In this document: piece after piece, positions 1 through 56,391 of the stretch
How the letters are laid out: each line of letters opens with the position of its first letter
How positions within the stretch are numbered: the stretch's first letter is position 1
Virus record (IMG/VR): IMGVR_UViG_3300043313_000502
Span: 1 to 56,391 of that record
Strand: one strand, 5' to 3'
Origin: a virus
DNA: 56,391 bases
The notes under the pieces: model-generated
Told to the model about the DNA's origin: nothing
The model's input: only the letters and a program-made list of their open reading frames with translations
Database searches by the model: none
Translations under genes and position numbers: made by a program

Positions 1-69
1 ACGTAGAACCCGTTCATGTTGGGCTTGTTTGAGAAGGTGACGGGAAGGAACTTGTCCTTTAGCCAGAGT
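1..69. repeat. Terminal direct repeat, left copy
   Basis: These 69 bases are identical to the last 69 bases of the window (56323-56391). They lie inside one open reading frame that continues across the join. This fits the overlap left when a circular or circularly permuted genome is assembled. It is not evidence for a physical terminal repeat. Confidence 0.97.
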
Positions 70-242
70 ATATCATCCGCCTTCGCCACCAACTCCACTT
101 CCGAGAGAGCCCGCCCGGGCCAGTACTCAACGCCGGACACCGTTATGGACTTCGTCCCGAAGGTCTCGTGCTGCTGGCGGGAAGCGCTGTGCGCCTCTGC
201 GAGCGCCAACTTACCAACCTGCATTAGACCCCAGGAAGTCAT
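1..242 (-). CDS. Distal tail / minor tail protein, N-terminal part (crosses the join)
   Basis: The ATG at 242-240 overlaps the TGA of the tape measure gene in an ATGA. The frame runs to base 1 and continues, through the duplicated 69 bases, into the reading frame at the right end of the window. Joined, the product is 405 residues and begins MTSWGLMQVGKLALAEAHSA. Its place directly after the tape measure and before a large tail-tip gene is that of a distal tail (Dit-like) protein, which forms the hub linking the tail tube to the adhesion device. The function rests on position. I see no diagnostic motif. Confidence 0.85.
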   Translation of the reverse strand, partial: MTSWGLMQVGKLALAEAHSASRQQHETFGTKSITVSGVEYWPGRALSEVELVAKADDILWLKDKFLPVTFSNKPNMNGFY

Positions 243-3229
243 GACGCATGCTCCTTCTCAAACTTGTCAAGCTCCTTATGCAACGTCGCCACCATCTTCC
301 GCGCCGCAGTCGGATCGGTGAAGTCCCAGACTCCTCGGATGTTCAGGTTTTGGATGCTCCACGGAACCGTCCCGCGCTTATCCGCCGCAGGAGGCTGAGG
401 ACCTGGGGGCAGCGCAATACCCGCTGAGGTCGTGGACGCGGTGACGACCGCGTTCTGTACCAGAGTCGGATTCCCTACCATATCCGTGATGTCCCCGAGT
501 CGGCCGAGCAGCGCCGGTAGCCTCTCCTCGATCCCTCGGATAAGCCCTTCCATGATCCACTTACCAGCAGGCGTGAGGAGTTTCTTGTCCCGCTCCTCAG
601 GCCCCTTGACCTGAGCAATAAGGTTGGTTACCGAGGACAGCTTGGAAACTAGCGAACCGATCATCTGCTGAATGCCGTTGATGAGGCCGGAGATCAGGTT
701 CCGCCCAGCATTTATAAGGAGACCGCCGAGGTTACCAACTGCGCTGAGGATCCGGCCCGGTATCCCCCGGACGAAGGCTATCAGGCTGTCTGTCCCGCCC
801 GAGGCAGCGGTCCTGAGTTCGTTGAAGAATCCTCGGACCCTGTCCACAAGCGCCTTGATACCGTTGGCAATGGAAACAATCTTGCTGACGGCGCCCGAGG
901 TAATGGACTGAATCGCTGACCAGACGGTAGAAACTATTCCCCGGATAGCATTGAACACGGTCGACGTAACCGAACGAATCGTGTTCCAGGCTGAGGAGAC
1001 GACTGCTCGTGCAGCGTTGACAGCTACCGATATAGCTGCCTGGATGACGCCCCAGATAGCTCGCAGGTACGGCGAGAGGAATCCCATGACAGCCGTGACA
1101 ACAGACCGGATCGCGTTGAATCCGGCCTCGACCACGGCTCGGATCGGACCCATGGCAGCGTTGAAGACTGCCCTGATAACTGTCCAGGCAACGGCGACGA
1201 TAGCCTGAATAGCTGTCATTGCCAGCGAAATTATGGACTTTATGACGCCGAAGACCGCGAGGACTGGAGCGCTGATAGCGGACCAGACCCCCTTGAAGAA
1301 GTCCACGAACGCCTGTACTGCGATCTTGATGCCATTGAAGACTGCCTTCGCTGCCTCCCACAGCGCCATCAGCGGGACGATAACCGTCAGCGCCACGATC
1401 TTGCCGATCGTGATAAGAATGTTGACGAATGACTTGATGGCGTCGACTACCTGAGGAATGTGCGAGATCAGGAACGACAGGACAGCGATGAAGAGTTTGA
1501 AGGGCGGTCCGACGAGGTTGATGAGGATCGGGATAAGCGTTCCGAGCACCTTCCCCAGAACCTCAAGATTCTTGGCGAACAGCTTGACAAGGAACTCCGC
1601 AACCGTCTTGATGGTCGGGAGCGCCTTCTGGAACGCATCGTTCAACTGCGCCATGGCCGGAAGGAGTGTGTTATCTATCCATCCCTTGATGGCGACGAAG
1701 GCCGGCTGAAGGTTCTCTATCGCCTTCCGGATCCCCTCACGGATGATCGGAAGGAGCGTCGTTTGAATAAAGGAGACGAGAGCCTTGAAGTTGGCTATAG
1801 CATTCGCGACAACGATCTTTACGACCTTGAAGGCGGACTGGACCGCCTCGCGGAACGACTGCGAGTGCTTCCACAGTGCAACAAATCCGGCGACGAGCAG
1901 TCCCACAGCCGCGACGATCCCGCCTATCACGACAGCAATCTTTACGGCAACGAGCGAAGCCGCGACCCCCAGAATCATTGCCCCGAGCGCTGCGATAGCC
2001 GCCACAACCGCGAGCAGAGCCCCCACCCCTGCGATCGCGAACGCGATCAGCTTTTGCCACCTCGGGTCGAGTGCAGAGAACCGGTTTGCCAATTGGGTTA
2101 TGAACTTTGCAACGGTCCGGATGACTGGTAGGAACGCGGTTCCGAAGGCAATCGCTGCTGTCTCTACGGACCCCCTCAACTGCTCCAAGGATCCAGCAAC
2201 GTTGTCCAGACGCTTAGCCGCGACGTCCTTCGCCGTAATCTGCCCCATCGAGGCAGCCATTTCATCGAAGCCCTTGGCGCCTTCCTTCGTCAGGATAGCG
2301 GCTGCCCGGATCGCGTCCGACCCGAAGATAGTCTCTAGTGTGGCTAGCTGTTGGGCCTTCGTCATGCCCTTCAACGAGTCTTGCAGGATCTGCGCGACGT
2401 CGCCGAATCCCTTCAGCTTCCCCTTCGCGTCGAAGAATCTGTTAGCGCCATCGGAGGTGATGATGCCTAGCTTCTTCATGAGATCCGTCTGCTTCTTCGT
2501 CTGCGGGTTCAGATTTAGAAGCATCGTCTTCAGCGAGGTACCGGCGTCGGATCCCTTGATTCCAGCGTTGCCCATGAGCGCAATCGCGGCGGACATGTCC
2601 TCAAAGGACACTCCTACAAGATTAGCGACTGCCCCGGCCTGTTGGATCGACATCCCGAAGTCGTGCACGTCGATCGCCGAGGAGTTAGCCGCCCCTGCGA
2701 TTAGGTCCGCAATGTGGGGCATCTGCTGAGCAGTAAGCCCGAACTGGTTCATTGCGTTCGAGGCAATCGTGGCAGCCTCAGGAAGCGCGATCCCGCCCGC
2801 AGCGGCTAGGGCGACCGTAGCGTCGGCTGCGCCGTTCAGCACATCCGAGACGGATAGCCCAGACTTTACCAGCTCCTCCATGGCCTGCGCGGACTCGCTG
2901 GCAGAGAACGCCGTATCCGCGCCTAGCTGAAGAGCCTTAGCCCGAAGAGCCTCCATCTCCTTAGCGCTCGCGCCGGACACAGCCCCGATAGCAGATATCT
3001 GCTTCTCAAAGCTGATGGCACTCTTAACTGCCAGCCCAATGCCAGCCGCGATAATGCCCGCCCCGGCGCCTGTGAGCGTGGCGACCTTGGAGAAGCCTGA
3101 ACCGAGCTTCTGGGCCTTACTCTGGAAGGTGTCTAGGCCCTTATTCGCCTGCGCGATGCCTTTGCCGTCGTAGCCGACTTCAATCTTGCCCCGGGCCGTG
3201 CCCAAGTTGTAGTCAGCCGTCGGACTCAC
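239..3229 (-). CDS. Tape measure protein
   Basis: This 996-residue protein sets tail length and is packed in the tail tube. Residues about 75-250 resemble the TP901-type tape measure core, rich in Ala/Gly with a motif of the kind GADTAFSASESAQAMEEL. Long hydrophobic stretches lie near 390-455 and 600-700. The part from about 700 to 830 is built of short repeated units ending in W..I or F.AI (for example SAWNTIRSV, STVFNAIRGI, STVWSAIQSI), the helical periodicity usual in tape measures. It is the longest gene of the tail region and follows the two chaperone frames, as expected in siphoviruses. Confidence 0.95.
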   Translation of the reverse strand: MSPTADYNLGTARGKIEVGYDGKGIAQANKGLDTFQSKAQKLGSGFSKVATLTGAGAGIIAAGIGLAVKSAISFEKQISAIGAVSGASAKEMEALRAKALQLGADTAFSASESAQAMEELVKSGLSVSDVLNGAADATVALAAAGGIALPEAATIASNAMNQFGLTAQQMPHIADLIAGAANSSAIDVHDFGMSIQQAGAVANLVGVSFEDMSAAIALMGNAGIKGSDAGTSLKTMLLNLNPQTKKQTDLMKKLGIITSDGANRFFDAKGKLKGFGDVAQILQDSLKGMTKAQQLATLETIFGSDAIRAAAILTKEGAKGFDEMAASMGQITAKDVAAKRLDNVAGSLEQLRGSVETAAIAFGTAFLPVIRTVAKFITQLANRFSALDPRWQKLIAFAIAGVGALLAVVAAIAALGAMILGVAASLVAVKIAVVIGGIVAAVGLLVAGFVALWKHSQSFREAVQSAFKVVKIVVANAIANFKALVSFIQTTLLPIIREGIRKAIENLQPAFVAIKGWIDNTLLPAMAQLNDAFQKALPTIKTVAEFLVKLFAKNLEVLGKVLGTLIPILINLVGPPFKLFIAVLSFLISHIPQVVDAIKSFVNILITIGKIVALTVIVPLMALWEAAKAVFNGIKIAVQAFVDFFKGVWSAISAPVLAVFGVIKSIISLAMTAIQAIVAVAWTVIRAVFNAAMGPIRAVVEAGFNAIRSVVTAVMGFLSPYLRAIWGVIQAAISVAVNAARAVVSSAWNTIRSVTSTVFNAIRGIVSTVWSAIQSITSGAVSKIVSIANGIKALVDRVRGFFNELRTAASGGTDSLIAFVRGIPGRILSAVGNLGGLLINAGRNLISGLINGIQQMIGSLVSKLSSVTNLIAQVKGPEERDKKLLTPAGKWIMEGLIRGIEERLPALLGRLGDITDMVGNPTLVQNAVVTASTTSAGIALPPGPQPPAADKRGTVPWSIQNLNIRGVWDFTDPTAARKMVATLHKELDKFEKEHAS

Positions 3230-3235
3230 CGCCTC

Positions 3236-3463
3236 CTATTTGGGACTAGCGAATGTGTTCTGTCCTAGCCACCTGTGCATCACCATCGCCCGTCGCATAG
3301 CCGCGCGCCGAGGGTTTTTCTCGTCTCCGGCCTTGTCAAGCTCGTTCTCTAGCCTCTGGCAGAACGTCCAGACCGCCCGGTCGAAGAAGAAGGCCGTGGG
3401 CTGCTCGTCTATTCCGAACAGTTCACTGGGGAGGCACTGGTACGTCTTCGACATCTTCCACAC
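3236..3463 (-). CDS. Tail assembly chaperone, downstream frame (frameshift extension)
   Basis: This 75-codon frame overlaps the end of the upstream chaperone gene by 41 bases and stops just before the tape measure start. It lies in the +1 frame relative to the upstream gene. In siphoviruses the matching frame is usually made as a C-terminal extension of the first chaperone by programmed frameshifting. The fused protein binds the tape measure during tail assembly. A separate GTG start at 3463 is possible, but it has no clear ribosome-binding site. The C-terminal half is basic and helical, as is usual for this family. Confidence 0.8.
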   Translation of the reverse strand: MWKMSKTYQCLPSELFGIDEQPTAFFFDRAVWTFCQRLENELDKAGDEKNPRRAAMRRAMVMHRWLGQNTFASPK

Positions 3464-3983
3464 TGCCCAGAGCTGGTTCGGTTGCTTGACGAAAGGCGCT
3501 CAGATCCCCGCTGCCCCCTACGACGAAGTTCATGATGAACATCTTGTCCTCAAGGTCCACGTCGTCGACGTACAGCGCGGTGGGGTTGCGCCAATCCCAG
3601 GGCACTCCTGCGTCGGCCGGACGCTCGGGGTCCGGCGCCTGCTCGGTCGGGACCGGACGGACAGGAGGTTGGACAACCGCAGCCAGAGTGATCTTGTCGA
3701 CAAGGTCGAGCACCTTCCGAAGCTCTGGCGACGCTTCGGCGATTTTCTTCAACTGCTCCGCGTCCGCCTCGCCCGTGATCTCAAGAATCTTGTTGGAGAC
3801 GAGACCTGTCAGCGAGTCCATGGAGTCGAGAATCCCCATCTTAATGAGACCCTGAACTCCTAACCTGCGCACCAGAGCTACGTTGCTCTCCCCATTCTCG
3901 TCGTACGAAGGGAGGGTTAGTTCCACGGTCGGGCCGTGTGCTCCGCTTCCGCCGATCCCATACTTCTTCTTTGACTTTGGCAT
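3423..3983 (-). CDS. Tail assembly chaperone, upstream frame
   Basis: The 186-residue product sits between the tail tube genes and the tape measure, the standard place of the lambda gpG-like chaperone. It begins MPKSKKKYGIGGSGA, has an acidic middle and a Pro-rich segment near residue 105, and ends VEDVPVPPQ. The last codons before the stop, CCT CCC CAG TGA, contain CCC followed by C at 3431-3428. A one-base forward slip there enters the downstream frame. The ratio of short to extended product would set tail assembly. The assignment rests on position and the paired frames. Confidence 0.82.
   Translation of the reverse strand: MPKSKKKYGIGGSGAHGPTVELTLPSYDENGESNVALVRRLGVQGLIKMGILDSMDSLTGLVSNKILEITGEADAEQLKKIAEASPELRKVLDLVDKITLAAVVQPPVRPVPTEQAPDPERPADAGVPWDWRNPTALYVDDVDLEDKMFIMNFVVGGSGDLSAFRQATEPALGSVEDVEDVPVPPQ
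3428..3431 (-). promoter_or_regulatory. Candidate +1 ribosomal frameshift site (CCC-C)
   Basis: The upstream chaperone frame reads CCT CCC CAG TGA. A prolyl-tRNA on CCC can re-pair one base downstream on CCC again, after which decoding continues AGT GAA CTG in the second frame. The stop codon two codons later could favour the slip by slowing decoding. I see no classical X-XXY-YYZ heptamer for -1 slippage in the overlap. The proposal is an inference from the frames and base pairing. Confidence 0.5.
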
Positions 3984-4011
3984 CCCAGTGCTCCCTAGTC
4001 GAGGTGAAAAA

Positions 4012-4374
4012 TCAGAGCGGTCCGAAGATCGCTACTGTGAGTGTCGTTGGGGTGACGTTAACCATGTTGATGCGACCGTTCGCGTCCCGGAACCGGGACG
4101 AGTTCGGAATCGTGATTACCTTCTCCGTGGTCGCACCGAGCGCTGCAGACACCTGAAGATCCGCGAAGCCTGCCACGGCCGTCGAGCCGTCCGGAACAGG
4201 CGTGCTCGGGTCGGACACCTTGAGGATGCCCGTAGGAGTCGCCGCATTCTTGTAATGGAGCATGTACTTGGATCCGGGAGCAGCGGTGAAGAAGTCTGCC
4301 GCTGTTGCCTGCGTGTAGACCGGCGTAACACCGGCCAGCGAGTTGGCGTGAACAAACGCCGTCATGTCTGTCAT
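4012..4374 (-). CDS. Putative minor structural protein of the tail tube region
   Basis: The 120-residue protein starts in an ATGA overlap with the preceding tail tube gene. It is Thr/Ala/Val-rich and lacks charged coils, consistent with a compact beta-sandwich such as a tail decoration domain. It contains the pattern ADFFTAAPGSKYMLHYKN and a C-terminal FRDANGRINMVNV. I do not recognise the family. Its co-translation with the tube protein suggests a virion component. Confidence 0.6.
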   Translation of the reverse strand: MTDMTAFVHANSLAGVTPVYTQATAADFFTAAPGSKYMLHYKNAATPTGILKVSDPSTPVPDGSTAVAGFADLQVSAALGATTEKVITIPNSSRFRDANGRINMVNVTPTTLTVAIFGPL

Positions 4375-4925
4375 GGGATTGCCACCGCCGTCTCGTTCTG
4401 GACGAAGGCCCAGACCTTGTTTAGGTTCGCAGCCTCCATGGACTTGAGGCCAGATCCACTAGCGCCAGTGAGGAAGAATGCCCCATCGGTGAACTCGCCA
4501 GTGAGGTTGTCGGTCGCCTTACACCGGTAGATAACACAGTGCAGATCTCCACCGGAGTCGCTGATTGCCTGCCCCTCACACTTGAAGTAGGGGCGGGACT
4601 GCGTGACGAGCTTGGAGAGAGTCTTGATCTGGTTGGGGGTGACGCCGGTCGTGCCGACGGTTCCGCCATACATCGCGGCTACCACCTCCAGCGAGACACC
4701 TCCGCCCGCCAACTCCCACTCGACCTGTGGCCCGGCACCGTGGGTTGCCACCAAGCTATCGTCGCCCCGAAGCTCCTCGAACTCTTCAGCCTCCGCGAAC
4801 GTCAGCGTTCGTGCGTTAGGCAGGTCGATAGAGGCACCGGCCAGTACCGTGGCAGTGTCGTCCGTGTACGGGGTGATCTTGATGTCCCGGATCCCAAACG
4901 GAAGCGGGATCGTGTTAAGCGCCAT
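4371..4925 (-). CDS. Major tail protein (tail tube)
   Basis: The 184-residue product begins MALNTIPLPFGIRDIKITPY and includes GVSLEVVAAMYGGTVGTTG and a C-terminal segment LTGEFTDGAFFLTG. This is the layout of siphovirus tube subunits, which polymerise as stacked hexamers. It follows the tail terminator group and precedes the chaperone pair. Length and position both match the family. The short gene upstream overlaps its start by 11 bases. Confidence 0.85.
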   Translation of the reverse strand: MALNTIPLPFGIRDIKITPYTDDTATVLAGASIDLPNARTLTFAEAEEFEELRGDDSLVATHGAGPQVEWELAGGGVSLEVVAAMYGGTVGTTGVTPNQIKTLSKLVTQSRPYFKCEGQAISDSGGDLHCVIYRCKATDNLTGEFTDGAFFLTGASGSGLKSMEAANLNKVWAFVQNETAVAIP

Positions 4926-5118
4926 CCTTCCTCCTCTCGATACTGGGTGGATCTGCTAGTTTCCTGGTCTCTATCAACTTGCCCTGTCGATCGAACTGGT
5001 GAAGGACTATCACCCCAGGTCCGGCCCCACAGAACTTCGACGAACACTTGATCTCGATCACGTCGTCATCAAGCAACTCGCCAAACTTCTTAGAGCCGCA
5101 CCGGAGTTCAGACCTCAA
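4915..5118 (-). CDS. Small cysteine-containing protein, unknown function
   Basis: The 67-residue protein contains IEIKCSSKFCGAGPGVIVLH followed by FDRQGKLIETRKLADPPS. The two cysteines and the beta-rich core suggest a small, possibly zinc-binding, domain that I associate loosely with other actinophages but cannot name. It overlaps both neighbours in the tail operon, so it is co-translated with structural genes. Confidence 0.65.
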   Translation of the reverse strand: MRSELRCGSKKFGELLDDDVIEIKCSSKFCGAGPGVIVLHQFDRQGKLIETRKLADPPSIERRKDGA

Positions 5119-5476
5119 CCGTCACGACCTCCAAGTCATGGTCCTGCCCCACAATTGCGTCGAACTGCGATTGGGTCAGGAAGTCGAGATCGTCCATCGG
5201 TACGCAGAACCCGTTGGAGTGATTCCATATGATGTCCTTCGTGTCCTCTTCGGCCACGCCTGCCCGAAGAAGGTCTGCGGCCGAGATCACACGCTCTTCG
5301 AAGGCGTGCCTGCCCGGCTTCCAGCGCACTACTTCCGCCTCCGCGTACGTGACGTCCTCGCCCTTCTCCTCAGCGTTCGTGTCCGGCGCAAGGTCTCCCG
5401 GCTCCGCACCCGTCTCCCGCTCAACCCACGGCTCCACATCCGCCGGGTCCTCGGCCTGTCTCGTCTTAGCCGTCAT
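5108..5476 (-). CDS. Hypothetical acidic protein in the tail operon
   Basis: The 122-residue product is strongly acidic at its N-terminus (residues 1-45). It continues with VVRWKPGRHAFEERVISAAD and ends near FLTQSQFDAIVGQDHDLEV. It lies between tail terminator and tail tube. No fold or motif is recognised. The place suggests a minor head-tail or tail protein, but that is inference. Confidence 0.65.
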   Translation of the reverse strand: MTAKTRQAEDPADVEPWVERETGAEPGDLAPDTNAEEKGEDVTYAEAEVVRWKPGRHAFEERVISAADLLRAGVAEEDTKDIIWNHSNGFCVPMDDLDFLTQSQFDAIVGQDHDLEVVTVEV

Positions 5477-5488
5477 CTCCCTCTCCTT

Positions 5489-5890
5489 CTAACCCGACGA
5501 TGCGATGCGATAGGCACTGTTCCGGGTCGCAGCCTGGTATGCGTCGTCCCATAGGTCGACACTGTCCCCGAGCCAGTTAATCCCAGACGTCCATCCGGGG
5601 TTCAGCGGAGCCCGCTCTAGCCCGAGCACCACTATGCGTGCCCGCTTGAGGATATCTGCGATGGGGGCATAGTCGCGCGCGCGGTTGTAGACCCAGAACG
5701 TCAGATCCTCAAGCGTCACAGGGGAATCCCGCCCCGGGCCAGGTGTTGTCCCACCCCAAGCCAGGACGGCGAAGAGCGATTCCCGGGGGCTGTCCGTCGC
5801 GGCTGGATAGAGCGATGCTTCGGTGATCCCAAGGGCGTTCATCTGGCCATCGGTCTTCAGCGAGTCGAATACGGTCTGTCGGAGACCCAT
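5489..5890 (-). CDS. Tail terminator protein
   Basis: This 133-residue protein starts MGLRQTVFDSLKTDGQ, a beginning common to tail terminator (gpU-like) proteins that cap the tail tube and join it to the head. The ATG at 5890 forms a TGATG with the stop of the preceding gene. A GTG one codon upstream is the alternative start. Order (connectors, gp10-like, terminator, tube) supports the call. The family shows little sequence conservation, so confidence comes mainly from synteny. Confidence 0.72.
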   Translation of the reverse strand: MGLRQTVFDSLKTDGQMNALGITEASLYPAATDSPRESLFAVLAWGGTTPGPGRDSPVTLEDLTFWVYNRARDYAPIADILKRARIVVLGLERAPLNPGWTSGINWLGDSVDLWDDAYQAATRNSAYRIASSG

Positions 5891-6273
5891 CACACGCTCC
5901 CTATCCGGGCGAAGACCTTGTTGAGCGTCGCCATGAGCTTCGGCCCCTGATCGACGAGCGCTGGGATGATGATGGAGTACCGACCGGCGAAGCGGACCTC
6001 AAGCCATATCTGGTACGGAACGCGCCCAAAGAGGTTCAATCGGTGCAGCTTCTTACGCTCGTGGTCAGTTGTGGCGGACAGCCCCGTTCTGGCATTACCT
6101 GTCCTGTCCGTCCAGGGTGCGTTGTTCCGCATCCATCCCTCAGCGATCCGAGCCTGGCGGTCGAAGGTCGCGGCGACGTATCCGTCCAGCCGATCGTCTA
6201 GGCGCTCGACCCCTTTGAGGAGCGGCGTCATGTCCATCTCGATGTTGATGTTCGCACCGCTACGACTCGCCAT
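5890..6273 (-). CDS. HK97 gp10-like tail completion protein
   Basis: The 127-residue product has the pattern APWTDRTGNARTGLSATTDH followed by a strand-rich half (RVPYQIWLEVRFAGRYSIII). This is typical of HK97 gp10-like proteins at the head-tail interface. The start overlaps the end of the upstream connector gene by 14 bases. The family assignment is by the conserved P-W-x-D-R-T-G-N-A-R segment and gene order. Confidence 0.82.
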   Translation of the reverse strand: MASRSGANINIEMDMTPLLKGVERLDDRLDGYVAATFDRQARIAEGWMRNNAPWTDRTGNARTGLSATTDHERKKLHRLNLFGRVPYQIWLEVRFAGRYSIIIPALVDQGPKLMATLNKVFARIGSV

Positions 6274-6640
6274 ACCGAGTCACCTCCGCCCGGCGCTCGT
6301 ACCCGTTGTCCGGAATAAGGTCGTCCACCGTCCAGACGAATCCCTGCGCGTCCGTCCAGGTGTCGTACAGCCCTATGGTCGCGTCCCATGTGCCCAGAAG
6401 CTGGTAGGTAACCCGTCGCTGTATCCCATCGGCAGCCCGTACGGAGCCAGGAGTGGGTCCGGAAGTACTGCTCTGGTCGATGAGGCGCATGACCTGCGCA
6501 GGACGGGGAGTGCCATATATCCAGGCCGTCCCGCCACCCGTCTTCTGCTTGGTACGCGGAGTGAGTGTGAGGGTGGATGGATTGGCAGCTATAAACGCCT
6601 GCGTGTTGGCCCTGTGCATTGCCAGTTCGTTAGCGTCCAC
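6260..6640 (-). CDS. Head closure / head-tail adaptor protein
   Basis: The GTG-started 126-residue protein lies between the first connector and the gp10-like gene, the slot of the head-closure (SPP1 gp16-like) protein. It is beta-rich (QRRVTYQLLGTWDATIGLYD, then FVWTVDDLIPDNGYERRAEV), in line with that small barrel fold. There is no catalytic motif. The assignment is by synteny and secondary-structure impression. Confidence 0.7.
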   Translation of the reverse strand: MDANELAMHRANTQAFIAANPSTLTLTPRTKQKTGGGTAWIYGTPRPAQVMRLIDQSSTSGPTPGSVRAADGIQRRVTYQLLGTWDATIGLYDTWTDAQGFVWTVDDLIPDNGYERRAEVTRYGES

Positions 6641-6642
6641 AG

Positions 6643-6957
6643 CTACCTCGTTAACCGGGATACCCGGGTCCGGCGGCCGACGTCGGTCCCGCCCGTGGGC
6701 AGTCGGTCCCCATACACCTTAGCCATAGCCAGATACTGCTCTTGCAGATCCCCCATCTTCCGGGAGGATCCGCCCTCGGAGATGTCCACAAGGGCTGAAG
6801 CGGAAGCTGCCTTCTGGATCCATATGTCATATGCCACGGCGTCGAGATTGCCCGCCGCGTCGATAGCTGCGCCGAGCACGGCGTCCGTATACGGTGCGAC
6901 ATCGTCCGGCTGCGCGATCATTAGCCGTAGCGCCGCGATCTGCGCTGCCGTTGCCAT
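6643..6957 (-). CDS. Head-tail connector protein (gp6/gp15-like)
   Basis: The 104-residue protein is mostly helical. Its N-terminus (AALRLMIAQPDDVAPYTDAV) and the segment AAGNLDAVAYDIWIQKAASA match the usual helical bundle of connector proteins that dock on the portal. It is the first gene of the connector group and is preceded by a strong inverted repeat at 6980-7016 that separates it from the gene before. Confidence 0.78.
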   Translation of the reverse strand: MATAAQIAALRLMIAQPDDVAPYTDAVLGAAIDAAGNLDAVAYDIWIQKAASASALVDISEGGSSRKMGDLQEQYLAMAKVYGDRLPTGGTDVGRRTRVSRLTR

Positions 6958-6979
6958 ATCGCCTCCCGTCTAGTGCTAA

Positions 6980-7016
6980 GGGGCGGGTACGCCCCATGGT
7001 TCCCCGTACCCGCCCC
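6980..7016 (-). terminator. 12-bp inverted repeat, terminator-like
   Basis: Arms GGGGCGGGTACG (6980-6991) and CGTACCCGCCCC (7005-7016) pair perfectly around a 13-base loop. On the minus strand the hairpin is followed by TTAGCACTAG, with only a weak T-run. It sits between the gene ending at 7069 and the connector gene. It may end part of the capsid transcript or process it. Confidence 0.6.
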
Positions 7017-7068
7017 GGCGTCATGCGAGCTTTATCGAATTACCGTTAATGCAATCCGATAATTGCTC

Positions 7069-7470
7069 TCAGCCCTGCGCGACCGGAGTTCCGTCCGCAT
7101 TCTCGTCGCCCACGGTTGCCCGGGCCGCGTCCACGGTCGCCTTGAGCTCATCGAAGGCTGCCTGGTCCTCGGCGGAGAAATGGGTCTCCGTGTTGTTCGG
7201 GTTGTCGATCTCGTCCTGGATGCGCTGAATCTTGGCTGCGATGTCGGCGAACAGGCCGCCAACCTCGTCGCGCAGGTCGGTGAGCTTGGTCATGAGATCT
7301 CCTACGTGTCTGTCTATCCGGTGAACAACTGTCTTGACGTCGTTGACGTGAGTCCTGATGTTTTCCAGGTACTGAAGGAACGGCGCGAGATCTATTACCA
7401 TGACGTGCAACTCGCCGCACCCGGGACAGGTGTGATCGTGATTCACCAGGTGTCGGTCCACCACCGCCAT
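7069..7470 (-). CDS. Hypothetical coiled-coil protein with CPGC motif
   Basis: The 133-residue protein starts at an ATG sharing TGATG with the upstream stop; a GTG one codon upstream is possible. It has HDHTCPGCGELH near residue 15, a possible partial metal site, followed by a long helical region (FLQYLENIRTHVNDVKTVVH and onward). It lies between capsid and connector genes. I do not recognise the family. Confidence 0.65.
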   Translation of the reverse strand: MAVVDRHLVNHDHTCPGCGELHVMVIDLAPFLQYLENIRTHVNDVKTVVHRIDRHVGDLMTKLTDLRDEVGGLFADIAAKIQRIQDEIDNPNNTETHFSAEDQAAFDELKATVDAARATVGDENADGTPVAQG

Positions 7471-7760
7471 CACTCCCCGTCGTCCTCCACGAGCCGAGCC
7501 ACAAGCTCAGCCTTGGTGCCCTTGGTTCCGATCGGCTCCAGATCGGCTTCCGCCCGGGTCTCGTTCCGATCGTTGATCTCTGCCACCAGCTCGGCAACGG
7601 TCCAAGTTGAGTAGTCGGCGGTCTCCGACTCCTCATCGGAGCCGTCGTCCACGCCATGCTCCTCATCGATTCGATCGACGAGCGAGTCCCGCCCCCGGTC
7701 AAGGAGGTACTTCCGGTCCTCGGCCGACAGCGACTGATCCTGCGGGATGTTGCGTGACAT
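7470..7760 (-). CDS. Small protein with C-terminal SAP/HeH-like domain
   Basis: The 96-residue protein follows the major capsid gene. The C-terminal half has TWTVAELVAEINDRNE and GTKGTKAELVARLVED, the two helices and K-x-E-L core of HeH/SAP-type domains that bind nucleic acid or act in protein contacts. The N-terminal half is acidic. Similar small proteins follow capsid genes in other actinophages, where a role in the head is assumed but not proved. Confidence 0.7.
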   Translation of the reverse strand: MSRNIPQDQSLSAEDRKYLLDRGRDSLVDRIDEEHGVDDGSDEESETADYSTWTVAELVAEINDRNETRAEADLEPIGTKGTKAELVARLVEDDGE

Positions 7761-7774
7761 CTAGTTCCCCTCCC

Positions 7775-8911
7775 TTACCACACGAAGCCGGTCGGCACGG
7801 TGTAGGCGCCTGCGGTAATCTTCATGATCGCCGACGCGCCACGCTGCGCCACACCAGATCCCAGACCCCGGACGAAGAAGGAGTCGATGAGCGGATAGTT
7901 CGCGTTGTTGCCCGGGCGGAGAACGAGCCCCTTCAGGCCCGGCTGCTCTGGCTCACGAAGACCCACGATGTTCAGGTTGGAGCTACGTCCCGCCGAAGCG
8001 GCCGCAACCATGTAGCCGGACGGGATCTGCGGGTCCTCGACCACGAGAATGTTCCCGTACGCCCCAACGACAGACATGTTGGCGAACGTGGCGGACGGCT
8101 GCGATCCCGCCGCGACCTCCCACCCCACTGGCAGCTGGAAGCCGATGCCCTGCGCCGGAATGAAGTCGTACACGGCCGTCTGCGCGTTGTTGTTGACAAC
8201 GCCGCGCCGGAACGTCTTGATGACATCCGACTCAGTTTTGTTCACCATCAGGATCGTGGTGTAGCCGTTCTGCCGGTTATAGCCATGCTCCTCGACCATG
8301 AAGGACAGATCCGTCAGGTCCGTCGAGTCCAGAGTTGCTGCCGCCGATGCAATGTAGTGCGTGTGCGTCGCCGGGTTGAACGTAGCGCTCTTGTACGGTG
8401 GGATGAACTGTCCGTCGCCGTTGTAGAGCGCCGTCACCGTATACGAGACATTGTTGATACCCGCAGAACGGTTGACGTTGTTGAAGAGTGCCTTCATTAC
8501 CAGATCGAACTGGAGAGCGTTGTCTGCCTCCATAGCTGTCTGCAGGATTGCATCCAGCTGCTGCGAACTGGCTCCGCCAAGCGCGTTCGGTCCACCTGCC
8601 AGGAACTGGAAGGTATACGCCGCACGCATGTCGTACCACTTGAACGGGAATGCCCGCTGTGTCACGACCGGCTGGGGACGAATCGAGACCGGAATTCCGA
8701 ACTCGGTGGCCTCTTCAAACCGCTCGCTGCCCGGGGTGATGATGTCCTCGATCACGTTCGTAACCGTGAAGGAGAGCAGGTCGATCAGCGGCTGGCGAGC
8801 ACTGTTGAACGACGCGAGCGCCGCTGCATAGTCGTTCCAGATCTTATTGAGATCCTGCCCGTCGCGGGTCCGGGTGAGGATGTCTGCACTGGTTGCGTAA
8901 CCCTTAGCCAT
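7775..8911 (-). CDS. Major capsid protein (HK97 fold)
   Basis: The 378-residue protein starts MAKGYATSADILTRTRDGQD and contains a long N-terminal helix, a region like the E-loop and P-domain (VIEDIITPGSERFEEATEFG) and a conserved late segment around SVVGAYGNILVVEDPQIPSG. It follows scaffold and decoration genes in the standard order. The length fits an HK97-type subunit that is assembled on a separate scaffold. Confidence 0.92.
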   Translation of the reverse strand: MAKGYATSADILTRTRDGQDLNKIWNDYAAALASFNSARQPLIDLLSFTVTNVIEDIITPGSERFEEATEFGIPVSIRPQPVVTQRAFPFKWYDMRAAYTFQFLAGGPNALGGASSQQLDAILQTAMEADNALQFDLVMKALFNNVNRSAGINNVSYTVTALYNGDGQFIPPYKSATFNPATHTHYIASAAATLDSTDLTDLSFMVEEHGYNRQNGYTTILMVNKTESDVIKTFRRGVVNNNAQTAVYDFIPAQGIGFQLPVGWEVAAGSQPSATFANMSVVGAYGNILVVEDPQIPSGYMVAAASAGRSSNLNIVGLREPEQPGLKGLVLRPGNNANYPLIDSFFVRGLGSGVAQRGASAIMKITAGAYTVPTGFVW

Positions 8912-8924
8912 GGCTCACCCCTCC

Positions 8925-9323
8925 TTACGTCGTAGCGATCGGGCAGCGAACGAGCATACGGGTCGTGCTGAGCATCTTGCCGACGATCTTCCCGGTCGCT
9001 GCGACAGCGTCCACGATCCCGACCCCGCCCGCAGTACCGTGGGCGTAGACAATGTCTCCCGCCGTCCACGCGGTACCGCCGGTCTTGGTTGCCTCCACGA
9101 TCTCGCCATCCGTCATGACATCGATCGGCTCTGCAACTGCCATCGGACGAACAGCCACGATGACGCCGATCACGGCCGTCTCGGCTGCTCCGCCGATCAC
9201 GACCTGACCGGAGGCGTTGATGCTTACGGCCTGAATCTTCCCAACGTCGGCCGTCAGGATCGCCGCCAGAAGGGGAGCCCGAAACCCGCCCACGCGCGGC
9301 TCATACTTATCGAACCGTGACAC
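8925..9323 (-). CDS. Head decoration protein
   Basis: The 132-residue GTG-started protein is rich in Gly, Ala and Val and looks all-beta (VSINASGQVVIGGAAETAVI, then TGGTAWTAGDIVYAHGTAG). It precedes the major capsid gene by 13 bases. Proteins of this size and composition in this slot are capsid decoration or stabilisation proteins of the gpD/DUF2190 type. The assignment rests on composition and order. Confidence 0.75.
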   Translation of the reverse strand: MSRFDKYEPRVGGFRAPLLAAILTADVGKIQAVSINASGQVVIGGAAETAVIGVIVAVRPMAVAEPIDVMTDGEIVEATKTGGTAWTAGDIVYAHGTAGGVGIVDAVAATGKIVGKMLSTTRMLVRCPIATT

Positions 9324-9339
9324 CTTTCACCACCTTTCG

Positions 9340-9996
9340 TTATCCCCCAAGGCGACTCCCCATCGCAGGGAAGCGCTTCCGCATCTGCTTCGCGTCCGGA
9401 GTCCCGGTGCCCTGCCCGCCCGTGTTCATAGGCGGAGTCCCGGGAGGTCCCGCGTCCGCGTTCCCATCGGTCGTCTTCGGCTTCACCATCCAGGGGCTCT
9501 CCTTTGCCAATCCATCAAGGATCAGCTTAAGCCCGGAGACCGTTCCGTCGTCGCCGATATCGAGCTTGCTGGTGTCGATCGCCTTCAGCGCCATCTTCGG
9601 ATCGTGCCACTCGTACGTGTTGTCCGACAAGAACGCAATCTGAATCCGCGCTTGTGACAACTCAGCCTTGGCCGTCTCGGCCTGCCTCTTGTATTCATCC
9701 GTGTCGCGCTTGAGCTTTTCGATCTCCGGAAGGTCCTTGTCCTTCAGCTGGCGGAGTTCCGCCTCAAAGGTGCTCGCCCTCCGGTCAGCGGCCTGCATCC
9801 GGTCCCGCAGCGCTGCGGCCTGCGTCTCAAGCTCACGCTCCCGGGCCGTCTGTCCCGTCGCCGCTGCGCCTGTCGTGTCGGCCGCGCCCGTACCGCTCTG
9901 GGTACCTGCATCGGTAGTACCGCTGTCACCTGTGCCATCCGCGTCGCTCTGCGCCGCGCCTTCGCCACCCTGGGCGTTGGGGTCAGGCTGTGTCAT
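9340..9996 (-). CDS. Capsid scaffolding protein
   Basis: The 218-residue protein has a low-complexity Gly/Thr/Ala/Asp N-terminus (residues 1-50), a central coiled coil (about 50-115, ARERELETQAAALRDRMQ and onward) and a basic C-terminal tip (KQMRKRFPAMGSRLGG). This is the classic scaffold architecture: the coil drives oligomerisation and the basic tip binds the capsid protein. It is encoded immediately before the decoration and major capsid genes. Confidence 0.88.
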   Translation of the reverse strand: MTQPDPNAQGGEGAAQSDADGTGDSGTTDAGTQSGTGAADTTGAAATGQTARERELETQAAALRDRMQAADRRASTFEAELRQLKDKDLPEIEKLKRDTDEYKRQAETAKAELSQARIQIAFLSDNTYEWHDPKMALKAIDTSKLDIGDDGTVSGLKLILDGLAKESPWMVKPKTTDGNADAGPPGTPPMNTGGQGTGTPDAKQMRKRFPAMGSRLGG

Positions 9997-10073
9997 ACCT
10001 TATGCCTCCAGATCTTAGACGGACTCTCATCCGGGAGTCTAGCTGGGTGTCCTTCCACCGATACGCAAATCAC

Positions 10074-10095
10074 CCCCGCTGACGTTCCAGCGGGG
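10074..10095 (-). terminator. Hairpin ahead of the scaffold gene
   Basis: Arms CCCCGCTG (10074-10081) and CAGCGGGG (10088-10095) pair around a 6-base loop. On the minus strand the stem is followed by GTGATTTGCG. A second small hairpin (GACTC/GAGTC, near 10023-10040) follows before the ribosome-binding site GGAGGCATAAGG of the scaffold gene. This is the only sizeable gap in the head operon, so attenuation or processing between the portal and capsid parts is possible. Confidence 0.45.
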
Positions 10096-10111
10096 ATGCG
10101 AGAAGGACAGG

Positions 10112-10342
10112 TTACGCTGACAGACGGGTCTTCCGGATGCGTTCGCGGAGGTCTTCGTTGACCGTCCCGAACGGGTTGTCACGAGGGTTCTGTTCCCATC
10201 CAAGTATCAGTAACTGCACCGGATCGGGCAGTTCAGAGAACTCGCGCTTGCCCTGAAGGGACGACGAAACCTGGCGTCGTTGGGCCAGCGTCGGCCACCC
10301 GAACTGCATGGCTAGCGACACGCGCTGCTCCAGAGTTTGCAC
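10112..10342 (-). CDS. Hypothetical small protein after the MuF gene
   Basis: I choose the GTG at 10342, which sits after GGAGGCGTAG, over an in-frame TTG at 10360. The 76-residue product begins with Gln-Thr-Leu-Glu-Gln-Arg and contains SELPDPVQLLILGWEQNPRD and a basic C-terminus. No domain is recognised. It is co-transcribed with portal and MuF genes, so a head-assembly role is plausible but unproved. Confidence 0.65.
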   Translation of the reverse strand: MQTLEQRVSLAMQFGWPTLAQRRQVSSSLQGKREFSELPDPVQLLILGWEQNPRDNPFGTVNEDLRERIRKTRLSA

Positions 10343-10343
10343 C

Positions 10344-12164
10344 CTACGCCTCCACGACAATCACGGAACGGTTCAAGATTACATACTGATCTATGCTGGT
10401 TCGTTTGCCACCAACTACTGCTCCATCGTCTGACTTTAGAACCTGGATAACGTCGTACCCCCGGAGCGCAGCGAAGCGTCCCGGGTCGTTGATCACTTCC
10501 AAGCTTACTCTGAATGCGTCCCGGATGTGTGCAGGCTGATCCCAATGGGAGGCGCGAGGCCCAAGCCCGAAACTGGCACGTAGATCCTCAACCGCCTGTT
10601 GTTGCATGTCTTGTAGCTTGCTGTACTCAATGATCCTGGCGTCCGGACTGATAGCTATCCGAACAGACACCGAAGTGCCAGGATGGGTAGCCACCTTCTT
10701 GGCGTAGTACTCGGCCACCCGGGAATCTATGGAGGTATAGATCCCATTCCCATAGATCCCCAATCCTGTGAAGTACTCATCCTGGGATATGAACTCGCGG
10801 AGGGCTTCCCGCCCCGTTACGCCTTCGCCCCCAGTAAATCCTCTATGCACCAGCCTCCAATTTCTCTCCTGAACCAAAATATCCAAACTGGACTTCGTTA
10901 CCGTCCCGGGAAGACCAAACCCCTGCTTTTGTATGATGTTCGACAATGTCTGGTCGCCGAACCAGGCCCGACCCGCTTTGGTCTTGGTGTAGGAGAACTT
11001 CTCCCAGATATCCATGGCGGCGTCGGAAAGCTCCGCGTGCCCCTGGGCCGCTTTGGACAACCGCGCAAGCTCGCTCTGCATGTCGCTGGACAGATCGCGC
11101 CCCGGCGTCCGCTTGGGGACCGGTATCTGACGGTTGGACTTCGGAACAGCCGTGCTCGGCTTCGGGACAGCGGAACGGCGCACCGCCGGAGTCGTAGCCC
11201 GCTTCGCCACCGCCTTCTTGGCAGACTTGGCAAGAGTCGGTATGTTCCGCCCCAGCTCCTGTCCGGCGGACTCCGCAAACAGCTTGGAGATCTGCGCGTC
11301 GTACTTCCCAGCGAACATGTTGTCTATGAAGGCTTCCTCGGACTCCACGACCGGCGTCACGTAGCAGAAACAGTGGGGGTGTGGCTTCCGGGGGACGTCC
11401 TCGGTCTTGTACACACCCGCCCCGAGTCGAGAGTGGTCTTCGTTCGCATACTGGTCGCACACGTCCGTCTTGGGGTGCGAGCGGGACAGGTGCCACTGCA
11501 TCCCGTGTACCCAGGGCTTGTCCATCGCCGAATTGACGGAGATCGCATGGAAGGCGTTGTTGATCTCAGATCTCGCAAGCCGGAGCGCCGCGTACCGGAC
11601 CCCGCCGGGCGTGTTGGGGTTGAACCAGTCCTCCGCCTCTTTCGCGAACTCCTGGGCGGACAGGCCACGAGCGAGCGCGGAGTTGATGCCAGCTTCTACT
11701 CGGCCGTCCATCCACGCCTGCGTCCGGTAGATCCGCTCGCTCAGAGGAATGGCGCTCTGCGCCATCCGGGTAACCGCGACCTCGACCGAGTGCGCTAATC
11801 CCTGCGAGAGCGCCTCTCCCAGTGCTAGAGCCTTCGCGGTATCTCCGATAGCAGCGAACAGCGCGGCATCCGTAGCGGTCCCTAGAGCCACGGCGCGGGA
11901 CGCTGCCTCGACCCGTCGGGCGGACACGATGTCGCCGAGCTTCCGGAAGATCTTGGCCTGCTCGGCGAGCATGGCACGCTTGATCGTGCGAAGCTGCTCG
12001 GCGCGGACCATCGCGCTGATGTTCGACTTCTTTTCCAGGGCACGGAGCATCCTCCGCGTGTCCTTCAGGGACGTATCCAGCATACGCAGGATGTCCCTGT
12101 CAGCGAGTCGCTGGACCCGCGCGTAGGCCGCTAGCCATTCATTAGGCTGGGGCTTCGCTGGCAT
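10344..12164 (-). CDS. MuF-like minor head protein fused to an ADP-ribosyltransferase-like domain
   Basis: The 606-residue protein has three parts. Residues about 1-275 are a MuF/gp7-like minor head domain ending in the Cys/His-rich segment SRSHPKTDVCDQYANEDH...HPHCFCYVTPV (228-272). Residues 310-360 are a basic, Pro-rich linker. Residues about 400-606 look like an ADP-ribosyltransferase fold: LVHRG at 438-442, GLGIYGNGIYTS at 467-478, AEYYA at 484-488 and QYVILNRS at 593-600. MuF proteins sit on the portal and can enter the cell with the DNA, so the C-terminal domain could act on host targets at injection. The fold call is by motif spacing. The usual E-x-E of the R-S-E group is not evident. 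Confidence 0.8.
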   Translation of the reverse strand: MPAKPQPNEWLAAYARVQRLADRDILRMLDTSLKDTRRMLRALEKKSNISAMVRAEQLRTIKRAMLAEQAKIFRKLGDIVSARRVEAASRAVALGTATDAALFAAIGDTAKALALGEALSQGLAHSVEVAVTRMAQSAIPLSERIYRTQAWMDGRVEAGINSALARGLSAQEFAKEAEDWFNPNTPGGVRYAALRLARSEINNAFHAISVNSAMDKPWVHGMQWHLSRSHPKTDVCDQYANEDHSRLGAGVYKTEDVPRKPHPHCFCYVTPVVESEEAFIDNMFAGKYDAQISKLFAESAGQELGRNIPTLAKSAKKAVAKRATTPAVRRSAVPKPSTAVPKSNRQIPVPKRTPGRDLSSDMQSELARLSKAAQGHAELSDAAMDIWEKFSYTKTKAGRAWFGDQTLSNIIQKQGFGLPGTVTKSSLDILVQERNWRLVHRGFTGGEGVTGREALREFISQDEYFTGLGIYGNGIYTSIDSRVAEYYAKKVATHPGTSVSVRIAISPDARIIEYSKLQDMQQQAVEDLRASFGLGPRASHWDQPAHIRDAFRVSLEVINDPGRFAALRGYDVIQVLKSDDGAVVGGKRTSIDQYVILNRSVIVVEA

Positions 12165-13740
12165 TCGGCGTCCCGTCCGCTACCGCCCCGTCCAGCCGTG
12201 CCCCTACCGCGTCGAGAGCAGCCTGGCTCTCGTCCAGGATCTGCTGATCGATGTCGTCCGGGAAGGTGATGCCTAAGCGCTCGGATAGCAACTGGCGGGC
12301 GAACTCCTTGCTGATGATCGCGACGTCCGGCTTTACGAGTGAGGTGATCTCCTCGATGAACTCTTTACGGTTCAGCGGGATCGCCGGAGCGAACGCGACC
12401 CGCGCTTCCAGGAGGTCGCTAACCGTTAAGCCCTCGTACGCGGGCAGCCAACCATGCAGAAGATCATGCATGAGCTGGTCGAGCTTACCCTTGATGTCTA
12501 GCTCCTTCTCTGCATTCTTTCCGGTGAGAGGGGCGAACTGGATGGCGAGCGCGATCCCGGACTGTGCCACCTGAACATCCACGTTACCCGTCGCGACGTC
12601 TGGCGTGCTCGTCGTCTCCCGAGCCGTCCTCTGTAGCTGGTTGAAGTGCCCAATCGGAGCGTCAATGTTCGTAGCGCCCTCGACCCTCCAGAACTTCTTT
12701 CCCGGCTCGACCTCCGCCACCGCTCCCGGGCTCACCGTCCAGTCAACCTCCTCGCCCTGCGCATTCACGGGGTGCCCGGAGTCGGTCGCATAGATCCCAA
12801 TGCTCTGTAGCGCAATCGTCAGATCTTCATCGCTCAGCGTCGCGGTAAGACCGCCCAGGATCGTCTCAATGCCCTGTAGCTCAGAGATGCCGAAGGTGGC
12901 TGTTCCGTGACGCTTGTTCCGGAAGTGGTAGACCGGGATCGCCGTGATCTGCAAGGGCAGAACCACACCCGCCATAAGGAGCGCCGTTGCCTCCGTGTTC
13001 AGACGCGTCGGTACTTCGACCTCTTCCAGATCCTCCTCTGTCAGCGGATCGCGATCATCCCATTTGTTGAAAGCGAAGAATCCCATCTGTGCCCAGACAG
13101 TCCCGAGGGGAGCGCCGAACTCGGCCGCGTCGTCCGGGTTCAGGATCCGCCGGTACATGAGCCGCTGCGCGACCTGGGTTGTACCGTCGTCCGCGAATAT
13201 GATGGTAACTAGGTAGCAGCCGACGATGCGCTCCGAGTCGACAGGATCCTTAATCGGGAAGTACTGCTCAGGCTCTAGCTCGGTGATCCGGAGCCTCGCG
13301 CCCTCGGGCTTGAGGGGATCCGCCGTAACGTGAAGGAGGCCGTCACCCTTGATCAGGGTCCAACGCTTTACCGAGCCGAACTTGGCGTTGAACTCCTCGC
13401 GCCGGAACAGAGAGTCAATAGCCGCCATCGGTACCAGACGCGTCGCCTCGTCCGCAACATCCCCCGTATCGCTCAAGACCCATGACCACTTCGGATCCTT
13501 AGCCAGGTAGTTGTTAGTCGCCTCCACGATCGTCCGGGCGCCTGCCACGAACCGTCGGGATACCGCGTCCCCATCGTCCCGGAGCATGGAGGAAAAAGCG
13601 TTCTGGGTGTTGTTGAAGATGTCGGCGTATGTGTAGTACGCCTGCACCCGGGCAACGTCCTCCGCCTGTTTGTTGTTCAAGAACGTGGGCGCAGTCAAGC
13701 CCAAATCTACCGCCGTCTGATATGGGCTAGTAGCGACCAT
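12142..13740 (-). CDS. Portal protein
   Basis: The 532-residue protein lies between the large terminase and MuF genes. I take the ATG at 13740, preceded by AAGAAGGGG, because an earlier in-frame TTG overlaps the terminase gene more deeply. Features of portals include the segment around ARLRITELEPEQYFPI, the dispersed polar core and the segment ELDIKGKLDQLMHDLLHGWL in the C-terminal half. The portal dodecamer is the DNA entry channel and head-tail connector base. Length and synteny are typical for the SPP1/HK97-like class. Confidence 0.92.
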   Translation of the reverse strand: MVATSPYQTAVDLGLTAPTFLNNKQAEDVARVQAYYTYADIFNNTQNAFSSMLRDDGDAVSRRFVAGARTIVEATNNYLAKDPKWSWVLSDTGDVADEATRLVPMAAIDSLFRREEFNAKFGSVKRWTLIKGDGLLHVTADPLKPEGARLRITELEPEQYFPIKDPVDSERIVGCYLVTIIFADDGTTQVAQRLMYRRILNPDDAAEFGAPLGTVWAQMGFFAFNKWDDRDPLTEEDLEEVEVPTRLNTEATALLMAGVVLPLQITAIPVYHFRNKRHGTATFGISELQGIETILGGLTATLSDEDLTIALQSIGIYATDSGHPVNAQGEEVDWTVSPGAVAEVEPGKKFWRVEGATNIDAPIGHFNQLQRTARETTSTPDVATGNVDVQVAQSGIALAIQFAPLTGKNAEKELDIKGKLDQLMHDLLHGWLPAYEGLTVSDLLEARVAFAPAIPLNRKEFIEEITSLVKPDVAIISKEFARQLLSERLGITFPDDIDQQILDESQAALDAVGARLDGAVADGTPNASEAPA

Positions 13741-15259
13741 CGAAACCCCTTCTTGTTCCAATCTGCACCTGGGACTGCCTCGTTTTAACGTACGGAGAAC
13801 CGAACATGCCGCTAAAGAATCGCCCCAACGCCTCTGGAGTGTGGTCGTCCTTCTTCATGGGCTGCTCGGGCGCTTCCCGCCCCCGCTCGCCCGCCTTCGC
13901 GGAGTCCGGGTACCGGTAGTCGTTCAGCTCGCGGATCGTGTTGACACACTTGCGATGCACGGTAAGACTGGGCAGTTTCTCGGGATGACCGTACTCCAGA
14001 TGCTCTGGGGAGAGCTTGAGATGCCTCCGGATCCACTCGATCCGGTCGTCTAGCGAGATGCTCCCTCCCTTGTACCCCTTCAGGTGGAGCAGCCCGGACA
14101 GTTCGCGGGTCCGGTCCGGCTCGGCGGGATCCGGAAAGAACATCCGGATTGTCTGAGGAGCGAGATTTCGCGACCGGATCTCCGCCGCTGCCTCGCTAGT
14201 CGTCCGGTTGGTCTCATAGTACTCATCCAGCACATGCACACGTTTGTGGTGCGGATCGATCTGGAGCAGTAGCCAGACGAAGGGATTCGTGAAACCATAG
14301 TCAACACAGGCATACGTCTCCCAAGAATCCTCAAACACCTGATCGGTGACGTGTATCTCCTCATCAAAGTTCTTGAAGACGCGCCCCACATACTCGGTGA
14401 AGAGTGCGGCCTCTTCCTGGTTGAACATCTCGGTCGACATGTCTAGGAAGAGCGCCCAGATCTCCGGATGGATACCGGGCGGGTGTACCAGTCCATGAGT
14501 CGCTGAATGAAGCATCTGCAACGCCGGCAGGACAGCGTCTAGCCGATGCTTACGCCGCGCCTCCACGAGGTTATCCAGCAACTTCTCATCCACACCGCCC
14601 GGGTACAGATACGGGTTCACCCATGCCGGTGCCCTCCAACTCTTCCAGTCGGTCCGGAACGGGTCCATCCCCGCCATGTACAGGTCATAGAACCAATTCT
14701 TGCCCTCGGGCGTGGACAGGAACGCTGACCATCCAGTGAAGTCCGCAAGCATCGGCCGGATGTACTTGATCCAGGTCGAAGGCTTCAACTTTGCAGCCTC
14801 AGAAAGCACCACGCCGGACAGGCCCTCTCCGACCAGGCTCTCCGGATGCATGGCACTCTTTGCATGCACTATGAAGCGCCGGTTGAAGAGCGAGCAGATC
14901 ATGGTCCCGCCCTCGGGGTTGTAGTAGCTCCCCGGAGTGTCCATGGGCATCTGTAGCCGCTTCATTCCATCCCAGAATACGCGGAACTCCTTCTCTGAGT
15001 CTGAGTACCCGGGACCGACGATCCAGTACTCTCGCCGCTGCGAGACCTTCTCCAAATGCTCCATCTCGTACCAGGCGCGGTAAGCCTCTGGGATGAGCAG
15101 GTGCCCTCCCGTCTGCGATTTGCCCGCCCGGCGGCCGAAGGCCACGACCTTGTTCCGTGTCCGGTCCAGCAAGATCTCGCGCTGCGTCGGATACGGCGAC
15201 CAGTTAGTCCGGTCCCACGTCATTTGATGCACGGGCGGAGGGACCGGAGTCGTGATCAC
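13727..15259 (-). CDS. Terminase large subunit
   Basis: The 510-residue packaging motor begins at a GTG in a GTGA overlap. The ATPase half has a Walker A variant GRRAGKSQT at 42-50 and a Walker B-like GVVLSEAA at 149-156. The nuclease half has CVDYGFTNPF (Asp320) and a later acidic pair in MKKDDHTPEALGRF near 468-482, consistent with an RNase H-like nuclease. It cuts concatemeric DNA and drives it through the portal. Confidence 0.94.
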   Translation of the reverse strand: MITTPVPPPVHQMTWDRTNWSPYPTQREILLDRTRNKVVAFGRRAGKSQTGGHLLIPEAYRAWYEMEHLEKVSQRREYWIVGPGYSDSEKEFRVFWDGMKRLQMPMDTPGSYYNPEGGTMICSLFNRRFIVHAKSAMHPESLVGEGLSGVVLSEAAKLKPSTWIKYIRPMLADFTGWSAFLSTPEGKNWFYDLYMAGMDPFRTDWKSWRAPAWVNPYLYPGGVDEKLLDNLVEARRKHRLDAVLPALQMLHSATHGLVHPPGIHPEIWALFLDMSTEMFNQEEAALFTEYVGRVFKNFDEEIHVTDQVFEDSWETYACVDYGFTNPFVWLLLQIDPHHKRVHVLDEYYETNRTTSEAAAEIRSRNLAPQTIRMFFPDPAEPDRTRELSGLLHLKGYKGGSISLDDRIEWIRRHLKLSPEHLEYGHPEKLPSLTVHRKCVNTIRELNDYRYPDSAKAGERGREAPEQPMKKDDHTPEALGRFFSGMFGSPYVKTRQSQVQIGTRRGFDGRY

Positions 15260-15444
15260 CTTTCACGCTCGATGCTGCTAGTCCCGGTCCCGCCTTCAAA
15301 ACCCATCTTCATAGCATCCGCGTCAAGCTTAGTAGACTCCAGCGCGTCGAGCGCGCGACGGATCAGATCCTCCATGGTGTCTTCCTCGACGTCGCTCTTG
15401 ATCTCTACCTCATGAGCAGCGATAGTCAGCCGGAACTCCCTCAC
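15256..15444 (-). CDS. Hypothetical small protein between terminase subunits
   Basis: The 62-residue product starts at GTG in a GTGA overlap with the small terminase gene and ends in a GTGA overlap with the large one. It is acidic and helical (VEEDTMEDLIRRALDALEST). No family is recognised. The tight coupling suggests a partner in packaging, but this is inference. Confidence 0.7.
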   Translation of the reverse strand: MREFRLTIAAHEVEIKSDVEEDTMEDLIRRALDALESTKLDADAMKMGFEGGTGTSSIERER

Positions 15445-16094
15445 GCTTCAGCCCCAGACTCGGATCCGGTCTCGTACTCCCCCTCGAACAGCTTCCGCAG
15501 CCCCTGTTGCCACTGAGGCATCGTAACGTCGATCTCGAATCCGCTCTTGATCCCCGCCCGGTCGAGCACGGAGTTCATGGCAGCGATGGCATCCTTGTGT
15601 GCAGTCTTCGGATTCAGAGCTATCTCCAACATCCGACCGACGACCATGTCCGAAGCAAGCGCTAGCCGCGCCCGGGCCGCTGCCTTGACCTGGGGGATGT
15701 ACCCGCCGTGCACGACACAGACGTCCGCTCCAGGAGTTGCCGGGCGGAGGCAGGGGCGGGTAAGAGCCTCGTTATCAGCATCGATTACGTAGCGCCCCTG
15801 CTTATCGCGGAGGTACGCACGAGCGATGCACGGACTAGGACAGATGTTGGCATACTCGCCAAGTTCGTCAAGGTATTCCTGGAGGTACTTCCAGCGCCAC
15901 CGAGAACCAAACGGAACAGCTTCCTCATCCTCGCCGATCCGGGAAAGCTCACCCATACCAAAGTGGGCCTCCAGCCACTCCTGGTCGGCCTGGGTGTTTC
16001 CTCGGCTGTTCTTGGGAACGTTGACATCCCGCGCACCGTCGGGGCGGACCTTGGCATGTCTGAGTCCTGGCTCTCTACCTGCTCGTCTTGGCAC
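15441..16094 (-). CDS. Terminase small subunit
   Basis: The 217-residue protein contains a Cys/His segment (ICPSPCIARAYL ... PCLRPATPGADVCVVHGGYI) followed by helices QVKAAARARLALASDMVVGR and AAMNSVLDRAGIKSG. The pattern is typical of actinophage small terminases, which recognise packaging DNA and regulate the large subunit. The start is a GTG at 16094. No strong ribosome-binding site is visible, so a start further in is possible. Confidence 0.83.
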   Translation of the reverse strand: MPRRAGREPGLRHAKVRPDGARDVNVPKNSRGNTQADQEWLEAHFGMGELSRIGEDEEAVPFGSRWRWKYLQEYLDELGEYANICPSPCIARAYLRDKQGRYVIDADNEALTRPCLRPATPGADVCVVHGGYIPQVKAAARARLALASDMVVGRMLEIALNPKTAHKDAIAAMNSVLDRAGIKSGFEIDVTMPQWQQGLRKLFEGEYETGSESGAEA

Positions 16095-16176
16095 GCAGAT
16101 GAGAATACGCTAGCGGCACCGGAAAGCCCTCGGGTACGGTCTCCGGGTCGAGATATCCCCTGGGATTTTTGCCCAT
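16075..16176 (-). CDS. Possible 33-residue leader gene of the late operon
   Basis: This short frame encodes MGKNPRGYLDPETVPEGFPV and 13 more residues. It overlaps the terminase small subunit start by 20 bases and follows the terminator at 16258-16293. The ribosome-binding site is weak (AGCCGGG). It may be a true small gene coupled to terminase translation, or only leader sequence. Confidence 0.4.
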   Translation of the reverse strand: MGKNPRGYLDPETVPEGFPVPLAYSHLRAKTSR

Positions 16177-16208
16177 CCCGGCTGAACCGGTTCTGGTGGC
16201 AGGGCAAG

Positions 16209-16237
16209 CTAACAACCAGATACCGCTTTCAGGACAA
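16209..16237 (-). promoter_or_regulatory. Candidate promoter of the late operon
   Basis: On the minus strand TTGTCC (16237-16232) lies 17 bases before TGTTAG (16214-16209). This lies just downstream of a strong terminator and upstream of the terminase genes. The -35 is reasonable and the -10 is poor. Position is the main argument. Confidence 0.3.
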
Positions 16238-16257
16238 CGCTCGGGATTCGGAACAGC

Positions 16258-16293
16258 AAAGCCCGCCAACTCCTAGGTAAGCTGGCGGGCTTT
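16258..16293. terminator. Terminator separating the small-gene operon from the late operon
   Basis: Perfect arms AAAGCCCGCCA (16258-16268) and TGGCGGGCTTT (16283-16293) enclose a 14-base loop. Both ends carry the A/T-run of a bidirectional terminator. On the minus strand it ends transcripts from the gene stopping at 16300. Confidence 0.85.
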
Positions 16294-16299
16294 CGCTTG

Positions 16300-16695
16300 T
16301 CAGTCCCAGACCTGCGCTTCGTACCAGCGCACCCAGGGCTCGGCCGCTTGCACGATGCCCATAACGTGCAGCAGGGCCATAAACCGAATGACGCTGATGT
16401 GGTTGGCCTCGAACAGGATGTGTTCAGCTGGAGGCCCGTCGCTGAACTCATCCATAACATGCAGGGTTACCTTGCAACCGATGTGCGACCCCTGATCCGA
16501 GACCTCCAAGTGCGTCTCATCCTGCGCCCGGCTGAAGACATAGTGGCGACGGTCCTCCACGACCGCAGACAGTTCAAGCTCTTTCGCGTCTGCCCAGCCA
16601 GATTTCGTCATCTTGTCAAAGAGGAGCAGCATGTCATTCGTGCCCAGGATCGGTTCGTATGGAGTCGGGGGACGAACATCCTCGTACGCCGTCAT
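16300..16695 (-). CDS. Hypothetical protein
   Basis: The 131-residue product starts in an ATGA overlap with the gene before it. It begins MTAYEDVRPPTPYEPILGTN and has a hydrophobic C-terminal half (ISVIRFMALLHVMGIVQAAE) that is more likely a buried helix than a membrane span. No family is recognised. It is the last gene of the middle operon, followed at once by the terminator. Confidence 0.7.
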   Translation of the reverse strand: MTAYEDVRPPTPYEPILGTNDMLLLFDKMTKSGWADAKELELSAVVEDRRHYVFSRAQDETHLEVSDQGSHIGCKVTLHVMDEFSDGPPAEHILFEANHISVIRFMALLHVMGIVQAAEPWVRWYEAQVWD

Positions 16696-17108
16696 GTCCT
16701 GTTCCAGGGTCGCGGGGCGGGTGTCAGGCCCGGCTCGAACACGATCTCACCCTGGACCGCCTTTGGCCTTACGGACAACTCCTCGACCGTACGGATCAGG
16801 AACGCCACCTGTTTCTGAAGTTCACCAACTGTATCCACGACCCATTGCTCCCAATCCGTGTAGGAGTTAGGGTCCGGGTCCGCCTCATGTTGCTCCGGGA
16901 CGTAATCGGCGAGGGCGGTCTGGTCCTGCTGCTGTCCGACAAACTCCAGATATACCGTCACCTCTTCCTCGCCGAGCGCGTTAGTCCGAACGTTCCGATT
17001 GACGAACTGCCAGCCGAGCTTCTGACCATCCTTCACCCAGGCTATCGCCTGCTCATGCGCATCCTCGCCAGCAAACGTCTCGTGTTGCGTCCGTGTCCGT
17101 GTCCCCAC
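16692..17108 (-). CDS. Hypothetical protein
   Basis: The GTG at 17108 shares its first base with the upstream TAG. The 138-residue product begins MGTRTRTQHETFAGEDAHEQ, then a beta-rich part (QFVNRNVRTNALGEEEVTVY) and a coiled region (WEQWVVDTVGELQKQVAFLI). No domain is recognised. It is an operon partner of its two neighbours through start-stop overlaps. Confidence 0.7.
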   Translation of the reverse strand: MGTRTRTQHETFAGEDAHEQAIAWVKDGQKLGWQFVNRNVRTNALGEEEVTVYLEFVGQQQDQTALADYVPEQHEADPDPNSYTDWEQWVVDTVGELQKQVAFLIRTVEELSVRPKAVQGEIVFEPGLTPAPRPWNRT

Positions 17109-17437
17109 TAGAAATCCTCTCTTGGCATGGCCCGATTGACGATGTCTACAACCCAAGTTGGTAGCGACTTCAGGTCCTCCACCGACCGATAGACCTCACT
17201 CATTCGACGGAGCTTAGACACTCGGCCGCCCGAGTTGATCGGGTCCCCGTTCGCCAGCATCCCACCGAACTCCCATGACCCGCCTTCGGTTCGTGTGAAC
17301 CGAACCTCGATCGTGTCGGGCAGGAACGTCAGTCCAGGGTTCATCCGCCGCTGGATCGGTTCAGCTCCGTTGATATGGACTAGCCTGAGAACGGAGTACA
17401 CCGCCCGCTCCCAGTCCTCCTTCAGTTCCGTACTCAT
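17108..17437 (-). CDS. Hypothetical protein
   Basis: The ATG at 17437 follows GAGCAGGAAGGA and gives 109 residues starting MSTELKEDWERAVYSVLRLV. A longer GTG frame exists but overlaps the hairpin at 17485. The product is a mixed alpha/beta protein with FLPDTIEVRFTRTEGGSWEF. No family is recognised. It opens a three-gene unit. Confidence 0.7.
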   Translation of the reverse strand: MSTELKEDWERAVYSVLRLVHINGAEPIQRRMNPGLTFLPDTIEVRFTRTEGGSWEFGGMLANGDPINSGGRVSKLRRMSEVYRSVEDLKSLPTWVVDIVNRAMPREDF

Positions 17438-17460
17438 GAAGCTATCCTTCCTGCTCCCGA

Positions 17461-17638
17461 GGACTGCCGCGAGTGCACAGCGAAAGACCCTCAATCCGTG
17501 TAACCGTCAGGTCAGATCGAGGGTCTCTCTGTGTGGCTTCTTACCCCTAGTTAGGTCGGGCGCATAGGCCGCCTCCTCGGGCCAGGAGCAGGGACAATAA
17601 TCGAAGATTACCGCGCCTAGCGGGACTGCCGCGAGTGC
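17461..17638. repeat. 16-bp direct repeat flanking an intergenic hairpin
   Basis: GGACTGCCGCGAGTGC occurs at 17461-17476 and again at 17623-17638. The first copy lies just before the ribosome-binding site of the gene starting at 17437. The second lies just after the stop of the small gene ending at 17641. The 178-base span otherwise holds only the hairpin at 17485-17526. Confidence 0.85.
17485..17526 (-). terminator. Terminator-like hairpin
   Basis: Arms AGACCCTC (17485-17492) and GAGGGTCT (17519-17526) enclose 26 bases. On the minus strand the stem is followed by TTTCGCTG. It lies in the 203-base gap between genes ending at 17641 and starting at 17437. The long loop makes it a weak terminator. 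Confidence 0.5.
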
Positions 17639-17640
17639 GC

Positions 17641-17748
17641 TTAGCGGACTGAGAACGCGGCCCCGTCGTCGTGGTGAACGTTGGTGCTGACGGAAACTCC
17701 CGTCAGGATTGCGCCGAGCAGTGCCAGCGCCAGAACGATCTTCCTCAT
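17641..17748 (-). CDS. Small secreted or membrane peptide
   Basis: The 35-residue product starts at an ATG after GGAGGGGAACC. It is MRKIVLALALLGAILTGVSV followed by a polar tail with HHDDGAAFSVR. The N-terminus has a typical signal or single-span layout: two basic residues then about 15 apolar residues. Function is unknown. Confidence 0.65.
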   Translation of the reverse strand: MRKIVLALALLGAILTGVSVSTNVHHDDGAAFSVR

Positions 17749-17767
17749 GGTTCCCCTCCTCTCATCC

Positions 17768-17953
17768 CTAGTCGAGCGTGAGCGCGTGCTCGGAGAGAAC
17801 GCGCGCCTCCGCATCCCAGACATTCACTATTCTCTGCGTGGCATCCTCGACAGTCCCGCCCGCTGCCAGCACGTCCAGGATGCACTTGCGGACGAAATCC
17901 AGCCGCCGTTCACGAGCGGCCTCGATCCTCCGATTAAGATCCGTAAGTGGCAT
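17768..17953 (-). CDS. Hypothetical small protein
   Basis: The ATG at 17953 shares TGATG with the upstream stop. The 61-residue product MPLTDLNRRIEAARERRLDF... is helical and basic at the N-terminus, then VLAAGGTVEDATQRIVNVWD. No family is recognised. Confidence 0.7.
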   Translation of the reverse strand: MPLTDLNRRIEAARERRLDFVRKCILDVLAAGGTVEDATQRIVNVWDAEARVLSEHALTLD

Positions 17954-18129
17954 CAGTCCAACATCCCATCCTGGAGTACGCACTCCGCGTGTGCCCAACC
18001 GTCCTCATCGCTGTCATACAGGATGTCCTGCCCGGCCTCGATGTCCTCGCCGCATTCGACGCACTCCCCGTCGAAGCCTGCCGCGACCACGGCTCCACGA
18101 TCGGGCATCTCGCCCCATTCAGCCAGCAC
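17953..18129 (-). CDS. Small zinc-ribbon-like protein
   Basis: This 58-residue frame starts at a GTG (18129) overlapping the preceding stop. It reads MLAEWGEMPDRGAVVAAGFD, then GECVECGEDIEAGQDILYDS, then WAHAECVLQDG. The C-x2-C followed by H-x2-C makes a plausible zinc site like those of small phage zinc ribbons. It is joined to the next gene by TGATG. The frame is supported by clean overlaps on both sides. Confidence 0.72.
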   Translation of the reverse strand: MLAEWGEMPDRGAVVAAGFDGECVECGEDIEAGQDILYDSDEDGWAHAECVLQDGMLD

Positions 18130-18481
18130 GGCTCATCTCCATCCATGAGGATCGCCTGTCCACTGCCTCTCGCAGGTCTAGCGTGGCCGTAGTGCCCGTG
18201 CCGACCGAAACCGGTGTCCCGGGTAGGACAACCGTCGGCAGTTCCTCTGTGCCACGCTCCGTGCCCGCTTCCGTGCTCGACTCGGGGATGTCAAGCATGA
18301 CCTCGCCCGGATCCCCTTCGTCGTCAATACTGTGCAGGAAATTAACCTCTGCCCTCACAGCATGCACGCCTTCCGGCACCGGAAAGGACGGGACATAGCG
18401 GAGCATCCCATCAACATACAGCCCCGCTTGAGCGAAGCTGTCCGCCTCAAGTTCTATCTGAACTGTCGTTCGAAACTTCAC
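18119..18481 (-). CDS. Hypothetical protein
   Basis: The GTG at 18481 follows GGTGGATCC and gives 120 residues. The N-terminal half is beta-rich and regular (VKFRTTVQIELEADSFAQAG, then VPEGVHAVRAEVNFLHS). The rest is Thr/Glu-rich and likely flexible. No family is recognised. It follows the structured region at 18510-18654. Confidence 0.65.
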   Translation of the reverse strand: MKFRTTVQIELEADSFAQAGLYVDGMLRYVPSFPVPEGVHAVRAEVNFLHSIDDEGDPGEVMLDIPESSTEAGTERGTEELPTVVLPGTPVSVGTGTTATLDLREAVDRRSSWMEMSRAG

Positions 18482-18509
18482 TTCGGATCCACCGTTCTGT
18501 AGTCGGGGG

Positions 18510-18654
18510 TTGGTGGCCGGACACGGAAAGCGCTGCAAGCTGCCCACCCCTCGGATGCGTGCAATCTGCGCGCACATCATGTCCGGCCACCAACGCTCCC
18601 CCGGGGCATCCGGGTTGGAGCCCTCTCACAAACTCCAACCGGCAGAGGAGCGTT
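18510..18654 (-). other. Structured intergenic region: two adjoining inverted repeats
   Basis: Arms TTGGTGGCCGGACA (18510-18523) and TGTCCGGCCACCAA (18580-18593) are a perfect 14-bp inverted repeat with a 56-base loop. Immediately next to it, AACGCTCC (18592-18599) pairs with GGAGCGTT (18647-18654), and inside that GGTTGGAG pairs with CTCCAACC (18613-18620 and 18633-18640). The 206-base gap holds no convincing gene. It could be a leader structure, a processed RNA or a protein-binding DNA site. Confidence 0.65.
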
Positions 18655-18687
18655 CGGGCAAGTCTTGCGCCCTACATACGGCTGCCG

Positions 18688-19002
18688 CTAGTCGGCGTAT
18701 TCGACGTATCCGAGCAGGAGCGCGCTCTCCAGAGACAGGCATCCACACTGCTCTTCAATCCACCAGGTGTCTTCCTGCCCACACACTCCCCTGAACTGGT
18801 GGAAGTCCACAGCTTCCGCTTCGGTCTGTTGCCAGGCCTCATTGTCGACAACGATCAACTGGGGCCGGAGTGCCCTACCGAAATGCAGGTCGCAAGCGGA
18901 TACGAAGAAGTCGTTAGACAGACGGACGTGCCAATCGGCCGGACGCATGCACAGGTCCTCGGTCGGTAGCTCCGCCATGTTGAAGGCGCACGTGCCATTC
19001 AT
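18688..19002 (-). CDS. Hypothetical protein
   Basis: The ATG at 19002 overlaps the upstream TGA in ATGA. The 104-residue product begins MNGTCAFNMAELPTEDLCMR and contains SNDFFVSACDLHFGRALRPQ and several Cys and Trp residues. No family is recognised. Confidence 0.65.
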   Translation of the reverse strand: MNGTCAFNMAELPTEDLCMRPADWHVRLSNDFFVSACDLHFGRALRPQLIVVDNEAWQQTEAEAVDFHQFRGVCGQEDTWWIEEQCGCLSLESALLLGYVEYAD

Positions 19003-19322
19003 AGCCCAATCCGAGGTAGTCCGATCACCTGCGCCACTGCCACCTCGGCCTGCGATCCTTTGGATCCGTTCCAGCCCTCCAGAACCACATAGGCATCGCA
19101 GTCGACGAGTTCCCGGATGTCTGCGCGGAGGTAACACCCGTACCTGTGCTGGGCTTCGCCAATATCCTCCCCAACGCACTCCCGCCCAAAGTGATCGGGG
19201 TTGATGCGGTGCGGGTTGACCGGATCGCAACCTAGCTCACGAAGCCTCTTTGCTACCTCCTCAAAGGCTTCGCGGTTCCCATTCTTCCGGCCCGAGATCG
19301 GCCCCGAGATGTACACCCTCAT
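18999..19322 (-). CDS. DUF4406-like nucleoside 2-deoxyribosyltransferase-fold protein
   Basis: The ATG at 19322 overlaps the DUF397 gene stop in ATGA, giving 107 residues. MRVYISGPISGRKNGNREAF followed by LRELGCDPVNPHRI is the signature of DUF4406, related to nucleoside 2-deoxyribosyltransferases. The later DCDAYVVLEGWNGSKGSQAE supplies the D-x-G-S type segment and the catalytic-region Glu. It probably acts on nucleotides or nucleosides. The exact substrate is unknown. Confidence 0.82.
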   Translation of the reverse strand: MRVYISGPISGRKNGNREAFEEVAKRLRELGCDPVNPHRINPDHFGRECVGEDIGEAQHRYGCYLRADIRELVDCDAYVVLEGWNGSKGSQAEVAVAQVIGLPRIGL

Positions 19323-19516
19323 ATGTCGAACTCTCCACCCTTGCATCCCCCACCGTCTGATGTGCCAATGAAGGCCCTCCACTCAGCAGGGGTGAAGCGC
19401 AGGATCGGGCTCGCCTCTCCCCTAGAGTCGCGCACCAGTACGTCCCCCTCTTCATGCGCTACCTCAACGCAGTTATCCGTCCAAGGACCAGACTCGGTGC
19501 TCTTACGCCATTTCAT
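19319..19516 (-). CDS. DUF397 domain protein
   Basis: The 65-residue protein matches DUF397 along its length: KWRKSTESGPWTDNCVEVAH, then GDVLVRDSRGEASPILRFTP, then EWRAFIG and a terminal GEFDI. DUF397 proteins are abundant in Streptomyces, where they are usually encoded next to Xre-type regulators and act as their partners or antagonists. Here it is coupled by ATGA overlaps to a BldC-like gene and a DUF4406-like gene. No Xre-type gene is seen. Confidence 0.88.
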   Translation of the reverse strand: MKWRKSTESGPWTDNCVEVAHEEGDVLVRDSRGEASPILRFTPAEWRAFIGTSDGGGCKGGEFDI

Positions 19517-19737
19517 TTGAACACCCCCATCGCTAGCAAGACTTCGCTGGCCTTGAATCTCCGGTGCCCGCCCGGCGTCTTGACCGAGGGGATGAGTGCT
19601 TCACGCCCCCATCGCGTAACCGTCTTCGGGTTGACGCGCATGATGTCTGATACCTCGCCTGGCGTGAGCAGAGAGTCCGGATCGTTAAGAGCTAATTCTT
19701 CAAGCGCTGCCATATTGTCCACCCAACCACGCTTCAC
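19513..19737 (-). CDS. BldC-like MerR-family helix-turn-helix protein
   Basis: The 74-residue protein has LLTPGEVSDIMRVNPKTVTR followed by WGREALIPSVKTPGGHRRFK. This is the winged helix-turn-helix of small MerR-like proteins such as BldC and excisionase-type regulators. The GTG start at 19737 is in a GTGA overlap; an ATG nine codons later is possible. With no integrase in the genome, a transcriptional role is more likely than excision. It may control phage genes or imitate the host developmental regulator BldC. Confidence 0.88.
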   Translation of the reverse strand: MKRGWVDNMAALEELALNDPDSLLTPGEVSDIMRVNPKTVTRWGREALIPSVKTPGGHRRFKASEVLLAMGVFK

Positions 19738-20102
19738 CCTTCCAACTCCTTAGTGCCCGAGGGGAGCGCCACCCGAGGAGCGCTCGCGTCCGCATCCGGA
19801 TCCTGTTGCCTGCTCCACTCGTCAAGCTTCGTCCACGCCTCTGCGAAGGTGGGAGCATCTATCACCACAAACTGGCGGATCTCCGTCTCTATCTTCATGA
19901 CAGGACTGTTCATGATGAGTTCGGTGTAGGCCCGGTAAAGCTCCTCTTCCGTGTCCCAGTCGACAGTGAGGAGGATCTTCCTAACCTCCGTGCTAGCTAT
20001 GAGCCGTACGCCGGTCCCGTCGTAGCGCTTGCCCCCGCACACTACCCACGACGCATCAAACCCGAGGTCTGGCCTGTCCCCGGGCACCCAGTATCCGCTC
20101 AC
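19734..20102 (-). CDS. Hypothetical protein
   Basis: I choose the GTG at 20102, which forms a GTGA with the upstream stop, over a GTG at 20153 that overlaps it by 55 bases. The 122-residue product begins MSGYWVPGDRPDLGFDASWV and has VRKILLTVDWDTEEELYRAY and IRQFVVIDAPTFAEAWTKLD. It looks alpha/beta. No family is recognised. Confidence 0.68.
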   Translation of the reverse strand: MSGYWVPGDRPDLGFDASWVVCGGKRYDGTGVRLIASTEVRKILLTVDWDTEEELYRAYTELIMNSPVMKIETEIRQFVVIDAPTFAEAWTKLDEWSRQQDPDADASAPRVALPSGTKELEG

Positions 20103-20296
20103 GGTTGGCGCAACTCCTTCTGAATCTTCCGAATCGCATCCCGCGTTTGACACGGCCAGGGCTCACCACAGAACTCGCACTCCACCCGAGTGCGGGCAGA
20201 GGCAGACGATCCAGCCCTTGTTCGGATTTCTGTTGGTACGTGGTTATTGTCCGCCATCTCGTACACCAGACGGTCTGTTAGATCGAGCATGCGCAC
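20099..20296 (-). CDS. Small protein with CxxC motif
   Basis: The 65-residue product contains VECEFCGEPWPCQTRDAIRK, a C-x2-C-x5-C segment that resembles small phage zinc fingers. The start is GTG at 20296, with ATG two codons later as an alternative. It overlaps the next gene in GTGA. Function unknown. Confidence 0.65.
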   Translation of the reverse strand: MRMLDLTDRLVYEMADNNHVPTEIRTRAGSSASARTRVECEFCGEPWPCQTRDAIRKIQKELRQP

Positions 20297-20322
20297 AGCG
20301 TGCCCCGTCCGACACGCTGCCG

Positions 20323-21066
20323 CTAGTTAGGCCTGAGGGTGAGTGCGAGGATGACGGACAGGATGATGCCTACGATGGCGATACCAATCGTGGCCAGAGC
20401 TCTGTTGTCCGTCTTGCCCTCCGACTTGACTTCGATGCGCGTGCTCGACGCGGTGAGCGCTTGCGCGGCTAGCGTCTCTGCCCGCCCCAAGCGATCCTTG
20501 AGATCCCCCACCTGTCCCTGCAGCGCCATGATCTCCGCCCGGGAGGTCGCGGCCTGCTGATCGAGGAGCTTCTGGAAACCGACCTCCTGTTTATTGCTCG
20601 CCAGACCAGTAGCTGCCTTGTCCTGAGCCGCGATAGCAGACTGTGCGGTGAGCGCTGCGTCTAGTCCGGTCTTGGCCTCCTGCGCTGCCTGCCTAACCCG
20701 CTCGTCCCGCTCCGCGAGCTTCGCCTCAAGACCAACGATCTTCTCGGTGGCGACATCGGCCACGTGCGATATCCGCTCCAGCGCGAACTCGCGAAGCGCG
20801 GCCAGCTGTCGTTCTACGTCGGCTGCTGCCTTGTCCCGCTCCTTCTCCGCTCGATCCGCGTTCTGCTCAACCTTGGTAGCGTTGAGAGCAGTCGCCCTCT
20901 CCATACCTGAGAGACGGGTATCTACATACTCCCGGAAGTGTTGAACCGCCCGGTCGACCGCCTGTTGGGTAAGAAGAGTTGGGTCCGGGACGGGTGTCCA
21001 GGCCTGTCTGAAGTCCCGGTCCCGCCCCGGCGTCGTATAGTCCGGCTCCCGCAGCCCTTCGGTCAC
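20323..21066 (-). CDS. Coiled-coil protein with C-terminal membrane anchor
   Basis: The 247-residue GTG-started protein has a long coiled coil (about residues 35-195, rich in Ala, Glu, Arg and Lys) and one C-terminal hydrophobic segment ALATIGIAIVGIILSVILAL before a two- or three-residue tail. This tail-anchored layout suggests the coil faces the cytoplasm. Function is unknown. Candidates are a membrane organiser or a lysis or exclusion accessory. Confidence 0.72.
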   Translation of the reverse strand: MTEGLREPDYTTPGRDRDFRQAWTPVPDPTLLTQQAVDRAVQHFREYVDTRLSGMERATALNATKVEQNADRAEKERDKAAADVERQLAALREFALERISHVADVATEKIVGLEAKLAERDERVRQAAQEAKTGLDAALTAQSAIAAQDKAATGLASNKQEVGFQKLLDQQAATSRAEIMALQGQVGDLKDRLGRAETLAAQALTASSTRIEVKSEGKTDNRALATIGIAIVGIILSVILALTLRPN

Positions 21067-21081
21067 ATTGCCCCCTTAGTC

Positions 21082-21288
21082 CTACCCGCCCGGTAGGAGT
21101 CTCCCCAGGTCATAGTTGTGCGTCTTCACGACGTGCTCAGCTAGCGCGCGCGTCTCCATCATTCCCAGGAGGACGTCACAGTTACCCTCCGTCCCGTCTT
21201 CTCTCTCGCCTTCTCCCAGTACAGCATAGATCGTCCGGCCGAGCTTCTTTCCCACCCGCCATTCGCAGTCGATGTAATCTCCCATCAC
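21082..21288 (-). CDS. Hypothetical small protein
   Basis: The product of about 68 residues starts at GTG or the next ATG in a GTGA overlap and begins MGDYIDCEWRVGKKLGRTIY. It is a compact alpha/beta-like small protein with a helix near LGMMETRALAEHVVKTHNYD. No family is recognised. Confidence 0.68.
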   Translation of the reverse strand: MMGDYIDCEWRVGKKLGRTIYAVLGEGEREDGTEGNCDVLLGMMETRALAEHVVKTHNYDLGRLLPGG

Positions 21289-21530
21289 GCTCGATCCAGA
21301 ATCGACTTCATCTTGTCGAATAGCGGTCGTGGATCGACCATTGGTGGCTCCTGCCTATCTGCTACCCGGTCCGTCTGAACATAGATCGGTTCGCCCCCGT
21401 GGTCCGTTCCGATCCGCTGCCCGTTCCGAAGAAACAGATTCCCGGTCGACACGCCATCCGGGCAACCCAGGCACCTGTCGATCGAATGCCTGCCATGCAC
21501 GCACCGGTCTAGATCCGAAAGCGTGCTCAC
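21285..21530 (-). CDS. Small zinc-binding-like protein
   Basis: The 81-residue GTG-started protein has LDRCVHGRHSIDRCLGCPDG, giving C-x2-H-x6-C-x2-C, a likely zinc site at residues 9-23. The rest is polar. It is linked to both neighbours by start-stop overlaps. Function unknown. Confidence 0.7.
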   Translation of the reverse strand: MSTLSDLDRCVHGRHSIDRCLGCPDGVSTGNLFLRNGQRIGTDHGGEPIYVQTDRVADRQEPPMVDPRPLFDKMKSILDRA

Positions 21531-21658
21531 GAACTCGGCCTTTCGATCACGGCCGTGGCAGGGTCCGAAGTAGAGTCCGCAGGGTTAGTTGCGTATATCT
21601 CCCAAAGCTGTTCTTCAGGCAGGAGAACCCTTTCCGCCCGCCGAACGTCATTTATCAT
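21527..21658 (-). CDS. Hypothetical 43-residue protein
   Basis: I choose the ATG at 21658, in an ATGA overlap with the upstream gene, over an ATG at 21718 that overlaps it by 64 bases but has a good GGAGGAGA site. The product is MINDVRRAERVLLPEEQLWE followed by a polar tail. No family is recognised. Confidence 0.55.
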   Translation of the reverse strand: MINDVRRAERVLLPEEQLWEIYATNPADSTSDPATAVIERPSS

Positions 21659-21948
21659 CGTGCCAGAAGGCTCTCCGCCGAACTCCGTATGGTCCCTAGG
21701 AACCTTGGTATATCCCATTTCTTCTCCTCCACTTCCGACTCTTCCTCTTCTTGAGTATCCTCCTCCACGCTCCAGTCCTCTTCAGGCTGAAAGCGCGCCA
21801 TACAGGCCGGCCGCCCGTTAAGCAGGATCACCGGATATACAGACTCTCCTGCAGCCGCCCATCCGAGCACTCGGAATCTCTTATCACGAAAGGAAACGAA
21901 GACCTCTTCGCAGCACTTTTGCACAACGAAACTGTTTATCTGTACCAT
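21655..21948 (-). CDS. Hypothetical acidic protein
   Basis: The 97-residue protein follows the AT-rich region and has a clear GGAGG eight bases before its ATG. It begins MVQINSFVVQKCCEEVFVSF, then SVYPVILLNGRPACMARFQP, and then a run of Glu residues (62-76). No family is recognised. It is the first gene of the operon downstream of the candidate origin. Confidence 0.72.
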   Translation of the reverse strand: MVQINSFVVQKCCEEVFVSFRDKRFRVLGWAAAGESVYPVILLNGRPACMARFQPEEDWSVEEDTQEEEESEVEEKKWDIPRFLGTIRSSAESLLAR

Positions 21949-22228
21949 TTTCGGACCCTCCTATTAGGACTAGTTACCCGTTACCCATTTTTTCGACCAG
22001 CCCCTACATATAAAAAACACGCGCCCATACGTGTCCAACGTACGTATATATGTCCGTTATGTATACCCACATTAGTAATTCCTATACACATTACATTTGA
22101 ATTAAAGAGTGTATGTGTAACTCTATGTATTGTTTTCCCTGGTCAATTGTCGTTACACGTCTTCACAAAAACCCGTAACTGATATGTAATCCCGTAACTC
22201 AGAGACAAGATCGAGTTACGGCTTCGGG
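21949..22228. other. AT-rich gene-free region with GTTAC repeats, candidate replication origin
   Basis: This 280-base stretch is much richer in A and T than the rest of the genome (for example 22001-22140) and holds no supported gene. GTTAC or its complement recurs: a tandem GTTACCC at 21973-21986, GTAAC at 22116-22120 and GTTAC at 22152-22156, CCCGTAACT at 22172-22180 and 22191-22199, and inverted copies at 22213-22221 and 22226-22233. It lies directly after the primase-helicase gene. Iterons near an AT-rich unwinding zone suggest an origin. A promoter region for the next operon is an alternative or an addition. Confidence 0.55.
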
Positions 22229-24715
22229 TTACGCCTCCTCGGTCGTATCCCAGGTCCCCGATCCCTTGACGATCTTGGCATATCCCTTGCTGACGCGGAT
22301 CCCTCCCCAGCCTCGGACAGTGACTCCGTTGGACTTGAAAGGCTCCAGTCGCTGCAAGCCCCGCTTGCCCAGGTTCCGGCCGAACATCGCGGAGGTCTCC
22401 GGCTTAGAACCGTTCTCCTCGCACCAATGCTTATACGCTGCATACAGGTTCCGGGAGGTCTCCCGAGCCTCCGCCTCCCGGACGCAGCACGTCTTCAGGA
22501 AGTCATCGAACTCCGACAACTGCTCCTGAGTGGCCATCGTGGCCTCTAGGACTGCCGTAGGCGGGTTTTGCAGCCCCTCCTCGGCGAACGCTGCCCATCC
22601 CAAAGCCAGCCACGTTAGGATGGCGCTAAGCGCTTCCGGCTCCCGGAGCTTCCGGATGAGGTCTTCGTCCTCCTCGTCCTCCGTGATGGTCTCGTTGAGG
22701 GGAATCGTGCGCATCCGCCGGTACAACGCGAGATCTGCGCCGTTGATGGTAAGAGAGTCCGGGTTCATAACGATCCAGGGGGTGAACGCGGGTACTGCCT
22801 CGACTAGGTCATTTGAGAAGTTCAGCCGGGCGGACAGGGCGTCCCCTCCTGTCAGCCTCTTAATCTGATCTGCGTGCAAATGCCAATCCGAGGAAGCCTC
22901 TGACGCACTGACTATCCGCTTGCTCATTGCCCGCACCAGGGCCACATTCGCGCCCTGTTCTCTTATGGATCGGAACAGGGACAGGTCAAACGGTCCGGCA
23001 TAGTCCCCGAGCACGTGGCGCACGGCCTCCATAAGAGTCGTCTTGCCCGAGGAGGTCTTACCCTCGATGAAGAAGAGAAGCCGCCGAGGGTTGCCCCCGT
23101 ACAGCGAGTACCCGAACGCCTTCTGCAGCCAGTGCCTGACATCCCCATCCGGTACCGAGCGCTCCAGGAACTTCTCCCACACGGCGGAGTGCGCCCCCTC
23201 GACGTACGGGGCGCGGGTGATGTGCGTCATTCGATCGTCCCGCGATACCGGCCGGAAGCCCAACCCCTCGTCCCGTAGCTCCAGGACCCCGTTCGGGCAG
23301 AGAAGTAGCGAGGGGTCCGCGTCGAACTCGTCCAGCCGGGCTGACATCCCAGGGAGAGACGCCGCCACCTCCATCATGGCGCGGATCTTCCCCGCCATGC
23401 CCGAGGACTTTATAAAGGCCGTGAATGCCATTTTCTGCTTCTCGTTCTCTATGAACTCTGCTTCCTTTTCCATGTCGTCAACCATCTCAATCGCATACCT
23501 TCTAGCCGCGTGCTCGTTCCTCTGCCAACGATGCCCGTCCCAGACGTACCAGTCCTTGTCCACGGACAGGATGTCTCCGCGAACCAGATGTACCAGCCTT
23601 CGTCCGTTCCCGATGTCCGTCCGGGCGTAGTCGAAAGCGGCTGAGCCGAGTGACCGACGAGAGCGCTCGCGCCCGATCTTCTCAGGCGTCCACTGCTCCG
23701 GCCCTTCGGCGCACAGGTCTGAGTCCTCCACTGGCCCCTCCGCCGCAACCTTCCGGACCCCCAGTTCTACGGCTCGGCTCCATTCGCCTCCGGCCTTCCG
23801 GGCGCCGCGCCTGCCCACCCCCGTACGCCCCGCTACCGCGTCCAGGAAGGACTGCCGAAGGGTTCCTAGGGATCCGGACACCCCCGTGTGCCCGGCAGCT
23901 GCGTCGCCAAGCACAGCCCACGCGCCATCCCGGGCCACATCGTGGGCTCCGCCATCCTCGCCCGCCTGCCCGATTGCCCTCGTCCACTTGGCGAGCGTCT
24001 TGGCCATGACCTCACACGGGTCGTCCTCCGACCCATTGCACCCACTCACCCAGACCTTGACCTCCGTTGAGGTCAGTTCCTTCTCCGCCCGCCCCTCCCA
24101 GATAGCCCCGGACGTCAGGCCCTCAACCCAGGATGGGGGCAGGGTCGCTAGCTCTTCAACGCCTGGAACCTCATCGGTCGTAACCTGCCCGTCGGGTCGG
24201 GTCCAGCGGTAGACCGCCCCAGTCTTGTCGTGGACCGAGGGGAAGACGATGGCGTATCTGTGGTCCCACCGGATGATGTCGACCCCGCCCCCGTGAAACC
24301 CCCGCAGAGATTCGGGCCAGGACAGGCCCTCCGGCACTACGAACAGCCGGATTCCCGAGGCTCCATCGTCACGCGATGACGAAAGCCAGGTGGCAGGCAA
24401 CTCACCCCAAGCCTCTTCAGCCTTGGCGAGGGTGTCCGCCCCCGAGCGTCCGTCGTAGGCATCAACATCAATCCCTATCACGTTCGCCGGTAGCCGGAGG
24501 GCGATGTTCCCGCACTCCGTTGAGTCCCCTCCCGCCTCAAAGCGAGCCCGGGGTTTGGCCCAAGACTGCGCCTTGGCCAGTTTTACCCAGGCCCCTTTGG
24601 CACCGGTGTACCCGTCCGGGGGCGGGCTCTTCTTCTTGGTAGGGAGTGGGATCGGGCTCCACCCAAAGCCCGCGTAGTCGACTGCGGCTATCTGGTAGGG
24701 AGTCGCGAATCCCAC
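22229..24715 (-). CDS. Primase-polymerase / superfamily 3 helicase
   Basis: The 828-residue protein joins an N-terminal prim-pol domain and a D5/P4-type helicase. The first has NVIGIDVDAYDGR with Asp83 and Asp85 as catalytic metal ligands, then SGIRLFVVPE and VDIIRWDHRYAIVFPS. The second has the D5 N-region and a Walker A of GKTSSGKTT near residue 560, followed by AFTPWIVMNPDSLTINGAD. It would both prime and unwind at the phage origin. The start is a GTG that shares a base with the upstream TAG. The gene-free AT-rich region follows at once. Confidence 0.93.
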   Translation of the reverse strand: MGFATPYQIAAVDYAGFGWSPIPLPTKKKSPPPDGYTGAKGAWVKLAKAQSWAKPRARFEAGGDSTECGNIALRLPANVIGIDVDAYDGRSGADTLAKAEEAWGELPATWLSSSRDDGASGIRLFVVPEGLSWPESLRGFHGGGVDIIRWDHRYAIVFPSVHDKTGAVYRWTRPDGQVTTDEVPGVEELATLPPSWVEGLTSGAIWEGRAEKELTSTEVKVWVSGCNGSEDDPCEVMAKTLAKWTRAIGQAGEDGGAHDVARDGAWAVLGDAAAGHTGVSGSLGTLRQSFLDAVAGRTGVGRRGARKAGGEWSRAVELGVRKVAAEGPVEDSDLCAEGPEQWTPEKIGRERSRRSLGSAAFDYARTDIGNGRRLVHLVRGDILSVDKDWYVWDGHRWQRNEHAARRYAIEMVDDMEKEAEFIENEKQKMAFTAFIKSSGMAGKIRAMMEVAASLPGMSARLDEFDADPSLLLCPNGVLELRDEGLGFRPVSRDDRMTHITRAPYVEGAHSAVWEKFLERSVPDGDVRHWLQKAFGYSLYGGNPRRLLFFIEGKTSSGKTTLMEAVRHVLGDYAGPFDLSLFRSIREQGANVALVRAMSKRIVSASEASSDWHLHADQIKRLTGGDALSARLNFSNDLVEAVPAFTPWIVMNPDSLTINGADLALYRRMRTIPLNETITEDEEDEDLIRKLREPEALSAILTWLALGWAAFAEEGLQNPPTAVLEATMATQEQLSEFDDFLKTCCVREAEARETSRNLYAAYKHWCEENGSKPETSAMFGRNLGKRGLQRLEPFKSNGVTVRGWGGIRVSKGYAKIVKGSGTWDTTEEA

Positions 24716-24930
24716 TACATCCGCCCAGCGCGACGACGCTCACGCTTGATGGCGCGCCGGACGATTGCAGCGGCTGAGGTCCCTTCCTCCTTTGCAGCGC
24801 GGTAGATCCACTCCTTATCGTCCTTGGAAATCGTGAACTCGAAAGTCGGTGCCTGCCCTTCTTCTTCAAGCGCAAGTGTTGACCTTATTGGCTTTCCGTT
24901 CATACGAAGCCTCTCCATTATCCTGAGCAC
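24715..24930 (-). CDS. Small protein, possible ribbon-helix-helix type
   Basis: The 71-residue product has FEFTISKDDKEWIYRAAKEE followed by GTSAAAIVRRAIKRERRRAG. A strand followed by two helices with a basic end resembles ribbon-helix-helix DNA-binding proteins. It lies just before the primase-helicase gene, sharing a base at the join, and could regulate or assist it. The fold call is tentative. Confidence 0.6.
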   Translation of the reverse strand: MLRIMERLRMNGKPIRSTLALEEEGQAPTFEFTISKDDKEWIYRAAKEEGTSAAAIVRRAIKRERRRAGRM

Positions 24931-24956
24931 TTCCGGAAACCGCCGACCCTACCCGA

Positions 24957-25577
24957 CTAGCGCCCGGCGTGCGCCGAAAGGATGTCCTTGGCCCGCCTGA
25001 GCCACGTGATGTTGTGCTTGGCCGCGTCCCGGGCGTGCGGGAGGCCTTCCAGACGGGGGGCGAAGCCCCATCGGAGCAACCGGTCATCCGTCACGGCTGT
25101 CTTAGCAAGGGCGGGTAGCTGGGTGATAACGGTCCTAGGCGCCCCGCTACGGGGTGCCGGGCGGGAGAGGGCATAGGAGAACGCCCCGAGGATCCGCACC
25201 GGCGAGAGGACGTCCGAGGACCGGTTAGCGGTGCGCAGGTCGAAGCCCTCGGAGATTATCTTTGCCTCCGGCCACGCATCGACTAGCCCGAGCATCTGGT
25301 CCACCTGCGAGTGCTCGTCTCCCGTGAACTCCCCAGCTGACCAGAACGAGATGTTGTCTAGGATCTTGTAATCAAGCAGGCGCATGGCAACGTCGTGCAC
25401 GCACATCACGCACCACCCCGTAACACCTCCTGGGTCGAACGCAATCGACTGGTACATAGTGTGTCCGTACACCATGCCCGCCGTAAGGTCTTCGTGTTGT
25501 ACCGGAGCATCGCGCCGCGACCCCCGCCGGGCGGGACGCACGAACGCCTCACGCTCCACGAAGGCCGTCCGCTCCAT
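24957..25577 (-). CDS. RuvC-like Holliday junction resolvase
   Basis: The 206-residue protein has the RNase H-fold pattern of RuvC-like nucleases: SIAFDPGGVTGWCV with Asp48, AKIISEGFDL with Glu110, and PHARDAAKHNITWL with His181, Asp184 and His188 near the C-terminus. Such enzymes cut branched DNA before packaging or during recombination. Residues 1-40 are basic and poorly conserved in look, so an internal Met (35 or 41) could be the true start. Confidence 0.8.
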   Translation of the reverse strand: MERTAFVEREAFVRPARRGSRRDAPVQHEDLTAGMVYGHTMYQSIAFDPGGVTGWCVMCVHDVAMRLLDYKILDNISFWSAGEFTGDEHSQVDQMLGLVDAWPEAKIISEGFDLRTANRSSDVLSPVRILGAFSYALSRPAPRSGAPRTVITQLPALAKTAVTDDRLLRWGFAPRLEGLPHARDAAKHNITWLRRAKDILSAHAGR

Positions 25578-25998
25578 AACCGTCTATGCCGCACTTATGG
25601 ATCCAGGCGCCGTGCTCGTCGTCCGCCCCGAAGTGCTCGAACAGCAGGCCGTTTCCGCAGTTGAAGCAGCGCCATTTATCTGGAAGGGAGACGACCTCGG
25701 GCTCCGCCTTCAGGATGTTATTCAGGTCCACCCCGATCGACTCGGCTGCACTCTTGATGTCAACCGAGGGAACCGTGTCCCCGAGGGCGGATAGCATAAG
25801 GATCTGTCCTAGCAGTGCATGCTCTTTGCATATGACCCGGAAGCAGGGCGGGACGTAGGCGACCGTGATCTGTGCCCATCCGCGCCGAGCGCAGTTCCGA
25901 GCACAACACATCCGGAGGCTGCACGCCTCCTCTCCAAGATTTCTAAACTGCATTCCGCCGAACTCCGCGCCATCACGCTTTACGATCTCGACTGCCAC
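25549..25998 (-). CDS. Cysteine-rich protein with two possible zinc sites
   Basis: The 149-residue product has C-x3-MCC-x3-C near residues 26-37 and DKWRCFNCGNGLLFEHF near 107-122, a C-x2-C that pairs with WIHKCG. Between them lies a helical domain with VPSVDIKSAAESIGVDLNNI. It overlaps the start of the RuvC-like gene by 29 bases. No family is recognised. Nucleic-acid binding is plausible. Confidence 0.68.
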   Translation of the reverse strand: MAVEIVKRDGAEFGGMQFRNLGEEACSLRMCCARNCARRGWAQITVAYVPPCFRVICKEHALLGQILMLSALGDTVPSVDIKSAAESIGVDLNNILKAEPEVVSLPDKWRCFNCGNGLLFEHFGADDEHGAWIHKCGIDGYGADGLRGA

Positions 25999-26159
25999 GG
26001 AGGCTCCCCTACATTCATGACGAGAATACCCAGATCTACGCCCTCTCGGCGCATGGGTAGAAGGACGCTCTCTATGGCCTTGATAACCTCGGCCTGATAC
26101 CGTTCACGGAGTCCCGCCCCGTCGGGCATCGATCCTGTTATGGCTATCTGGAACTCCAC
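25980..26159 (-). CDS. Hypothetical 59-residue protein
   Basis: I place the start at a GTG (26159) that gives VEFQIAITGSMPDGAGLRER, then a helix and GVDLGILVMNVGEPPW. Longer frames run through the small membrane gene upstream and are not convincing. No family is recognised. Confidence 0.55.
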   Translation of the reverse strand: MEFQIAITGSMPDGAGLRERYQAEVIKAIESVLLPMRREGVDLGILVMNVGEPPWQSRS

Positions 26160-26167
26160 CGACGCGC

Positions 26168-26326
26168 TCAACGCGTACTCACTAGGGCCAGGGCCAGACC
26201 TAGAATCGCCAGGCCAACAAGGACGCAGACGAACGCCGAAAAGACCGCCACCCACCATCGCCATCCGTAATCCCAGATCGACTCCGGAACGTCCTCGGGA
26301 TTCGGAACCTCTTGGTAATGAGACAC
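26168..26326 (-). CDS. Small single-span membrane protein
   Basis: This 52-residue frame begins at a GTG after AAGGGTAAGGG. It encodes VSHYQEVPNPEDVPESIWDY, then GWRWW and a span of about 22 apolar residues (VAVFSAFVCVLVGLAILGLA) ending in STR. The acidic, Trp-rich front and a single span are typical of small phage membrane proteins. It is the first gene after a terminator. Function unknown. Confidence 0.65.
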   Translation of the reverse strand: MSHYQEVPNPEDVPESIWDYGWRWWVAVFSAFVCVLVGLAILGLALALVSTR

Positions 26327-26353
26327 AACCCTTACCCTTCACAAGAAAGCAAA

Positions 26354-26384
26354 CGCGCTAGACCGGACTTTACGATCTAGCGCG
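26354..26384 (-). terminator. Rho-independent terminator
   Basis: Arms CGCGCTAGA (26354-26362) and TCTAGCGCG (26376-26384) pair fully. On the minus strand the stem is followed by TTTGCTTTCTT. It ends the long DNA-metabolism operon after the gene stopping at 26400. Confidence 0.85.
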
Positions 26385-26399
26385 CCGCTGCCGAAAGAA

Positions 26400-26786
26400 C
26401 TAGACGGCCGGGACCTCCACGAGATCCGGCGCTCCGGGAGGGAACAGGTAGTCCTTTGCGAGGTCTTCGACCGAGGGCATGAATGTCCGATCCTCCTCGG
26501 GCCACGACCCCTGCTCTTCATTCCAGGACTTGACGTTGCGCTCTGCATGCTGGCGTGCCCGCTCTGGCGTTAGGTCGACGAACATCCGCGAGCCGGGCGG
26601 AGGGACGAAGTCCGGTGCACACTCGTCGTTCCGCCAGCCAACGTGGATAGCCGTCTTGCCCGAACGCAGCGAGATCACGAACGGTGTCACGCCATCACGC
26701 GCATTCCAGATAACCTCGTCCTCGCCCGAGCCGTCGTCCGCTAGGTACCGCATGAGACAGAACGCCTCCGCGTGCGCGTACGACAT
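26400..26786 (-). CDS. Hypothetical protein
   Basis: The 128-residue product starts MSYAHAEAFCLMRYLADDGS and has VTPFVISLRSGKTAIHVGWR and VDLTPERARQHAERNVKSWN. It shares a base with the stop of the ThyX-like gene and is followed by a terminator. No family is recognised. Confidence 0.7.
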   Translation of the reverse strand: MSYAHAEAFCLMRYLADDGSGEDEVIWNARDGVTPFVISLRSGKTAIHVGWRNDECAPDFVPPPGSRMFVDLTPERARQHAERNVKSWNEEQGSWPEEDRTFMPSVEDLAKDYLFPPGAPDLVEVPAV

Positions 26787-28054
26787 CAGATCTCTCCCTC
26801 CCGGTCCAGGATCTTTAACGCCTGCTGAGCCTTAGGTCCGGACTTGACATGGCCTGTTCCCTGACAAGTCTGGCAAGGACACAACTCCCCCGTGTAAAAT
26901 CCCCCATCTAAGTGATCGCCCAGATCGCAATCCGGGCAATCGTAGGTAACGGCGTCGGCCACAGGCCTCTCAATCCGGTACTTGGGATCCGGCATGAAGG
27001 TCCGGTTGTTCTCCCGTGCCCAGGGGAATTGACATTGATCTTCGACTATTTCCCATCCTTGAAATGTGCAGCGCCGCGCCTTTCCGTCCCCGCCACAGTA
27101 CTGACAATTCTCGCCGTAGTACGGAGCTTCGCCAGAACTGGAGTCGAAGGTCTTCCCCGTGCCCGAGCACGGCTCACAGTCGCCTACCGGCTTCTCACAG
27201 CTGATTTTGATGTACGGCTCCAGGAAGGGGTGCGCCGCCAGTAGCTGCTCGCGCATCAGGCGCATGCACTTGACCATCTCCCAGGCGAACATCGTGCATC
27301 CCCGGTACGCGAAAACGTTGATAAACTCGCGAACCGTGTACTCGCACAGGATGTAGTTGGTGGTGCCCTCCGGAAGGATGTACCGTGCGTCCTGATAGGA
27401 GATCCCAGCGTCGCACGCAGCCTGATACGCCTCCCAGGAGGCTAGCTGTGCTTTCTCCCATTTCAGGAGGACGTCGACATGTGTCTCGTCGTACTTGGCG
27501 TCCTGCGTCCAGACGGACATTGGCCAGCGTGCGTTCGGTCGATCGCCGTACCACGTCGCCCGCTGCGATTGCTGATGGAAAGCAGCCTTCCGAGTCCGAA
27601 CTAACTGGTGTGTGAGAGCACGAGACGCGCCCGACACCTCGAAGACGATCACTTGCGACTCCAGGGCAGACTGGAGCCCGCCCCGCATCATCATGTCCGT
27701 GTCCGAGTCCGCGTCGGTTACTTCGTCTGGGTGGATACCGGTTGTTGCCCGGAGTGCCCGGGACAGCGTGTGCCGGAAAGCGGCTTCGTCGATCTCCTGA
27801 ACCAAGTGCACTCGGAGGTTGTCGTACCCGATGTCCACCCGCCCCTCATCGTATGGGGACACATGCGAGCCGTCGTTACGGGCGTGCGACGCGAACGCTT
27901 GATCCATGAGCAAGGGATCAACTGCGGCCGGTATCCCGCCCCGGGAGAAGATAATCCCCTCAGCTCCGGCAAACCCATAGACCTCGTTTCCTGCGTTTCC
28001 ATACGGGCGCAGCTTCCGGTGCTCCGTTAGCCACTCCGGGACTTCAGCGGCCAT
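26786..28054 (-). CDS. ThyX-like flavin-dependent thymidylate synthase with DnaJ-type zinc module
   Basis: The 422-residue protein has the ThyX core: SGASRALTHQLVRTRKAAFH followed by QQSQRATWYG. The RHR-x7-S signature that binds dUMP appears as R153-T154-R155 then Ser163, so the His is Thr. The segment INVFAYRGCTMFAWEMVKCM (245-264) matches the ThyX C-terminal helix. An added module carries C-x2-C-x-G-x-G pairs at 293-300, 317-324, 373-376 and 394-401, like the DnaJ zinc domain. ThyX methylates dUMP using folate and FAD. The zinc module and altered motif leave open a related base-modifying role. Confidence 0.85.
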   Translation of the reverse strand: MAAEVPEWLTEHRKLRPYGNAGNEVYGFAGAEGIIFSRGGIPAAVDPLLMDQAFASHARNDGSHVSPYDEGRVDIGYDNLRVHLVQEIDEAAFRHTLSRALRATTGIHPDEVTDADSDTDMMMRGGLQSALESQVIVFEVSGASRALTHQLVRTRKAAFHQQSQRATWYGDRPNARWPMSVWTQDAKYDETHVDVLLKWEKAQLASWEAYQAACDAGISYQDARYILPEGTTNYILCEYTVREFINVFAYRGCTMFAWEMVKCMRLMREQLLAAHPFLEPYIKISCEKPVGDCEPCSGTGKTFDSSSGEAPYYGENCQYCGGDGKARRCTFQGWEIVEDQCQFPWARENNRTFMPDPKYRIERPVADAVTYDCPDCDLGDHLDGGFYTGELCPCQTCQGTGHVKSGPKAQQALKILDREGEI

Positions 28055-28472
28055 TGTGGGGAACCGCCTTCAGCGAAGGCGCGACGATCGCCGAGGAGGG
28101 ACCATCCCACCCGGGACGGATGTAAGCGTTGGCCTCTTGGATCTGTGCGAGCAGCCGCTCCAATTCAAACCGAGCGCCATCAAGGGTCGCCGCTGCACTA
28201 TCCATACGGGCAGAGGCATCCTCCATCTTGTCATGCGAAGCGCCTAGCTCAGCCATGAACAGTTCGTTCCGCTCTTCCCATGACCGGATCTTCCGGTGCA
28301 ACCGCTTTGTCTCGCCGGTCCGGATAGCAACCAGTTCCGCGAGGAGCACTCCGAAAGAGGCGAGTAGGAGCAGCGCCCCCAGTTGCATCGTGAGGACGAA
28401 GTTCAGGTTCCACGCCGCCCATCCGTCAAGCCCGGCGAGCAGTACCGCAAACGCTTGAAATACGAGCTTCAT
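28044..28472 (-). CDS. Membrane-anchored coiled-coil protein
   Basis: The ATG at 28472 is in an ATGA overlap and gives 142 residues. Two hydrophobic segments lie near residues 4-20 (LVFQAFAVLLAGLDGWAA) and 24-48 (NFVLTMQLGALLLLASFGVL), followed by a long coil (about 60-125). Function unknown. It may form a membrane-attached scaffold. Confidence 0.7.
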   Translation of the reverse strand: MKLVFQAFAVLLAGLDGWAAWNLNFVLTMQLGALLLLASFGVLLAELVAIRTGETKRLHRKIRSWEERNELFMAELGASHDKMEDASARMDSAAATLDGARFELERLLAQIQEANAYIRPGWDGPSSAIVAPSLKAVPHNGR

Positions 28473-28798
28473 CTCTCTTCCTTCCAGGTACACAGATCGG
28501 CGCGCCCCTGCGAGAGCGCTGGGCAGTGGAACTCCAGATGAGACATAGTCCGGTTGATAATTTCCAACTGCCTGTCGATTCGCCCGTCCACGTGCGACGA
28601 CCACAGACCTGAGACGATCCGGCCGGTCAGCTCTACTATCGGTTCTCCTCTGCTCACAGGGTCCTTTATGATCCGCTGCATAACGGTCTTGACCTGCCAG
28701 CTAGCAATGCTCCGACCGTGAGGGGTGGCCGCTTCAAATCGGACTTCGATCAGGCCCCCGATCCGAGGCAGGACAAGCAAATCTTGAGGAATGTTCAT
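28469..28798 (-). CDS. Hypothetical protein
   Basis: The 109-residue product starts in an ATGA overlap with the MazG-like gene and begins MNIPQDLLVLPRIGGLIEVR. The central part (QRIIKDPVSRGEPIVELTGR, then DRQLEIINRTMSHLEFHCPA) is mixed alpha/beta. No family is recognised. Confidence 0.68.
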   Translation of the reverse strand: MNIPQDLLVLPRIGGLIEVRFEAATPHGRSIASWQVKTVMQRIIKDPVSRGEPIVELTGRIVSGLWSSHVDGRIDRQLEIINRTMSHLEFHCPALSQGRADLCTWKEER

Positions 28799-29229
28799 AC
28801 TGCCCTCCCGTTCTTGAATGGGCGCGTTCGGTTAAACTCCATCTTCAGGCGGACCGCCTCGTCGATGTCGATCCCGTACGCCCCACAAGCGTCGAGCACG
28901 CGGATGATGATGTCGGCAAATTCAGACGGGACACCCTCGGGCTTCCAGCCGTACTCCGTCACCCAGACCAGTCCCATGGAGGCGTCCTCGGGAACGTGGT
29001 GATCCTTATGCACACCCCCGTCTGTGAAGTACGTGTATCCGGTGGCGTACCCGTCGCGCCACCCCTCTAACGCCTCCGACGCTTCCGAATGGATGAGGGC
29101 AATAACCTCCGCGAATCCGCGCTCCATAAGAATCCCTCCGCCACTCTCTCTGTGGCGAACCTCATCCCACCATCCGTGTTCCACCGCGTTCCGGTACGCC
29201 GCGTCCCGTAGCTCGTTCAGTCCAGTCAT
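28795..29229 (-). CDS. MazG-like nucleotide pyrophosphohydrolase
   Basis: The 144-residue protein has the all-alpha NTP-PPase pattern: ALIHSEASEALEGWRDGYAT supplies the E-x3-E and SEFADIIIRVLDACGAYGID supplies the E-x2-D metal ligands. The C-terminal MEFNRTRPFKNGRA is common in phage versions. The family hydrolyses (d)NTPs to monophosphates and may clean the nucleotide pool or feed thymidylate synthesis. It is coupled to both neighbours by ATGA overlaps. Confidence 0.85.
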   Translation of the reverse strand: MTGLNELRDAAYRNAVEHGWWDEVRHRESGGGILMERGFAEVIALIHSEASEALEGWRDGYATGYTYFTDGGVHKDHHVPEDASMGLVWVTEYGWKPEGVPSEFADIIIRVLDACGAYGIDIDEAVRLKMEFNRTRPFKNGRAV

Positions 29230-29594
29230 GACTTGACCTCTTCGTCGGTTGCAGGACGCTCCGACTTGGAAGGAGTCTTCTCGTCCTTCGGGGTGGCCAT
29301 AGGAGGGTTACCGCCGTCCGGCGCATAATCCCTCTTGGTGTTTCCGAATGCGTCCGGCTTCTCGTCCTCCATGACAGCAGCGAACACGCCCTTTAGGAAG
29401 CCGATAACTGCAGCCTTTTCCTGGCCCTCGGACCGGAGATTGTCCGTGAACTCCTTGTACCCCTTGGGGTTGATACTCTGCGCAGCCAACTGTAGGTTAA
29501 TAACTATCAGATTCAGATCGCTCGACTCCAGACGCATCAACAGACTTTCGGTCTCTCCGTCGATCTCGGTGATATCAATCAAGTACGTCTTCAT
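29226..29594 (-). CDS. Hypothetical protein
   Basis: The 122-residue product starts MKTYLIDITEIDGETESLLM in an ATGA overlap. Residues 1-80 look folded. The C-terminal 45 residues (GNTKRDYAPDGGNPPMATPK onward) are polar and likely disordered. No family is recognised. Confidence 0.68.
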   Translation of the reverse strand: MKTYLIDITEIDGETESLLMRLESSDLNLIVINLQLAAQSINPKGYKEFTDNLRSEGQEKAAVIGFLKGVFAAVMEDEKPDAFGNTKRDYAPDGGNPPMATPKDEKTPSKSERPATDEEVKS

Positions 29595-29836
29595 CCAGAT
29601 GACCTTTCCGCCCAGTTCGTCTCGATGGTCTTGATGGAGGGGCGCGACGGATACTTCGGGTCGTCCTTTCCCAACTCTTCCCAGGATCTGTTCTCCTTGC
29701 CGATCCGCGCCTGAACAGACGTCAAGGCGTGCAACACGAGAGCAACGTCAGAGGACGTTATCTCAAGCATGGTGTCCGGTGGCCCTTCCCGGTCCTCCTG
29801 CTTCAACACAAGGATCTTGTACGCTGGATTCTCCAT
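29591..29836 (-). CDS. Hypothetical protein
   Basis: The ATG at 29836 shares TGATG with the polymerase stop. The 81-residue product begins MENPAYKILVLKQEDREGPP and has ITSSDVALVLHALTSVQARI. It is translated directly after the DNA polymerase and could be an accessory, but no motif supports this. Confidence 0.68.
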   Translation of the reverse strand: MENPAYKILVLKQEDREGPPDTMLEITSSDVALVLHALTSVQARIGKENRSWEELGKDDPKYPSRPSIKTIETNWAERSSG

Positions 29837-32130
29837 CAGTCCTCCGGATCTATTATGACCATCTTCCGCATGAGCAGGTTGGGGAACACTCCACGAACGC
29901 TGCGCATCGCCTCCACGTACACCACATCCTGACCCAACCTCAACGATTGCAAAATCTTTGCGTATTTCGGGTAGTCCCATCGTGTCACCCGTACGTACAC
30001 ATCCTCATCTCCGTCGTCATAGCAGTGCAGAACACACGAGGTCGGTAGGTCCGGGCGCCGTACCGTCCTTCTTATCTCCTCATAAGACATGCCGCTACGG
30101 GCGCGCTCATCCTCAATGAAGTCCTTATACTCCTTCAGCTTGACGAATCCCATCCATCGAACCGTGGACTCCCGCTCCGCCTCAAGCAGCGTCTCAGAGT
30201 CGTGCGTCGGCGTCGCCAGCGGTATCTCGCCGGTACGGATGGCGATCCTCACCGCTTCCAGGCTCTCGTGGATCTTCTTCAGACCAAACGGGTCTCGCCC
30301 CAGTTGCGGCCGAAGGGCTTCTAGCTTCGCCGGACCGATTCCCGGTATCTCCAGGAGCTGGTCAGGGTCTCCAACGAAGGTATGCCCCTCTGCCCAGGCG
30401 AGCATCTTCGTGGCGAGGGCGGGACCGACGCCGTTCAGCTGCTCGTACCCCGCTAGTACAGTGTCCCGCCCGCCCGCTGTCCACGTCCGTCCGGACCTGC
30501 CGAAGGTAACTCCGGACACCCGGACCCCGTGCGATTCGGCATCCCGGATAAGCCTCGGCCAGCGCTCTTTCGAGATCTTCTGCAGCTGTGCCGCATAGAA
30601 GGCAGCGGGGTGGTGCACCTTCAGCCACATGCACCAGAAGCCGATCATGGTGTAAGCCAAAGAATGCGCATACACGAAGGCATACGACGCGGACGTGACG
30701 ACCTTTCCCCAGACCTCCATGGCCTGTGCCCTGGTAACCCCGTGCAGCCGCGCCGCACCCTCCACGAACGCCTCTTCCGACGCGTTGAACTGCGCCTCGC
30801 CGAGCTTCTGGGATATGATGCGGCGGATGTCGTGAACTCGCTTAGGCTCCAGCCCGCCGTACCGGGCGAGTGCCTTGAGGATCTGCTCCTGGTAGATAAT
30901 CTGGCCCTTGGTACCCTCGGTGATCTCGTCGATGACCGGGTGGAGTCGAAGTAACTCCTGCTTTCCGTGCTTGGTCTCGATGTAGTCGGTGGCAGTACCG
31001 GAGAACAGCGGCCCCGGGCGGGACAGCCCCGAGATGTCTACTAGCTCCAGGAAGTCGTCCGGCCGTACGTCCCGACAGACGATCCGTGTCGCCCGCCCCT
31101 CGAACTGGAAAATTCCTATGACGTCCGCGATCTTGAATGCTGCGAGGGTCGCCGCGTCGTCCATCGGTACCCGGTACAACTCTTCCAGGGTAACTCCCGC
31201 CTCTTCCAGGGCGAGCCGGATCATTCCCATCGTGGAGAGCCCGAGCACGTCAACCTTCATAAGACCGAGGTACTCCGCGTCATACTTGTTCACGGAGACG
31301 ACCGTTGTCTGTTCGCCGGTCTTCTTCTCTTCGCGGGTGTAGAGCGCACAGGTGTCCGCGATCGGCGAGTTGGTGATGACGAGTCCTGCGCTGTGAACGC
31401 TGAACCCCCGGTAGTTACCCTCCAGCTTAACCGCCTGCGCGAGGGCGGGATGCCGGTTAAGGATCTCTTGGGCAGCGGGGAACATCGCGAAGGTATCTTC
31501 CAGCGCCGCGTCCGCCCGGGAGTCCCCGCCCGAACGCTCCACGATCATGCCCTTCAGGATCTCTGTGTCCGCCTTGGGGATCCGGTACACACGGGCCACG
31601 TCGTCGATCGAGTTCCGTCCTTTGTACTTGGTGAAGGTCCCAACGTTCCCCACCCGGTCCGCACCGTACTTCCGAACCGCGTACTCCCGGACCTCATGTC
31701 GCCGCTCATCGTCAAAGTCAATGTCAATGTCGGGCAGGTCTTCCCGCCCGGGCACGATGAAGCGGCCGAAGTCCATAAGCGGGTACATAAGCGGATCGAC
31801 CTCGGTGATACGGAGCAGGTAGCAGACTATTGACGCAGCCGAGGATCCACGCCCCGGACCGACCGGAATCCCCCGGTCCTTAGCGAACCGGACGAGGTCA
31901 GATACCAAAAGAAAATAGTCAACGTAATCCTGCCCGATTACCAGGCCCATCTCCAGCTTAGTCTGTGCTACATAGGGCTCTGACCCGAGCTTGCGCAAGC
32001 CCGGCCAGCCTTGCCCCTTCCTGTACCGCCACCCCTCCCGGAGCCAGGCCCACAAGATATCGGCGGACGGGACGGATCTCCCAGCGCCAGACCGGGATAG
32101 CTCCGTTTCCTGGAGCGCTTGGCCTACCAT
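29836..32130 (-). CDS. DNA polymerase III alpha, catalytic part (PHP domain encoded separately)
   Basis: The 764-residue protein carries the C-family polymerase core: GPGRGSSAASIVCYLLRITE (91-110), PDIDIDFDDERR with catalytic Asp134 and Asp136 (133-144), RGFSVHSAGLVITN (241-254), MKVDVLGLSTMG with the third catalytic Asp294, and a helix-hairpin-helix LEIPGIGPAKLEALRP in the C-terminal third. The usual N-terminal PHP domain is missing and is encoded by a gene about 760 bases upstream. The first 173 bases overlap another reading frame. The enzyme replicates the phage genome. Confidence 0.93.
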   Translation of the reverse strand: MVGQALQETELSRSGAGRSVPSADILWAWLREGWRYRKGQGWPGLRKLGSEPYVAQTKLEMGLVIGQDYVDYFLLVSDLVRFAKDRGIPVGPGRGSSAASIVCYLLRITEVDPLMYPLMDFGRFIVPGREDLPDIDIDFDDERRHEVREYAVRKYGADRVGNVGTFTKYKGRNSIDDVARVYRIPKADTEILKGMIVERSGGDSRADAALEDTFAMFPAAQEILNRHPALAQAVKLEGNYRGFSVHSAGLVITNSPIADTCALYTREEKKTGEQTTVVSVNKYDAEYLGLMKVDVLGLSTMGMIRLALEEAGVTLEELYRVPMDDAATLAAFKIADVIGIFQFEGRATRIVCRDVRPDDFLELVDISGLSRPGPLFSGTATDYIETKHGKQELLRLHPVIDEITEGTKGQIIYQEQILKALARYGGLEPKRVHDIRRIISQKLGEAQFNASEEAFVEGAARLHGVTRAQAMEVWGKVVTSASYAFVYAHSLAYTMIGFWCMWLKVHHPAAFYAAQLQKISKERWPRLIRDAESHGVRVSGVTFGRSGRTWTAGGRDTVLAGYEQLNGVGPALATKMLAWAEGHTFVGDPDQLLEIPGIGPAKLEALRPQLGRDPFGLKKIHESLEAVRIAIRTGEIPLATPTHDSETLLEAERESTVRWMGFVKLKEYKDFIEDERARSGMSYEEIRRTVRRPDLPTSCVLHCYDDGDEDVYVRVTRWDYPKYAKILQSLRLGQDVVYVEAMRSVRGVFPNLLMRKMVIIDPED

Positions 32131-32269
32131 CCGTCATCCAACCCTTCGCCGGAACCTCGTTGACTAGTTCGTGCCCTCGTTGGACAACCATTTGCCGAAG
32201 AAACTGCACCCACAGCCATAACTCATCCACGCTGAGGTTGTGCGTCCTCGGGAGCATGACGACCTTCAC
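31958..32269 (-). CDS. Hypothetical protein overlapping the polymerase start
   Basis: The GTG at 32269 follows GAAGGAAGAAG and gives 103 residues. The first 65 look protein-like (HNLSVDELWLWVQFLRQMVV, then ELVNEVPAKGWMTDGR). The last 57 codons overlap the polymerase gene in another frame and look like its shadow. The stop may be genuine, or a frameshift could join the two frames. The gene itself is plausible; its end is doubtful. Confidence 0.5.
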   Translation of the reverse strand: MKVVMLPRTHNLSVDELWLWVQFLRQMVVQRGHELVNEVPAKGWMTDGRPSAPGNGAIPVWRWEIRPVRRYLVGLAPGGVAVQEGARLAGLAQARVRALCSTD

Positions 32270-32417
32270 GCTGCTTCTTCCTTCTCTGAATGTGAGCGCT
32301 GTCAAGGAATCGCCCTCCATGGCTTAGCGGGATCGGGATCCCCATCATCACCTGGATGCAGCAATCGCCTTCCCCCGCTCCGCAGACCCGACAGGGGCCG
32401 TACTCTTCCCAGTTCAT
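32223..32417 (-). CDS. Small zinc-finger protein
   Basis: The 64-residue protein has CRVCGAGEGDCCIQVMMGIP and SHGGRFLDSAHIQRRKKQRE. The C-x2-C ... C-C ... H-x-G-R pattern is that of a small phage zinc-binding domain common in actinophages. It starts in an ATGA overlap and is one of the small genes separating the two polymerase genes. Confidence 0.75.
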   Translation of the reverse strand: MNWEEYGPCRVCGAGEGDCCIQVMMGIPIPLSHGGRFLDSAHIQRRKKQREGRHAPEDAQPQRG

Positions 32418-32524
32418 GGACGAAACCCGTTATCGACACATATCATTGCAACGGAGAATCCTATGATGAAGCACAACGCCATCTGTAGCAACACATCTGC
32501 GGCATCCCAATCCCACCGTCTCAT
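32414..32524 (-). CDS. 36-residue membrane protein
   Basis: The ATG at 32524 overlaps the upstream stop in ATGA and the stop overlaps the next start in ATGA. The product MRRWDWDAADVLLQMALCFI ... VDNGFRP has one membrane span (about residues 11-29). Function unknown. The double overlap makes it a confident small gene. Confidence 0.72.
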   Translation of the reverse strand: MRRWDWDAADVLLQMALCFIIGFSVAMICVDNGFRP

Positions 32525-32715
32525 CGCTGCTTCCTTCCTCGATGCGGCCGCTTGAGCGGCGTGTCTCCCCAACCACCTATGCCTCCGGGAACCCAACACT
32601 GCCAGCCGTCCCAGAAGATTGCCCAACGGCTCGGATTGCCTACCCGCCGACAGTCCCAAGTTCGAAAGCAGACCGGACAGCGCGGGTACCTACTCCATAC
32701 GGGAGAGGACCGCAT
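32521..32715 (-). CDS. Small Trp/Cys-rich protein
   Basis: The 64-residue product has PRCPVCFRTWDCRRVGNPSR followed by WAIFWDGWQCWVPGG, with a C-x2-C and further Cys that may bind zinc. The C-terminus is basic. It overlaps both neighbours. Function unknown. Confidence 0.68.
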   Translation of the reverse strand: MRSSPVWSRYPRCPVCFRTWDCRRVGNPSRWAIFWDGWQCWVPGGIGGWGDTPLKRPHRGRKQR

Positions 32716-32899
32716 GGATCTCGCACACCCTCATTGTCTCGGTAACTGTTCGGGTCGGTTGACTAAGTAAAGCCCCGCCTGTCTTCGCCCAGGGCACCCA
32801 ACCCCTACCAATCCTTTCCGTCAGATAACCCTCCGGTCGGCAGAAGTAGAACCCCCGTGCCTTCAGCCAAAACAGTCCCCTGTCCCCATTCAACTCCAT
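32690..32899 (-). CDS. Hypothetical small protein
   Basis: The 69-residue product starts inside the last ten bases of the PHP gene. It begins MELNGDRGLFWLKARGFYFC and has RPEGYLTERIGRGWVPWAKT. No family is recognised. Confidence 0.65.
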   Translation of the reverse strand: MELNGDRGLFWLKARGFYFCRPEGYLTERIGRGWVPWAKTGGALLSQPTRTVTETMRVCEIHAVLSRME

Positions 32900-33837
32900 G
32901 TCAGATCATCCTCTGTGCCGTTGTACCGAAATCGCTCCGCCTTCGGAAGGGTGACGTTACAGCGTTCCGCGATGATGCCGCTATTCGCACACGCCTCCCG
33001 CGCTGCTTTCTTGGAGAGTCCCGCTCGCCGCGCCCTCTCAAGGACGCCCTCCGACACGAGACTGTCTTCTTCGTCGTACACGTTCCGGTCGCTGCGCGGG
33101 AGGTAGTCCGGAACGTCGTACTCCCAGCTAGACAACTGCTGAGCGATCGTGTTGTCTCCCCGCCCCGTCGCGTGCAGCAGTGCCCGGATCTCGCTGTCCC
33201 CCGGGCGGAGCGTGTGTACGTCGCCGGTCGCCACGAGGGGGATGCCCAAGCGCCGCCCAATCGCCTCATAGGCTCGATTAATCTTGATGCTTCGCTCAAG
33301 CTCCGGGAACATCTGGCACTCCAGATAGAACCGATCTCCGTACAGATCCTTGAAGTTGCTCGCTAATTGGATCGCTTCAACCTTTCCTGCCTGCTCTTCC
33401 GGTATCATTTTCCCGCCGAGGAGCGCGCAGGCTAGCAGCGAGTCCGAGCAGCCGGAGAGCACTATCAGACCCTCCGGGTGATCCGCGAGCATCCGGCCAG
33501 TCACGGTCGGGTAGCGGTGGAAGCCCTCAGCCCACGATCGGTTCACCAGCTGCATGAGCGAGCGGTACCCCTCGGCGTCGCTAGCCAGAATCGTAAGGTG
33601 ACACTTCCGATCGCTTTCCACGGTCGGAGCGGTGTATGCCTCCAGCCCGAAGATCGGCTTGATGCCTGCTTTCAAAGCTGCCTTCTCCAACTGTACATGG
33701 GAGGACACACCGCCATGCTCAGTCAGGGCAATAGCTGTCATTCCCAACTCAACTGCAACTTCTACGTGTTCGGCTGGAGTTCCCCAACCATCGAGGTAGC
33801 TAAATGTGCTGTGATGATGCAGTTCTACATAACGGAT
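32890..33837 (-). CDS. PHP-domain subunit of a split DNA polymerase III alpha
   Basis: The product of about 315 residues matches the N-terminal PHP domain of DnaE: IRYVELHHHSTFSYLDGWGT, then IALTEHGGVSSHVQLEKAAL and KAGIKPIFGLEAYTA, and later GIPLVATGDVHTLRPGDSEI. The metal-binding His and Asp residues are kept, so it may be an active phosphoesterase or proofreading exonuclease. No ATG, GTG or TTG lies between the upstream stop and the first conserved residues. GGGAGG stands eight bases before an ATC at 33837, which I use here. The nearest standard in-frame start is a TTG at 33903 inside the previous gene. Confidence 0.85.
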   Translation of the reverse strand: MRYVELHHHSTFSYLDGWGTPAEHVEVAVELGMTAIALTEHGGVSSHVQLEKAALKAGIKPIFGLEAYTAPTVESDRKCHLTILASDAEGYRSLMQLVNRSWAEGFHRYPTVTGRMLADHPEGLIVLSGCSDSLLACALLGGKMIPEEQAGKVEAIQLASNFKDLYGDRFYLECQMFPELERSIKINRAYEAIGRRLGIPLVATGDVHTLRPGDSEIRALLHATGRGDNTIAQQLSSWEYDVPDYLPRSDRNVYDEEDSLVSEGVLERARRAGLSKKAAREACANSGIIAERCNVTLPKAERFRYNGTEDDLTWS

Positions 33838-33853
33838 CTTGATCGCCTCCCGC

Positions 33854-34039
33854 TCATTCTCCGCCCCAGTCCGGGTCGTACGCCTCGCGGTAGGCAGACT
33901 CAAGCTCGTCTTCGCGCTTGGACGGGTACTTCTCTTGCAGGAGTATCCAACAGGTGCACGGTCCGAGCTCGTCACGTACGTAGTCGCAGCCCCATATGTG
34001 CGCCCCGGATGCCGCGCGCCTCTCCTTCGCATTCTTCAC
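33854..34039 (-). CDS. Hypothetical 61-residue protein
   Basis: I take the GTG at 34039, which forms a GTGA with the upstream stop and has GAGGAG 12 bases before it. The product includes ASGAHIWGCDYVRDELGPCT, then CWILLQEKYPSKREDELESA. It is acidic at the end. No family is recognised. A longer frame of another phase covers this gene but looks like a shadow. Confidence 0.65.
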   Translation of the reverse strand: MKNAKERRAASGAHIWGCDYVRDELGPCTCWILLQEKYPSKREDELESAYREAYDPDWGGE

Positions 34040-34224
34040 GGTCGCATACTCCTCGGCTGTGCCTCTAGCGTCTTCCACTGACAGCGCTTGCATCGGCGGT
34101 CCAGCGACGGATACCGGTCCTGGCCCCGTGCCCGACGCGGAAACTCCGTCCCTGCCTTCAGAGTGTGACAGCGTGAGCAGGTGAGCGCGAGCAGCAGTCG
34201 CGGCCCGAGCGCCCAGGCATTCAC
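34036..34224 (-). CDS. Small zinc-finger protein (CxxC...CxxC)
   Basis: The GTG at 34224 forms a GTGA with the previous stop. The 62-residue product has LTCSRCHTLKAGTEFPRRAR and a second pair RRCKRCQWKTLEA. C-x2-C, a hydrophobic F and a second C-x2-C about 25 residues later is a pattern common in phage zinc proteins and in the fingers of endonuclease VII-like enzymes. No nuclease motif follows. It probably binds nucleic acid. Confidence 0.72.
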   Translation of the reverse strand: MNAWALGPRLLLALTCSRCHTLKAGTEFPRRARGQDRYPSLDRRCKRCQWKTLEAQPRSMRP

Positions 34225-34388
34225 GACCCCCACCGCCCTCCACGACGGGTCGCTCTACGGATGCGACGTCTGCGATCCCGCGCTCGACGCCGGTCCGCAT
34301 TATGCCACCACTCGTACCAAACTAGGAACAACCCGAAGAGTAGAAGTGTCACCCCAACGGTTATCCCGACGTCGCGCGCTACCCCCAC
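34221..34388 (-). CDS. Small membrane protein with Arg-rich tail
   Basis: This 55-residue frame starts at a GTG (34388) overlapping the previous stop. It reads MGVARDVGITVGVTLLLFGL, then FLVWYEWWHNADRR and an Arg-rich tail. One span of about 18 residues with a strongly basic C-terminus fits a membrane protein with the tail inside the cell. Clean overlaps on both sides support it. Confidence 0.65.
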   Translation of the reverse strand: MGVARDVGITVGVTLLLFGLFLVWYEWWHNADRRRARDRRRRIRRATRRGGRWGS

Positions 34389-34648
34389 CGTGGAATCCTG
34401 TCCTCAATAGCTATCTCCGCCTGGAGAACAGCGGCGTACATCGTGGCCGCGTCCCGGTGGAACTTCCAGGCATTGAAAGCATCACCTCGTTCCTGGTCGT
34501 CCCGACGATCGATCCGAAGCTCTGGCGCCCCGTCTCCCCACTTACGAACGAGCCGCGCGTCTGCCCGCTTGAAGTCCGCACTAGCCTCCTCGGACTTCGC
34601 TACATGGAAGTGCATCTTGCCGCGCATGTTACCGATTAGCTCGGGCAT
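34379..34648 (-). CDS. Hypothetical protein
   Basis: The ATG at 34648 (or the adjacent ATG at 34651) overlaps the end of the glycosylase gene. The 89-residue product MPELIGNMRGKMHFHVAKSE continues with a charged helical domain (RRDDQERGDAFNAWKFHRDA). No family is recognised. Confidence 0.65.
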   Translation of the reverse strand: MPELIGNMRGKMHFHVAKSEEASADFKRADARLVRKWGDGAPELRIDRRDDQERGDAFNAWKFHRDAATMYAAVLQAEIAIEDRIPRWG

Positions 34649-35258
34649 CATTCCACTCTCCAAACTCCAACCAGTGCGCCTCCATAACCGGCCGCATGAC
34701 TGGGTTGCGCAACCCGAAAGCCGGGTGGTACATCGGCCAGAGCCAAGACCCGTTAACCAACTGCATGGGCTTTCCCCACAAACCGCCGGAGATAGACCCC
34801 ACAGACCCCAAGGCATTAAGCGCCGTTACTCCAAGCGCCACGATCACATTCGGCTTACCGACTGCGTTCCACTCCGCCCTCAGATATGAACGCGAAGCTT
34901 CAATCTCTCTGCTGGTCGGCGTCCGGTTACCCGGGGGGCGGTACTTGACGACGTTGGTGATGAAGGCATTGGGGGGAACGCCCTCCGCGCGCTCGGGCGG
35001 GACGCGGAGCCCTGTCTGTTTCCCGACCCAACCGGTCCGTACTCCGGCGATGAACATGAGCGAATCGAGTGCTCGGCCTGACGCCCCACAGAACGGGCGC
35101 CCCTTTAGGTTCTCCGTCGCTCCCGGAGCCTCTCCGACCACGAAGAAAGATGCCGATTCAGATCCGGTGCCCGGGACTAGGCGGATGCTCGGCAGCCGCA
35201 GGTGCTCAAACCTGTCGTCCGCGCGGTACCGCTCGTACACATCCTCAAGTGACAACAC
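34629..35258 (-). CDS. Uracil-DNA glycosylase superfamily protein
   Basis: The 209-residue protein has the family 4/5 motif VGEAPGATENLKGRPFCGAS (about 37-56), NVVKYRPPGNRTPT in the middle and WPMYHPAFGLRNP near the end, which carries the H-P loop. It would remove uracil from DNA or police dUMP incorporation. The four iron-sulphur cysteines of classical family 4 enzymes are not seen; I find only one Cys. It is coupled to the DUF1599-like gene by a 14-base overlap. Confidence 0.88.
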   Translation of the reverse strand: MLSLEDVYERYRADDRFEHLRLPSIRLVPGTGSESASFFVVGEAPGATENLKGRPFCGASGRALDSLMFIAGVRTGWVGKQTGLRVPPERAEGVPPNAFITNVVKYRPPGNRTPTSREIEASRSYLRAEWNAVGKPNVIVALGVTALNALGSVGSISGGLWGKPMQLVNGSWLWPMYHPAFGLRNPVMRPVMEAHWLEFGEWNDARANR

Positions 35259-35961
35259 TGTCCCAGTCCCCCTCGCGAGGTACCTCGTGATCCAGCATCT
35301 CCATCGTTAGCAGGGCGTGCCCTATGAGGTCGGCGAGGATCTCTCGAGCGCCTTCGCGCGGCAGGTCGATCCCGTCCCATAGCGCCCGCTTCAGCGGAGC
35401 GATCTTCCTCCAGATGTCTCCGAACTGTCCTTTGGGTCCGAGCGCCCGGTGATTCCGGGGACCGTACTGCCCAGAGCTTGTGATCATTCGCTCCGCAATC
35501 TCCGGGAGCAGCCGCGTGACGATATAAGCAGTCTCGGTTGGGAGACCGGGCAACTCCTTCTTGGTCGGGTTTTCGGTTGCGGGATAATCCAGCGGCCCAT
35601 TCCTGAACGAATCAAACCCGGGCTGGGGCTCTCTCACAAATTCCCCGAACTCTTCCGGTGTCACGACAGTCCTTCCCGGGCAACCAACCTGTATCGGCTG
35701 TCCTGCAATCTTGCTTTCGGTCCACGTATAGCGGTGCGACCCGTGAACGTCCTCCCGAGGACAGGGCATAATCGGATTTGCTATTTCAACCAAGCCTTTG
35801 CCCTCCAGCACTAAAAGCTCTTCGTTGATCTTCTCCTCAGACACGGCTGGTACTCCGGGACACCAACCGTCGTTTCCTCCCGCGATGGCTCCGTGATAGG
35901 GATGTGCCAGATGGGAGGCTTTTCTACTGCACCTGACCACAGCCGTCTTGCTCTCAGGCAT
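35245..35961 (-). CDS. Protein with C-terminal DUF1599-like (nucleotide modification associated) domain
   Basis: In the 238-residue protein the last third, GPKGQFGDIWRKIAPLKRAL then WDGIDLPREGAREILADLIG and HALLTMEML, is a helical segment like the DUF1599 / nucleotide-modification-associated family. These are all-alpha proteins near phage nucleotide enzymes. The N-terminal part has Cys/His residues (VVRCSRKASHLAHPYHGAIA ... WCPG) that may bind metal. The substrate is unknown. Confidence 0.62.
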   Translation of the reverse strand: MPESKTAVVRCSRKASHLAHPYHGAIAGGNDGWCPGVPAVSEEKINEELLVLEGKGLVEIANPIMPCPREDVHGSHRYTWTESKIAGQPIQVGCPGRTVVTPEEFGEFVREPQPGFDSFRNGPLDYPATENPTKKELPGLPTETAYIVTRLLPEIAERMITSSGQYGPRNHRALGPKGQFGDIWRKIAPLKRALWDGIDLPREGAREILADLIGHALLTMEMLDHEVPREGDWDSVVT

Positions 35962-36208
35962 GTGTCAGCCTCTCGCGAAGAGCCTGCCCGATACCCGCCC
36001 GGACGTTGTTCGACTCCTTCCGGAAGATCTCAAACTGAGCCCACACAAGGAAGATCCAGGTATGCATCCTGTGGACTCTCGGAAGATCGCACGGAGCGTA
36101 GTGGTACTCCTCATTCACCATATCCATGACGGCGCCAAGCGTTGCGAACTCCTCAGCGCTCATGTCCCGGATTTGGTATCGGCCGGGCGGATCCTGTTCA
36201 ATGATCAT
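35954..36208 (-). CDS. Hypothetical protein
   Basis: The 84-residue product starts after GAAGGGAACGTC, the same extended ribosome-binding site found in the early cassette. It begins MIIEQDPPGRYQIRDMSAEE and is mostly helical. It overlaps the DUF1599-like gene by eight bases. No family is recognised. Confidence 0.7.
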   Translation of the reverse strand: MIIEQDPPGRYQIRDMSAEEFATLGAVMDMVNEEYHYAPCDLPRVHRMHTWIFLVWAQFEIFRKESNNVRAGIGQALRERLTHA

Positions 36209-36220
36209 GACGTTCCCTTC

Positions 36221-36367
36221 TTAGGATAGGCACAGTGTGCAGGTATCGCAGCTTCTGCCGCTACATCCGGCGCACGGCTCTATCCGACATCTCCAACAAG
36301 ACTCCGGGAAGATCCCACATACGCAGTAGTAGTTCATCCGGCCACAGCGCGGGCATCGCGCGTACAT
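36221..36367 (-). CDS. Cysteine-rich zinc-ribbon-like small protein
   Basis: The ATG at 36367 lies just after the oxidoreductase stop and gives 48 residues with ten Cys: YARCPRCGRMNYYCVCG, then ESCWRCRIEPCAGCSGRSC and DTCTLC. Several C-x2-C pairs suggest two or more zinc sites. A longer start at 36448 would overlap the oxidoreductase by 71 bases and is less likely. Confidence 0.62.
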   Translation of the reverse strand: MYARCPRCGRMNYYCVCGIFPESCWRCRIEPCAGCSGRSCDTCTLCLS

Positions 36368-36377
36368 CCAAGCATCG

Positions 36378-37163
36378 TCATCTTGTGAGGTCGAAGTAAG
36401 CGGCGTCTGAGAGAACTCCCCGCTTCCAGGATCCATACCTACCAACACGTATCACCTCCGGGAAGCAATCGCATGTGGTGTCGAGAGGGTTCTCTACAGG
36501 AACCAGATTCTCCAGCGGAGGACGGCGATCCAGCGGCCACTCGGCTGTGGTGTACCCGAACATGTTGGATACTCGGTACCATCCGACGTCGGGCACGCCG
36601 TTGTTAATGACCGTGAAGGGCGGGCAGGGGATCGGGCAGAACACGCCGCGCTCCGGCGCATCTCCTACCATCCAGATACTCTGCGTTTTGAATTGGTGGT
36701 AGCCCGTGACGCACATCCAGTTCAGGGGCAGAGAAGACACGATCTTTGAGTAGTCTTTCCTATGCCAACTTGCCCATACTCCAAGGTCAGATATGTCAAC
36801 TGACTCTATCAGATTCTGGTACCGGTCCCAAGCATCATAGTAGGACACCCGGATGTCCCAGGCGCTCGTCCGCCCAGCCCGGTACTGATTCCACGTCATC
36901 TTTGGCACGGCCTCCCGGCCGTACACCTTGCGCGTACTTCCCTCCCAGGTTCCGAGGAGGCGGACGTCAATCGGTATCTCATCGGAGGTCTTCAGTCCGG
37001 GGATCGGACGGTGGAGGTACTGCGCCCCGAACATCTCCGAACGCCTTTTCTTACTGAAGATCTGGACTTCGTACCCTTGCTCAATTAGCGCGTGCGTCGC
37101 AAACAGTCCCGCCGGTCCGCAACCGAGGACAGCGGCTTTCTTCGTCCGCTTATGAATTTTCAC
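36378..37163 (-). CDS. FAD/NAD(P)-binding Rossmann-fold oxidoreductase-like protein
   Basis: The 261-residue protein starts at a GTG with KKAAVLGCGPAGLFATHALI, a dinucleotide-binding G-x-G-x2-G (14-19) and the usual following helix, then YEVQIFSKKRRSEMFGAQYL. Conserved-looking later segments include YHQFKTQSIWMVGD and PPFTVINNGVPDVGWYRVSN. It is shorter than typical flavin monooxygenases. The reaction is unknown. Its place among nucleotide genes suggests redox chemistry on a nucleotide or base, which is only inference. Confidence 0.75.
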   Translation of the reverse strand: MKIHKRTKKAAVLGCGPAGLFATHALIEQGYEVQIFSKKRRSEMFGAQYLHRPIPGLKTSDEIPIDVRLLGTWEGSTRKVYGREAVPKMTWNQYRAGRTSAWDIRVSYYDAWDRYQNLIESVDISDLGVWASWHRKDYSKIVSSLPLNWMCVTGYHQFKTQSIWMVGDAPERGVFCPIPCPPFTVINNGVPDVGWYRVSNMFGYTTAEWPLDRRPPLENLVPVENPLDTTCDCFPEVIRVGRYGSWKRGVLSDAAYFDLTR

Positions 37164-37320
37164 GAGGATCCTCGATCTTGATGGTCTGGACCTTCCCGCT
37201 CAGGCTAATGGTGACCTTCGGGACCGAATCTTTAGGTGCCCGCTTAACGACTGCTTCGATCTCCCCTGCAGTCATGCCCGCCTTCATGTTGTCCGCCACA
37301 TACTTGGTCTCCTTACGCAC
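37150..37320 (-). CDS. Hypothetical 56-residue protein
   Basis: The GTG at 37320 follows GGGAGGGGAGG and overlaps the stop of the gene before it by eight bases. The stop overlaps the next gene start by 14 bases. The product reads KETKYVADNMKAGMTAGEIE, then AVVKRAPKDSVPKVTISLSG and KVQTIKIEDP. No family is recognised. The overlaps and ribosome-binding site support it. Confidence 0.68.
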   Translation of the reverse strand: MRKETKYVADNMKAGMTAGEIEAVVKRAPKDSVPKVTISLSGKVQTIKIEDPRENS

Positions 37321-37537
37321 GCCGCCTCCCCTCCCGGTCGTACATGTTGTGGATGTCCTCGATGGTGTTGGCGCCGCCGGTCAGAGTAGCTAAACACCAG
37401 GCGACTCCCCGCGCCTCGCCCCGCTTGGGTAGATAGATCGCGGCAAGCGTGCTCCCGCCTCCGTGCTCCGCGAGCCACAACTTCAACTCGTCTAGCCTCT
37501 CCCAGCACTCGGCTTCGTACGCTTCGGTCGCTCCCAC
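37313..37537 (-). CDS. Hypothetical small protein
   Basis: The 74-residue product starts at a GTG after GAGAGGAGACGTAAA. It begins MGATEAYEAECWERLDELKL and has a strand-rich middle (STLAAIYLPKRGEARGVAWC). It overlaps the preceding gene by 46 bases. No family is recognised. Confidence 0.68.
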   Translation of the reverse strand: MGATEAYEAECWERLDELKLWLAEHGGGSTLAAIYLPKRGEARGVAWCLATLTGGANTIEDIHNMYDREGRRRA

Positions 37538-37908
37538 TTTACGTCTCCTCTCTTCTCATGCGTGTGGCAGTATATGCCGGAAGGATGCCCGCCCCTGCCT
37601 ACCTCGAACTCCAGGCGGCACGAGCCCGACTTGGACTCGATCGCAAGCGGTCCCCCTCTCCGGGGCGGGGACGCGTCGGGCACCCCGTGAAAGTGGTCGA
37701 GTGTGACCCCTTCTTTCTCAGCCTGCACATGCAACCGGTCGTGGAACGTCTGCCAAGCGATCGGCGCGGCAAGCGAACGCGGCTGTCCTGCCCGCCCCGG
37801 GAGCGACTTGAAGTCAAGCTTCAAGCTATCCGCGTGCCGTAGTTCCATGTGCCTAATAAACGTCTCTTGCCCCAGCATGTTCGCCGGAGGTACGCGCGCA
37901 GTGTTCAT
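37492..37908 (-). CDS. Hypothetical protein
   Basis: The ATG at 37908 gives 138 residues starting MNTARVPPANMLGQETFIRH. The segments PIAWQTFHDRLHVQAEKEGV and FEVGRGGHPSGIYCHTHEKR contain His and Cys that might bind metal. No family is recognised. It is the first gene after the terminator at 37949-37981. Confidence 0.65.
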   Translation of the reverse strand: MNTARVPPANMLGQETFIRHMELRHADSLKLDFKSLPGRAGQPRSLAAPIAWQTFHDRLHVQAEKEGVTLDHFHGVPDASPPRRGGPLAIESKSGSCRLEFEVGRGGHPSGIYCHTHEKRGDVKWERPKRTKPSAGRG

Positions 37909-37948
37909 AGCTACAAACCTATCCGGGAAGTCAGCTGCGGGTAAGGCG

Positions 37949-37981
37949 AAGCGGGGGCGGCCTCGTGAACCGCCCCCGCTT
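37949..37981. terminator. Strong terminator hairpin
   Basis: Arms AAGCGGGGGCGG (37949-37960) and CCGCCCCCGCTT (37970-37981) pair perfectly over 12 bp around nine bases. It lies right after the SSB-like gene and isolates the recombination unit from the next operon. Confidence 0.85.
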
Positions 37982-38005
37982 CTTCTCCGCCCTAGTGGGG
38001 GAGTT

Positions 38006-38545
38006 CTAGAAGGGGTCAGCCCCGTCGTCCACATCGTCGTCTTCTACGTCGTCTTCTACGTCTTCGTCCTCAGGCGGCGTGAGATAGCCGACGAGAGACA
38101 GCGTGGGATTGCCATTCTCGTCTGTGTCCCGCTTGACGTTGATGTAGGCCTCTACTGAGTCGTCTGGTCCGAACTTGACCTTTCCAATCTTCTGGACGAT
38201 GCCCTCTTCATCCACGACCATGCGCTTCATAAAGTCGGTCGACGTGACGCCGATCGCGGCGCAGTACGCCTTGACCCGCCAATTCATAGACTTCATCACG
38301 GCCATGTGGTCGAACAAGGGGCAGCCGTCAAATTTCTTGTGCTCGGGCTTCCACGATCCGTCAAGGACCCAGATGGTTACGAGCTTGGGGTTACCGGCCT
38401 TGCTCTGTTCTTTCTTGGCCCGGCGCTTGAGGAAGCGGTACACCCCGCTCGTCGGCATCGGCCCTGCGTACGGCTGGAAGCTGGATAGCTCTGCACTCTC
38501 AATGTCGTCCTCGGTGAGGTCTCCGCCCCAAGTTACCTTCGGCAT
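38006..38545 (-). CDS. SSB-like single-stranded DNA-binding protein
   Basis: The 179-residue protein has a mixed beta core (KLVTIWVLDGSWKPEHKKFD, then DGCPLFDHMAVMKSMNWRVK) and a long acidic C-terminus ending DDVDDGADPF. An acidic tail with a terminal Pro-Phe is the partner-binding tip of single-stranded DNA-binding proteins. It is directly downstream of the Sak4-like gene, the usual partner of such proteins. The exact family is not certain. Confidence 0.75.
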   Translation of the reverse strand: MPKVTWGGDLTEDDIESAELSSFQPYAGPMPTSGVYRFLKRRAKKEQSKAGNPKLVTIWVLDGSWKPEHKKFDGCPLFDHMAVMKSMNWRVKAYCAAIGVTSTDFMKRMVVDEEGIVQKIGKVKFGPDDSVEAYINVKRDTDENGNPTLSLVGYLTPPEDEDVEDDVEDDDVDDGADPF

Positions 38546-38563
38546 TCGTGTTCCCTTCTGGGT

Positions 38564-39433
38564 TTACGCCGCTTTGCGGCGGGTGGTTTTGGCAGGGGCT
38601 ACAACTGGTGAACCAATGCCTTCGATGCGTCTCAGTAGCTCGGGCATCGTCGCGTCGTCTGTGAACAGCCCGAGCGAGTCAAACTGGTCCTTGGCGAAGT
38701 ACCGGGTCTCCGTCTCCGGGTCGACGTAGTGCCTCCATAGGATGCGGCGGACCTGCGTCGGCTGTTCCCCCTTCGCACCCTTCTTGATCCTCGGCTCCAT
38801 GTACCCCACGACATGCATCAGGCCACAGATGTAGTTCGCGACCTCCCAACCCTTGCCCTGGATGGCAGGCCACGTCATCATGTCGCCATCTTCGTTCTCC
38901 GGACGCATTACATGCGCCGTCATGAACGTGTTCACCGGTAGATCGACTAGCCGAGCCACCCATCCCCTCATGAAATTTTGCGTGTTGAAGTAATCAGGTT
39001 TGTCAGGCAGGTTCCGGTGCGAGCGCGACGCTGGATTACGATCAAACGCCTCCGCTGCATAACCGAGCAGGAACTTATTCCCCATCGTGCTAATGCCATC
39101 CGGAACCACCCAGTCAAATTCCCGGGCGTGCCCGTCCTCTAACCATCGCATGGCAGCGTCCGCTGTGGCCGTGTCGGGGATGATACGGACCTTCCCCTTG
39201 GCTCCCTGCCTGGCTGCCGAGATGTATCCCGGTTCTCCCGCTAGGTAGAGCACGCGACCTGGGAGCGTGCCTGCGAGGACCGTCTTACCGCATCCCGAGT
39301 CCCCGTATACGAGCCAGTTGGCGTACTCTGTCGAATCATGCAGGTCGAACATCGCCGCTTCAAAGTCCGACACGGATACGGCGGGGGGCGGAGCATTCGT
39401 CGCGGCTACCCGCCCGGTCTTCTCAGTCGCCAT
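38564..39433 (-). CDS. Sak4-like RecA-fold ATPase
   Basis: The 289-residue protein has a Walker A GDSGCGKT (44-51), a Walker B region DWVVPDGIST, and VNTFMTAHVMRPENEDGDMM as the sensor part. This is the layout of Sak4-type single-strand annealing ATPases and their RecA-like phage relatives. It probably promotes annealing or pairing with the SSB-like protein encoded next to it. Length and neighbours fit. Confidence 0.85.
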   Translation of the reverse strand: MATEKTGRVAATNAPPPAVSVSDFEAAMFDLHDSTEYANWLVYGDSGCGKTVLAGTLPGRVLYLAGEPGYISAARQGAKGKVRIIPDTATADAAMRWLEDGHAREFDWVVPDGISTMGNKFLLGYAAEAFDRNPASRSHRNLPDKPDYFNTQNFMRGWVARLVDLPVNTFMTAHVMRPENEDGDMMTWPAIQGKGWEVANYICGLMHVVGYMEPRIKKGAKGEQPTQVRRILWRHYVDPETETRYFAKDQFDSLGLFTDDATMPELLRRIEGIGSPVVAPAKTTRRKAA

Positions 39434-39889
39434 CTACCGTCGCCCTCCCGTTGTATACAGGCACACGGCCGACGTGTTCGGACCGAGGACCTCGCGTTCC
39501 GTTCCGGCGTGACCAATAAGGTCTCCGTCGTCCGAAACCCGGCAACCAATAAAGTCTGTGTCATCCTGCACCACCGTGACACGGAAGTTCAGCGTCACGA
39601 TCTGTCCCTGCTTAAAGTGAACCGTGTACGAGACTGGGGACGGACGGACCCTTTCCAGGGGCAATTGAAGAGTCGGGTTAAGCGCAGAGTCTGGGTGTCG
39701 TCCGTGCTGGTCGATTGCGTCGAAGTTCACCTGAACACGTCGCCCCGGAGGGCGGGTGTACGCCTCCACGGTAACGAAATGAACCTTAGACTGCGTCCCG
39801 CCCGGGCCGCCCGTAGGCTCCGGAGCCTGACATGCGCCCGGGGCCGAGACGAACAGGGCGAGCGCCAAGAACTTCCTCAAGCTGCCCAC
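39434..39889 (-). CDS. Predicted secreted or lipoprotein, MmpS-like
   Basis: The 151-residue product begins MGSLRKFLALALFVSAPGAC, a signal peptide that may end in a lipobox-like GAC. The mature part is beta-rich. The end, VTLNFRVTVVQDDTDFIGCR followed by TSAVCLY, has two Cys like actinobacterial MmpS-type secreted proteins. It would face the envelope and could change phage receptors or DNA entry. The relationship is a visual impression. Confidence 0.62.
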   Translation of the reverse strand: MGSLRKFLALALFVSAPGACQAPEPTGGPGGTQSKVHFVTVEAYTRPPGRRVQVNFDAIDQHGRHPDSALNPTLQLPLERVRPSPVSYTVHFKQGQIVTLNFRVTVVQDDTDFIGCRVSDDGDLIGHAGTEREVLGPNTSAVCLYTTGGRR

Positions 39890-40260
39890 CTAACCGAGAT
39901 GTTCCGCTGTGCCAACGCATCCTGGATCTTCAGGAGTCGCTTCTCTCCCATTCCCGGAATCGCGAGGAGCGTCGCACGGTTTGCTTCGGAGAGCGCCCAC
40001 AGGTTGGGGAAGTCCGGGCACAGGTAGGCAACCTCCGGGCACTCCTCGACCATCGCAGCCGTCGGGATCTGTCGGAGCATCTTCTTCACATGCACGGCCG
40101 CCCGAGCTACCTGACTGGCACGCTCATGCTCCGATCGGACATCCTGCAACCAGTGCCTTCCGGTCTTCTGGTGCACGCGAGCCGTAGCGTTCGGGTTGTG
40201 CGCAGTTGTTCTGCGCTCGATCCGACGCCGGTCGCTGCGCGTGAAAATCTTTCCCTCCAT
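39877..40260 (-). CDS. Helix-hairpin-helix DNA-binding protein
   Basis: The 127-residue protein ends with LSEANRATLLAIPGMGEKRL then LKIQDALAQRNI, a clear helix-hairpin-helix with the IPGMG turn. The N-terminal half is basic (FTRSDRRRIERRTTAHNPNA). It probably binds DNA non-specifically and may assist the nearby nuclease or ATPase. Confidence 0.78.
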   Translation of the reverse strand: MEGKIFTRSDRRRIERRTTAHNPNATARVHQKTGRHWLQDVRSEHERASQVARAAVHVKKMLRQIPTAAMVEECPEVAYLCPDFPNLWALSEANRATLLAIPGMGEKRLLKIQDALAQRNISVRWAA

Positions 40261-40262
40261 GA

Positions 40263-40460
40263 TCAGTGAAGCTCGACGGTGACGGTGGCGTGATCGATCC
40301 CCTTGCCGTCGTTCGGAAGAGCGGACTTCTTGATGTATAGCGTCCCAATCACTGGAGTCCCGCCCTCGGGGGGAACCTCCTTGAACCTGATGGTCCCGGG
40401 CGTCTCCTTATCGAGCCTGAAATCTACGTTTATCGTCGTGGGCGCGCTCTTCGCTGACAT
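40263..40460 (-). CDS. Hypothetical small beta-rich protein
   Basis: The ATG at 40460 follows CGAAGGGAACG. The 65-residue product has PTTINVDFRLDKETPGTIRF and TPVIGTLYIKKSALPNDGKG, a regular beta pattern. Small proteins with this look are common next to phage recombination genes, but I cannot assign a function. Confidence 0.7.
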   Translation of the reverse strand: MSAKSAPTTINVDFRLDKETPGTIRFKEVPPEGGTPVIGTLYIKKSALPNDGKGIDHATVTVELH

Positions 40461-40521
40461 GTGCGTTCCCTTCGTAGGTTGTTCGTGTTGTCTGAAGCTA
40501 CCCTCTAGAGAGCGGCTGCCG

Positions 40522-41664
40522 CTACTCTTCCGCCGCGCTCTTCCTGTGGTCTCGGTAGGGGTCACGGATGTCGTACTGCAACGCCTTGAAATCTTCCCAG
40601 TTACCCCCGCGCTCCTTCAGTTCGCACATGGTCTTGTGCGGGCATCCACGACAGTTCCAGATAGAGGGGTTGAGGGTGATGGGGATTCGTCCGTCCCGGT
40701 ATAGCTGTGCGAGCACGGCCTCATCCTGGATCCGGCGAAGCTGCGTCGCTCGCTCTTTAGTTGTTCGATGCACCATATGCCGAACGAACAGCGGGGCGGG
40801 CTGAACCTTCGATCGCTTACCGAGGACAACGATTCCTAGTCGGTCCGCCTCCCTCTCCAGATGAGCCAGCGTCGCCTTCGCATCAACGCCAAATATCGGC
40901 CGTCCTTGCGCACTCTCCGTGATGGAGGTTACATAGTCCGCCTTGATCGGGTTGTTCGTGGCGTACCCTTGCGCGTCGGTTGGGCGGATGTCAGGCAAGC
41001 CCTTGCGCAGGTAGTTGTACTGGATCCCGCGCAGCCGCTCCTTAGGGCCTATGAGGCCCTGCGCGCGCAACGTCTGCGATGCCATTGCCCAGTAGCTCCC
41101 GCCCTGATTGTCCATGGGAAGGTGATCGAGCGAGATGGCCTTGGCGGTCTTGTGCTCTCCCAGTACTACCCAGCCGGTCCGGAGGTCCCGGTACACGAGG
41201 TCATACGTTCCAACGTATCTCGTGAGGAGCGAGCCTTTCTCTGCCTCATAGACTTCCTGCCGGTCCGGCCACGGAATGTCCATCGCAAAGGTCTGCTCCG
41301 GCTGGATAACGTCCATGTGCTCGTCTTCGCCATACAGGTCAATGTATCCCTGAAGCATGATGGTCCCAAGAGTGAGCGCATCGGTGTACTGCGCCACGTC
41401 CTCCTCGGTCGCATCCTTGGTCTTGATGTATTCGATATCCCCGTTGACGTACCGCTGCCACGTCTCGACCGGGTGCGGCCCCCGCTGCAACCCGGGACCG
41501 CAGTACCAAGCGGCTAGCGCCTCATGCTGCCCGATCCCAAACCAGAAATGGTTCGGGCCGGTTCGGGACTTCGGCACCAACCCCTCTCGCCACGACCAGT
41601 ACCACTGCTGAGGACAGGTCCCGAGCGAGGTCCGCTCTGAGGTCCGAAGGGTTGGCGTCGTCAT
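40522..41664 (-). CDS. PD-(D/E)XK exonuclease with iron-sulphur cluster (RecB/Cas4-like)
   Basis: In the 380-residue protein the catalytic part is VGTYDLVYRDLRTGWVVLGE followed by HKTAKAI, giving the D ... E-x-K ligands. The Cys of TSLGTCPQQWYW near the N-terminus, together with WNCRGCPHKTMCEL near the C-terminus, forms the four-Cys iron-sulphur set of AddB/Cas4-like nucleases. It likely resects DNA ends and works with the Sak4-like and SSB-like proteins. Confidence 0.87.
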   Translation of the reverse strand: MTTPTLRTSERTSLGTCPQQWYWSWREGLVPKSRTGPNHFWFGIGQHEALAAWYCGPGLQRGPHPVETWQRYVNGDIEYIKTKDATEEDVAQYTDALTLGTIMLQGYIDLYGEDEHMDVIQPEQTFAMDIPWPDRQEVYEAEKGSLLTRYVGTYDLVYRDLRTGWVVLGEHKTAKAISLDHLPMDNQGGSYWAMASQTLRAQGLIGPKERLRGIQYNYLRKGLPDIRPTDAQGYATNNPIKADYVTSITESAQGRPIFGVDAKATLAHLEREADRLGIVVLGKRSKVQPAPLFVRHMVHRTTKERATQLRRIQDEAVLAQLYRDGRIPITLNPSIWNCRGCPHKTMCELKERGGNWEDFKALQYDIRDPYRDHRKSAAEE

Positions 41665-42107
41665 TTCTTAGGCACCAGATTCCAGGTACCGCAGCCGTCC
41701 GTCTGAAAGCCGCCATCCTTAGCGGAGATTGTGACGCGCATCCGATCGCCCTCGTCTCCAGAGCCGTAGGCAATGATGTCCTCGGCGTTCCCGCTGAAAT
41801 CGTGCAGCCGCTGCCAGAAGCAGAAAGAGAACTCCTTTCTGGGAACGGTCGTGGTATACGTACCCGGCTTAACCTCGTCTGGAATGCTCCAGGTCCCGTC
41901 GCCAAACGACGACACAGCCTTGGAGCTGGGCGCGGATGCCCTCCCAGTCGCGAGGATCCGCGTTGTCTCCAGGCTTGGCTGTTCTGCCCCTGGGCCACGA
42001 GCCAGATCTCCAGTTGGCCGAGTTATGTAGAGACCGGCCCCGCAACACGAGGCAATCCCCAGAATCAGGACCCCCACGCAGAGCGGGATCCAGACCTTTT
42101 TGGACAT
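41661..42107 (-). CDS. Predicted secreted protein of an actinobacterial lipoprotein-like family
   Basis: The ATG at 42107 follows AAAGGAAAAG and gives 148 residues. Residues 1-30 are a signal or membrane segment with a Cys pair (IPLCVGVLILGIASCCGAGL). The mature domain has FGDGTWSIPDEVKPGTYTTT, CFWQRLHDFSG and DGCGTWNLVP. This is the pattern of small secreted actinobacterial proteins with two conserved Cys. A phage copy suggests envelope action, for example exclusion of other phages. This is inferred. Confidence 0.72.
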   Translation of the reverse strand: MSKKVWIPLCVGVLILGIASCCGAGLYITRPTGDLARGPGAEQPSLETTRILATGRASAPSSKAVSSFGDGTWSIPDEVKPGTYTTTVPRKEFSFCFWQRLHDFSGNAEDIIAYGSGDEGDRMRVTISAKDGGFQTDGCGTWNLVPKK

Positions 42108-42170
42108 GACTTTTCCTTTGTTCGTTGGGATTCGAGGAGAACCGGGATCCGCAACGCTAGGCGGGCCGGG

Positions 42171-42221
42171 CCGGATGGGGCGTCCTCGGGGTGGGGACAC
42201 ATGGACGGCCGCCCCATCCGG
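42171..42221. repeat. 11-bp inverted repeat in a 240-base gap
   Basis: CCGGATGGGGC (42171-42181) and GCCCCATCCGG (42211-42221) are perfect inverted copies with 29 bases between them. They lie in the gap 42108-42347, where I find no supported gene. Without a T-run it is a poor terminator. It may be an operator or a leader structure for the gene starting at 42107. Confidence 0.6.
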
Positions 42222-42347
42222 GTCTCCGACTTCACCCACGTGTCAGCTATGACGGGGGATCCACCGGAACCGTTGTTGTGCCCTGCCCACCTTTCTCAAG
42301 GGCGGAACAGCAGTCGCTTTCGGGCACCCGCAACGGCACGGGACGCC

Positions 42348-42758
42348 CTAGAACGGCGTGTCCTCCACCGTGTTGTTGGAGCGCGCCACTGCCTTCTTAG
42401 GAGTCGCCTTGCGCACGCTGCCCGTGCGCGGAGCAGCCTCGGCTGCCGGAGCGGTCTTCCTCGACAAGCTCTTCCCCTTGGCCGGAGTTGCTTCCGGAGC
42501 AGCCTTCGCTGTCTTGGCGGCCTTGACAGGCTTCGGAGCGGGCTCGGTGCGCCGATCGTGATTCGCCTCGCTCCGCTGGTACGTCGGACGAAGGTAGGCA
42601 CCAAGGATCACGCCACGAGCGAACGCATCGGCCTTCGTCTTGGCCGAGTTGGGGTCGTACCCGGTCTCATCCAGCATCCACTCCACGAAAGCGTCGTGCA
42701 TCGGGGTGCCCGGCTTGTCCGCGTACTTGGTAAGATCCTGATCCTGCTCGTCTGCCAT
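42348..42758 (-). CDS. Lys/Ala-rich DNA-binding-like protein with SSB-type acidic tip
   Basis: The 136-residue protein has a folded N-terminal 65 residues (HDAFVEWMLDETGYDPNSAK, then DAFARGVILGAYLRPTYQRS). A Lys/Ala/Pro-rich tail like histone H1 follows (about 72-125), and the protein ends VEDTPF. The basic tail should bind nucleic acid. The acidic last residues ending in Pro-Phe imitate the protein-binding tip of SSB. It is encoded beside the SNF2 helicase and recombination genes. Confidence 0.68.
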   Translation of the reverse strand: MADEQDQDLTKYADKPGTPMHDAFVEWMLDETGYDPNSAKTKADAFARGVILGAYLRPTYQRSEANHDRRTEPAPKPVKAAKTAKAAPEATPAKGKSLSRKTAPAAEAAPRTGSVRKATPKKAVARSNNTVEDTPF

Positions 42759-42802
42759 TCTCGTCTCCCTGGTCTGGTTGCTCGGAGTCTATCGACTCAA
42801 AC

Positions 42803-42988
42803 TCAACTGCCGCGAGGGCCTTCGCTTCGGATTCTGATTCGACGGAGCCGGACCCCGCCCCGGGCCTTCCGCTCCTCTTGCATCCGTTGGTACATCCGGT
42901 ACCGTCCCCGTTCCCGTCTGACGCCGAGCCAGTATCCCAAATACCCAGACGCACCAAGCGCCAAAAGTATCAGGACCAGCCATGCCAT
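42803..42988 (-). CDS. Small membrane protein
   Basis: The ATG at 42988 shares a base with the helicase stop. The 61-residue product is MAWLVLILLALGASGYLGYW followed by a long Arg-rich tail (LGVRRERGRYRMYQRMQEER onward). One N-terminal span with a basic cytoplasmic tail. Function unknown. Confidence 0.72.
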   Translation of the reverse strand: MAWLVLILLALGASGYLGYWLGVRRERGRYRMYQRMQEERKARGGVRLRRIRIRSEGPRGS

Positions 42989-44985
42989 CAGACCCCCTTC
43001 CGGGCCAGCTCAACAACTCGCTTGGAGAACTCTATTCCACGCCGTCCGTCGAGCAAACGTTTGCCGCCCTGATCCAACTCCGAATTAGCCTCGGCGATCG
43101 CCGAGTCGATCGATCCTAGCGAGCGGAGATAGTGGTAGAACACGGGTCGCGGGTTGGACACGCGGTGAATCCGGTCCTCCGCCTGCTCTTGGTCATCCGG
43201 GACCCACGTTTCGTCAAGGAACACCATATGGTCAGCCGAGTCGATCGTGATAGCGACTCCACCCGTTTTGGTCTGGAGAAGCATGATGTGAGGTCCGCCC
43301 CGGGCGTTAAAGTCCTGGATGATCCGATCCCGCTGCACCTGCGAGACGTCTCCGGTGATCGAGCAGGTAGCGATTGGGGAAAGCGCCTCCCTAACCAGGC
43401 CTAGCAGCTTCGTGAACTGGGAGACGATCACAACCTTGCCCGCCGGACTCTCCGGATATCCCATCTCGTCGAGCATCTGGATGATGTACTCGATCTTGTT
43501 GGAGGGCATCTGTGGGATCATGAACTTTCGCAAGACCTCGTGCGTATGCGGCTTGGGTCCGTCACCGTTCGGACACTCCTCGGGGCGGGCACACTTCTCC
43601 TTCACCATGCGCTCCTCGATCCGCCCCGAGGCCGAAGCAAGCTGCTTCAGCCGGGTCAGCTCCGCGAGCACGCCTATGGCGGACAAGTCTCCACCTTCTA
43701 GCGTCGAAACCGAGTCATCGAACATCTGCAGGTAGACCTTCGCCTGTTCGCCCTCCATGGGGAGCCAGACGCCGTGGACCGCCGTCTCGTCGTTTAGCGG
43801 AGTGCCGATATACGTCTTGGGCGGGAGATCCGGCGCGACCTCGGTCTTAGTCCGGCGGAGCACGAGTGCGTCCAGCCCGCGCCAGAGGATCTCCTCACGG
43901 TTCGGTCGGAGGTTCCCGATAGTCCGGCCGTAGCCGTCCGTCCCCACCTCATAGAAAGTCTCCGCCCAGGACCAGAACGCGGAATACTTATCTGGTCGTA
44001 GCCAGTTCAGAGTTCCCCATAGCAGTTCGCCCCGGGAATTGAATGGGGACCCAGTCGAAGCGATCTTCAGACCGTCCTCGCGGACACGAAGCTGGAGCAT
44101 CCCGTTGCGCACCTGAGTCGGGGTCTTGCGTCGTCGGAGCAGCGAGCGCTGAGATTCGTCATTGATGATGGCTCCCCACTCCCGCTCGAACAACTGGGGC
44201 CACTCCATGTCGTGACGCGTCTCTGTCCTGCGCGGGTCGTGCCCGAACCAGTTCCCGTCCGCGTCCTTTTGGCACTGAAGTTTCTTGACATTGGCTACGG
44301 CCGTCTCAGAGCCACACTCGCGGCAGATCCACCAGGACTTGACCCTCGCCATCTCCGGATGCACTACAACCCAGAGAGTGGCGTACAGAGGGCGCGCGAG
44401 GCCTTCTAGTTCTGACCAAACCCGTTCCCGTGCTGCCCGCCCCTCGGGGAAGGTCGCTACGGCCCCGTCGTCGAGCCAGCGGAGCAGTTCCCGCCCCCAG
44501 ACTGCCTCGGTCGCGGTCTTCGGCGCCACGACGAGGTACGGCCCTGGTACGCCGCTCTCCAGTACTCCGCCAATGGCCTGTAAAGTTTTGCCTAATCCCA
44601 TCTCGTCCGCGAGCAGAACTCGCTTCCCCTCTGCGATGAAGCGTGCACCCACGCGCTGGTACGTACGGGCCGAGAAAGCTGCCGATAGGGCCGGGGCTAG
44701 GGCGGGTACCCGGAACAGTTCGGCATCGGCAGACGCTCCGAGCTTCGCCATGCGGACGCCCGTGCCCACCTCTTCCCGGTACCAGGAGGACAGCGACGAG
44801 TCGATCCGGAGCCGCTCTCCGAACCGCTCGCGAAGAAGCAGGCAGGCCGCGACGGAGAGCGGAATTGACCACTCGCCGCTCTTGAGGATGCCCGCCCCTG
44901 GGATCTTGTTCTGCAGTCCGGGCACGTGCGCATCCGAGGACAGCCGGATCCGGCCTCCCACGAGCGCAGCCTTTACGATCTCCAT
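42988..44985 (-). CDS. SNF2-family DNA helicase / translocase
   Basis: The 665-residue protein has a QxxG-like entry (RTYQRVGARFIAEGK), Walker A LLADEMGLGKTLQAIGG, motif II with INDESQR in place of DEAH, motif III ASTGSPFNSRGELLW, and C-terminal motifs VVIVSQFTKLLGL and DDQEQAEDRIHRV. A Cys-x2-Cys pair (ICRECGSETAV) with a later Cys between motifs Ia and II may hold zinc. Phage SNF2 proteins act in replication or recombination. It is the first gene after a terminator. Confidence 0.92.
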   Translation of the reverse strand: MEIVKAALVGGRIRLSSDAHVPGLQNKIPGAGILKSGEWSIPLSVAACLLLRERFGERLRIDSSLSSWYREEVGTGVRMAKLGASADAELFRVPALAPALSAAFSARTYQRVGARFIAEGKRVLLADEMGLGKTLQAIGGVLESGVPGPYLVVAPKTATEAVWGRELLRWLDDGAVATFPEGRAARERVWSELEGLARPLYATLWVVVHPEMARVKSWWICRECGSETAVANVKKLQCQKDADGNWFGHDPRRTETRHDMEWPQLFEREWGAIINDESQRSLLRRRKTPTQVRNGMLQLRVREDGLKIASTGSPFNSRGELLWGTLNWLRPDKYSAFWSWAETFYEVGTDGYGRTIGNLRPNREEILWRGLDALVLRRTKTEVAPDLPPKTYIGTPLNDETAVHGVWLPMEGEQAKVYLQMFDDSVSTLEGGDLSAIGVLAELTRLKQLASASGRIEERMVKEKCARPEECPNGDGPKPHTHEVLRKFMIPQMPSNKIEYIIQMLDEMGYPESPAGKVVIVSQFTKLLGLVREALSPIATCSITGDVSQVQRDRIIQDFNARGGPHIMLLQTKTGGVAITIDSADHMVFLDETWVPDDQEQAEDRIHRVSNPRPVFYHYLRSLGSIDSAIAEANSELDQGGKRLLDGRRGIEFSKRVVELARKGV

Positions 44986-45000
44986 CGTTTCCTCCCATGC

Positions 45001-45038
45001 AAAAGGCGGGGCCGGGGATCTCTCCCTAACCCCGCCTT
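45001..45038 (-). terminator. Rho-independent terminator ahead of the SNF2 gene
   Basis: Arms AAGGCGGGG (45003-45011) and CCCCGCCTT (45030-45038) form the stem. On the minus strand it ends in TTTT after CCCCGCC. It ends the transcript of the DUF2637-like gene, and the SNF2 gene begins 16 bases further on. Confidence 0.85.
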
Positions 45039-45046
45039 CGCGGACC

Positions 45047-45751
45047 CTACCGGACCGAAACGGCCGGGCTAACCGGCGCCACGGTGTCTAGCTCGATCGT
45101 CCGAATCACGATCGCCTGGAGCTCTGGCTTGCGCATGCCCTGTGCATCGATCCCGTGCTCCGCTGCCTCGACCCGAAGGGCCGAGATCGGCATTGCCAGG
45201 ATCCGGTTGCGCTCGCGAGTAAGGGCAGTCTTGGTGTTGATGGCGTCCTGCTCGACCTTGCTCCGCTTCCGACCGATCTCCGCTGCGGGCTGGACCCGAG
45301 CTTCCTCGGCGAGGATGCTCGTGAAGTCCGGGCGGATAACTGACTTGATGATCTCGGCGACTGCGATGAAGCAGACCACGATCACGTAGATAACGCCAAC
45401 GGTGACGTTCGGCGAGCCGAGGAAGTTCACCATGCTGCTGGCAGCTACCGGGAAGAGGAGGAAGCCGAGGGCAACCTTCTTAGCCAACCGGTCCATACCC
45501 GCTGCGCTTAGGACCTTAACGCACAGGATCGTCATCAGGTCGATCACGATCGGGATTACGAGAGAGCCGAACACGTCGGTCCCCTTCGCCTGGAGGAAGT
45601 GCATCTGGTGCTGGAAGCTCGCTGCCATTACCAGAACGGTAATCGCCATAGCCAGCTTCTTTGCCCACTTGATAGCGCTGAGCATTTCCTCTACGGCCTT
45701 AGAGCCGTACTGCTCTGCGAAGCGCTGTCCGGGGGTCTTGGTGGTGTTCAT
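45047..45751 (-). CDS. DUF2637-like membrane protein with C-terminal SAP-like motif
   Basis: The ATG at 45751 follows CGAAGGGAACG and gives 234 residues. About four hydrophobic spans lie between residues 30 and 130. The segments ASFQHQMHFLQAKGTDVFGS and LVIPIVIDLMTILCVKVLSA resemble DUF2637 proteins of actinobacterial plasmids, some of which take part in plasmid spread. A charged helix follows, then AAEHGIDAQGMRKPELQAIV, which resembles a SAP helix pair. It may link DNA to the membrane. Confidence 0.7.
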   Translation of the reverse strand: MNTTKTPGQRFAEQYGSKAVEEMLSAIKWAKKLAMAITVLVMAASFQHQMHFLQAKGTDVFGSLVIPIVIDLMTILCVKVLSAAGMDRLAKKVALGFLLFPVAASSMVNFLGSPNVTVGVIYVIVVCFIAVAEIIKSVIRPDFTSILAEEARVQPAAEIGRKRSKVEQDAINTKTALTRERNRILAMPISALRVEAAEHGIDAQGMRKPELQAIVIRTIELDTVAPVSPAVSVR

Positions 45752-45754
45752 GCT

Positions 45755-45801
45755 CGTTCCCTTCGTTTGTGGAGGTCTCGCTACCTCCAACTCCTAAGGT
45801 A
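45755..45801 (-). promoter_or_regulatory. Leader module 4: -10-like element, GCGAG-loop hairpin, ribosome-binding site
   Basis: On the minus strand: TACCTT (45801-45796), then TGGAGGT and ACCTCCA (arms 45783-45789 and 45770-45776) around loop AGCGAG, then CGAAGGGAACG (45765-45755) just before the ATG at 45751. It has the same order and spacing as three other modules, with a different stem sequence. Confidence 0.7.
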
Positions 45802-46071
45802 CCCGAAGTCAAGTCTTCTGACTACCGCCTTCTACCAGGGGCGCATCACACACCCGCCCTGGCGCGCTACGGGTAGCCGCTCCAAAACTCCAATTACTAC
45901 TCTGCGTCGCCGAAATTCCATTGATGGTAATGGGGTATAGTGCCAAACCACCCTTACATCACACCGGTTGACGTTTTTCCCCAACCGTTCGTCTGACGTT
46001 GAAAAGCGTCGATTCGGACAGCGGCCGAAAAGTTGAAGAACGAATCGGACGTCTCGTTTGGCCCCGGGAAC
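45802..46071. other. Gene-free regulatory stretch of about 270 bases
   Basis: No supported gene lies here. It contains two TTGACGTT-like copies (45968-45975 and a variant at 45993-46002), near-repeats CGATTCGGA (46010-46018) and CGAATCGGA (46040-46048), and locally A/T-richer sequence near 45900-45980. It lies between a terminator and leader module 4, so it likely carries promoter or operator sites. Confidence 0.4.
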
Positions 46072-46108
46072 AAGTCGGGCACTACCCTCAGCAAGCAGTG
46101 CCCGACTT
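46072..46108. terminator. 12-bp terminator hairpin
   Basis: Arms AAGTCGGGCACT (46072-46083) and AGTGCCCGACTT (46097-46108) pair perfectly around 13 bases. It stands directly after the gene ending at 46117 and closes its transcript on the minus strand (TTGTTCC follows). Confidence 0.88.
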
Positions 46109-46116
46109 CAATCCTT

Positions 46117-46959
46117 TTAGGACTCCACGCGGACCGTCTTAACGCCTTCCTTCGGTCGGCCGGTCCTCACGACGCCCCGCCCCCTGCCAACCGCCCGGAG
46201 CGCGGACACCCGAAACGCCCGGAAGCCGGTCGCCGGGCAACAGAACAGGACGACGCGCTCCCCGTGCTGCTCCTCAACGCGAATCCTGCGCGGATCCTGT
46301 CCGACCGTCGCGGACTCCTCGGTGTTCGTGAACCGGTTGTGCCACTTGATGGCCTTGCCCACGATCCGCTCTATGATCTCGATATCGGTGGCCAGCGTTG
46401 GATCGAAGGGGAGTCGGCTCTTGGGAGGCGCTGGACGAACTACCTCGCGCGGCTTGAACGCCTTGTTCTCTGCTACCCGCTTGAGTTCCGCCGCCGCCTC
46501 GACCGGAGGGCGGGAGGCGTACTGCTTAGCGTGCGAGGCGTTGCGCGTGAGAACCGTCCGATCCCCAACCGTGTACGTAGCGGGGTGCTGGTACACTCCA
46601 CCGTGCCACGATTGGAACAGGACTTCGATGCCCCGAGTCGCCACTACCTCGATGACCTCGCCCTGCGTGTTGAACTCGCAGGACCATCCGAACTCGGCTA
46701 CCGCCTGTTGGAACGCTAGCGCCTTGGCTACGCTCTTGGTGTCCTCGGTAGGGGCTGCCCCTGTTGTGACCGCTACGGCAGTCCTAGAGGGCTTGCCGGT
46801 ACGCTCGGCGCCTACGTGGACCGCCCGCCCCCGGGAAGCGACGCTCCGGGGCGGATACCGGTCCACGATCGGGTCTGGTAGCGGTGTCCGCTGCGCTGCC
46901 CGATCGTGCTTCGCCTTCGCCACACTCCGGAGTCCAGCCCGGCTTGCTGTAGTCGTCAT
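46117..46959 (-). CDS. Hypothetical early protein
   Basis: The 280-residue product has an ATG after GACGAAGGGGACGACC, a variant of the early ribosome-binding site. The first 70 residues are basic and low in complexity. The core begins TKSVAKALAFQQAVAEFGWS and has GGVYQHPATYTVGDRTVLTR. The end is basic (VLFCCPATGFRAFRVSALRA onward). No family is recognised. It ends at a terminator. Confidence 0.75.
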   Translation of the reverse strand: MTTTASRAGLRSVAKAKHDRAAQRTPLPDPIVDRYPPRSVASRGRAVHVGAERTGKPSRTAVAVTTGAAPTEDTKSVAKALAFQQAVAEFGWSCEFNTQGEVIEVVATRGIEVLFQSWHGGVYQHPATYTVGDRTVLTRNASHAKQYASRPPVEAAAELKRVAENKAFKPREVVRPAPPKSRLPFDPTLATDIEIIERIVGKAIKWHNRFTNTEESATVGQDPRRIRVEEQHGERVVLFCCPATGFRAFRVSALRAVGRGRGVVRTGRPKEGVKTVRVES

Positions 46960-47101
46960 GGTCGTCCCCTTCGTCGAATGCTCGCCTTGCTTCTTGGATC
47001 CGCTGTACCTCTGGAATGCCGACAGGAATGCCCACCTGTGTTAATACTCGTGCCAGGTCTAGCGCCCGGATTTCTTCCTCTGCCGCCTGATACCTGTTCA
47101 C
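46784..47101 (-). CDS. Possible small early protein overlapping the next gene
   Basis: The frame starts at GTG after GAGAGGAGCAAGG and begins NRYQAAEEEIRALDLARVLT. Residues 1-55 look like a real small protein, ending in an acidic stretch. Residues 56-105 lie inside the next gene in another phase and look like its shadow. The start is credible. The long 176-base overlap is unusual. Confidence 0.5.
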   Translation of the reverse strand: MNRYQAAEEEIRALDLARVLTQVGIPVGIPEVQRIQEARRAFDEGDDHDDYSKPGWTPECGEGEARSGSAADTATRPDRGPVSAPERRFPGAGGPRRRRAYRQAL

Positions 47102-47279
47102 TCCCTTGCTCCTCTCGGTTGTACAGGGGGCTCCGGTCCGGACGGAGGACTTGTCTCGTCCGGACCGGGCCTCTCAGTTACCTACCGGCGACGCGATCTC
47201 ACCGATGGGAGTTGAGGTACCTGCCTCTTCCACGCGCCGAGCACGGGAAGCTCTGTCGATCTGGATCTCTCTAGTCGCT
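47102..47279. other. 178-base gap with one inverted repeat
   Basis: I find no convincing gene here. A 10-bp inverted repeat lies near 47132-47163: GGTCCGGACG and CGTCCGGACC around 12 bases. It could end the upstream transcript but has no T-run. A TACAAC near 47124 on the minus strand is a weak -10 candidate for the next gene. Confidence 0.4.
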
Positions 47280-47429
47280 TCAGATTTCGTACTTTGCCAA
47301 ACAGCGCTCGCAATCGCACTCTACGACGCTTCCGTTGGAGTTAAGGGCGTTTCCCTGCGCGTCCGTCCACGGGTAGACCTGCTTCCCGGTCTCTGGGTTA
47401 ACCTCGGGCCGGATCTCTTCGTGCTCCAT
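47280..47429 (-). CDS. Small Cys-containing early protein
   Basis: This 49-residue frame has its own leader hairpin and GAAGGGAACG site. The product is MEHEEIRPEVNPETGKQVYP, then WTDAQGNALN and VVECDCERCLAKYEI. The C-x-C-x2-C cluster at the end could bind metal. Function unknown. The strong leader module makes the gene convincing despite its size. Confidence 0.75.
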   Translation of the reverse strand: MEHEEIRPEVNPETGKQVYPWTDAQGNALNSNGSVVECDCERCLAKYEI

Positions 47430-47433
47430 TTTT

Positions 47434-47480
47434 CGTTCCCTTCGTCTGGCCCTCTCGCAGGGCCTTCAACTCCGACTGTA
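47434..47480 (-). promoter_or_regulatory. Leader module 3: TACAGT, GCGAG-loop hairpin, ribosome-binding site
   Basis: On the minus strand: TACAGT (47480-47475), then GGCCCT and AGGGCC (arms 47459-47464 and 47448-47453) around loop GCGAG, then CGAAGGGAACG (47444-47434) and the ATG at 47429. The stem sequence differs fully from the other modules while the pairing is kept. Confidence 0.75.
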
Positions 47481-47512
47481 CTCCTTGAAGCCTCCGGAGG
47501 AAAGCCGGGGGA

Positions 47513-47541
47513 GAAAGAAAGGCGGGAACCGTAGCTCCCGC
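47513..47541 (-). terminator. Rho-independent terminator
   Basis: On the minus strand GCGGGA (47541-47536) pairs with TCCCGC (47527-47522) and is followed by CTTTCTTT. It ends the transcript of the gene stopping at 47554, just before leader module 3. Confidence 0.85.
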
Positions 47542-47553
47542 TCCTTCGATCGC

Positions 47554-48207
47554 TTACGACGCGAGCCGAAGAAGCTCGGCCACGTTCCGGATCTTCCGCG
47601 TCTTGCCCTCGACCGTGTACGTTCCGCCGGTTGTCCGGCCCTGCGCGTCCCACACCATCGTGCCCGAGACCCCGCCGAGCGCGACGCGGAGGTACGTGAC
47701 GCCCTTGGAGTTCGTAACGTCGGCCGTCCAGGCCTTCGAAAGCTGCGCGATCGTCTGCGCGGCCTTCTCCTCGCCGCTCGCTCGCAGCGTGACGTGCATG
47801 ACCTGCCCGATCCGGGAGGTCCCGCGCTTCGCGACGTACTCCGCGCTCGCCCTGTTGAGCTCCGGGTGGCAGATCCAGCAGTCGCCAAGCGTATAGCCGA
47901 GCGAGTCCTCATCAGCCTTCAACATCTCTTCGTGGCCCTGGTCGCTGTGCGTGTTCTCCCAACCCGCCTCTTCTAGGCACAGCTTGCACAACTGGCCCTC
48001 GGGGGACTCCTTCGTGGCGGGACGGGTCTCGCACGACACGCAGCGCCTGCTCTGCATCCGGCTCGGCTTCGCGATCGCCTCAAACTCGGCCTGCTTTGCC
48101 TCGATTGCCGGGATGAGGGTCGCCTTGTTGGCAGAGGACATGCCCTTGATTTCGAGGTCGCGGGCAACCTTGCGGAGGTCCGTCGTCTTCAGCTCGGAGA
48201 GGTTCAT
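47554..48207 (-). CDS. SAP/Rho-N-like and zinc-binding early protein
   Basis: The ATG at 48207 follows CGAAGGGAACGAA and gives 217 residues. The N-terminus LSELKTTDLRKVARDLEIKG then MSSANKATLIPAI is a SAP/Rho-N-like helical domain. A Cys-rich part follows: RRCVSCETRPATK with QLCKLCLEEAG, then DCWICHPEL. The C-terminal 80 residues look beta-rich. It is probably a nucleic-acid-binding early protein. The target is unknown. Confidence 0.75.
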   Translation of the reverse strand: MNLSELKTTDLRKVARDLEIKGMSSANKATLIPAIEAKQAEFEAIAKPSRMQSRRCVSCETRPATKESPEGQLCKLCLEEAGWENTHSDQGHEEMLKADEDSLGYTLGDCWICHPELNRASAEYVAKRGTSRIGQVMHVTLRASGEEKAAQTIAQLSKAWTADVTNSKGVTYLRVALGGVSGTMVWDAQGRTTGGTYTVEGKTRKIRNVAELLRLAS

Positions 48208-48210
48208 TTC

Positions 48211-48262
48211 GTTCCCTTCGTCTCGGGGAGGTCTCGCACCTCCCCTTGCAAGACCAACTGTA
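48211..48262 (-). promoter_or_regulatory. Leader module 2: TACAGT, GCGAG-loop hairpin, ribosome-binding site
   Basis: On the minus strand: TACAGT (48262-48257), then GGGGAGGT and ACCTCCCC (arms 48238-48245 and 48225-48232) around loop GCGAG, then CGAAGGGAACG just before the ATG at 48207. The eight-base stem is the longest of the four modules. Confidence 0.78.
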
Positions 48263-48287
48263 CTCCAACTTTTGACGTTGCACACCA

Positions 48288-48318
48288 GAAAGGTGGGGGA
48301 ATTTTTCTCCCCCACCTT
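48288..48318. terminator. Terminator hairpin
   Basis: Arms AAGGTGGGGGA (48290-48300) and TCCCCCACCTT (48308-48318) pair over 11 bp around a seven-base loop, with A/T-rich flanks. It closes the transcript of the DnaQ-like gene just before leader module 2. Confidence 0.88.
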
Positions 48319-48331
48319 ACCCAGCGCTTCC

Positions 48332-48928
48332 CTAGATCCCTAGCGCGTCGCAGGCGCTCTGGTAGTCGACGAGCACGCCCGTGCACCAAGCCGAGCAGCC
48401 GAGGCTAGGCGATCCACCCATCAAGATTAGCTCCACGACGTCCCTGAGCAGGTGCACCAGGACCGCTGTCCGGCGGCCGTCGAACAGTCCCTGGGGAACC
48501 TCTCGCGAAGGGATGTCCTCGCCGCGCCAGATCTTGTCCTGTCGGACCATCTCGACCCAGTTCAGATCCTCGGCTCCAGGCACGGCGGGGAACGTCGGGA
48601 AGTGCAGGTGCGCCCGGCGCGCATTCGTGAATCGTCCTCGACAGATCATCTCGTCGAACTGGCGGGTAGCACAATAGGCAACCTCTGACGCGTAGCGCAG
48701 AGACTCGCCTAGCTGTCCGAGCACATGCGCCTCTACGCCCTCGGAGTCGATGATCTCGATAATCCCGTCCCGCGCTACGCCTGCGAGTGCAATAGACCAG
48801 CGCCTCTTCAGCACCTCACCGTTCGGCATCCGAAATCCCTCGGGGGTCGGAACCTTTACAGTCTCCAGATCTAGGAAGGCGACGCCCTCCAGGAAGGTCC
48901 CCGGAACCTCGATCTCATATACGCCCAT
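48332..48928 (-). CDS. DnaQ-like DEDD 3'-5' exonuclease
   Basis: The ATG at 48928 lies just after the upstream stop and gives 198 residues. EGVAFLDLETVKVPTPEG carries Asp20 and Glu22 of motif I. YCATRQFDEMICRG carries Asp92 of motif II. VLVHLLRDVVELI carries a His-x3-Asp (159/163) for motif III. This is the order of RNase H-fold DEDD exonucleases. It could proofread for the phage polymerase or degrade RNA or DNA early. Motif III is imperfect. Confidence 0.68.
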   Translation of the reverse strand: MGVYEIEVPGTFLEGVAFLDLETVKVPTPEGFRMPNGEVLKRRWSIALAGVARDGIIEIIDSEGVEAHVLGQLGESLRYASEVAYCATRQFDEMICRGRFTNARRAHLHFPTFPAVPGAEDLNWVEMVRQDKIWRGEDIPSREVPQGLFDGRRTAVLVHLLRDVVELILMGGSPSLGCSAWCTGVLVDYQSACDALGI

Positions 48929-48929
48929 C

Positions 48930-49205
48930 TCAGCACTCTCCCGCGTGCGTCGCGAGGCAGCGAGGGCAGGCCGCCGCGCGCACGGCCGCGACGTTAGCCA
49001 TATCCTTTGCAATCGCGTTTCGCTCCCGAGTAACTGCGCGTCGCCGCGCCGCCGCCTCCTCGCGCCGGTCACACTCGGCCGCATACACCGGGTCCTCGAT
49101 CCTACGCGCCAGCTCAAGACCCTCCCGGGCCAAGCTACGGGTCGCGGGGTTCTGCGCGAGGCTAGAGGACAGGAGCCTCATAGTCTCCACCAATACATCC
49201 TGCAT
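48930..49205 (-). CDS. Hypothetical early helical protein with CPRC end
   Basis: The 91-residue product has its own leader module and is mostly helix (LLSSSLAQNPATRSLAREGL, then CDRREEAAARRRAVTRERNA). It ends AACPRCLATHAGEC, a C-x2-C and final Cys with a His that may bind zinc. It shares an mRNA with the DnaQ-like gene. Function unknown. Confidence 0.72.
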   Translation of the reverse strand: MQDVLVETMRLLSSSLAQNPATRSLAREGLELARRIEDPVYAAECDRREEAAARRRAVTRERNAIAKDMANVAAVRAAACPRCLATHAGEC

Positions 49206-49208
49206 TTT

Positions 49209-49255
49209 CGTTCCCTTCTTCTAGGGGTCTCGCGCCCCTACCAACGTCAACTGTA
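49209..49255 (-). promoter_or_regulatory. Leader module 1: TACAGT, GCGAG-loop hairpin, ribosome-binding site
   Basis: On the minus strand: TACAGT (49255-49250), with TTGTTC 17 bases upstream as a weak -35, then TAGGGG and CCCCTA (arms 49235-49240 and 49222-49227) around loop CGCGAGA, then GAAGGGAACG before the ATG at 49205. It is the first promoter after the late terminator. Confidence 0.72.
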
Positions 49256-49275
49256 CGCCGTTGCGGCTCGTTGAA

Positions 49276-49317
49276 CAAGGGAAGGCCGGTCCGGGTTGCG
49301 AGATCCCAGACCGGCCC
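49276..49317 (-). terminator. Terminator at the end of the late operon
   Basis: On the minus strand GGCCGGTC (49316-49309) pairs with GACCGGCC (49291-49284), extended inside by GGG/CCC, and is followed by TTCCCTTGTTC. It closes the late transcript after the holin gene. The 228-base gap 49206-49433 holds this, leader module 1 and no convincing gene. Confidence 0.85.
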
Positions 49318-49433
49318 AAACGGGACCGCGCGTCAGGAGGGGAAGGGAACGACTCCGACCCTCAACCGAGCGACTTCCTTCACCCGTTCGTTTTCCCTGC
49401 ATGCTCGATCGTACGCCGCGACAAAAACTGCGG

Positions 49434-49649
49434 CTAGTAGCCTCCTCGCGAGGATGGGGGCCGGGTGGCAGGCCGGGTAGAAGTAAACGCTGCCTGAGCG
49501 TTGGGGATCTGGTACACACCCCAAGCGGATACAGCGGCTAGGATGATGGCGATGATGTCAGCCGCCTTCGTGTTACCCGGCCAAAGAATCGCGGTAATAG
49601 ACCCCACGGCGCCGAGCGCTGCCACAATGAACTTCCGATACTTCTCCAT
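49434..49649 (-). CDS. Holin-like small membrane protein
   Basis: The 71-residue protein follows the endolysin gene. It has two apolar segments, FIVAALGAVGSITAILWPG (8-26) and ADIIAIILAAVSAWGVYQI (30-48), then a polar tail. Two spans, small size and position fit a class II-like holin that would release the endolysin. A single-domain phage membrane protein of another kind cannot be excluded. Confidence 0.72.
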   Translation of the reverse strand: MEKYRKFIVAALGAVGSITAILWPGNTKAADIIAIILAAVSAWGVYQIPNAQAAFTSTRPATRPPSSRGGY

Positions 49650-49658
49650 CTCGACCTC

Positions 49659-50522
49659 CTAGCTCACGGTTCCACTGACAGTCCCGGTAAAACTGCTTCC
49701 TGCCCCGAGGCCGTCCTTGCCAGGGTCACCCTTGTCGCCCTTGTCGCCCTTGTCGCCCTTAACTCCGTCTAGGGCGTTGAGATCCTTGTCGATCTGGCGG
49801 GTCATCCAACCGGTCACCTTCTTGCCGTCGCCGACTTCCTCCGGCTTAAGGTACTTGGCGCGGAACTTCTTCACCACTGCTTGCAGGACCGTGCCGTACA
49901 CGCCGTCGACAGGACCGGCCTTGTATCCGAGGTCGTTGAGTTGGCCCTGAACGCGTTTGACGCCCTCGCCCTTGTCGCCGAACGCCGGAAATGCTTCGGA
50001 CATGTCGTCTCCCTCGTTCCACTGATCCTTGGTCTCCCCGCTGACGACCGAGACGAGAGCCAGCCCGGCCTCGGGATCCTCGGCGTACATCCGGCAGAGC
50101 TCCATGTGCTCGTGTTGCGTGTGATCGACCGTCGCGAAACCGCGCACGTTCGCCACGAAGTCGAGACGTACCGCGTCGCCGGTGCCGTCCCAGCAGTTGA
50201 CGGCGTTGAAGTACTTCCGACGCGGATCGGTCCGATCGTTATACAACCGGTTCCAGTAGGAGTACCCCCGGACCATGTCCGCCCTGTTCTTGGACATGTC
50301 CCCAGCGCTGGATAGATCTCGACGCCACTTACCCGGCGGAGCCTTGTCCTTCGGGCGGGTCACCGAGTAGTTATCCGAAGGCTGGTCCTGAATCGAAATG
50401 TGGTACCCGCCTGTCAACCTGTGCGCCAGGTCTCCAACAATTCCGGCGAAGACGGCGGAGGCGTATTGGTCCTCCCACTTAGCCATCGCTGCCCGGAGCA
50501 TCGTCGGCGCAAGCGTCGTCAC
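49659..50522 (-). CDS. Endolysin with peptidoglycan-binding domain and collagen-like tail
   Basis: The 287-residue protein has an N-terminal region with YHISIQDQPS, SSAGDMSKN and TVDHTQHEHMELC, which may be the His/Asp/His set of an M15-like D,D- or L,D-peptidase. Residues about 180-225 (FGDKGEGVKRVQGQLNDLGY then KAGPVDGVYGT) are a clear peptidoglycan-binding type 1 domain. The end has G-x-y triplets GVKGDKGDKGDKGDPGKDG and a Gly/Ser/Thr tip. It should cut host peptidoglycan at lysis. The peptidase class is tentative; the cell-wall-binding part is firm. Confidence 0.78.
   Translation of the reverse strand: MTTLAPTMLRAAMAKWEDQYASAVFAGIVGDLAHRLTGGYHISIQDQPSDNYSVTRPKDKAPPGKWRRDLSSAGDMSKNRADMVRGYSYWNRLYNDRTDPRRKYFNAVNCWDGTGDAVRLDFVANVRGFATVDHTQHEHMELCRMYAEDPEAGLALVSVVSGETKDQWNEGDDMSEAFPAFGDKGEGVKRVQGQLNDLGYKAGPVDGVYGTVLQAVVKKFRAKYLKPEEVGDGKKVTGWMTRQIDKDLNALDGVKGDKGDKGDKGDPGKDGLGAGSSFTGTVSGTVS
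49731..49757. repeat. Tandem 9-base repeat encoding collagen-like triplets
   Basis: CTTGTCGCC occurs three times in a row and encodes the repeated Gly-Asp-Lys of the endolysin tail. Such a repeat can change copy number by slippage. Confidence 0.85.
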
Positions 50523-50749
50523 GGAATCACCAACACGTCGTAGTCGGAGCCCTCGGCGGCCTCCTCAGATTTCTGCCGATCCCACGCCTGCGGATACCCC
50601 TCCCGGAGGATCCACCCGCTCTCATCGGCAGCTATGTCGTACAGCCAGCACCGTCCGGCGGGCTTGTCTACGACCAAGAAGCCCTTCGGAAACCGCGAGA
50701 TAGTATCTTTCCCATCCAGCGGCCCGCCCACGCAGCGGAGCATCTTCAT
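50519..50749 (-). CDS. Hypothetical small protein between fibre and endolysin genes
   Basis: The 76-residue product MKMLRCVGGPLDGKDTISRF ... WILREGYPQAWDRQKSEEAA resembles small proteins often found near the lysis genes of actinophages (C-G-G-P-x-D-G start). It overlaps the endolysin start by four bases. Function unknown. Confidence 0.7.
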   Translation of the reverse strand: MKMLRCVGGPLDGKDTISRFPKGFLVVDKPAGRCWLYDIAADESGWILREGYPQAWDRQKSEEAAEGSDYDVLVIP

Positions 50750-50758
50750 GGACCCTCC

Positions 50759-51064
50759 TTACGGGAGTACGTAATACTGCTGGGCGAATGCAGTCGGAGA
50801 TAGGACTTCTCCCAGCCCCGTGTTGTCCTGCCCAGTGATCAGAATGTCGTTGAGGTTGATAGGGAGGTCGAAGGACTGAGGCTGGGTCTTGTCCTGGATG
50901 GTGCGCCGGACCGTGAGGACCGAAGCCGTCTCAGAAACAAACGAGTAGACCTCGCCCGTTGCCGCCGTAGCGTTTAGTCCGTTGATAATCTGCGTACTGT
51001 TGGTCCCGTTGTACTTCAGACTGCGCATCTTCGATGCACACTGGACTACCGGCTCGTTAGCCAT
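50759..51064 (-). CDS. Hypothetical tail-region protein
   Basis: The 101-residue product starts one base into the stop of the fibre gene. It begins MANEPVVQCASKMRSLKYNG and is beta-rich (EVYSFVSETASVLTVRRTIQ, then DLPINLNDILITGQDN). It may be a small tail or fibre-associated structural protein. No family is recognised. Confidence 0.68.
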   Translation of the reverse strand: MANEPVVQCASKMRSLKYNGTNSTQIINGLNATAATGEVYSFVSETASVLTVRRTIQDKTQPQSFDLPINLNDILITGQDNTGLGEVLSPTAFAQQYYVLP

Positions 51065-52107
51065 TATGCCACCTTCTCTCCAGCGACGATATAGGCCGAT
51101 GCGGTGTTAGAGACGCTGGCTGCGCTCCACTGTACCGAAACCGTAATGTCCCGGTTGACGGTTGTATCCATAGCAGTAGTACCACCCGTCTTTCCGGTCA
51201 TCCGGTTGATAACAGTGTAAGGGTCTGCAGTCGCGACACTAAGAGACTCCCGAAGATTGGCATATGCCCGAACGGTCCCGCCCGCCCCCGTGGTGATAAC
51301 GGCTAGGTATAACTCAACCTCCCAGGTTCGGCTCTGCAAGCCGCTGCCTGCGGTTATGACGATTGCATTGGTGGACATGGTGCTGCCCGATAGCTTGAAC
51401 CGGAAAGTCAGTGTCGGTGTGGTGGCTGTTAGGACAGAGGCCTCTCCCCACACCTTAAGCCGATACACCGATCCGGCAACAGAATCTCCTGCATTTACCG
51501 TGTAGGTAGCGATTATGGTCTCGGTAACCGTGTTTGCCACGGTGGTTACCGTCGACAGTCGAGGACGGATGGCAGCCGATCCTATGTTGACCTTTCCACT
51601 CGTCGAGAGATCTCCGACGGCGAGGAAAGCAGTGTCCGTTTTCAAGGTACCCACTGCACTTCGGTACAGATTGGTATCTGTACCTGCCGCCCCAGAGCTC
51701 CAGAGGAGCTTTCCGTCCACCTGCGCTGCCAGTCGCTGCTGTGCGTCTGCCACCACTTTGCTCTGGAATCCAATATCCGTCGCGGCTGCTCGGATCGCGG
51801 ACACAATCCCGCCCGTGAACGTCGCCCCCGCCGCGACGTCGAGCGCGTTAGCGAACTGCGCCGTTCCAATTAGGCACTGGATCCAGGCCGCCCCATTCCA
51901 GATATAGTACTTACTGGTATCCGTCTCACGGATGGCCTGTCCGTTGTACGGCGCCCCGGGGCGGGTACCCGAGGTACAGGCCACAAACCCCACCTTCGAG
52001 TCGAGGTTGTCCATGTTGTTGTTGACGTCGGTGACCACGTTGACGTTGTCGACGCCAGTTGCATCTGGCTTGTAGAGAGCCAGCCGGGTAGTAGTTGTTC
52101 CTGGCAT
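51064..52107 (-). CDS. Putative tail fibre protein
   Basis: The 347-residue protein has the N-terminus TTTRLALYKPDATGVDNVNV, then DVNNNMDNLDSKVGF and YYIWNGAAWIQC. This is the start common to many actinophage fibre or tip proteins. The rest is Thr/Ala/Val-rich beta structure with a likely trimeric stem. The end holds a likely receptor-contact domain. Position after the tail-tip gene supports a role in host contact. Confidence 0.78.
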   Translation of the reverse strand: MPGTTTTRLALYKPDATGVDNVNVVTDVNNNMDNLDSKVGFVACTSGTRPGAPYNGQAIRETDTSKYYIWNGAAWIQCLIGTAQFANALDVAAGATFTGGIVSAIRAAATDIGFQSKVVADAQQRLAAQVDGKLLWSSGAAGTDTNLYRSAVGTLKTDTAFLAVGDLSTSGKVNIGSAAIRPRLSTVTTVANTVTETIIATYTVNAGDSVAGSVYRLKVWGEASVLTATTPTLTFRFKLSGSTMSTNAIVITAGSGLQSRTWEVELYLAVITTGAGGTVRAYANLRESLSVATADPYTVINRMTGKTGGTTAMDTTVNRDITVSVQWSAASVSNTASAYIVAGEKVA

Positions 52108-52116
52108 GTGATCTCC

Positions 52117-55100
52117 TTACGAGACAACAAATGTCAACGTGCCAATACTCGGGCTTCCCCATCCCTGGTAAACATCGGCTCCGCTAGGCGGGGGGCCAAC
52201 AGCGATTCCCCGGGATACTCCGGTCTTGAACTCGTTTCCGATAGTGGTTCCGAGTTCTGTGGTGATTGTTGCGCCCTCGGGCCAGGAAGACTTCTGAACC
52301 CGATTGCTATTTACTCTGGACAGCAAAATGCTATTTGGGTTTGACGAGTAATCATGCGTGCCAAGAACAGCAGTCCCGCCCGCCGGGAGCGTGAAGGACG
52401 AGAATTTCATTCTGAAAGTACAGGAAAGAATGGTCTTTCCAGCAAGATCAGACTGAATGTTGGCTGAATTGAATCCGAACAGACCGACGTATGTGTCTAC
52501 GTTAGACTGACCAACTCTAATCAGCGATCCGCTAGATCCATCACTCCAGTAGCTCTGCGCCCAAGTCTTCTCATATACAAAATTGGTTCCAGTAATTGTG
52601 TCCACAGGAACCGTTCCGCTCCCGTCATTGAGGACACCACCATTCAAGAATAGATCCGAAGGACCCATGTCTTCAACCATCATAAGAGATGGGCCGTCAG
52701 CCCCACGCAAAGTACCGGTCCCGACGGCTGCCTGGAAGCACCACAAAAGTCTGTGTAGCCCAGGTGTCGGGCTGATCCACGCGATAATTCCTGTCATGGT
52801 GGTATTTGTGCCAATGCTAAGAATTGCTGCGAATGCATTAGTTCCAATGCTCGGACTCGACAGGGTCGGCTGCGAGGCGCCCCCGTCTCTTACCTGCCAC
52901 ACATATCTTTCGTTGGTGGCTGCACTAGTACTGTCCATATCGGCATTACAGGTGACCTTGTACGCCCTACCAGCCTCAGCAACAAATCCAAGCTCTAGAT
53001 ATCCCTTAGCAGTCGCCGGAGGCGTGGAAACATCATTAAGGTCAAGGGACCAGGCAACTATTCCCTTAGGACGTCTGTTAATGACGTCCGCCATGATGTC
53101 AACCCCGCCCACGAATGAGCGGTCTACATAGGAATCCTTGGCCGTAATAACTCCGGTGTAGTCAATCCTGGCAAGCGTTGATTGTCCGTCCCCAAGAGCC
53201 AAGAAGTTTCCCGAGGCAACCGGATTTGCGCTCAGGTTAATCGTCATTAATCCTTCTGGATTAAATGCCTGTAGCCCCGAAGAATTAAGCTCAACGCGCT
53301 GCCCAATCGTTGCGGTCTTAAGCGCAGCGGCGACAATCCATTCAGCAGTTATTGTGCCTGCAGTTACCTTGCTCACGGACAGATCGCTGATGTGCGCATT
53401 GTCGATCAACGATATAGAGGACTGAACTGCACTGCTCGCCCCCGAACGGTTTCCCGTCCGATCTACCGCCACCACCTTAACCCAGACGTCACTTGTGTTC
53501 TCCAGAGCAAACGTCGCCACCACTGGGATCTTGCCCAACAGGTTGCTCTCCGTCGCTGGGATCCGGCCAACAAGCGTTGAGGCATCAGGGAAGAGATTCT
53601 CTCCACCGACATGAATCTCTAAATGGTTAAGATCCGACTCCAGATTGAACGTCCCGCCCGAGGACTTACCGAGCAGATGCACCACTTGGATGGCTAGCCG
53701 ACTCGCCGCGACGACCGGGGCAGCGGGCACACTCGGAGCAAGGACATCTCCGGTCGTCGTGATGGAGAGGTTGGAGGACCACACTCCCACGTTGGGCGGA
53801 CTAGCCGTGTCCACCGCCCGGATCCGGAACTCATAGTTGACAGCTACCGATAGCTCCTGTATCAGAGCCACCGTCTGATCGAACGGAACCATGAACGTAT
53901 TCCAGTTGTCACCAGTGTTCGCAGCGTTAGAGAGCGGCCTTCCCCATGTCTGCAGCTGATTCCAGTGGAACAGGCTGGCCTGGTTCCAGGTTATGGGATA
54001 GGTGTACGCCTGCGTTACCCGGTACTGGATTTCGTAATGGTCGCCATCGATAATCGTTGAGGAGTCAACGTTCAAAGGCTGAGTCCATGTTAGCTGGACT
54101 GCTGCCTTAAGATCGTTGATGGACGAAGACTGGTATGCGGCTGTCGAATAGCTTCCCCAGACAACAGTTCCCGGCACCGTCGAGTCCGCTCCTGCGGCCG
54201 GAGCGTTTACCCGAATACCGATAGGCTCGCCAATCAGTCCTGCGAGGTCCCGGGAGAACTCTCCCACCGTTACCGTCGTGTCGCCGCTCTCCGGGATGTA
54301 ATACGGAGAGAGGTCGAACCAGACACCGTTCGAGTCCCGGTATGCCACGGTCCAACCGGACGGGACCGGGTAGCTAAGAGCGATGCACCGGAGGTAGATC
54401 GGGTTGATAGGCTGTCCACGCCAGAACAGTTCGTTGGCTACGTCGACGAAGCCCGAGTTGGGATCGTATACAGCGAGATAGTCCCCAACCGCGACGTCAC
54501 CCTTGATGTCATAGAAGTCAGTAGAAAGCTGAACGTTTGTCCGGGCCGCGCCGAACCGGTTCAGCTGTAGCTGTGCACGGGCGGCAGCATTAGTCGCGTC
54601 GGTCTCCGATTCGGAGATCAGCCGGGTCAGCCGGACGTCATTCCCATGGATATCGTTGTAGGGAACGGAGACGGCGTTGGCTGACCCTGTTGAGATAGAC
54701 GCGCCTTCGCCCTCTGCCAGAAGGACAACGCGTGTGGTGTAGTCGTCCACGTCGCTGTCTAAGGACATCTGGCCGGGCATGGCCACGAGGTCCATTTCCC
54801 GCCCGGCCTGCTTTCGGACAAGGAAGGCATGCGGGGTGGTCCGGTAAAGCTGCGCGACGGTTCCGGCATCTAGCTTCCCATCCCCCGTTACCCGCCACTC
54901 AGCGCTGAACATCTGGGTTACGTAGTCGATCGCCTGACGTGGTGTCTGCCACTGATGGGTGCCGTTATAGACCCCAGCTACGGCGTTGATAGTACCGGCG
55001 GTAACCGAGCCCCCGGGCGGGAGCAGCGCCGCAACCGACGCCGCAAACGTCTGCGCCACAAGGCTAACTGGGGTCTCGAACACATCGCCCTTGTCGTCTT

Positions 55101-55350
55101 CATCTCCCAGCCAGAAAGCCATTCCCGGACCGCTTATCTGAAACGACTCGTCTGCCTCCCGCCCGCGAAGGACCCCCACATACCGGGCCGTTGTCAACAG
55201 TCCGTCTGCGAGCGCCTCCGGAGTGATAAGTCCCGGGACGATCGCGACGTGCCCGAAGTATGCCAGAGAGTCCAGGATCGTTTTGGGTGTATCGTCACGA
55301 AGTCGTAACGACCAGGATCCAAGGGCCTGCTTGATTTCGTTAACGCTCAA
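52117..55350 (-). CDS. Tail-tip / minor tail protein with fibronectin-like repeats
   Basis: The 1077-residue protein follows the distal tail gene. The N-terminal 320 residues form a tail-associated hub (IVPGLITPEALADGLLTTAR, then GLHARDWLGDED-like segment ISGPGMAFWLGDED). Residues about 430-640 contain two or so fibronectin type III-like modules (DHYEIQYRV, VNYEFRIRAVDTASPP, VWVKVVAVDRTGN). A linker like those in other actinophage tips follows (KVTAGTITAEWIVAAALKTA), then a large C-terminal beta domain, probably receptor-binding. Confidence 0.85.
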   Translation of the reverse strand: MSVNEIKQALGSWSLRLRDDTPKTILDSLAYFGHVAIVPGLITPEALADGLLTTARYVGVLRGREADESFQISGPGMAFWLGDEDDKGDVFETPVSLVAQTFAASVAALLPPGGSVTAGTINAVAGVYNGTHQWQTPRQAIDYVTQMFSAEWRVTGDGKLDAGTVAQLYRTTPHAFLVRKQAGREMDLVAMPGQMSLDSDVDDYTTRVVLLAEGEGASISTGSANAVSVPYNDIHGNDVRLTRLISESETDATNAAARAQLQLNRFGAARTNVQLSTDFYDIKGDVAVGDYLAVYDPNSGFVDVANELFWRGQPINPIYLRCIALSYPVPSGWTVAYRDSNGVWFDLSPYYIPESGDTTVTVGEFSRDLAGLIGEPIGIRVNAPAAGADSTVPGTVVWGSYSTAAYQSSSINDLKAAVQLTWTQPLNVDSSTIIDGDHYEIQYRVTQAYTYPITWNQASLFHWNQLQTWGRPLSNAANTGDNWNTFMVPFDQTVALIQELSVAVNYEFRIRAVDTASPPNVGVWSSNLSITTTGDVLAPSVPAAPVVAASRLAIQVVHLLGKSSGGTFNLESDLNHLEIHVGGENLFPDASTLVGRIPATESNLLGKIPVVATFALENTSDVWVKVVAVDRTGNRSGASSAVQSSISLIDNAHISDLSVSKVTAGTITAEWIVAAALKTATIGQRVELNSSGLQAFNPEGLMTINLSANPVASGNFLALGDGQSTLARIDYTGVITAKDSYVDRSFVGGVDIMADVINRRPKGIVAWSLDLNDVSTPPATAKGYLELGFVAEAGRAYKVTCNADMDSTSAATNERYVWQVRDGGASQPTLSSPSIGTNAFAAILSIGTNTTMTGIIAWISPTPGLHRLLWCFQAAVGTGTLRGADGPSLMMVEDMGPSDLFLNGGVLNDGSGTVPVDTITGTNFVYEKTWAQSYWSDGSSGSLIRVGQSNVDTYVGLFGFNSANIQSDLAGKTILSCTFRMKFSSFTLPAGGTAVLGTHDYSSNPNSILLSRVNSNRVQKSSWPEGATITTELGTTIGNEFKTGVSRGIAVGPPPSGADVYQGWGSPSIGTLTFVVS

Positions 55351-56391
55351 CGCCGGACCCCCATCGTTGCCTCGGCCATAGCGCCGATGTATTGGTCACG
55401 GATGTCCGTCGCTCCGTCGCCTGCGATCGAGGTTGTCCCGTTGTAAACAACCCCCAGGAAGAAGTCGAACACCACAACAGCGGCTTTCTGCAACCCCCCC
55501 CCCGCGATGGCCGTGAAGCTCTTGGAGGAACCAGCCACGAACTTATCGCCAAACGCGTCGTTGCCCGTCGCCCACACGTACCCGGAAGCCGAGACATCGG
55601 TCTGCGTCTCCGGCGTCTGTAGCGTCGCCGCTAGTGTGGCGGAGGCATCCGTTGTGAGCAGGCACTCTACGAACCGGGAGCCGCGCCGAATGGTGAGGTC
55701 GAGCGTGTTCCGCCCGGGCGCCCGATCTGCGATTAGCCGGACAGTCACCGCTTCGAAATCGTTCCGGAGAACGGTACAGGCATTGAAGCTGGACAGGGTG
55801 AGGTTAGAGCCCGCCCTGGCCACGTTCCAGGACTTGTTATCCCACCCAGACCCGTTCCATACCCCAACGCTCAAAAGCCCGGAGCTGGCCAGCGGGGCCA
55901 CCCTAACGAGCCCGTTGTCCAGAACCCACCCCGACGTCGGCCCCGAGATGTTGAATCCCGCCCGCTCCAGTCCTGAGATCGCGAGGACTACCCGCCCGTT
56001 CGCCATCGATGCGACCGGGATCCCCCATCGAGGATTGATACCCGCCGCGATCCCTCGATAGATCGTCATATTCCCGTAGCTCGACGGGCGGACAACGGTC
56101 CCGGAGGGCGGTGTTGTGCCAGTGTAATACCCATAGTGCCCAACTGCCGGAGCATGCCAGCGCTCCCCGGACAAAGCGAAATTGTTCGCCCGCACCGTAG
56201 CGGTTAGCCTGCTCTCTACATCGATCGCGGAGTCGGGACCGATCGCTTGTAGTTGCATTTCCCACGGGAAGAAATGCGCCTCACCCGGCCAACGCGTCTC
56301 CGTCTCCCCGCTGTCCATAATGACGTAGAACCCGTTCATGTTGGGCTTGTTTGAGAAGGTGACGGGAAGGAACTTGTCCTTTAGCCAGAGT
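55347..56391 (-). CDS. Distal tail / minor tail protein, C-terminal part (crosses the join)
   Basis: This is the remainder of the gene that starts at 242 at the left end; the last 69 bases of the window are the duplicate of bases 1-69. The ATG at 56339 is an internal Met. The joined product has 405 residues. The C-terminal 300 residues are beta-rich, with segments such as YRGIAAGINPRWGIPVASMA and NTLDLTIRRGSRFVECLLTT. A run of ten G on the coding strand (55503-55494) encodes part of a Gly-Gly-Gly about 50 residues before the stop. Confidence 0.85.
   Translation of the reverse strand, partial: LWLKDKFLPVTFSNKPNMNGFYVIMDSGETETRWPGEAHFFPWEMQLQAIGPDSAIDVESRLTATVRANNFALSGERWHAPAVGHYGYYTGTTPPSGTVVRPSSYGNMTIYRGIAAGINPRWGIPVASMANGRVVLAISGLERAGFNISGPTSGWVLDNGLVRVAPLASSGLLSVGVWNGSGWDNKSWNVARAGSNLTLSSFNACTVLRNDFEAVTVRLIADRAPGRNTLDLTIRRGSRFVECLLTTDASATLAATLQTPETQTDVSASGYVWATGNDAFGDKFVAGSSKSFTAIAGGGLQKAAVVVFDFFLGVVYNGTTSIAGDGATDIRDQYIGAMAEATMGVRR
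55494..55503. repeat. Homopolymer tract of ten C (G on the coding strand)
   Basis: Ten C in a row on the plus strand lie inside the distal tail gene. A one-base change in length would replace about the last 50 residues of the product with another frame that stays open to 55340. Confidence 0.9.
56323..56391. repeat. Terminal direct repeat, right copy
   Basis: Exact copy of bases 1-69. See the left copy. The base after the repeat on the left (position 70) is the true continuation, so the unique genome length is 56,322. Confidence 0.97.

Follow-up and report, generated by a model that had tools for sequence, protein, structure and literature searches.

A predicted antisense RNA of an uncultured, actinophage-like virus probably represses at least seven of the phage's own early genes, by kissing the loops of their leaders and covering their Shine–Dalgarno regions. 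This reading, to which we assign a probability of roughly 0.78, comes from an analysis of the sequence of a window of 56,391 nt (IMGVR_UViG_3300043313_000502; win in the genome comparisons) and its relatives. The evidence consists of four leader modules, further copies of their conserved box, an intergenic locus carrying complements of both box and leader loop, and matched changes at the two sites in related phages.

Leader modules and boxes in the window

Four modules were found at the positions originally predicted, all on the minus strand and each with the order TANNNT -10 element, hairpin, GAAGGGAACG box, and ATG. In leader 1 (49209–49255), TACAGT (49255–49250) was followed by the hairpin TAGGGG-CGCGAGA-CCCCTA (49240–49222), the box GAAGGGAACG (49218–49209), and the ATG at 49205 of a 91-aa gene (48930–49205) without a match in the family search. 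Leader 2 (48210–48262) comprised TACAGT (48262–48257), the hairpin GGGGAGGT-GCGAG-ACCTCCCC (48245–48225), and a box (48219–48210) before the ATG at 48207 of a 217-aa gene (47554–48207) with an N-terminal Rho_N-type domain (PF07498, E 3.5e-06), for which a search for relatives gave none. Leader 3 (47434–47480), with TACAGT (47480–47475), GGCCCT-GCGAG-AGGGCC (47464–47448), and a box (47443–47434), preceded the ATG at 47429 of a 49-aa gene (47280–47429). Leader 4 (45755–45801), with TACCTT (45801–45796), TGGAGGT-AGCGAG-ACCTCCA (45789–45770), and a box (45764–45755), led to the ATG at 45751 of a 234-aa DUF2637 protein (45047–45751; PF10935, E 3e-05), a relative of which was found in no cultured phage. 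All four target genes lie on the minus strand. No match to ant was found among the genes scanned, the leader targets being other early-type genes, and the DNA similarity of the window to phage records amounted to about 50 bases and nothing beyond.

As first described, the stems differed in sequence while their arms were exact complements around a constant GCGAG loop, giving perfect stems of 6, 8, 6, and 7 bp in leaders 1 to 4 (shuffle p ≤ 0.01 in three of the four and 0.0115 in the remaining one), at 9, 11, 10, and 6 nt from the -10 element. A scan of every GCGAG for flanking stems of at least 5 bp returned these four leaders only, so the full module is found nowhere else in the window, in agreement with the original prediction. 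Three further starts, absent from that prediction, carried the box (GAAGGGAAC) without the module: those at 40460 (box 40465–40473; 65-aa gene, 40460–40263), 38545 (box 38550–38558; 179-aa gene, 38545–38006, with a weak methyltransferase match), and 36208 (box 36212–36220; 84-aa gene, 36208–35954), all on the minus strand. An additional, antisense copy, which the prediction also lacked, lay at 49342–49352. The seven start-associated GAAGGGAAC boxes represent a long conserved box at the ribosome-binding site (RBS) of non-structural genes, 4–6 nt upstream of the start codon. Because the boxes matched the 16S anti-Shine–Dalgarno sequence over 4 contiguous nt and no more, ribosome binding alone does not explain their conservation.

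A predicted small RNA facing the leaders

The antisense copy falls within a predicted antisense small RNA of about 118 nt to the end of its terminator stem (49284–49401, minus strand; both ends predicted), located in the gap that separates the lysis genes from the first early gene. Its promoter-like region (49408–49436, minus strand; TAGCCGCAGTTTTTGTCGCGGCGTACGAT), with a TACGAT -10 element at 49413–49408, begins at the TAG stop of the upstream lysis gene; a TAGC 23–24 nt before TANNNT was present at the same site in win, G1, G3, G5, G7, G8, and G9. The anti-box TCGTTCCCTTC (49342–49352, minus strand), the complement of GAAGGGAACGA, is the sole antisense GAAGGGAAC copy in the genome. The terminator-like hairpin (49284–49316, minus strand) has the loop ATCTCGCAA, in which CTCGC (49302–49298) is complementary to the leader loops; its TCTCGC complements the leader loop GCGAGA. 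The -10 element, anti-box hairpin, and terminator of this locus were conserved at the same place in seven genomes, and in all seven the anti-box was predicted in the loop part of its hairpin and the terminator loop core was predicted to be unpaired (probability 0.94–1.00). The search that located the anti-box looked for the complement of the box, which makes the presence of the anti-box by itself partly circular as evidence; this does not apply to its constant position or to the separate match at the loop. A search of the window against Rfam gave no match at gathering or plausible E-value, and a match of leader 3 to Flavi_TBFV_SL6 (E 0.0013, below gathering) was attributed to chance.

In the mechanism that we infer, the small RNA would be transcribed, with a timing that is likewise predicted, from a -10-type promoter of its own immediately downstream of the lysis genes, with read-through of the late operon as a possible second source. 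This single RNA would target the four leaders and the three box-only sites, presenting the complement of GAAGGGAACG in one hairpin loop and that of GCGAG in the terminator loop. The 5'-terminal hairpin of a leader would make a kissing contact that nucleates pairing, a box duplex of 9–11 bp over the Shine–Dalgarno region would stop translation, and a set of early genes would be turned down together. As the leaders read 5'-loop...box-3' and the small RNA 5'-anti-box...anti-loop-3', both contacts could form at once in antiparallel orientation.

Covariation in related phages

The module was traced into related phages whose helicases were only 38–59% identical. The claim of a selected RNA structure was borne out there: when 25 distinct hairpins were read from the loop outward, 124 of 125 stem cells were paired, compared with a mean of 71 and a maximum of 91 for shuffled arms. 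This sample represents about four lineages of a single phage group, and stem and loop length varied too much for the automatic alignment that a covariance model needs. The gap between -10 element and hairpin was mostly 9–12 nt across leaders, and each relative had 7–15 start-associated boxes; the loop core was missing at the three box-only targets of the window and at 38 of the 77 start-associated boxes overall. The leader appeared portable, the same one preceding different genes in G1 and G2, and one leader-like site in G1 had no TANNNT at the expected position. The module was absent from the helicase relatives L186–L204 (44–47% identity), so phages that carry this helicase do not in general have it. 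A scan of prokaryote genomes found distant helicases only, a loose pattern scan of viral contigs (GCGAG plus GAAGGGAACG) gave chance matches only, and a scan for the promoter pattern returned the genomes already known together with one incomplete contig, L298.

The antisense box was the sole copy and at the same place in win, G1, G2, G3, G5, G7, and G8, and was one of two in G9. The box was GAAGGGAAC in win and G1, GAGAGGGAA(C) in G3, G5, G7, and G9, and GAAGGGACC in G8, and the anti-box differed to match, GAAGGGAAC, GAGAGGGAAC, and GAAGGGACC each facing its own complement in its lineage. The mean perfect complement between box and anti-box was 9.0–11.4 nt within a box type versus 5.0–7.6 nt between types, and the own-complement value was not reached by any of 1500 random stretches drawn from each phage's own genome. 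At the loop contact, GCGAG faced CTCGC in six genomes and GAGAG faced CTCTC. The leader loops of G8 were GGTGAGAG or AGAGAG and its terminator loop was ACTCTCACCC, containing CTCTCACC, the exact complement of GGTGAGAG; the loop-contact matrix gave 6.4 nt for G8 versus 3.0–5.0 nt. In genomes other than G1 and G8, the loop contact spans only about 5 nt and is weak by itself. Judged by sequence, it does not depend on the box contact. The joint alteration of tag and small RNA in relatives is strong sequence evidence of pairing. Lineage-matched complementarity to several mRNAs is the pattern by which a trans-acting antisense RNA is recognized, and the finding that a single RNA complements both loop and box, with both matches restored by compensatory changes elsewhere, points to such an RNA.

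The direction of its effect is probably repressive. Complementarity alone gives no direction, and leaders and small RNA share TANNNT-type promoters and so may be made together, as would suit an intergenic RNA that pairs to activate or buffer, by opening an inhibitory leader structure, stabilizing the mRNAs, or being sponged by early mRNAs. The box lies at the ribosome's binding place, however, where pairing should block initiation, and we regard activation or buffering as unlikely. It is still less probable that the hairpins are 5'-terminal mRNA stabilizers, the box a strong RBS, and the intergenic hairpin an ordinary terminator. The hairpins do begin a few nt from the predicted mRNA 5' end, and the intergenic hairpin looks terminator-like, but stabilizers need no conserved loop, the GCGAG-to-GAGAG change is mirrored in the terminator loop, and the box is a poor Shine–Dalgarno sequence (4 nt) with a 9–11 nt match to the intergenic RNA. 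We give equally little credence to a phage or host protein that binds the GCGAG hairpin, in the manner of coat-protein or boxB sites, and regulates translation or antitermination: a fixed loop on a variable stem is typical of protein-bound hairpins, and a protein could act additionally as a chaperone, but protein binding needs neither a second RNA complementing loop and box nor matched changes in both. The original view of the leader hairpin thus stands for a selected RNA near the predicted mRNA 5' end, common to several early-type genes, but not for mRNA stabilization or protein binding as its main function. Finally, the antisense box as the RBS of a small opposite-strand gene, suggested by an ATG after the antisense copy in G5, was rejected as highly improbable, since win, G3, G7, and G9 lack a suitably spaced start codon.

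Antisense RNAs and start-associated sequences of other phages

If the antisense reading holds, a phage antisense RNA governs a regulon of the phage's own genes through a standardized, portable two-contact leader; the literature searched described no equivalent system, the phage antisense RNAs there that act on phage mRNAs being single-target. Whether phage antisense RNAs likewise target the repeated start-associated boxes of many unrelated phages, one RNA switching whole gene classes via a standard leader, we consider an even bet. This idea offers a testable answer to the role of actinophage start-associated sequences. The mycobacteriophages Konstantine and Predator carry the box GAAACGGAC ahead of many genes. 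Hairpins with variable stems lie upstream of it, and its single antisense copy occupies the loop of a strong intergenic hairpin that is conserved and covaries. Box and loop differ from those of the window phage, and a complement of the leader loop was not seen in the Konstantine/Predator RNA. To our knowledge, no RNA has been published for these phages; because Mycobacterium smegmatis is a host of both, a laboratory strain can serve to test the idea. The uncultured L139–L156 have a single antisense copy in a strong hairpin loop with a CAGGGAGG core, the loop being kept on very different stems, and in L225–L227 the only antisense copy of GAGAGGAAC likewise sits in a strong hairpin's loop.

Start-associated sequences (SAS) and their extended form (ESAS) are conserved boxes at the RBS of a subset of non-structural genes in cluster K mycobacteriophages and cluster EF Microbacterium phages; a promoter-containing element often lies upstream, and box-only and extended sites coexist (PMC3203893, PMC7302621). 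The window phage likewise has a box at the RBS, a predicted promoter element upstream, and box-only and extended sites side by side, but its lineage's boxes (GAAGGGAAC, GAGAGGGAAC, GAAGGGACC) differ from the SAS consensus GGGATAGGAGCCC or GGGAAAGGACCCC. Its short, variable, covarying stems are also unlike the 17-bp imperfect inverted repeat of the cluster K ESAS, for which the authors found RNA hairpins unsupported (PMC3203893, PMC7302621). Cluster EF resembles the window phage in genome plan (helicase, split DnaE, ThyX, lysis cassette before the helicase) and -10 elements; no antisense box copy was found in the EF stretches examined. In part of cluster K, a single antisense SAS copy lies in a strong hairpin loop, within the interval in which late transcription of Adephagia is reported to start (PMC11373665). 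The copy was present in Anaya, Adephagia, and Amelie, altered in Hammy, and not found in the stretches examined of LeMond, Keshu, Pixie, ZoeJ, and Fionnbharth. Extension to all repeated-box phages failed for EF, cluster K2–K4, LeMond, Keshu, L238, and L248; in the stretches examined, EF and K2–K4 retain start-associated boxes but no antisense copy, so conservation of a box can have other causes.

Among known antisense RNAs, c4 of phages P1 and P7 carries complementary stretches in loops and covers an RBS (PMC12197685). The predicted small RNA resembles it in these features, with its anti-box and anti-loop elements in predicted hairpin loops and the anti-box complementary to the RBS region, although no match to the RNA families described in Rfam was found. 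Unlike c4, which acts on ant mRNA in temperate phages, it matches at least seven separate leaders and would, in addition, kiss a hairpin at the 5' end. The phage RNAs sar (P22) and OOP and aQ (lambda) base-pair with phage mRNA at the single targets ant, cII, and Q (PMC12197685), whereas here the target site is repeated across a putative regulon.

Leader module in the window and its relatives

At 56,391 bases and with a 69-bp terminal repeat, the window looks like a complete phage record, and its minus strand carries genes for tail, capsid, portal, terminase, primase, thymidylate synthase, a split DNA polymerase III and an SNF2-type helicase. Small unknown genes fill the stretch between the lysis genes (endolysin, 50522-49659; a small membrane protein, the last lysis gene, 49649-49434; both minus) and the helicase (44985-42988, minus). 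Four of these small genes carry the leader module and are probably early, since they adjoin the DNA-metabolism genes. The original prediction of four 5′-leader hairpins was borne out in its coordinates, four perfect stems, GCGAG loops, TANNNT boxes and GAAGGGAACG boxes, as was its remark that the module was not seen elsewhere in the genome: among all GCGAG occurrences, only these four form the loop of a stem of at least 5 bp. The box also precedes three more window genes without a hairpin.

The DUF2637 and helicase proteins, used as queries, retrieved uncultured relatives, mostly metagenomic contigs representing about four independent lineages: G1 (IMGVR_UViG_3300028708_000002, with near-copies G2 and L167; 59% helicase identity to the window), G3 (3300045391_001192) and G5 (3300042846_000008), both about 50%, G9 (3300035121_000011; 47%), G7 (3300020020_000031; 56% over a part) and G8 (3300031152_000001; 38%). 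The module was present in all of them, with the −10 TANNNT usually followed after 9-12 nt by the hairpin, after a further 3-9 nt by the box and after 4-6 nt by the start codon. In 25 distinct hairpins, selected for at least 3 bp and counted outward from the loop, standard pairs occupied 124 of 125 stem cells, and G-C, C-G, A-T and T-A pairs were all in use; re-dealing the 3′ arms in 10,000 trials gave a mean of 71 paired cells and a maximum of 91. A loop core lay within 34 nt of the box at 39 of 77 start-associated boxes, several of the 39 lacking a stem; the hairpin is therefore a feature of a subset of boxes, like the extended start-associated sequences (ESAS) among the start-associated sequences (SAS) of other phages. 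G1 (24390) and its close relative G2 (6248) carry one and the same promoter-hairpin module before different genes, whose homologues in the window are 47429 and 48922; the leader thus moves independently of the gene.

A predicted small RNA downstream of the lysis genes

The window contains exactly one antisense copy of the box, TCGTTCCCTTC (49352-49342, minus), about 80 nt beyond the last lysis gene's stop codon. A terminator-like hairpin (49316-49284) comes next; its loop, ATCTCGCAA, contains TCTCGC, which complements GCGAGA. The same arrangement is seen in G1 and G2, which carry GGTTCCCTTC and then a 12-bp hairpin with the loop ACTCTCGCC, and G3, G5, G7, G9 and G8 have an anti-box and terminator hairpin at the equivalent locus, with the order kept and a spacing of about 50-80 nt. 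Upstream of the anti-box, a TAGC element lies 23-24 nt 5′ of a TANNNT, beginning at or near the lysis-gene stop codon. The small RNA would be about 110-150 nt long, judging from predicted transcript ends; in its predicted structure, the anti-box falls within the loop part of a hairpin, and the terminator loop core is unpaired (probability 0.94-1.00). Since it was a search for the box complement that led to the anti-box, its presence weighs less in the argument than its position, its uniqueness and the match at the loops. A truncated contig end (L298, 4569) shows the same small-RNA promoter pattern and is possibly a further family member.

Matched changes and a proposed mechanism

The box is GAAGGGAAC in the window and G1, GAGAGGGAA(C) in G3, G5, G7 and G9, and GAAGGGACC in G8, and each anti-box complements its own box exactly. 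Perfect complementarity between leaders and small RNA averaged 9.0-11.4 nt within a box type and 5.0-7.6 nt between types; the background mean was about 3.5-3.9 nt. The loop contact is a second test of pairing, independent of the box. G8 leader loops read GGTGAGAG or AGAGAG in place of GCGAG, and its terminator loop, ACTCTCACCC, contains CTCTCACC, the exact complement of GGTGAGAG; these leader loops matched their own terminator loop over 6.4 nt, versus 3-5 nt for those of other lineages. The core change from GCGAG to GAGAG is thus accompanied by a complementary change in the G8 small RNA, as base pairing would predict. Neither role first suggested for the hairpins, a protein-binding site or a plain mRNA stabiliser, predicts such a matched change. 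The mRNA presents the loop before the box and the small RNA the anti-box before the anti-loop, an order that a bipartite antiparallel duplex would require.

The leader hairpin lies at the predicted mRNA 5′ end, and we propose that its loop kisses the small-RNA terminator loop and that the anti-box then covers the adjacent box. The match of the boxes to the 16S anti-Shine-Dalgarno extends over just 4 contiguous nt; because the boxes sit where the ribosome binds, a box/anti-box duplex of 9-11 bp should block initiation, this direction of regulation being a proposal. TANNNT-type promoters are common to the small RNA and its targets, and the TAGC element to the small RNA and some targets, suggesting co-expression and feedback. 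Late read-through from the lysis genes directly upstream could also shut off the early genes.

Anti-box hairpins in other phages

Beyond the window family, the antisense-RNA idea is a lead rather than proof, with clear exceptions. The conserved boxes described as SAS in cluster K mycobacteriophages and cluster EF Microbacterium phages have no known function (PMC3203893, PMC7302621, PMC11373665, PMC12699233). Anaya and Adephagia carry an anti-SAS copy in a region that is conserved, with 177 matching records, and for the most part unannotated. On the coding strand the copy reads GCGCGG-CCTCCTATCC-CCGCGC, a hairpin with a loop complementary to the SAS. The Adephagia copy falls within the interval between genes 92 and 93 where late transcription is reported to start (PMC11373665). 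In cluster K, a conserved structured RNA region with the anti-SAS loop lies in that interval, at 47683-48067 (L164) and 46448-46879 (L165); several other phages of the cluster have lost it or carry it in altered form, and Hammy has this loop with a one-base deletion. No antisense SAS copy was found within the stretches read of LeMond, Keshu, Pixie, ZoeJ and Fionnbharth, nor an antisense copy of the box in the EF phage AnnaSerena.

Separately, two type II hammerhead ribozymes passing the Rfam gathering score (RF02276) lie shortly upstream of phage genes in contig L129 (1231-1297 and 2140-2208); further hammerhead-like sites, with a GAAAC...GTC...CTGATGAG core before start codons, occur in L128 and elsewhere in L129.

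Closer likenesses were met by chance among the helicase relatives. The mycobacteriophages Konstantine and Predator combine a start-associated box, GAAACGGAC, with a covarying anti-box hairpin and variable-stem leaders with CAAAAGA-like loops; the conserved intergenic hairpin (Predator, 12695-12765 of L305; Konstantine, 14318-14393 of L306) has the loop GTCCGTTTC, the complement of GAAACGGAC. The uncultured group L139-L156 retains its anti-box loop on very different stems: hairpins of very high stability (about −53 to −58 kcal/mol; L147 8285, L140 7910, L152 7703 and relatives) share the loop TCCTCCCTGG, complementary to the box CAGGGAGG found before about 10 genes. In L225 (8748), L226 (12742) and L227 (5398), whose hairpin loci are identical to one another, the loop of a stable hairpin, GTTCCTCTC, is the only antisense copy of a repeated box, GAGAGGAAC. 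These three sets are better parallels to the window than the SAS of cluster K and EF phages.
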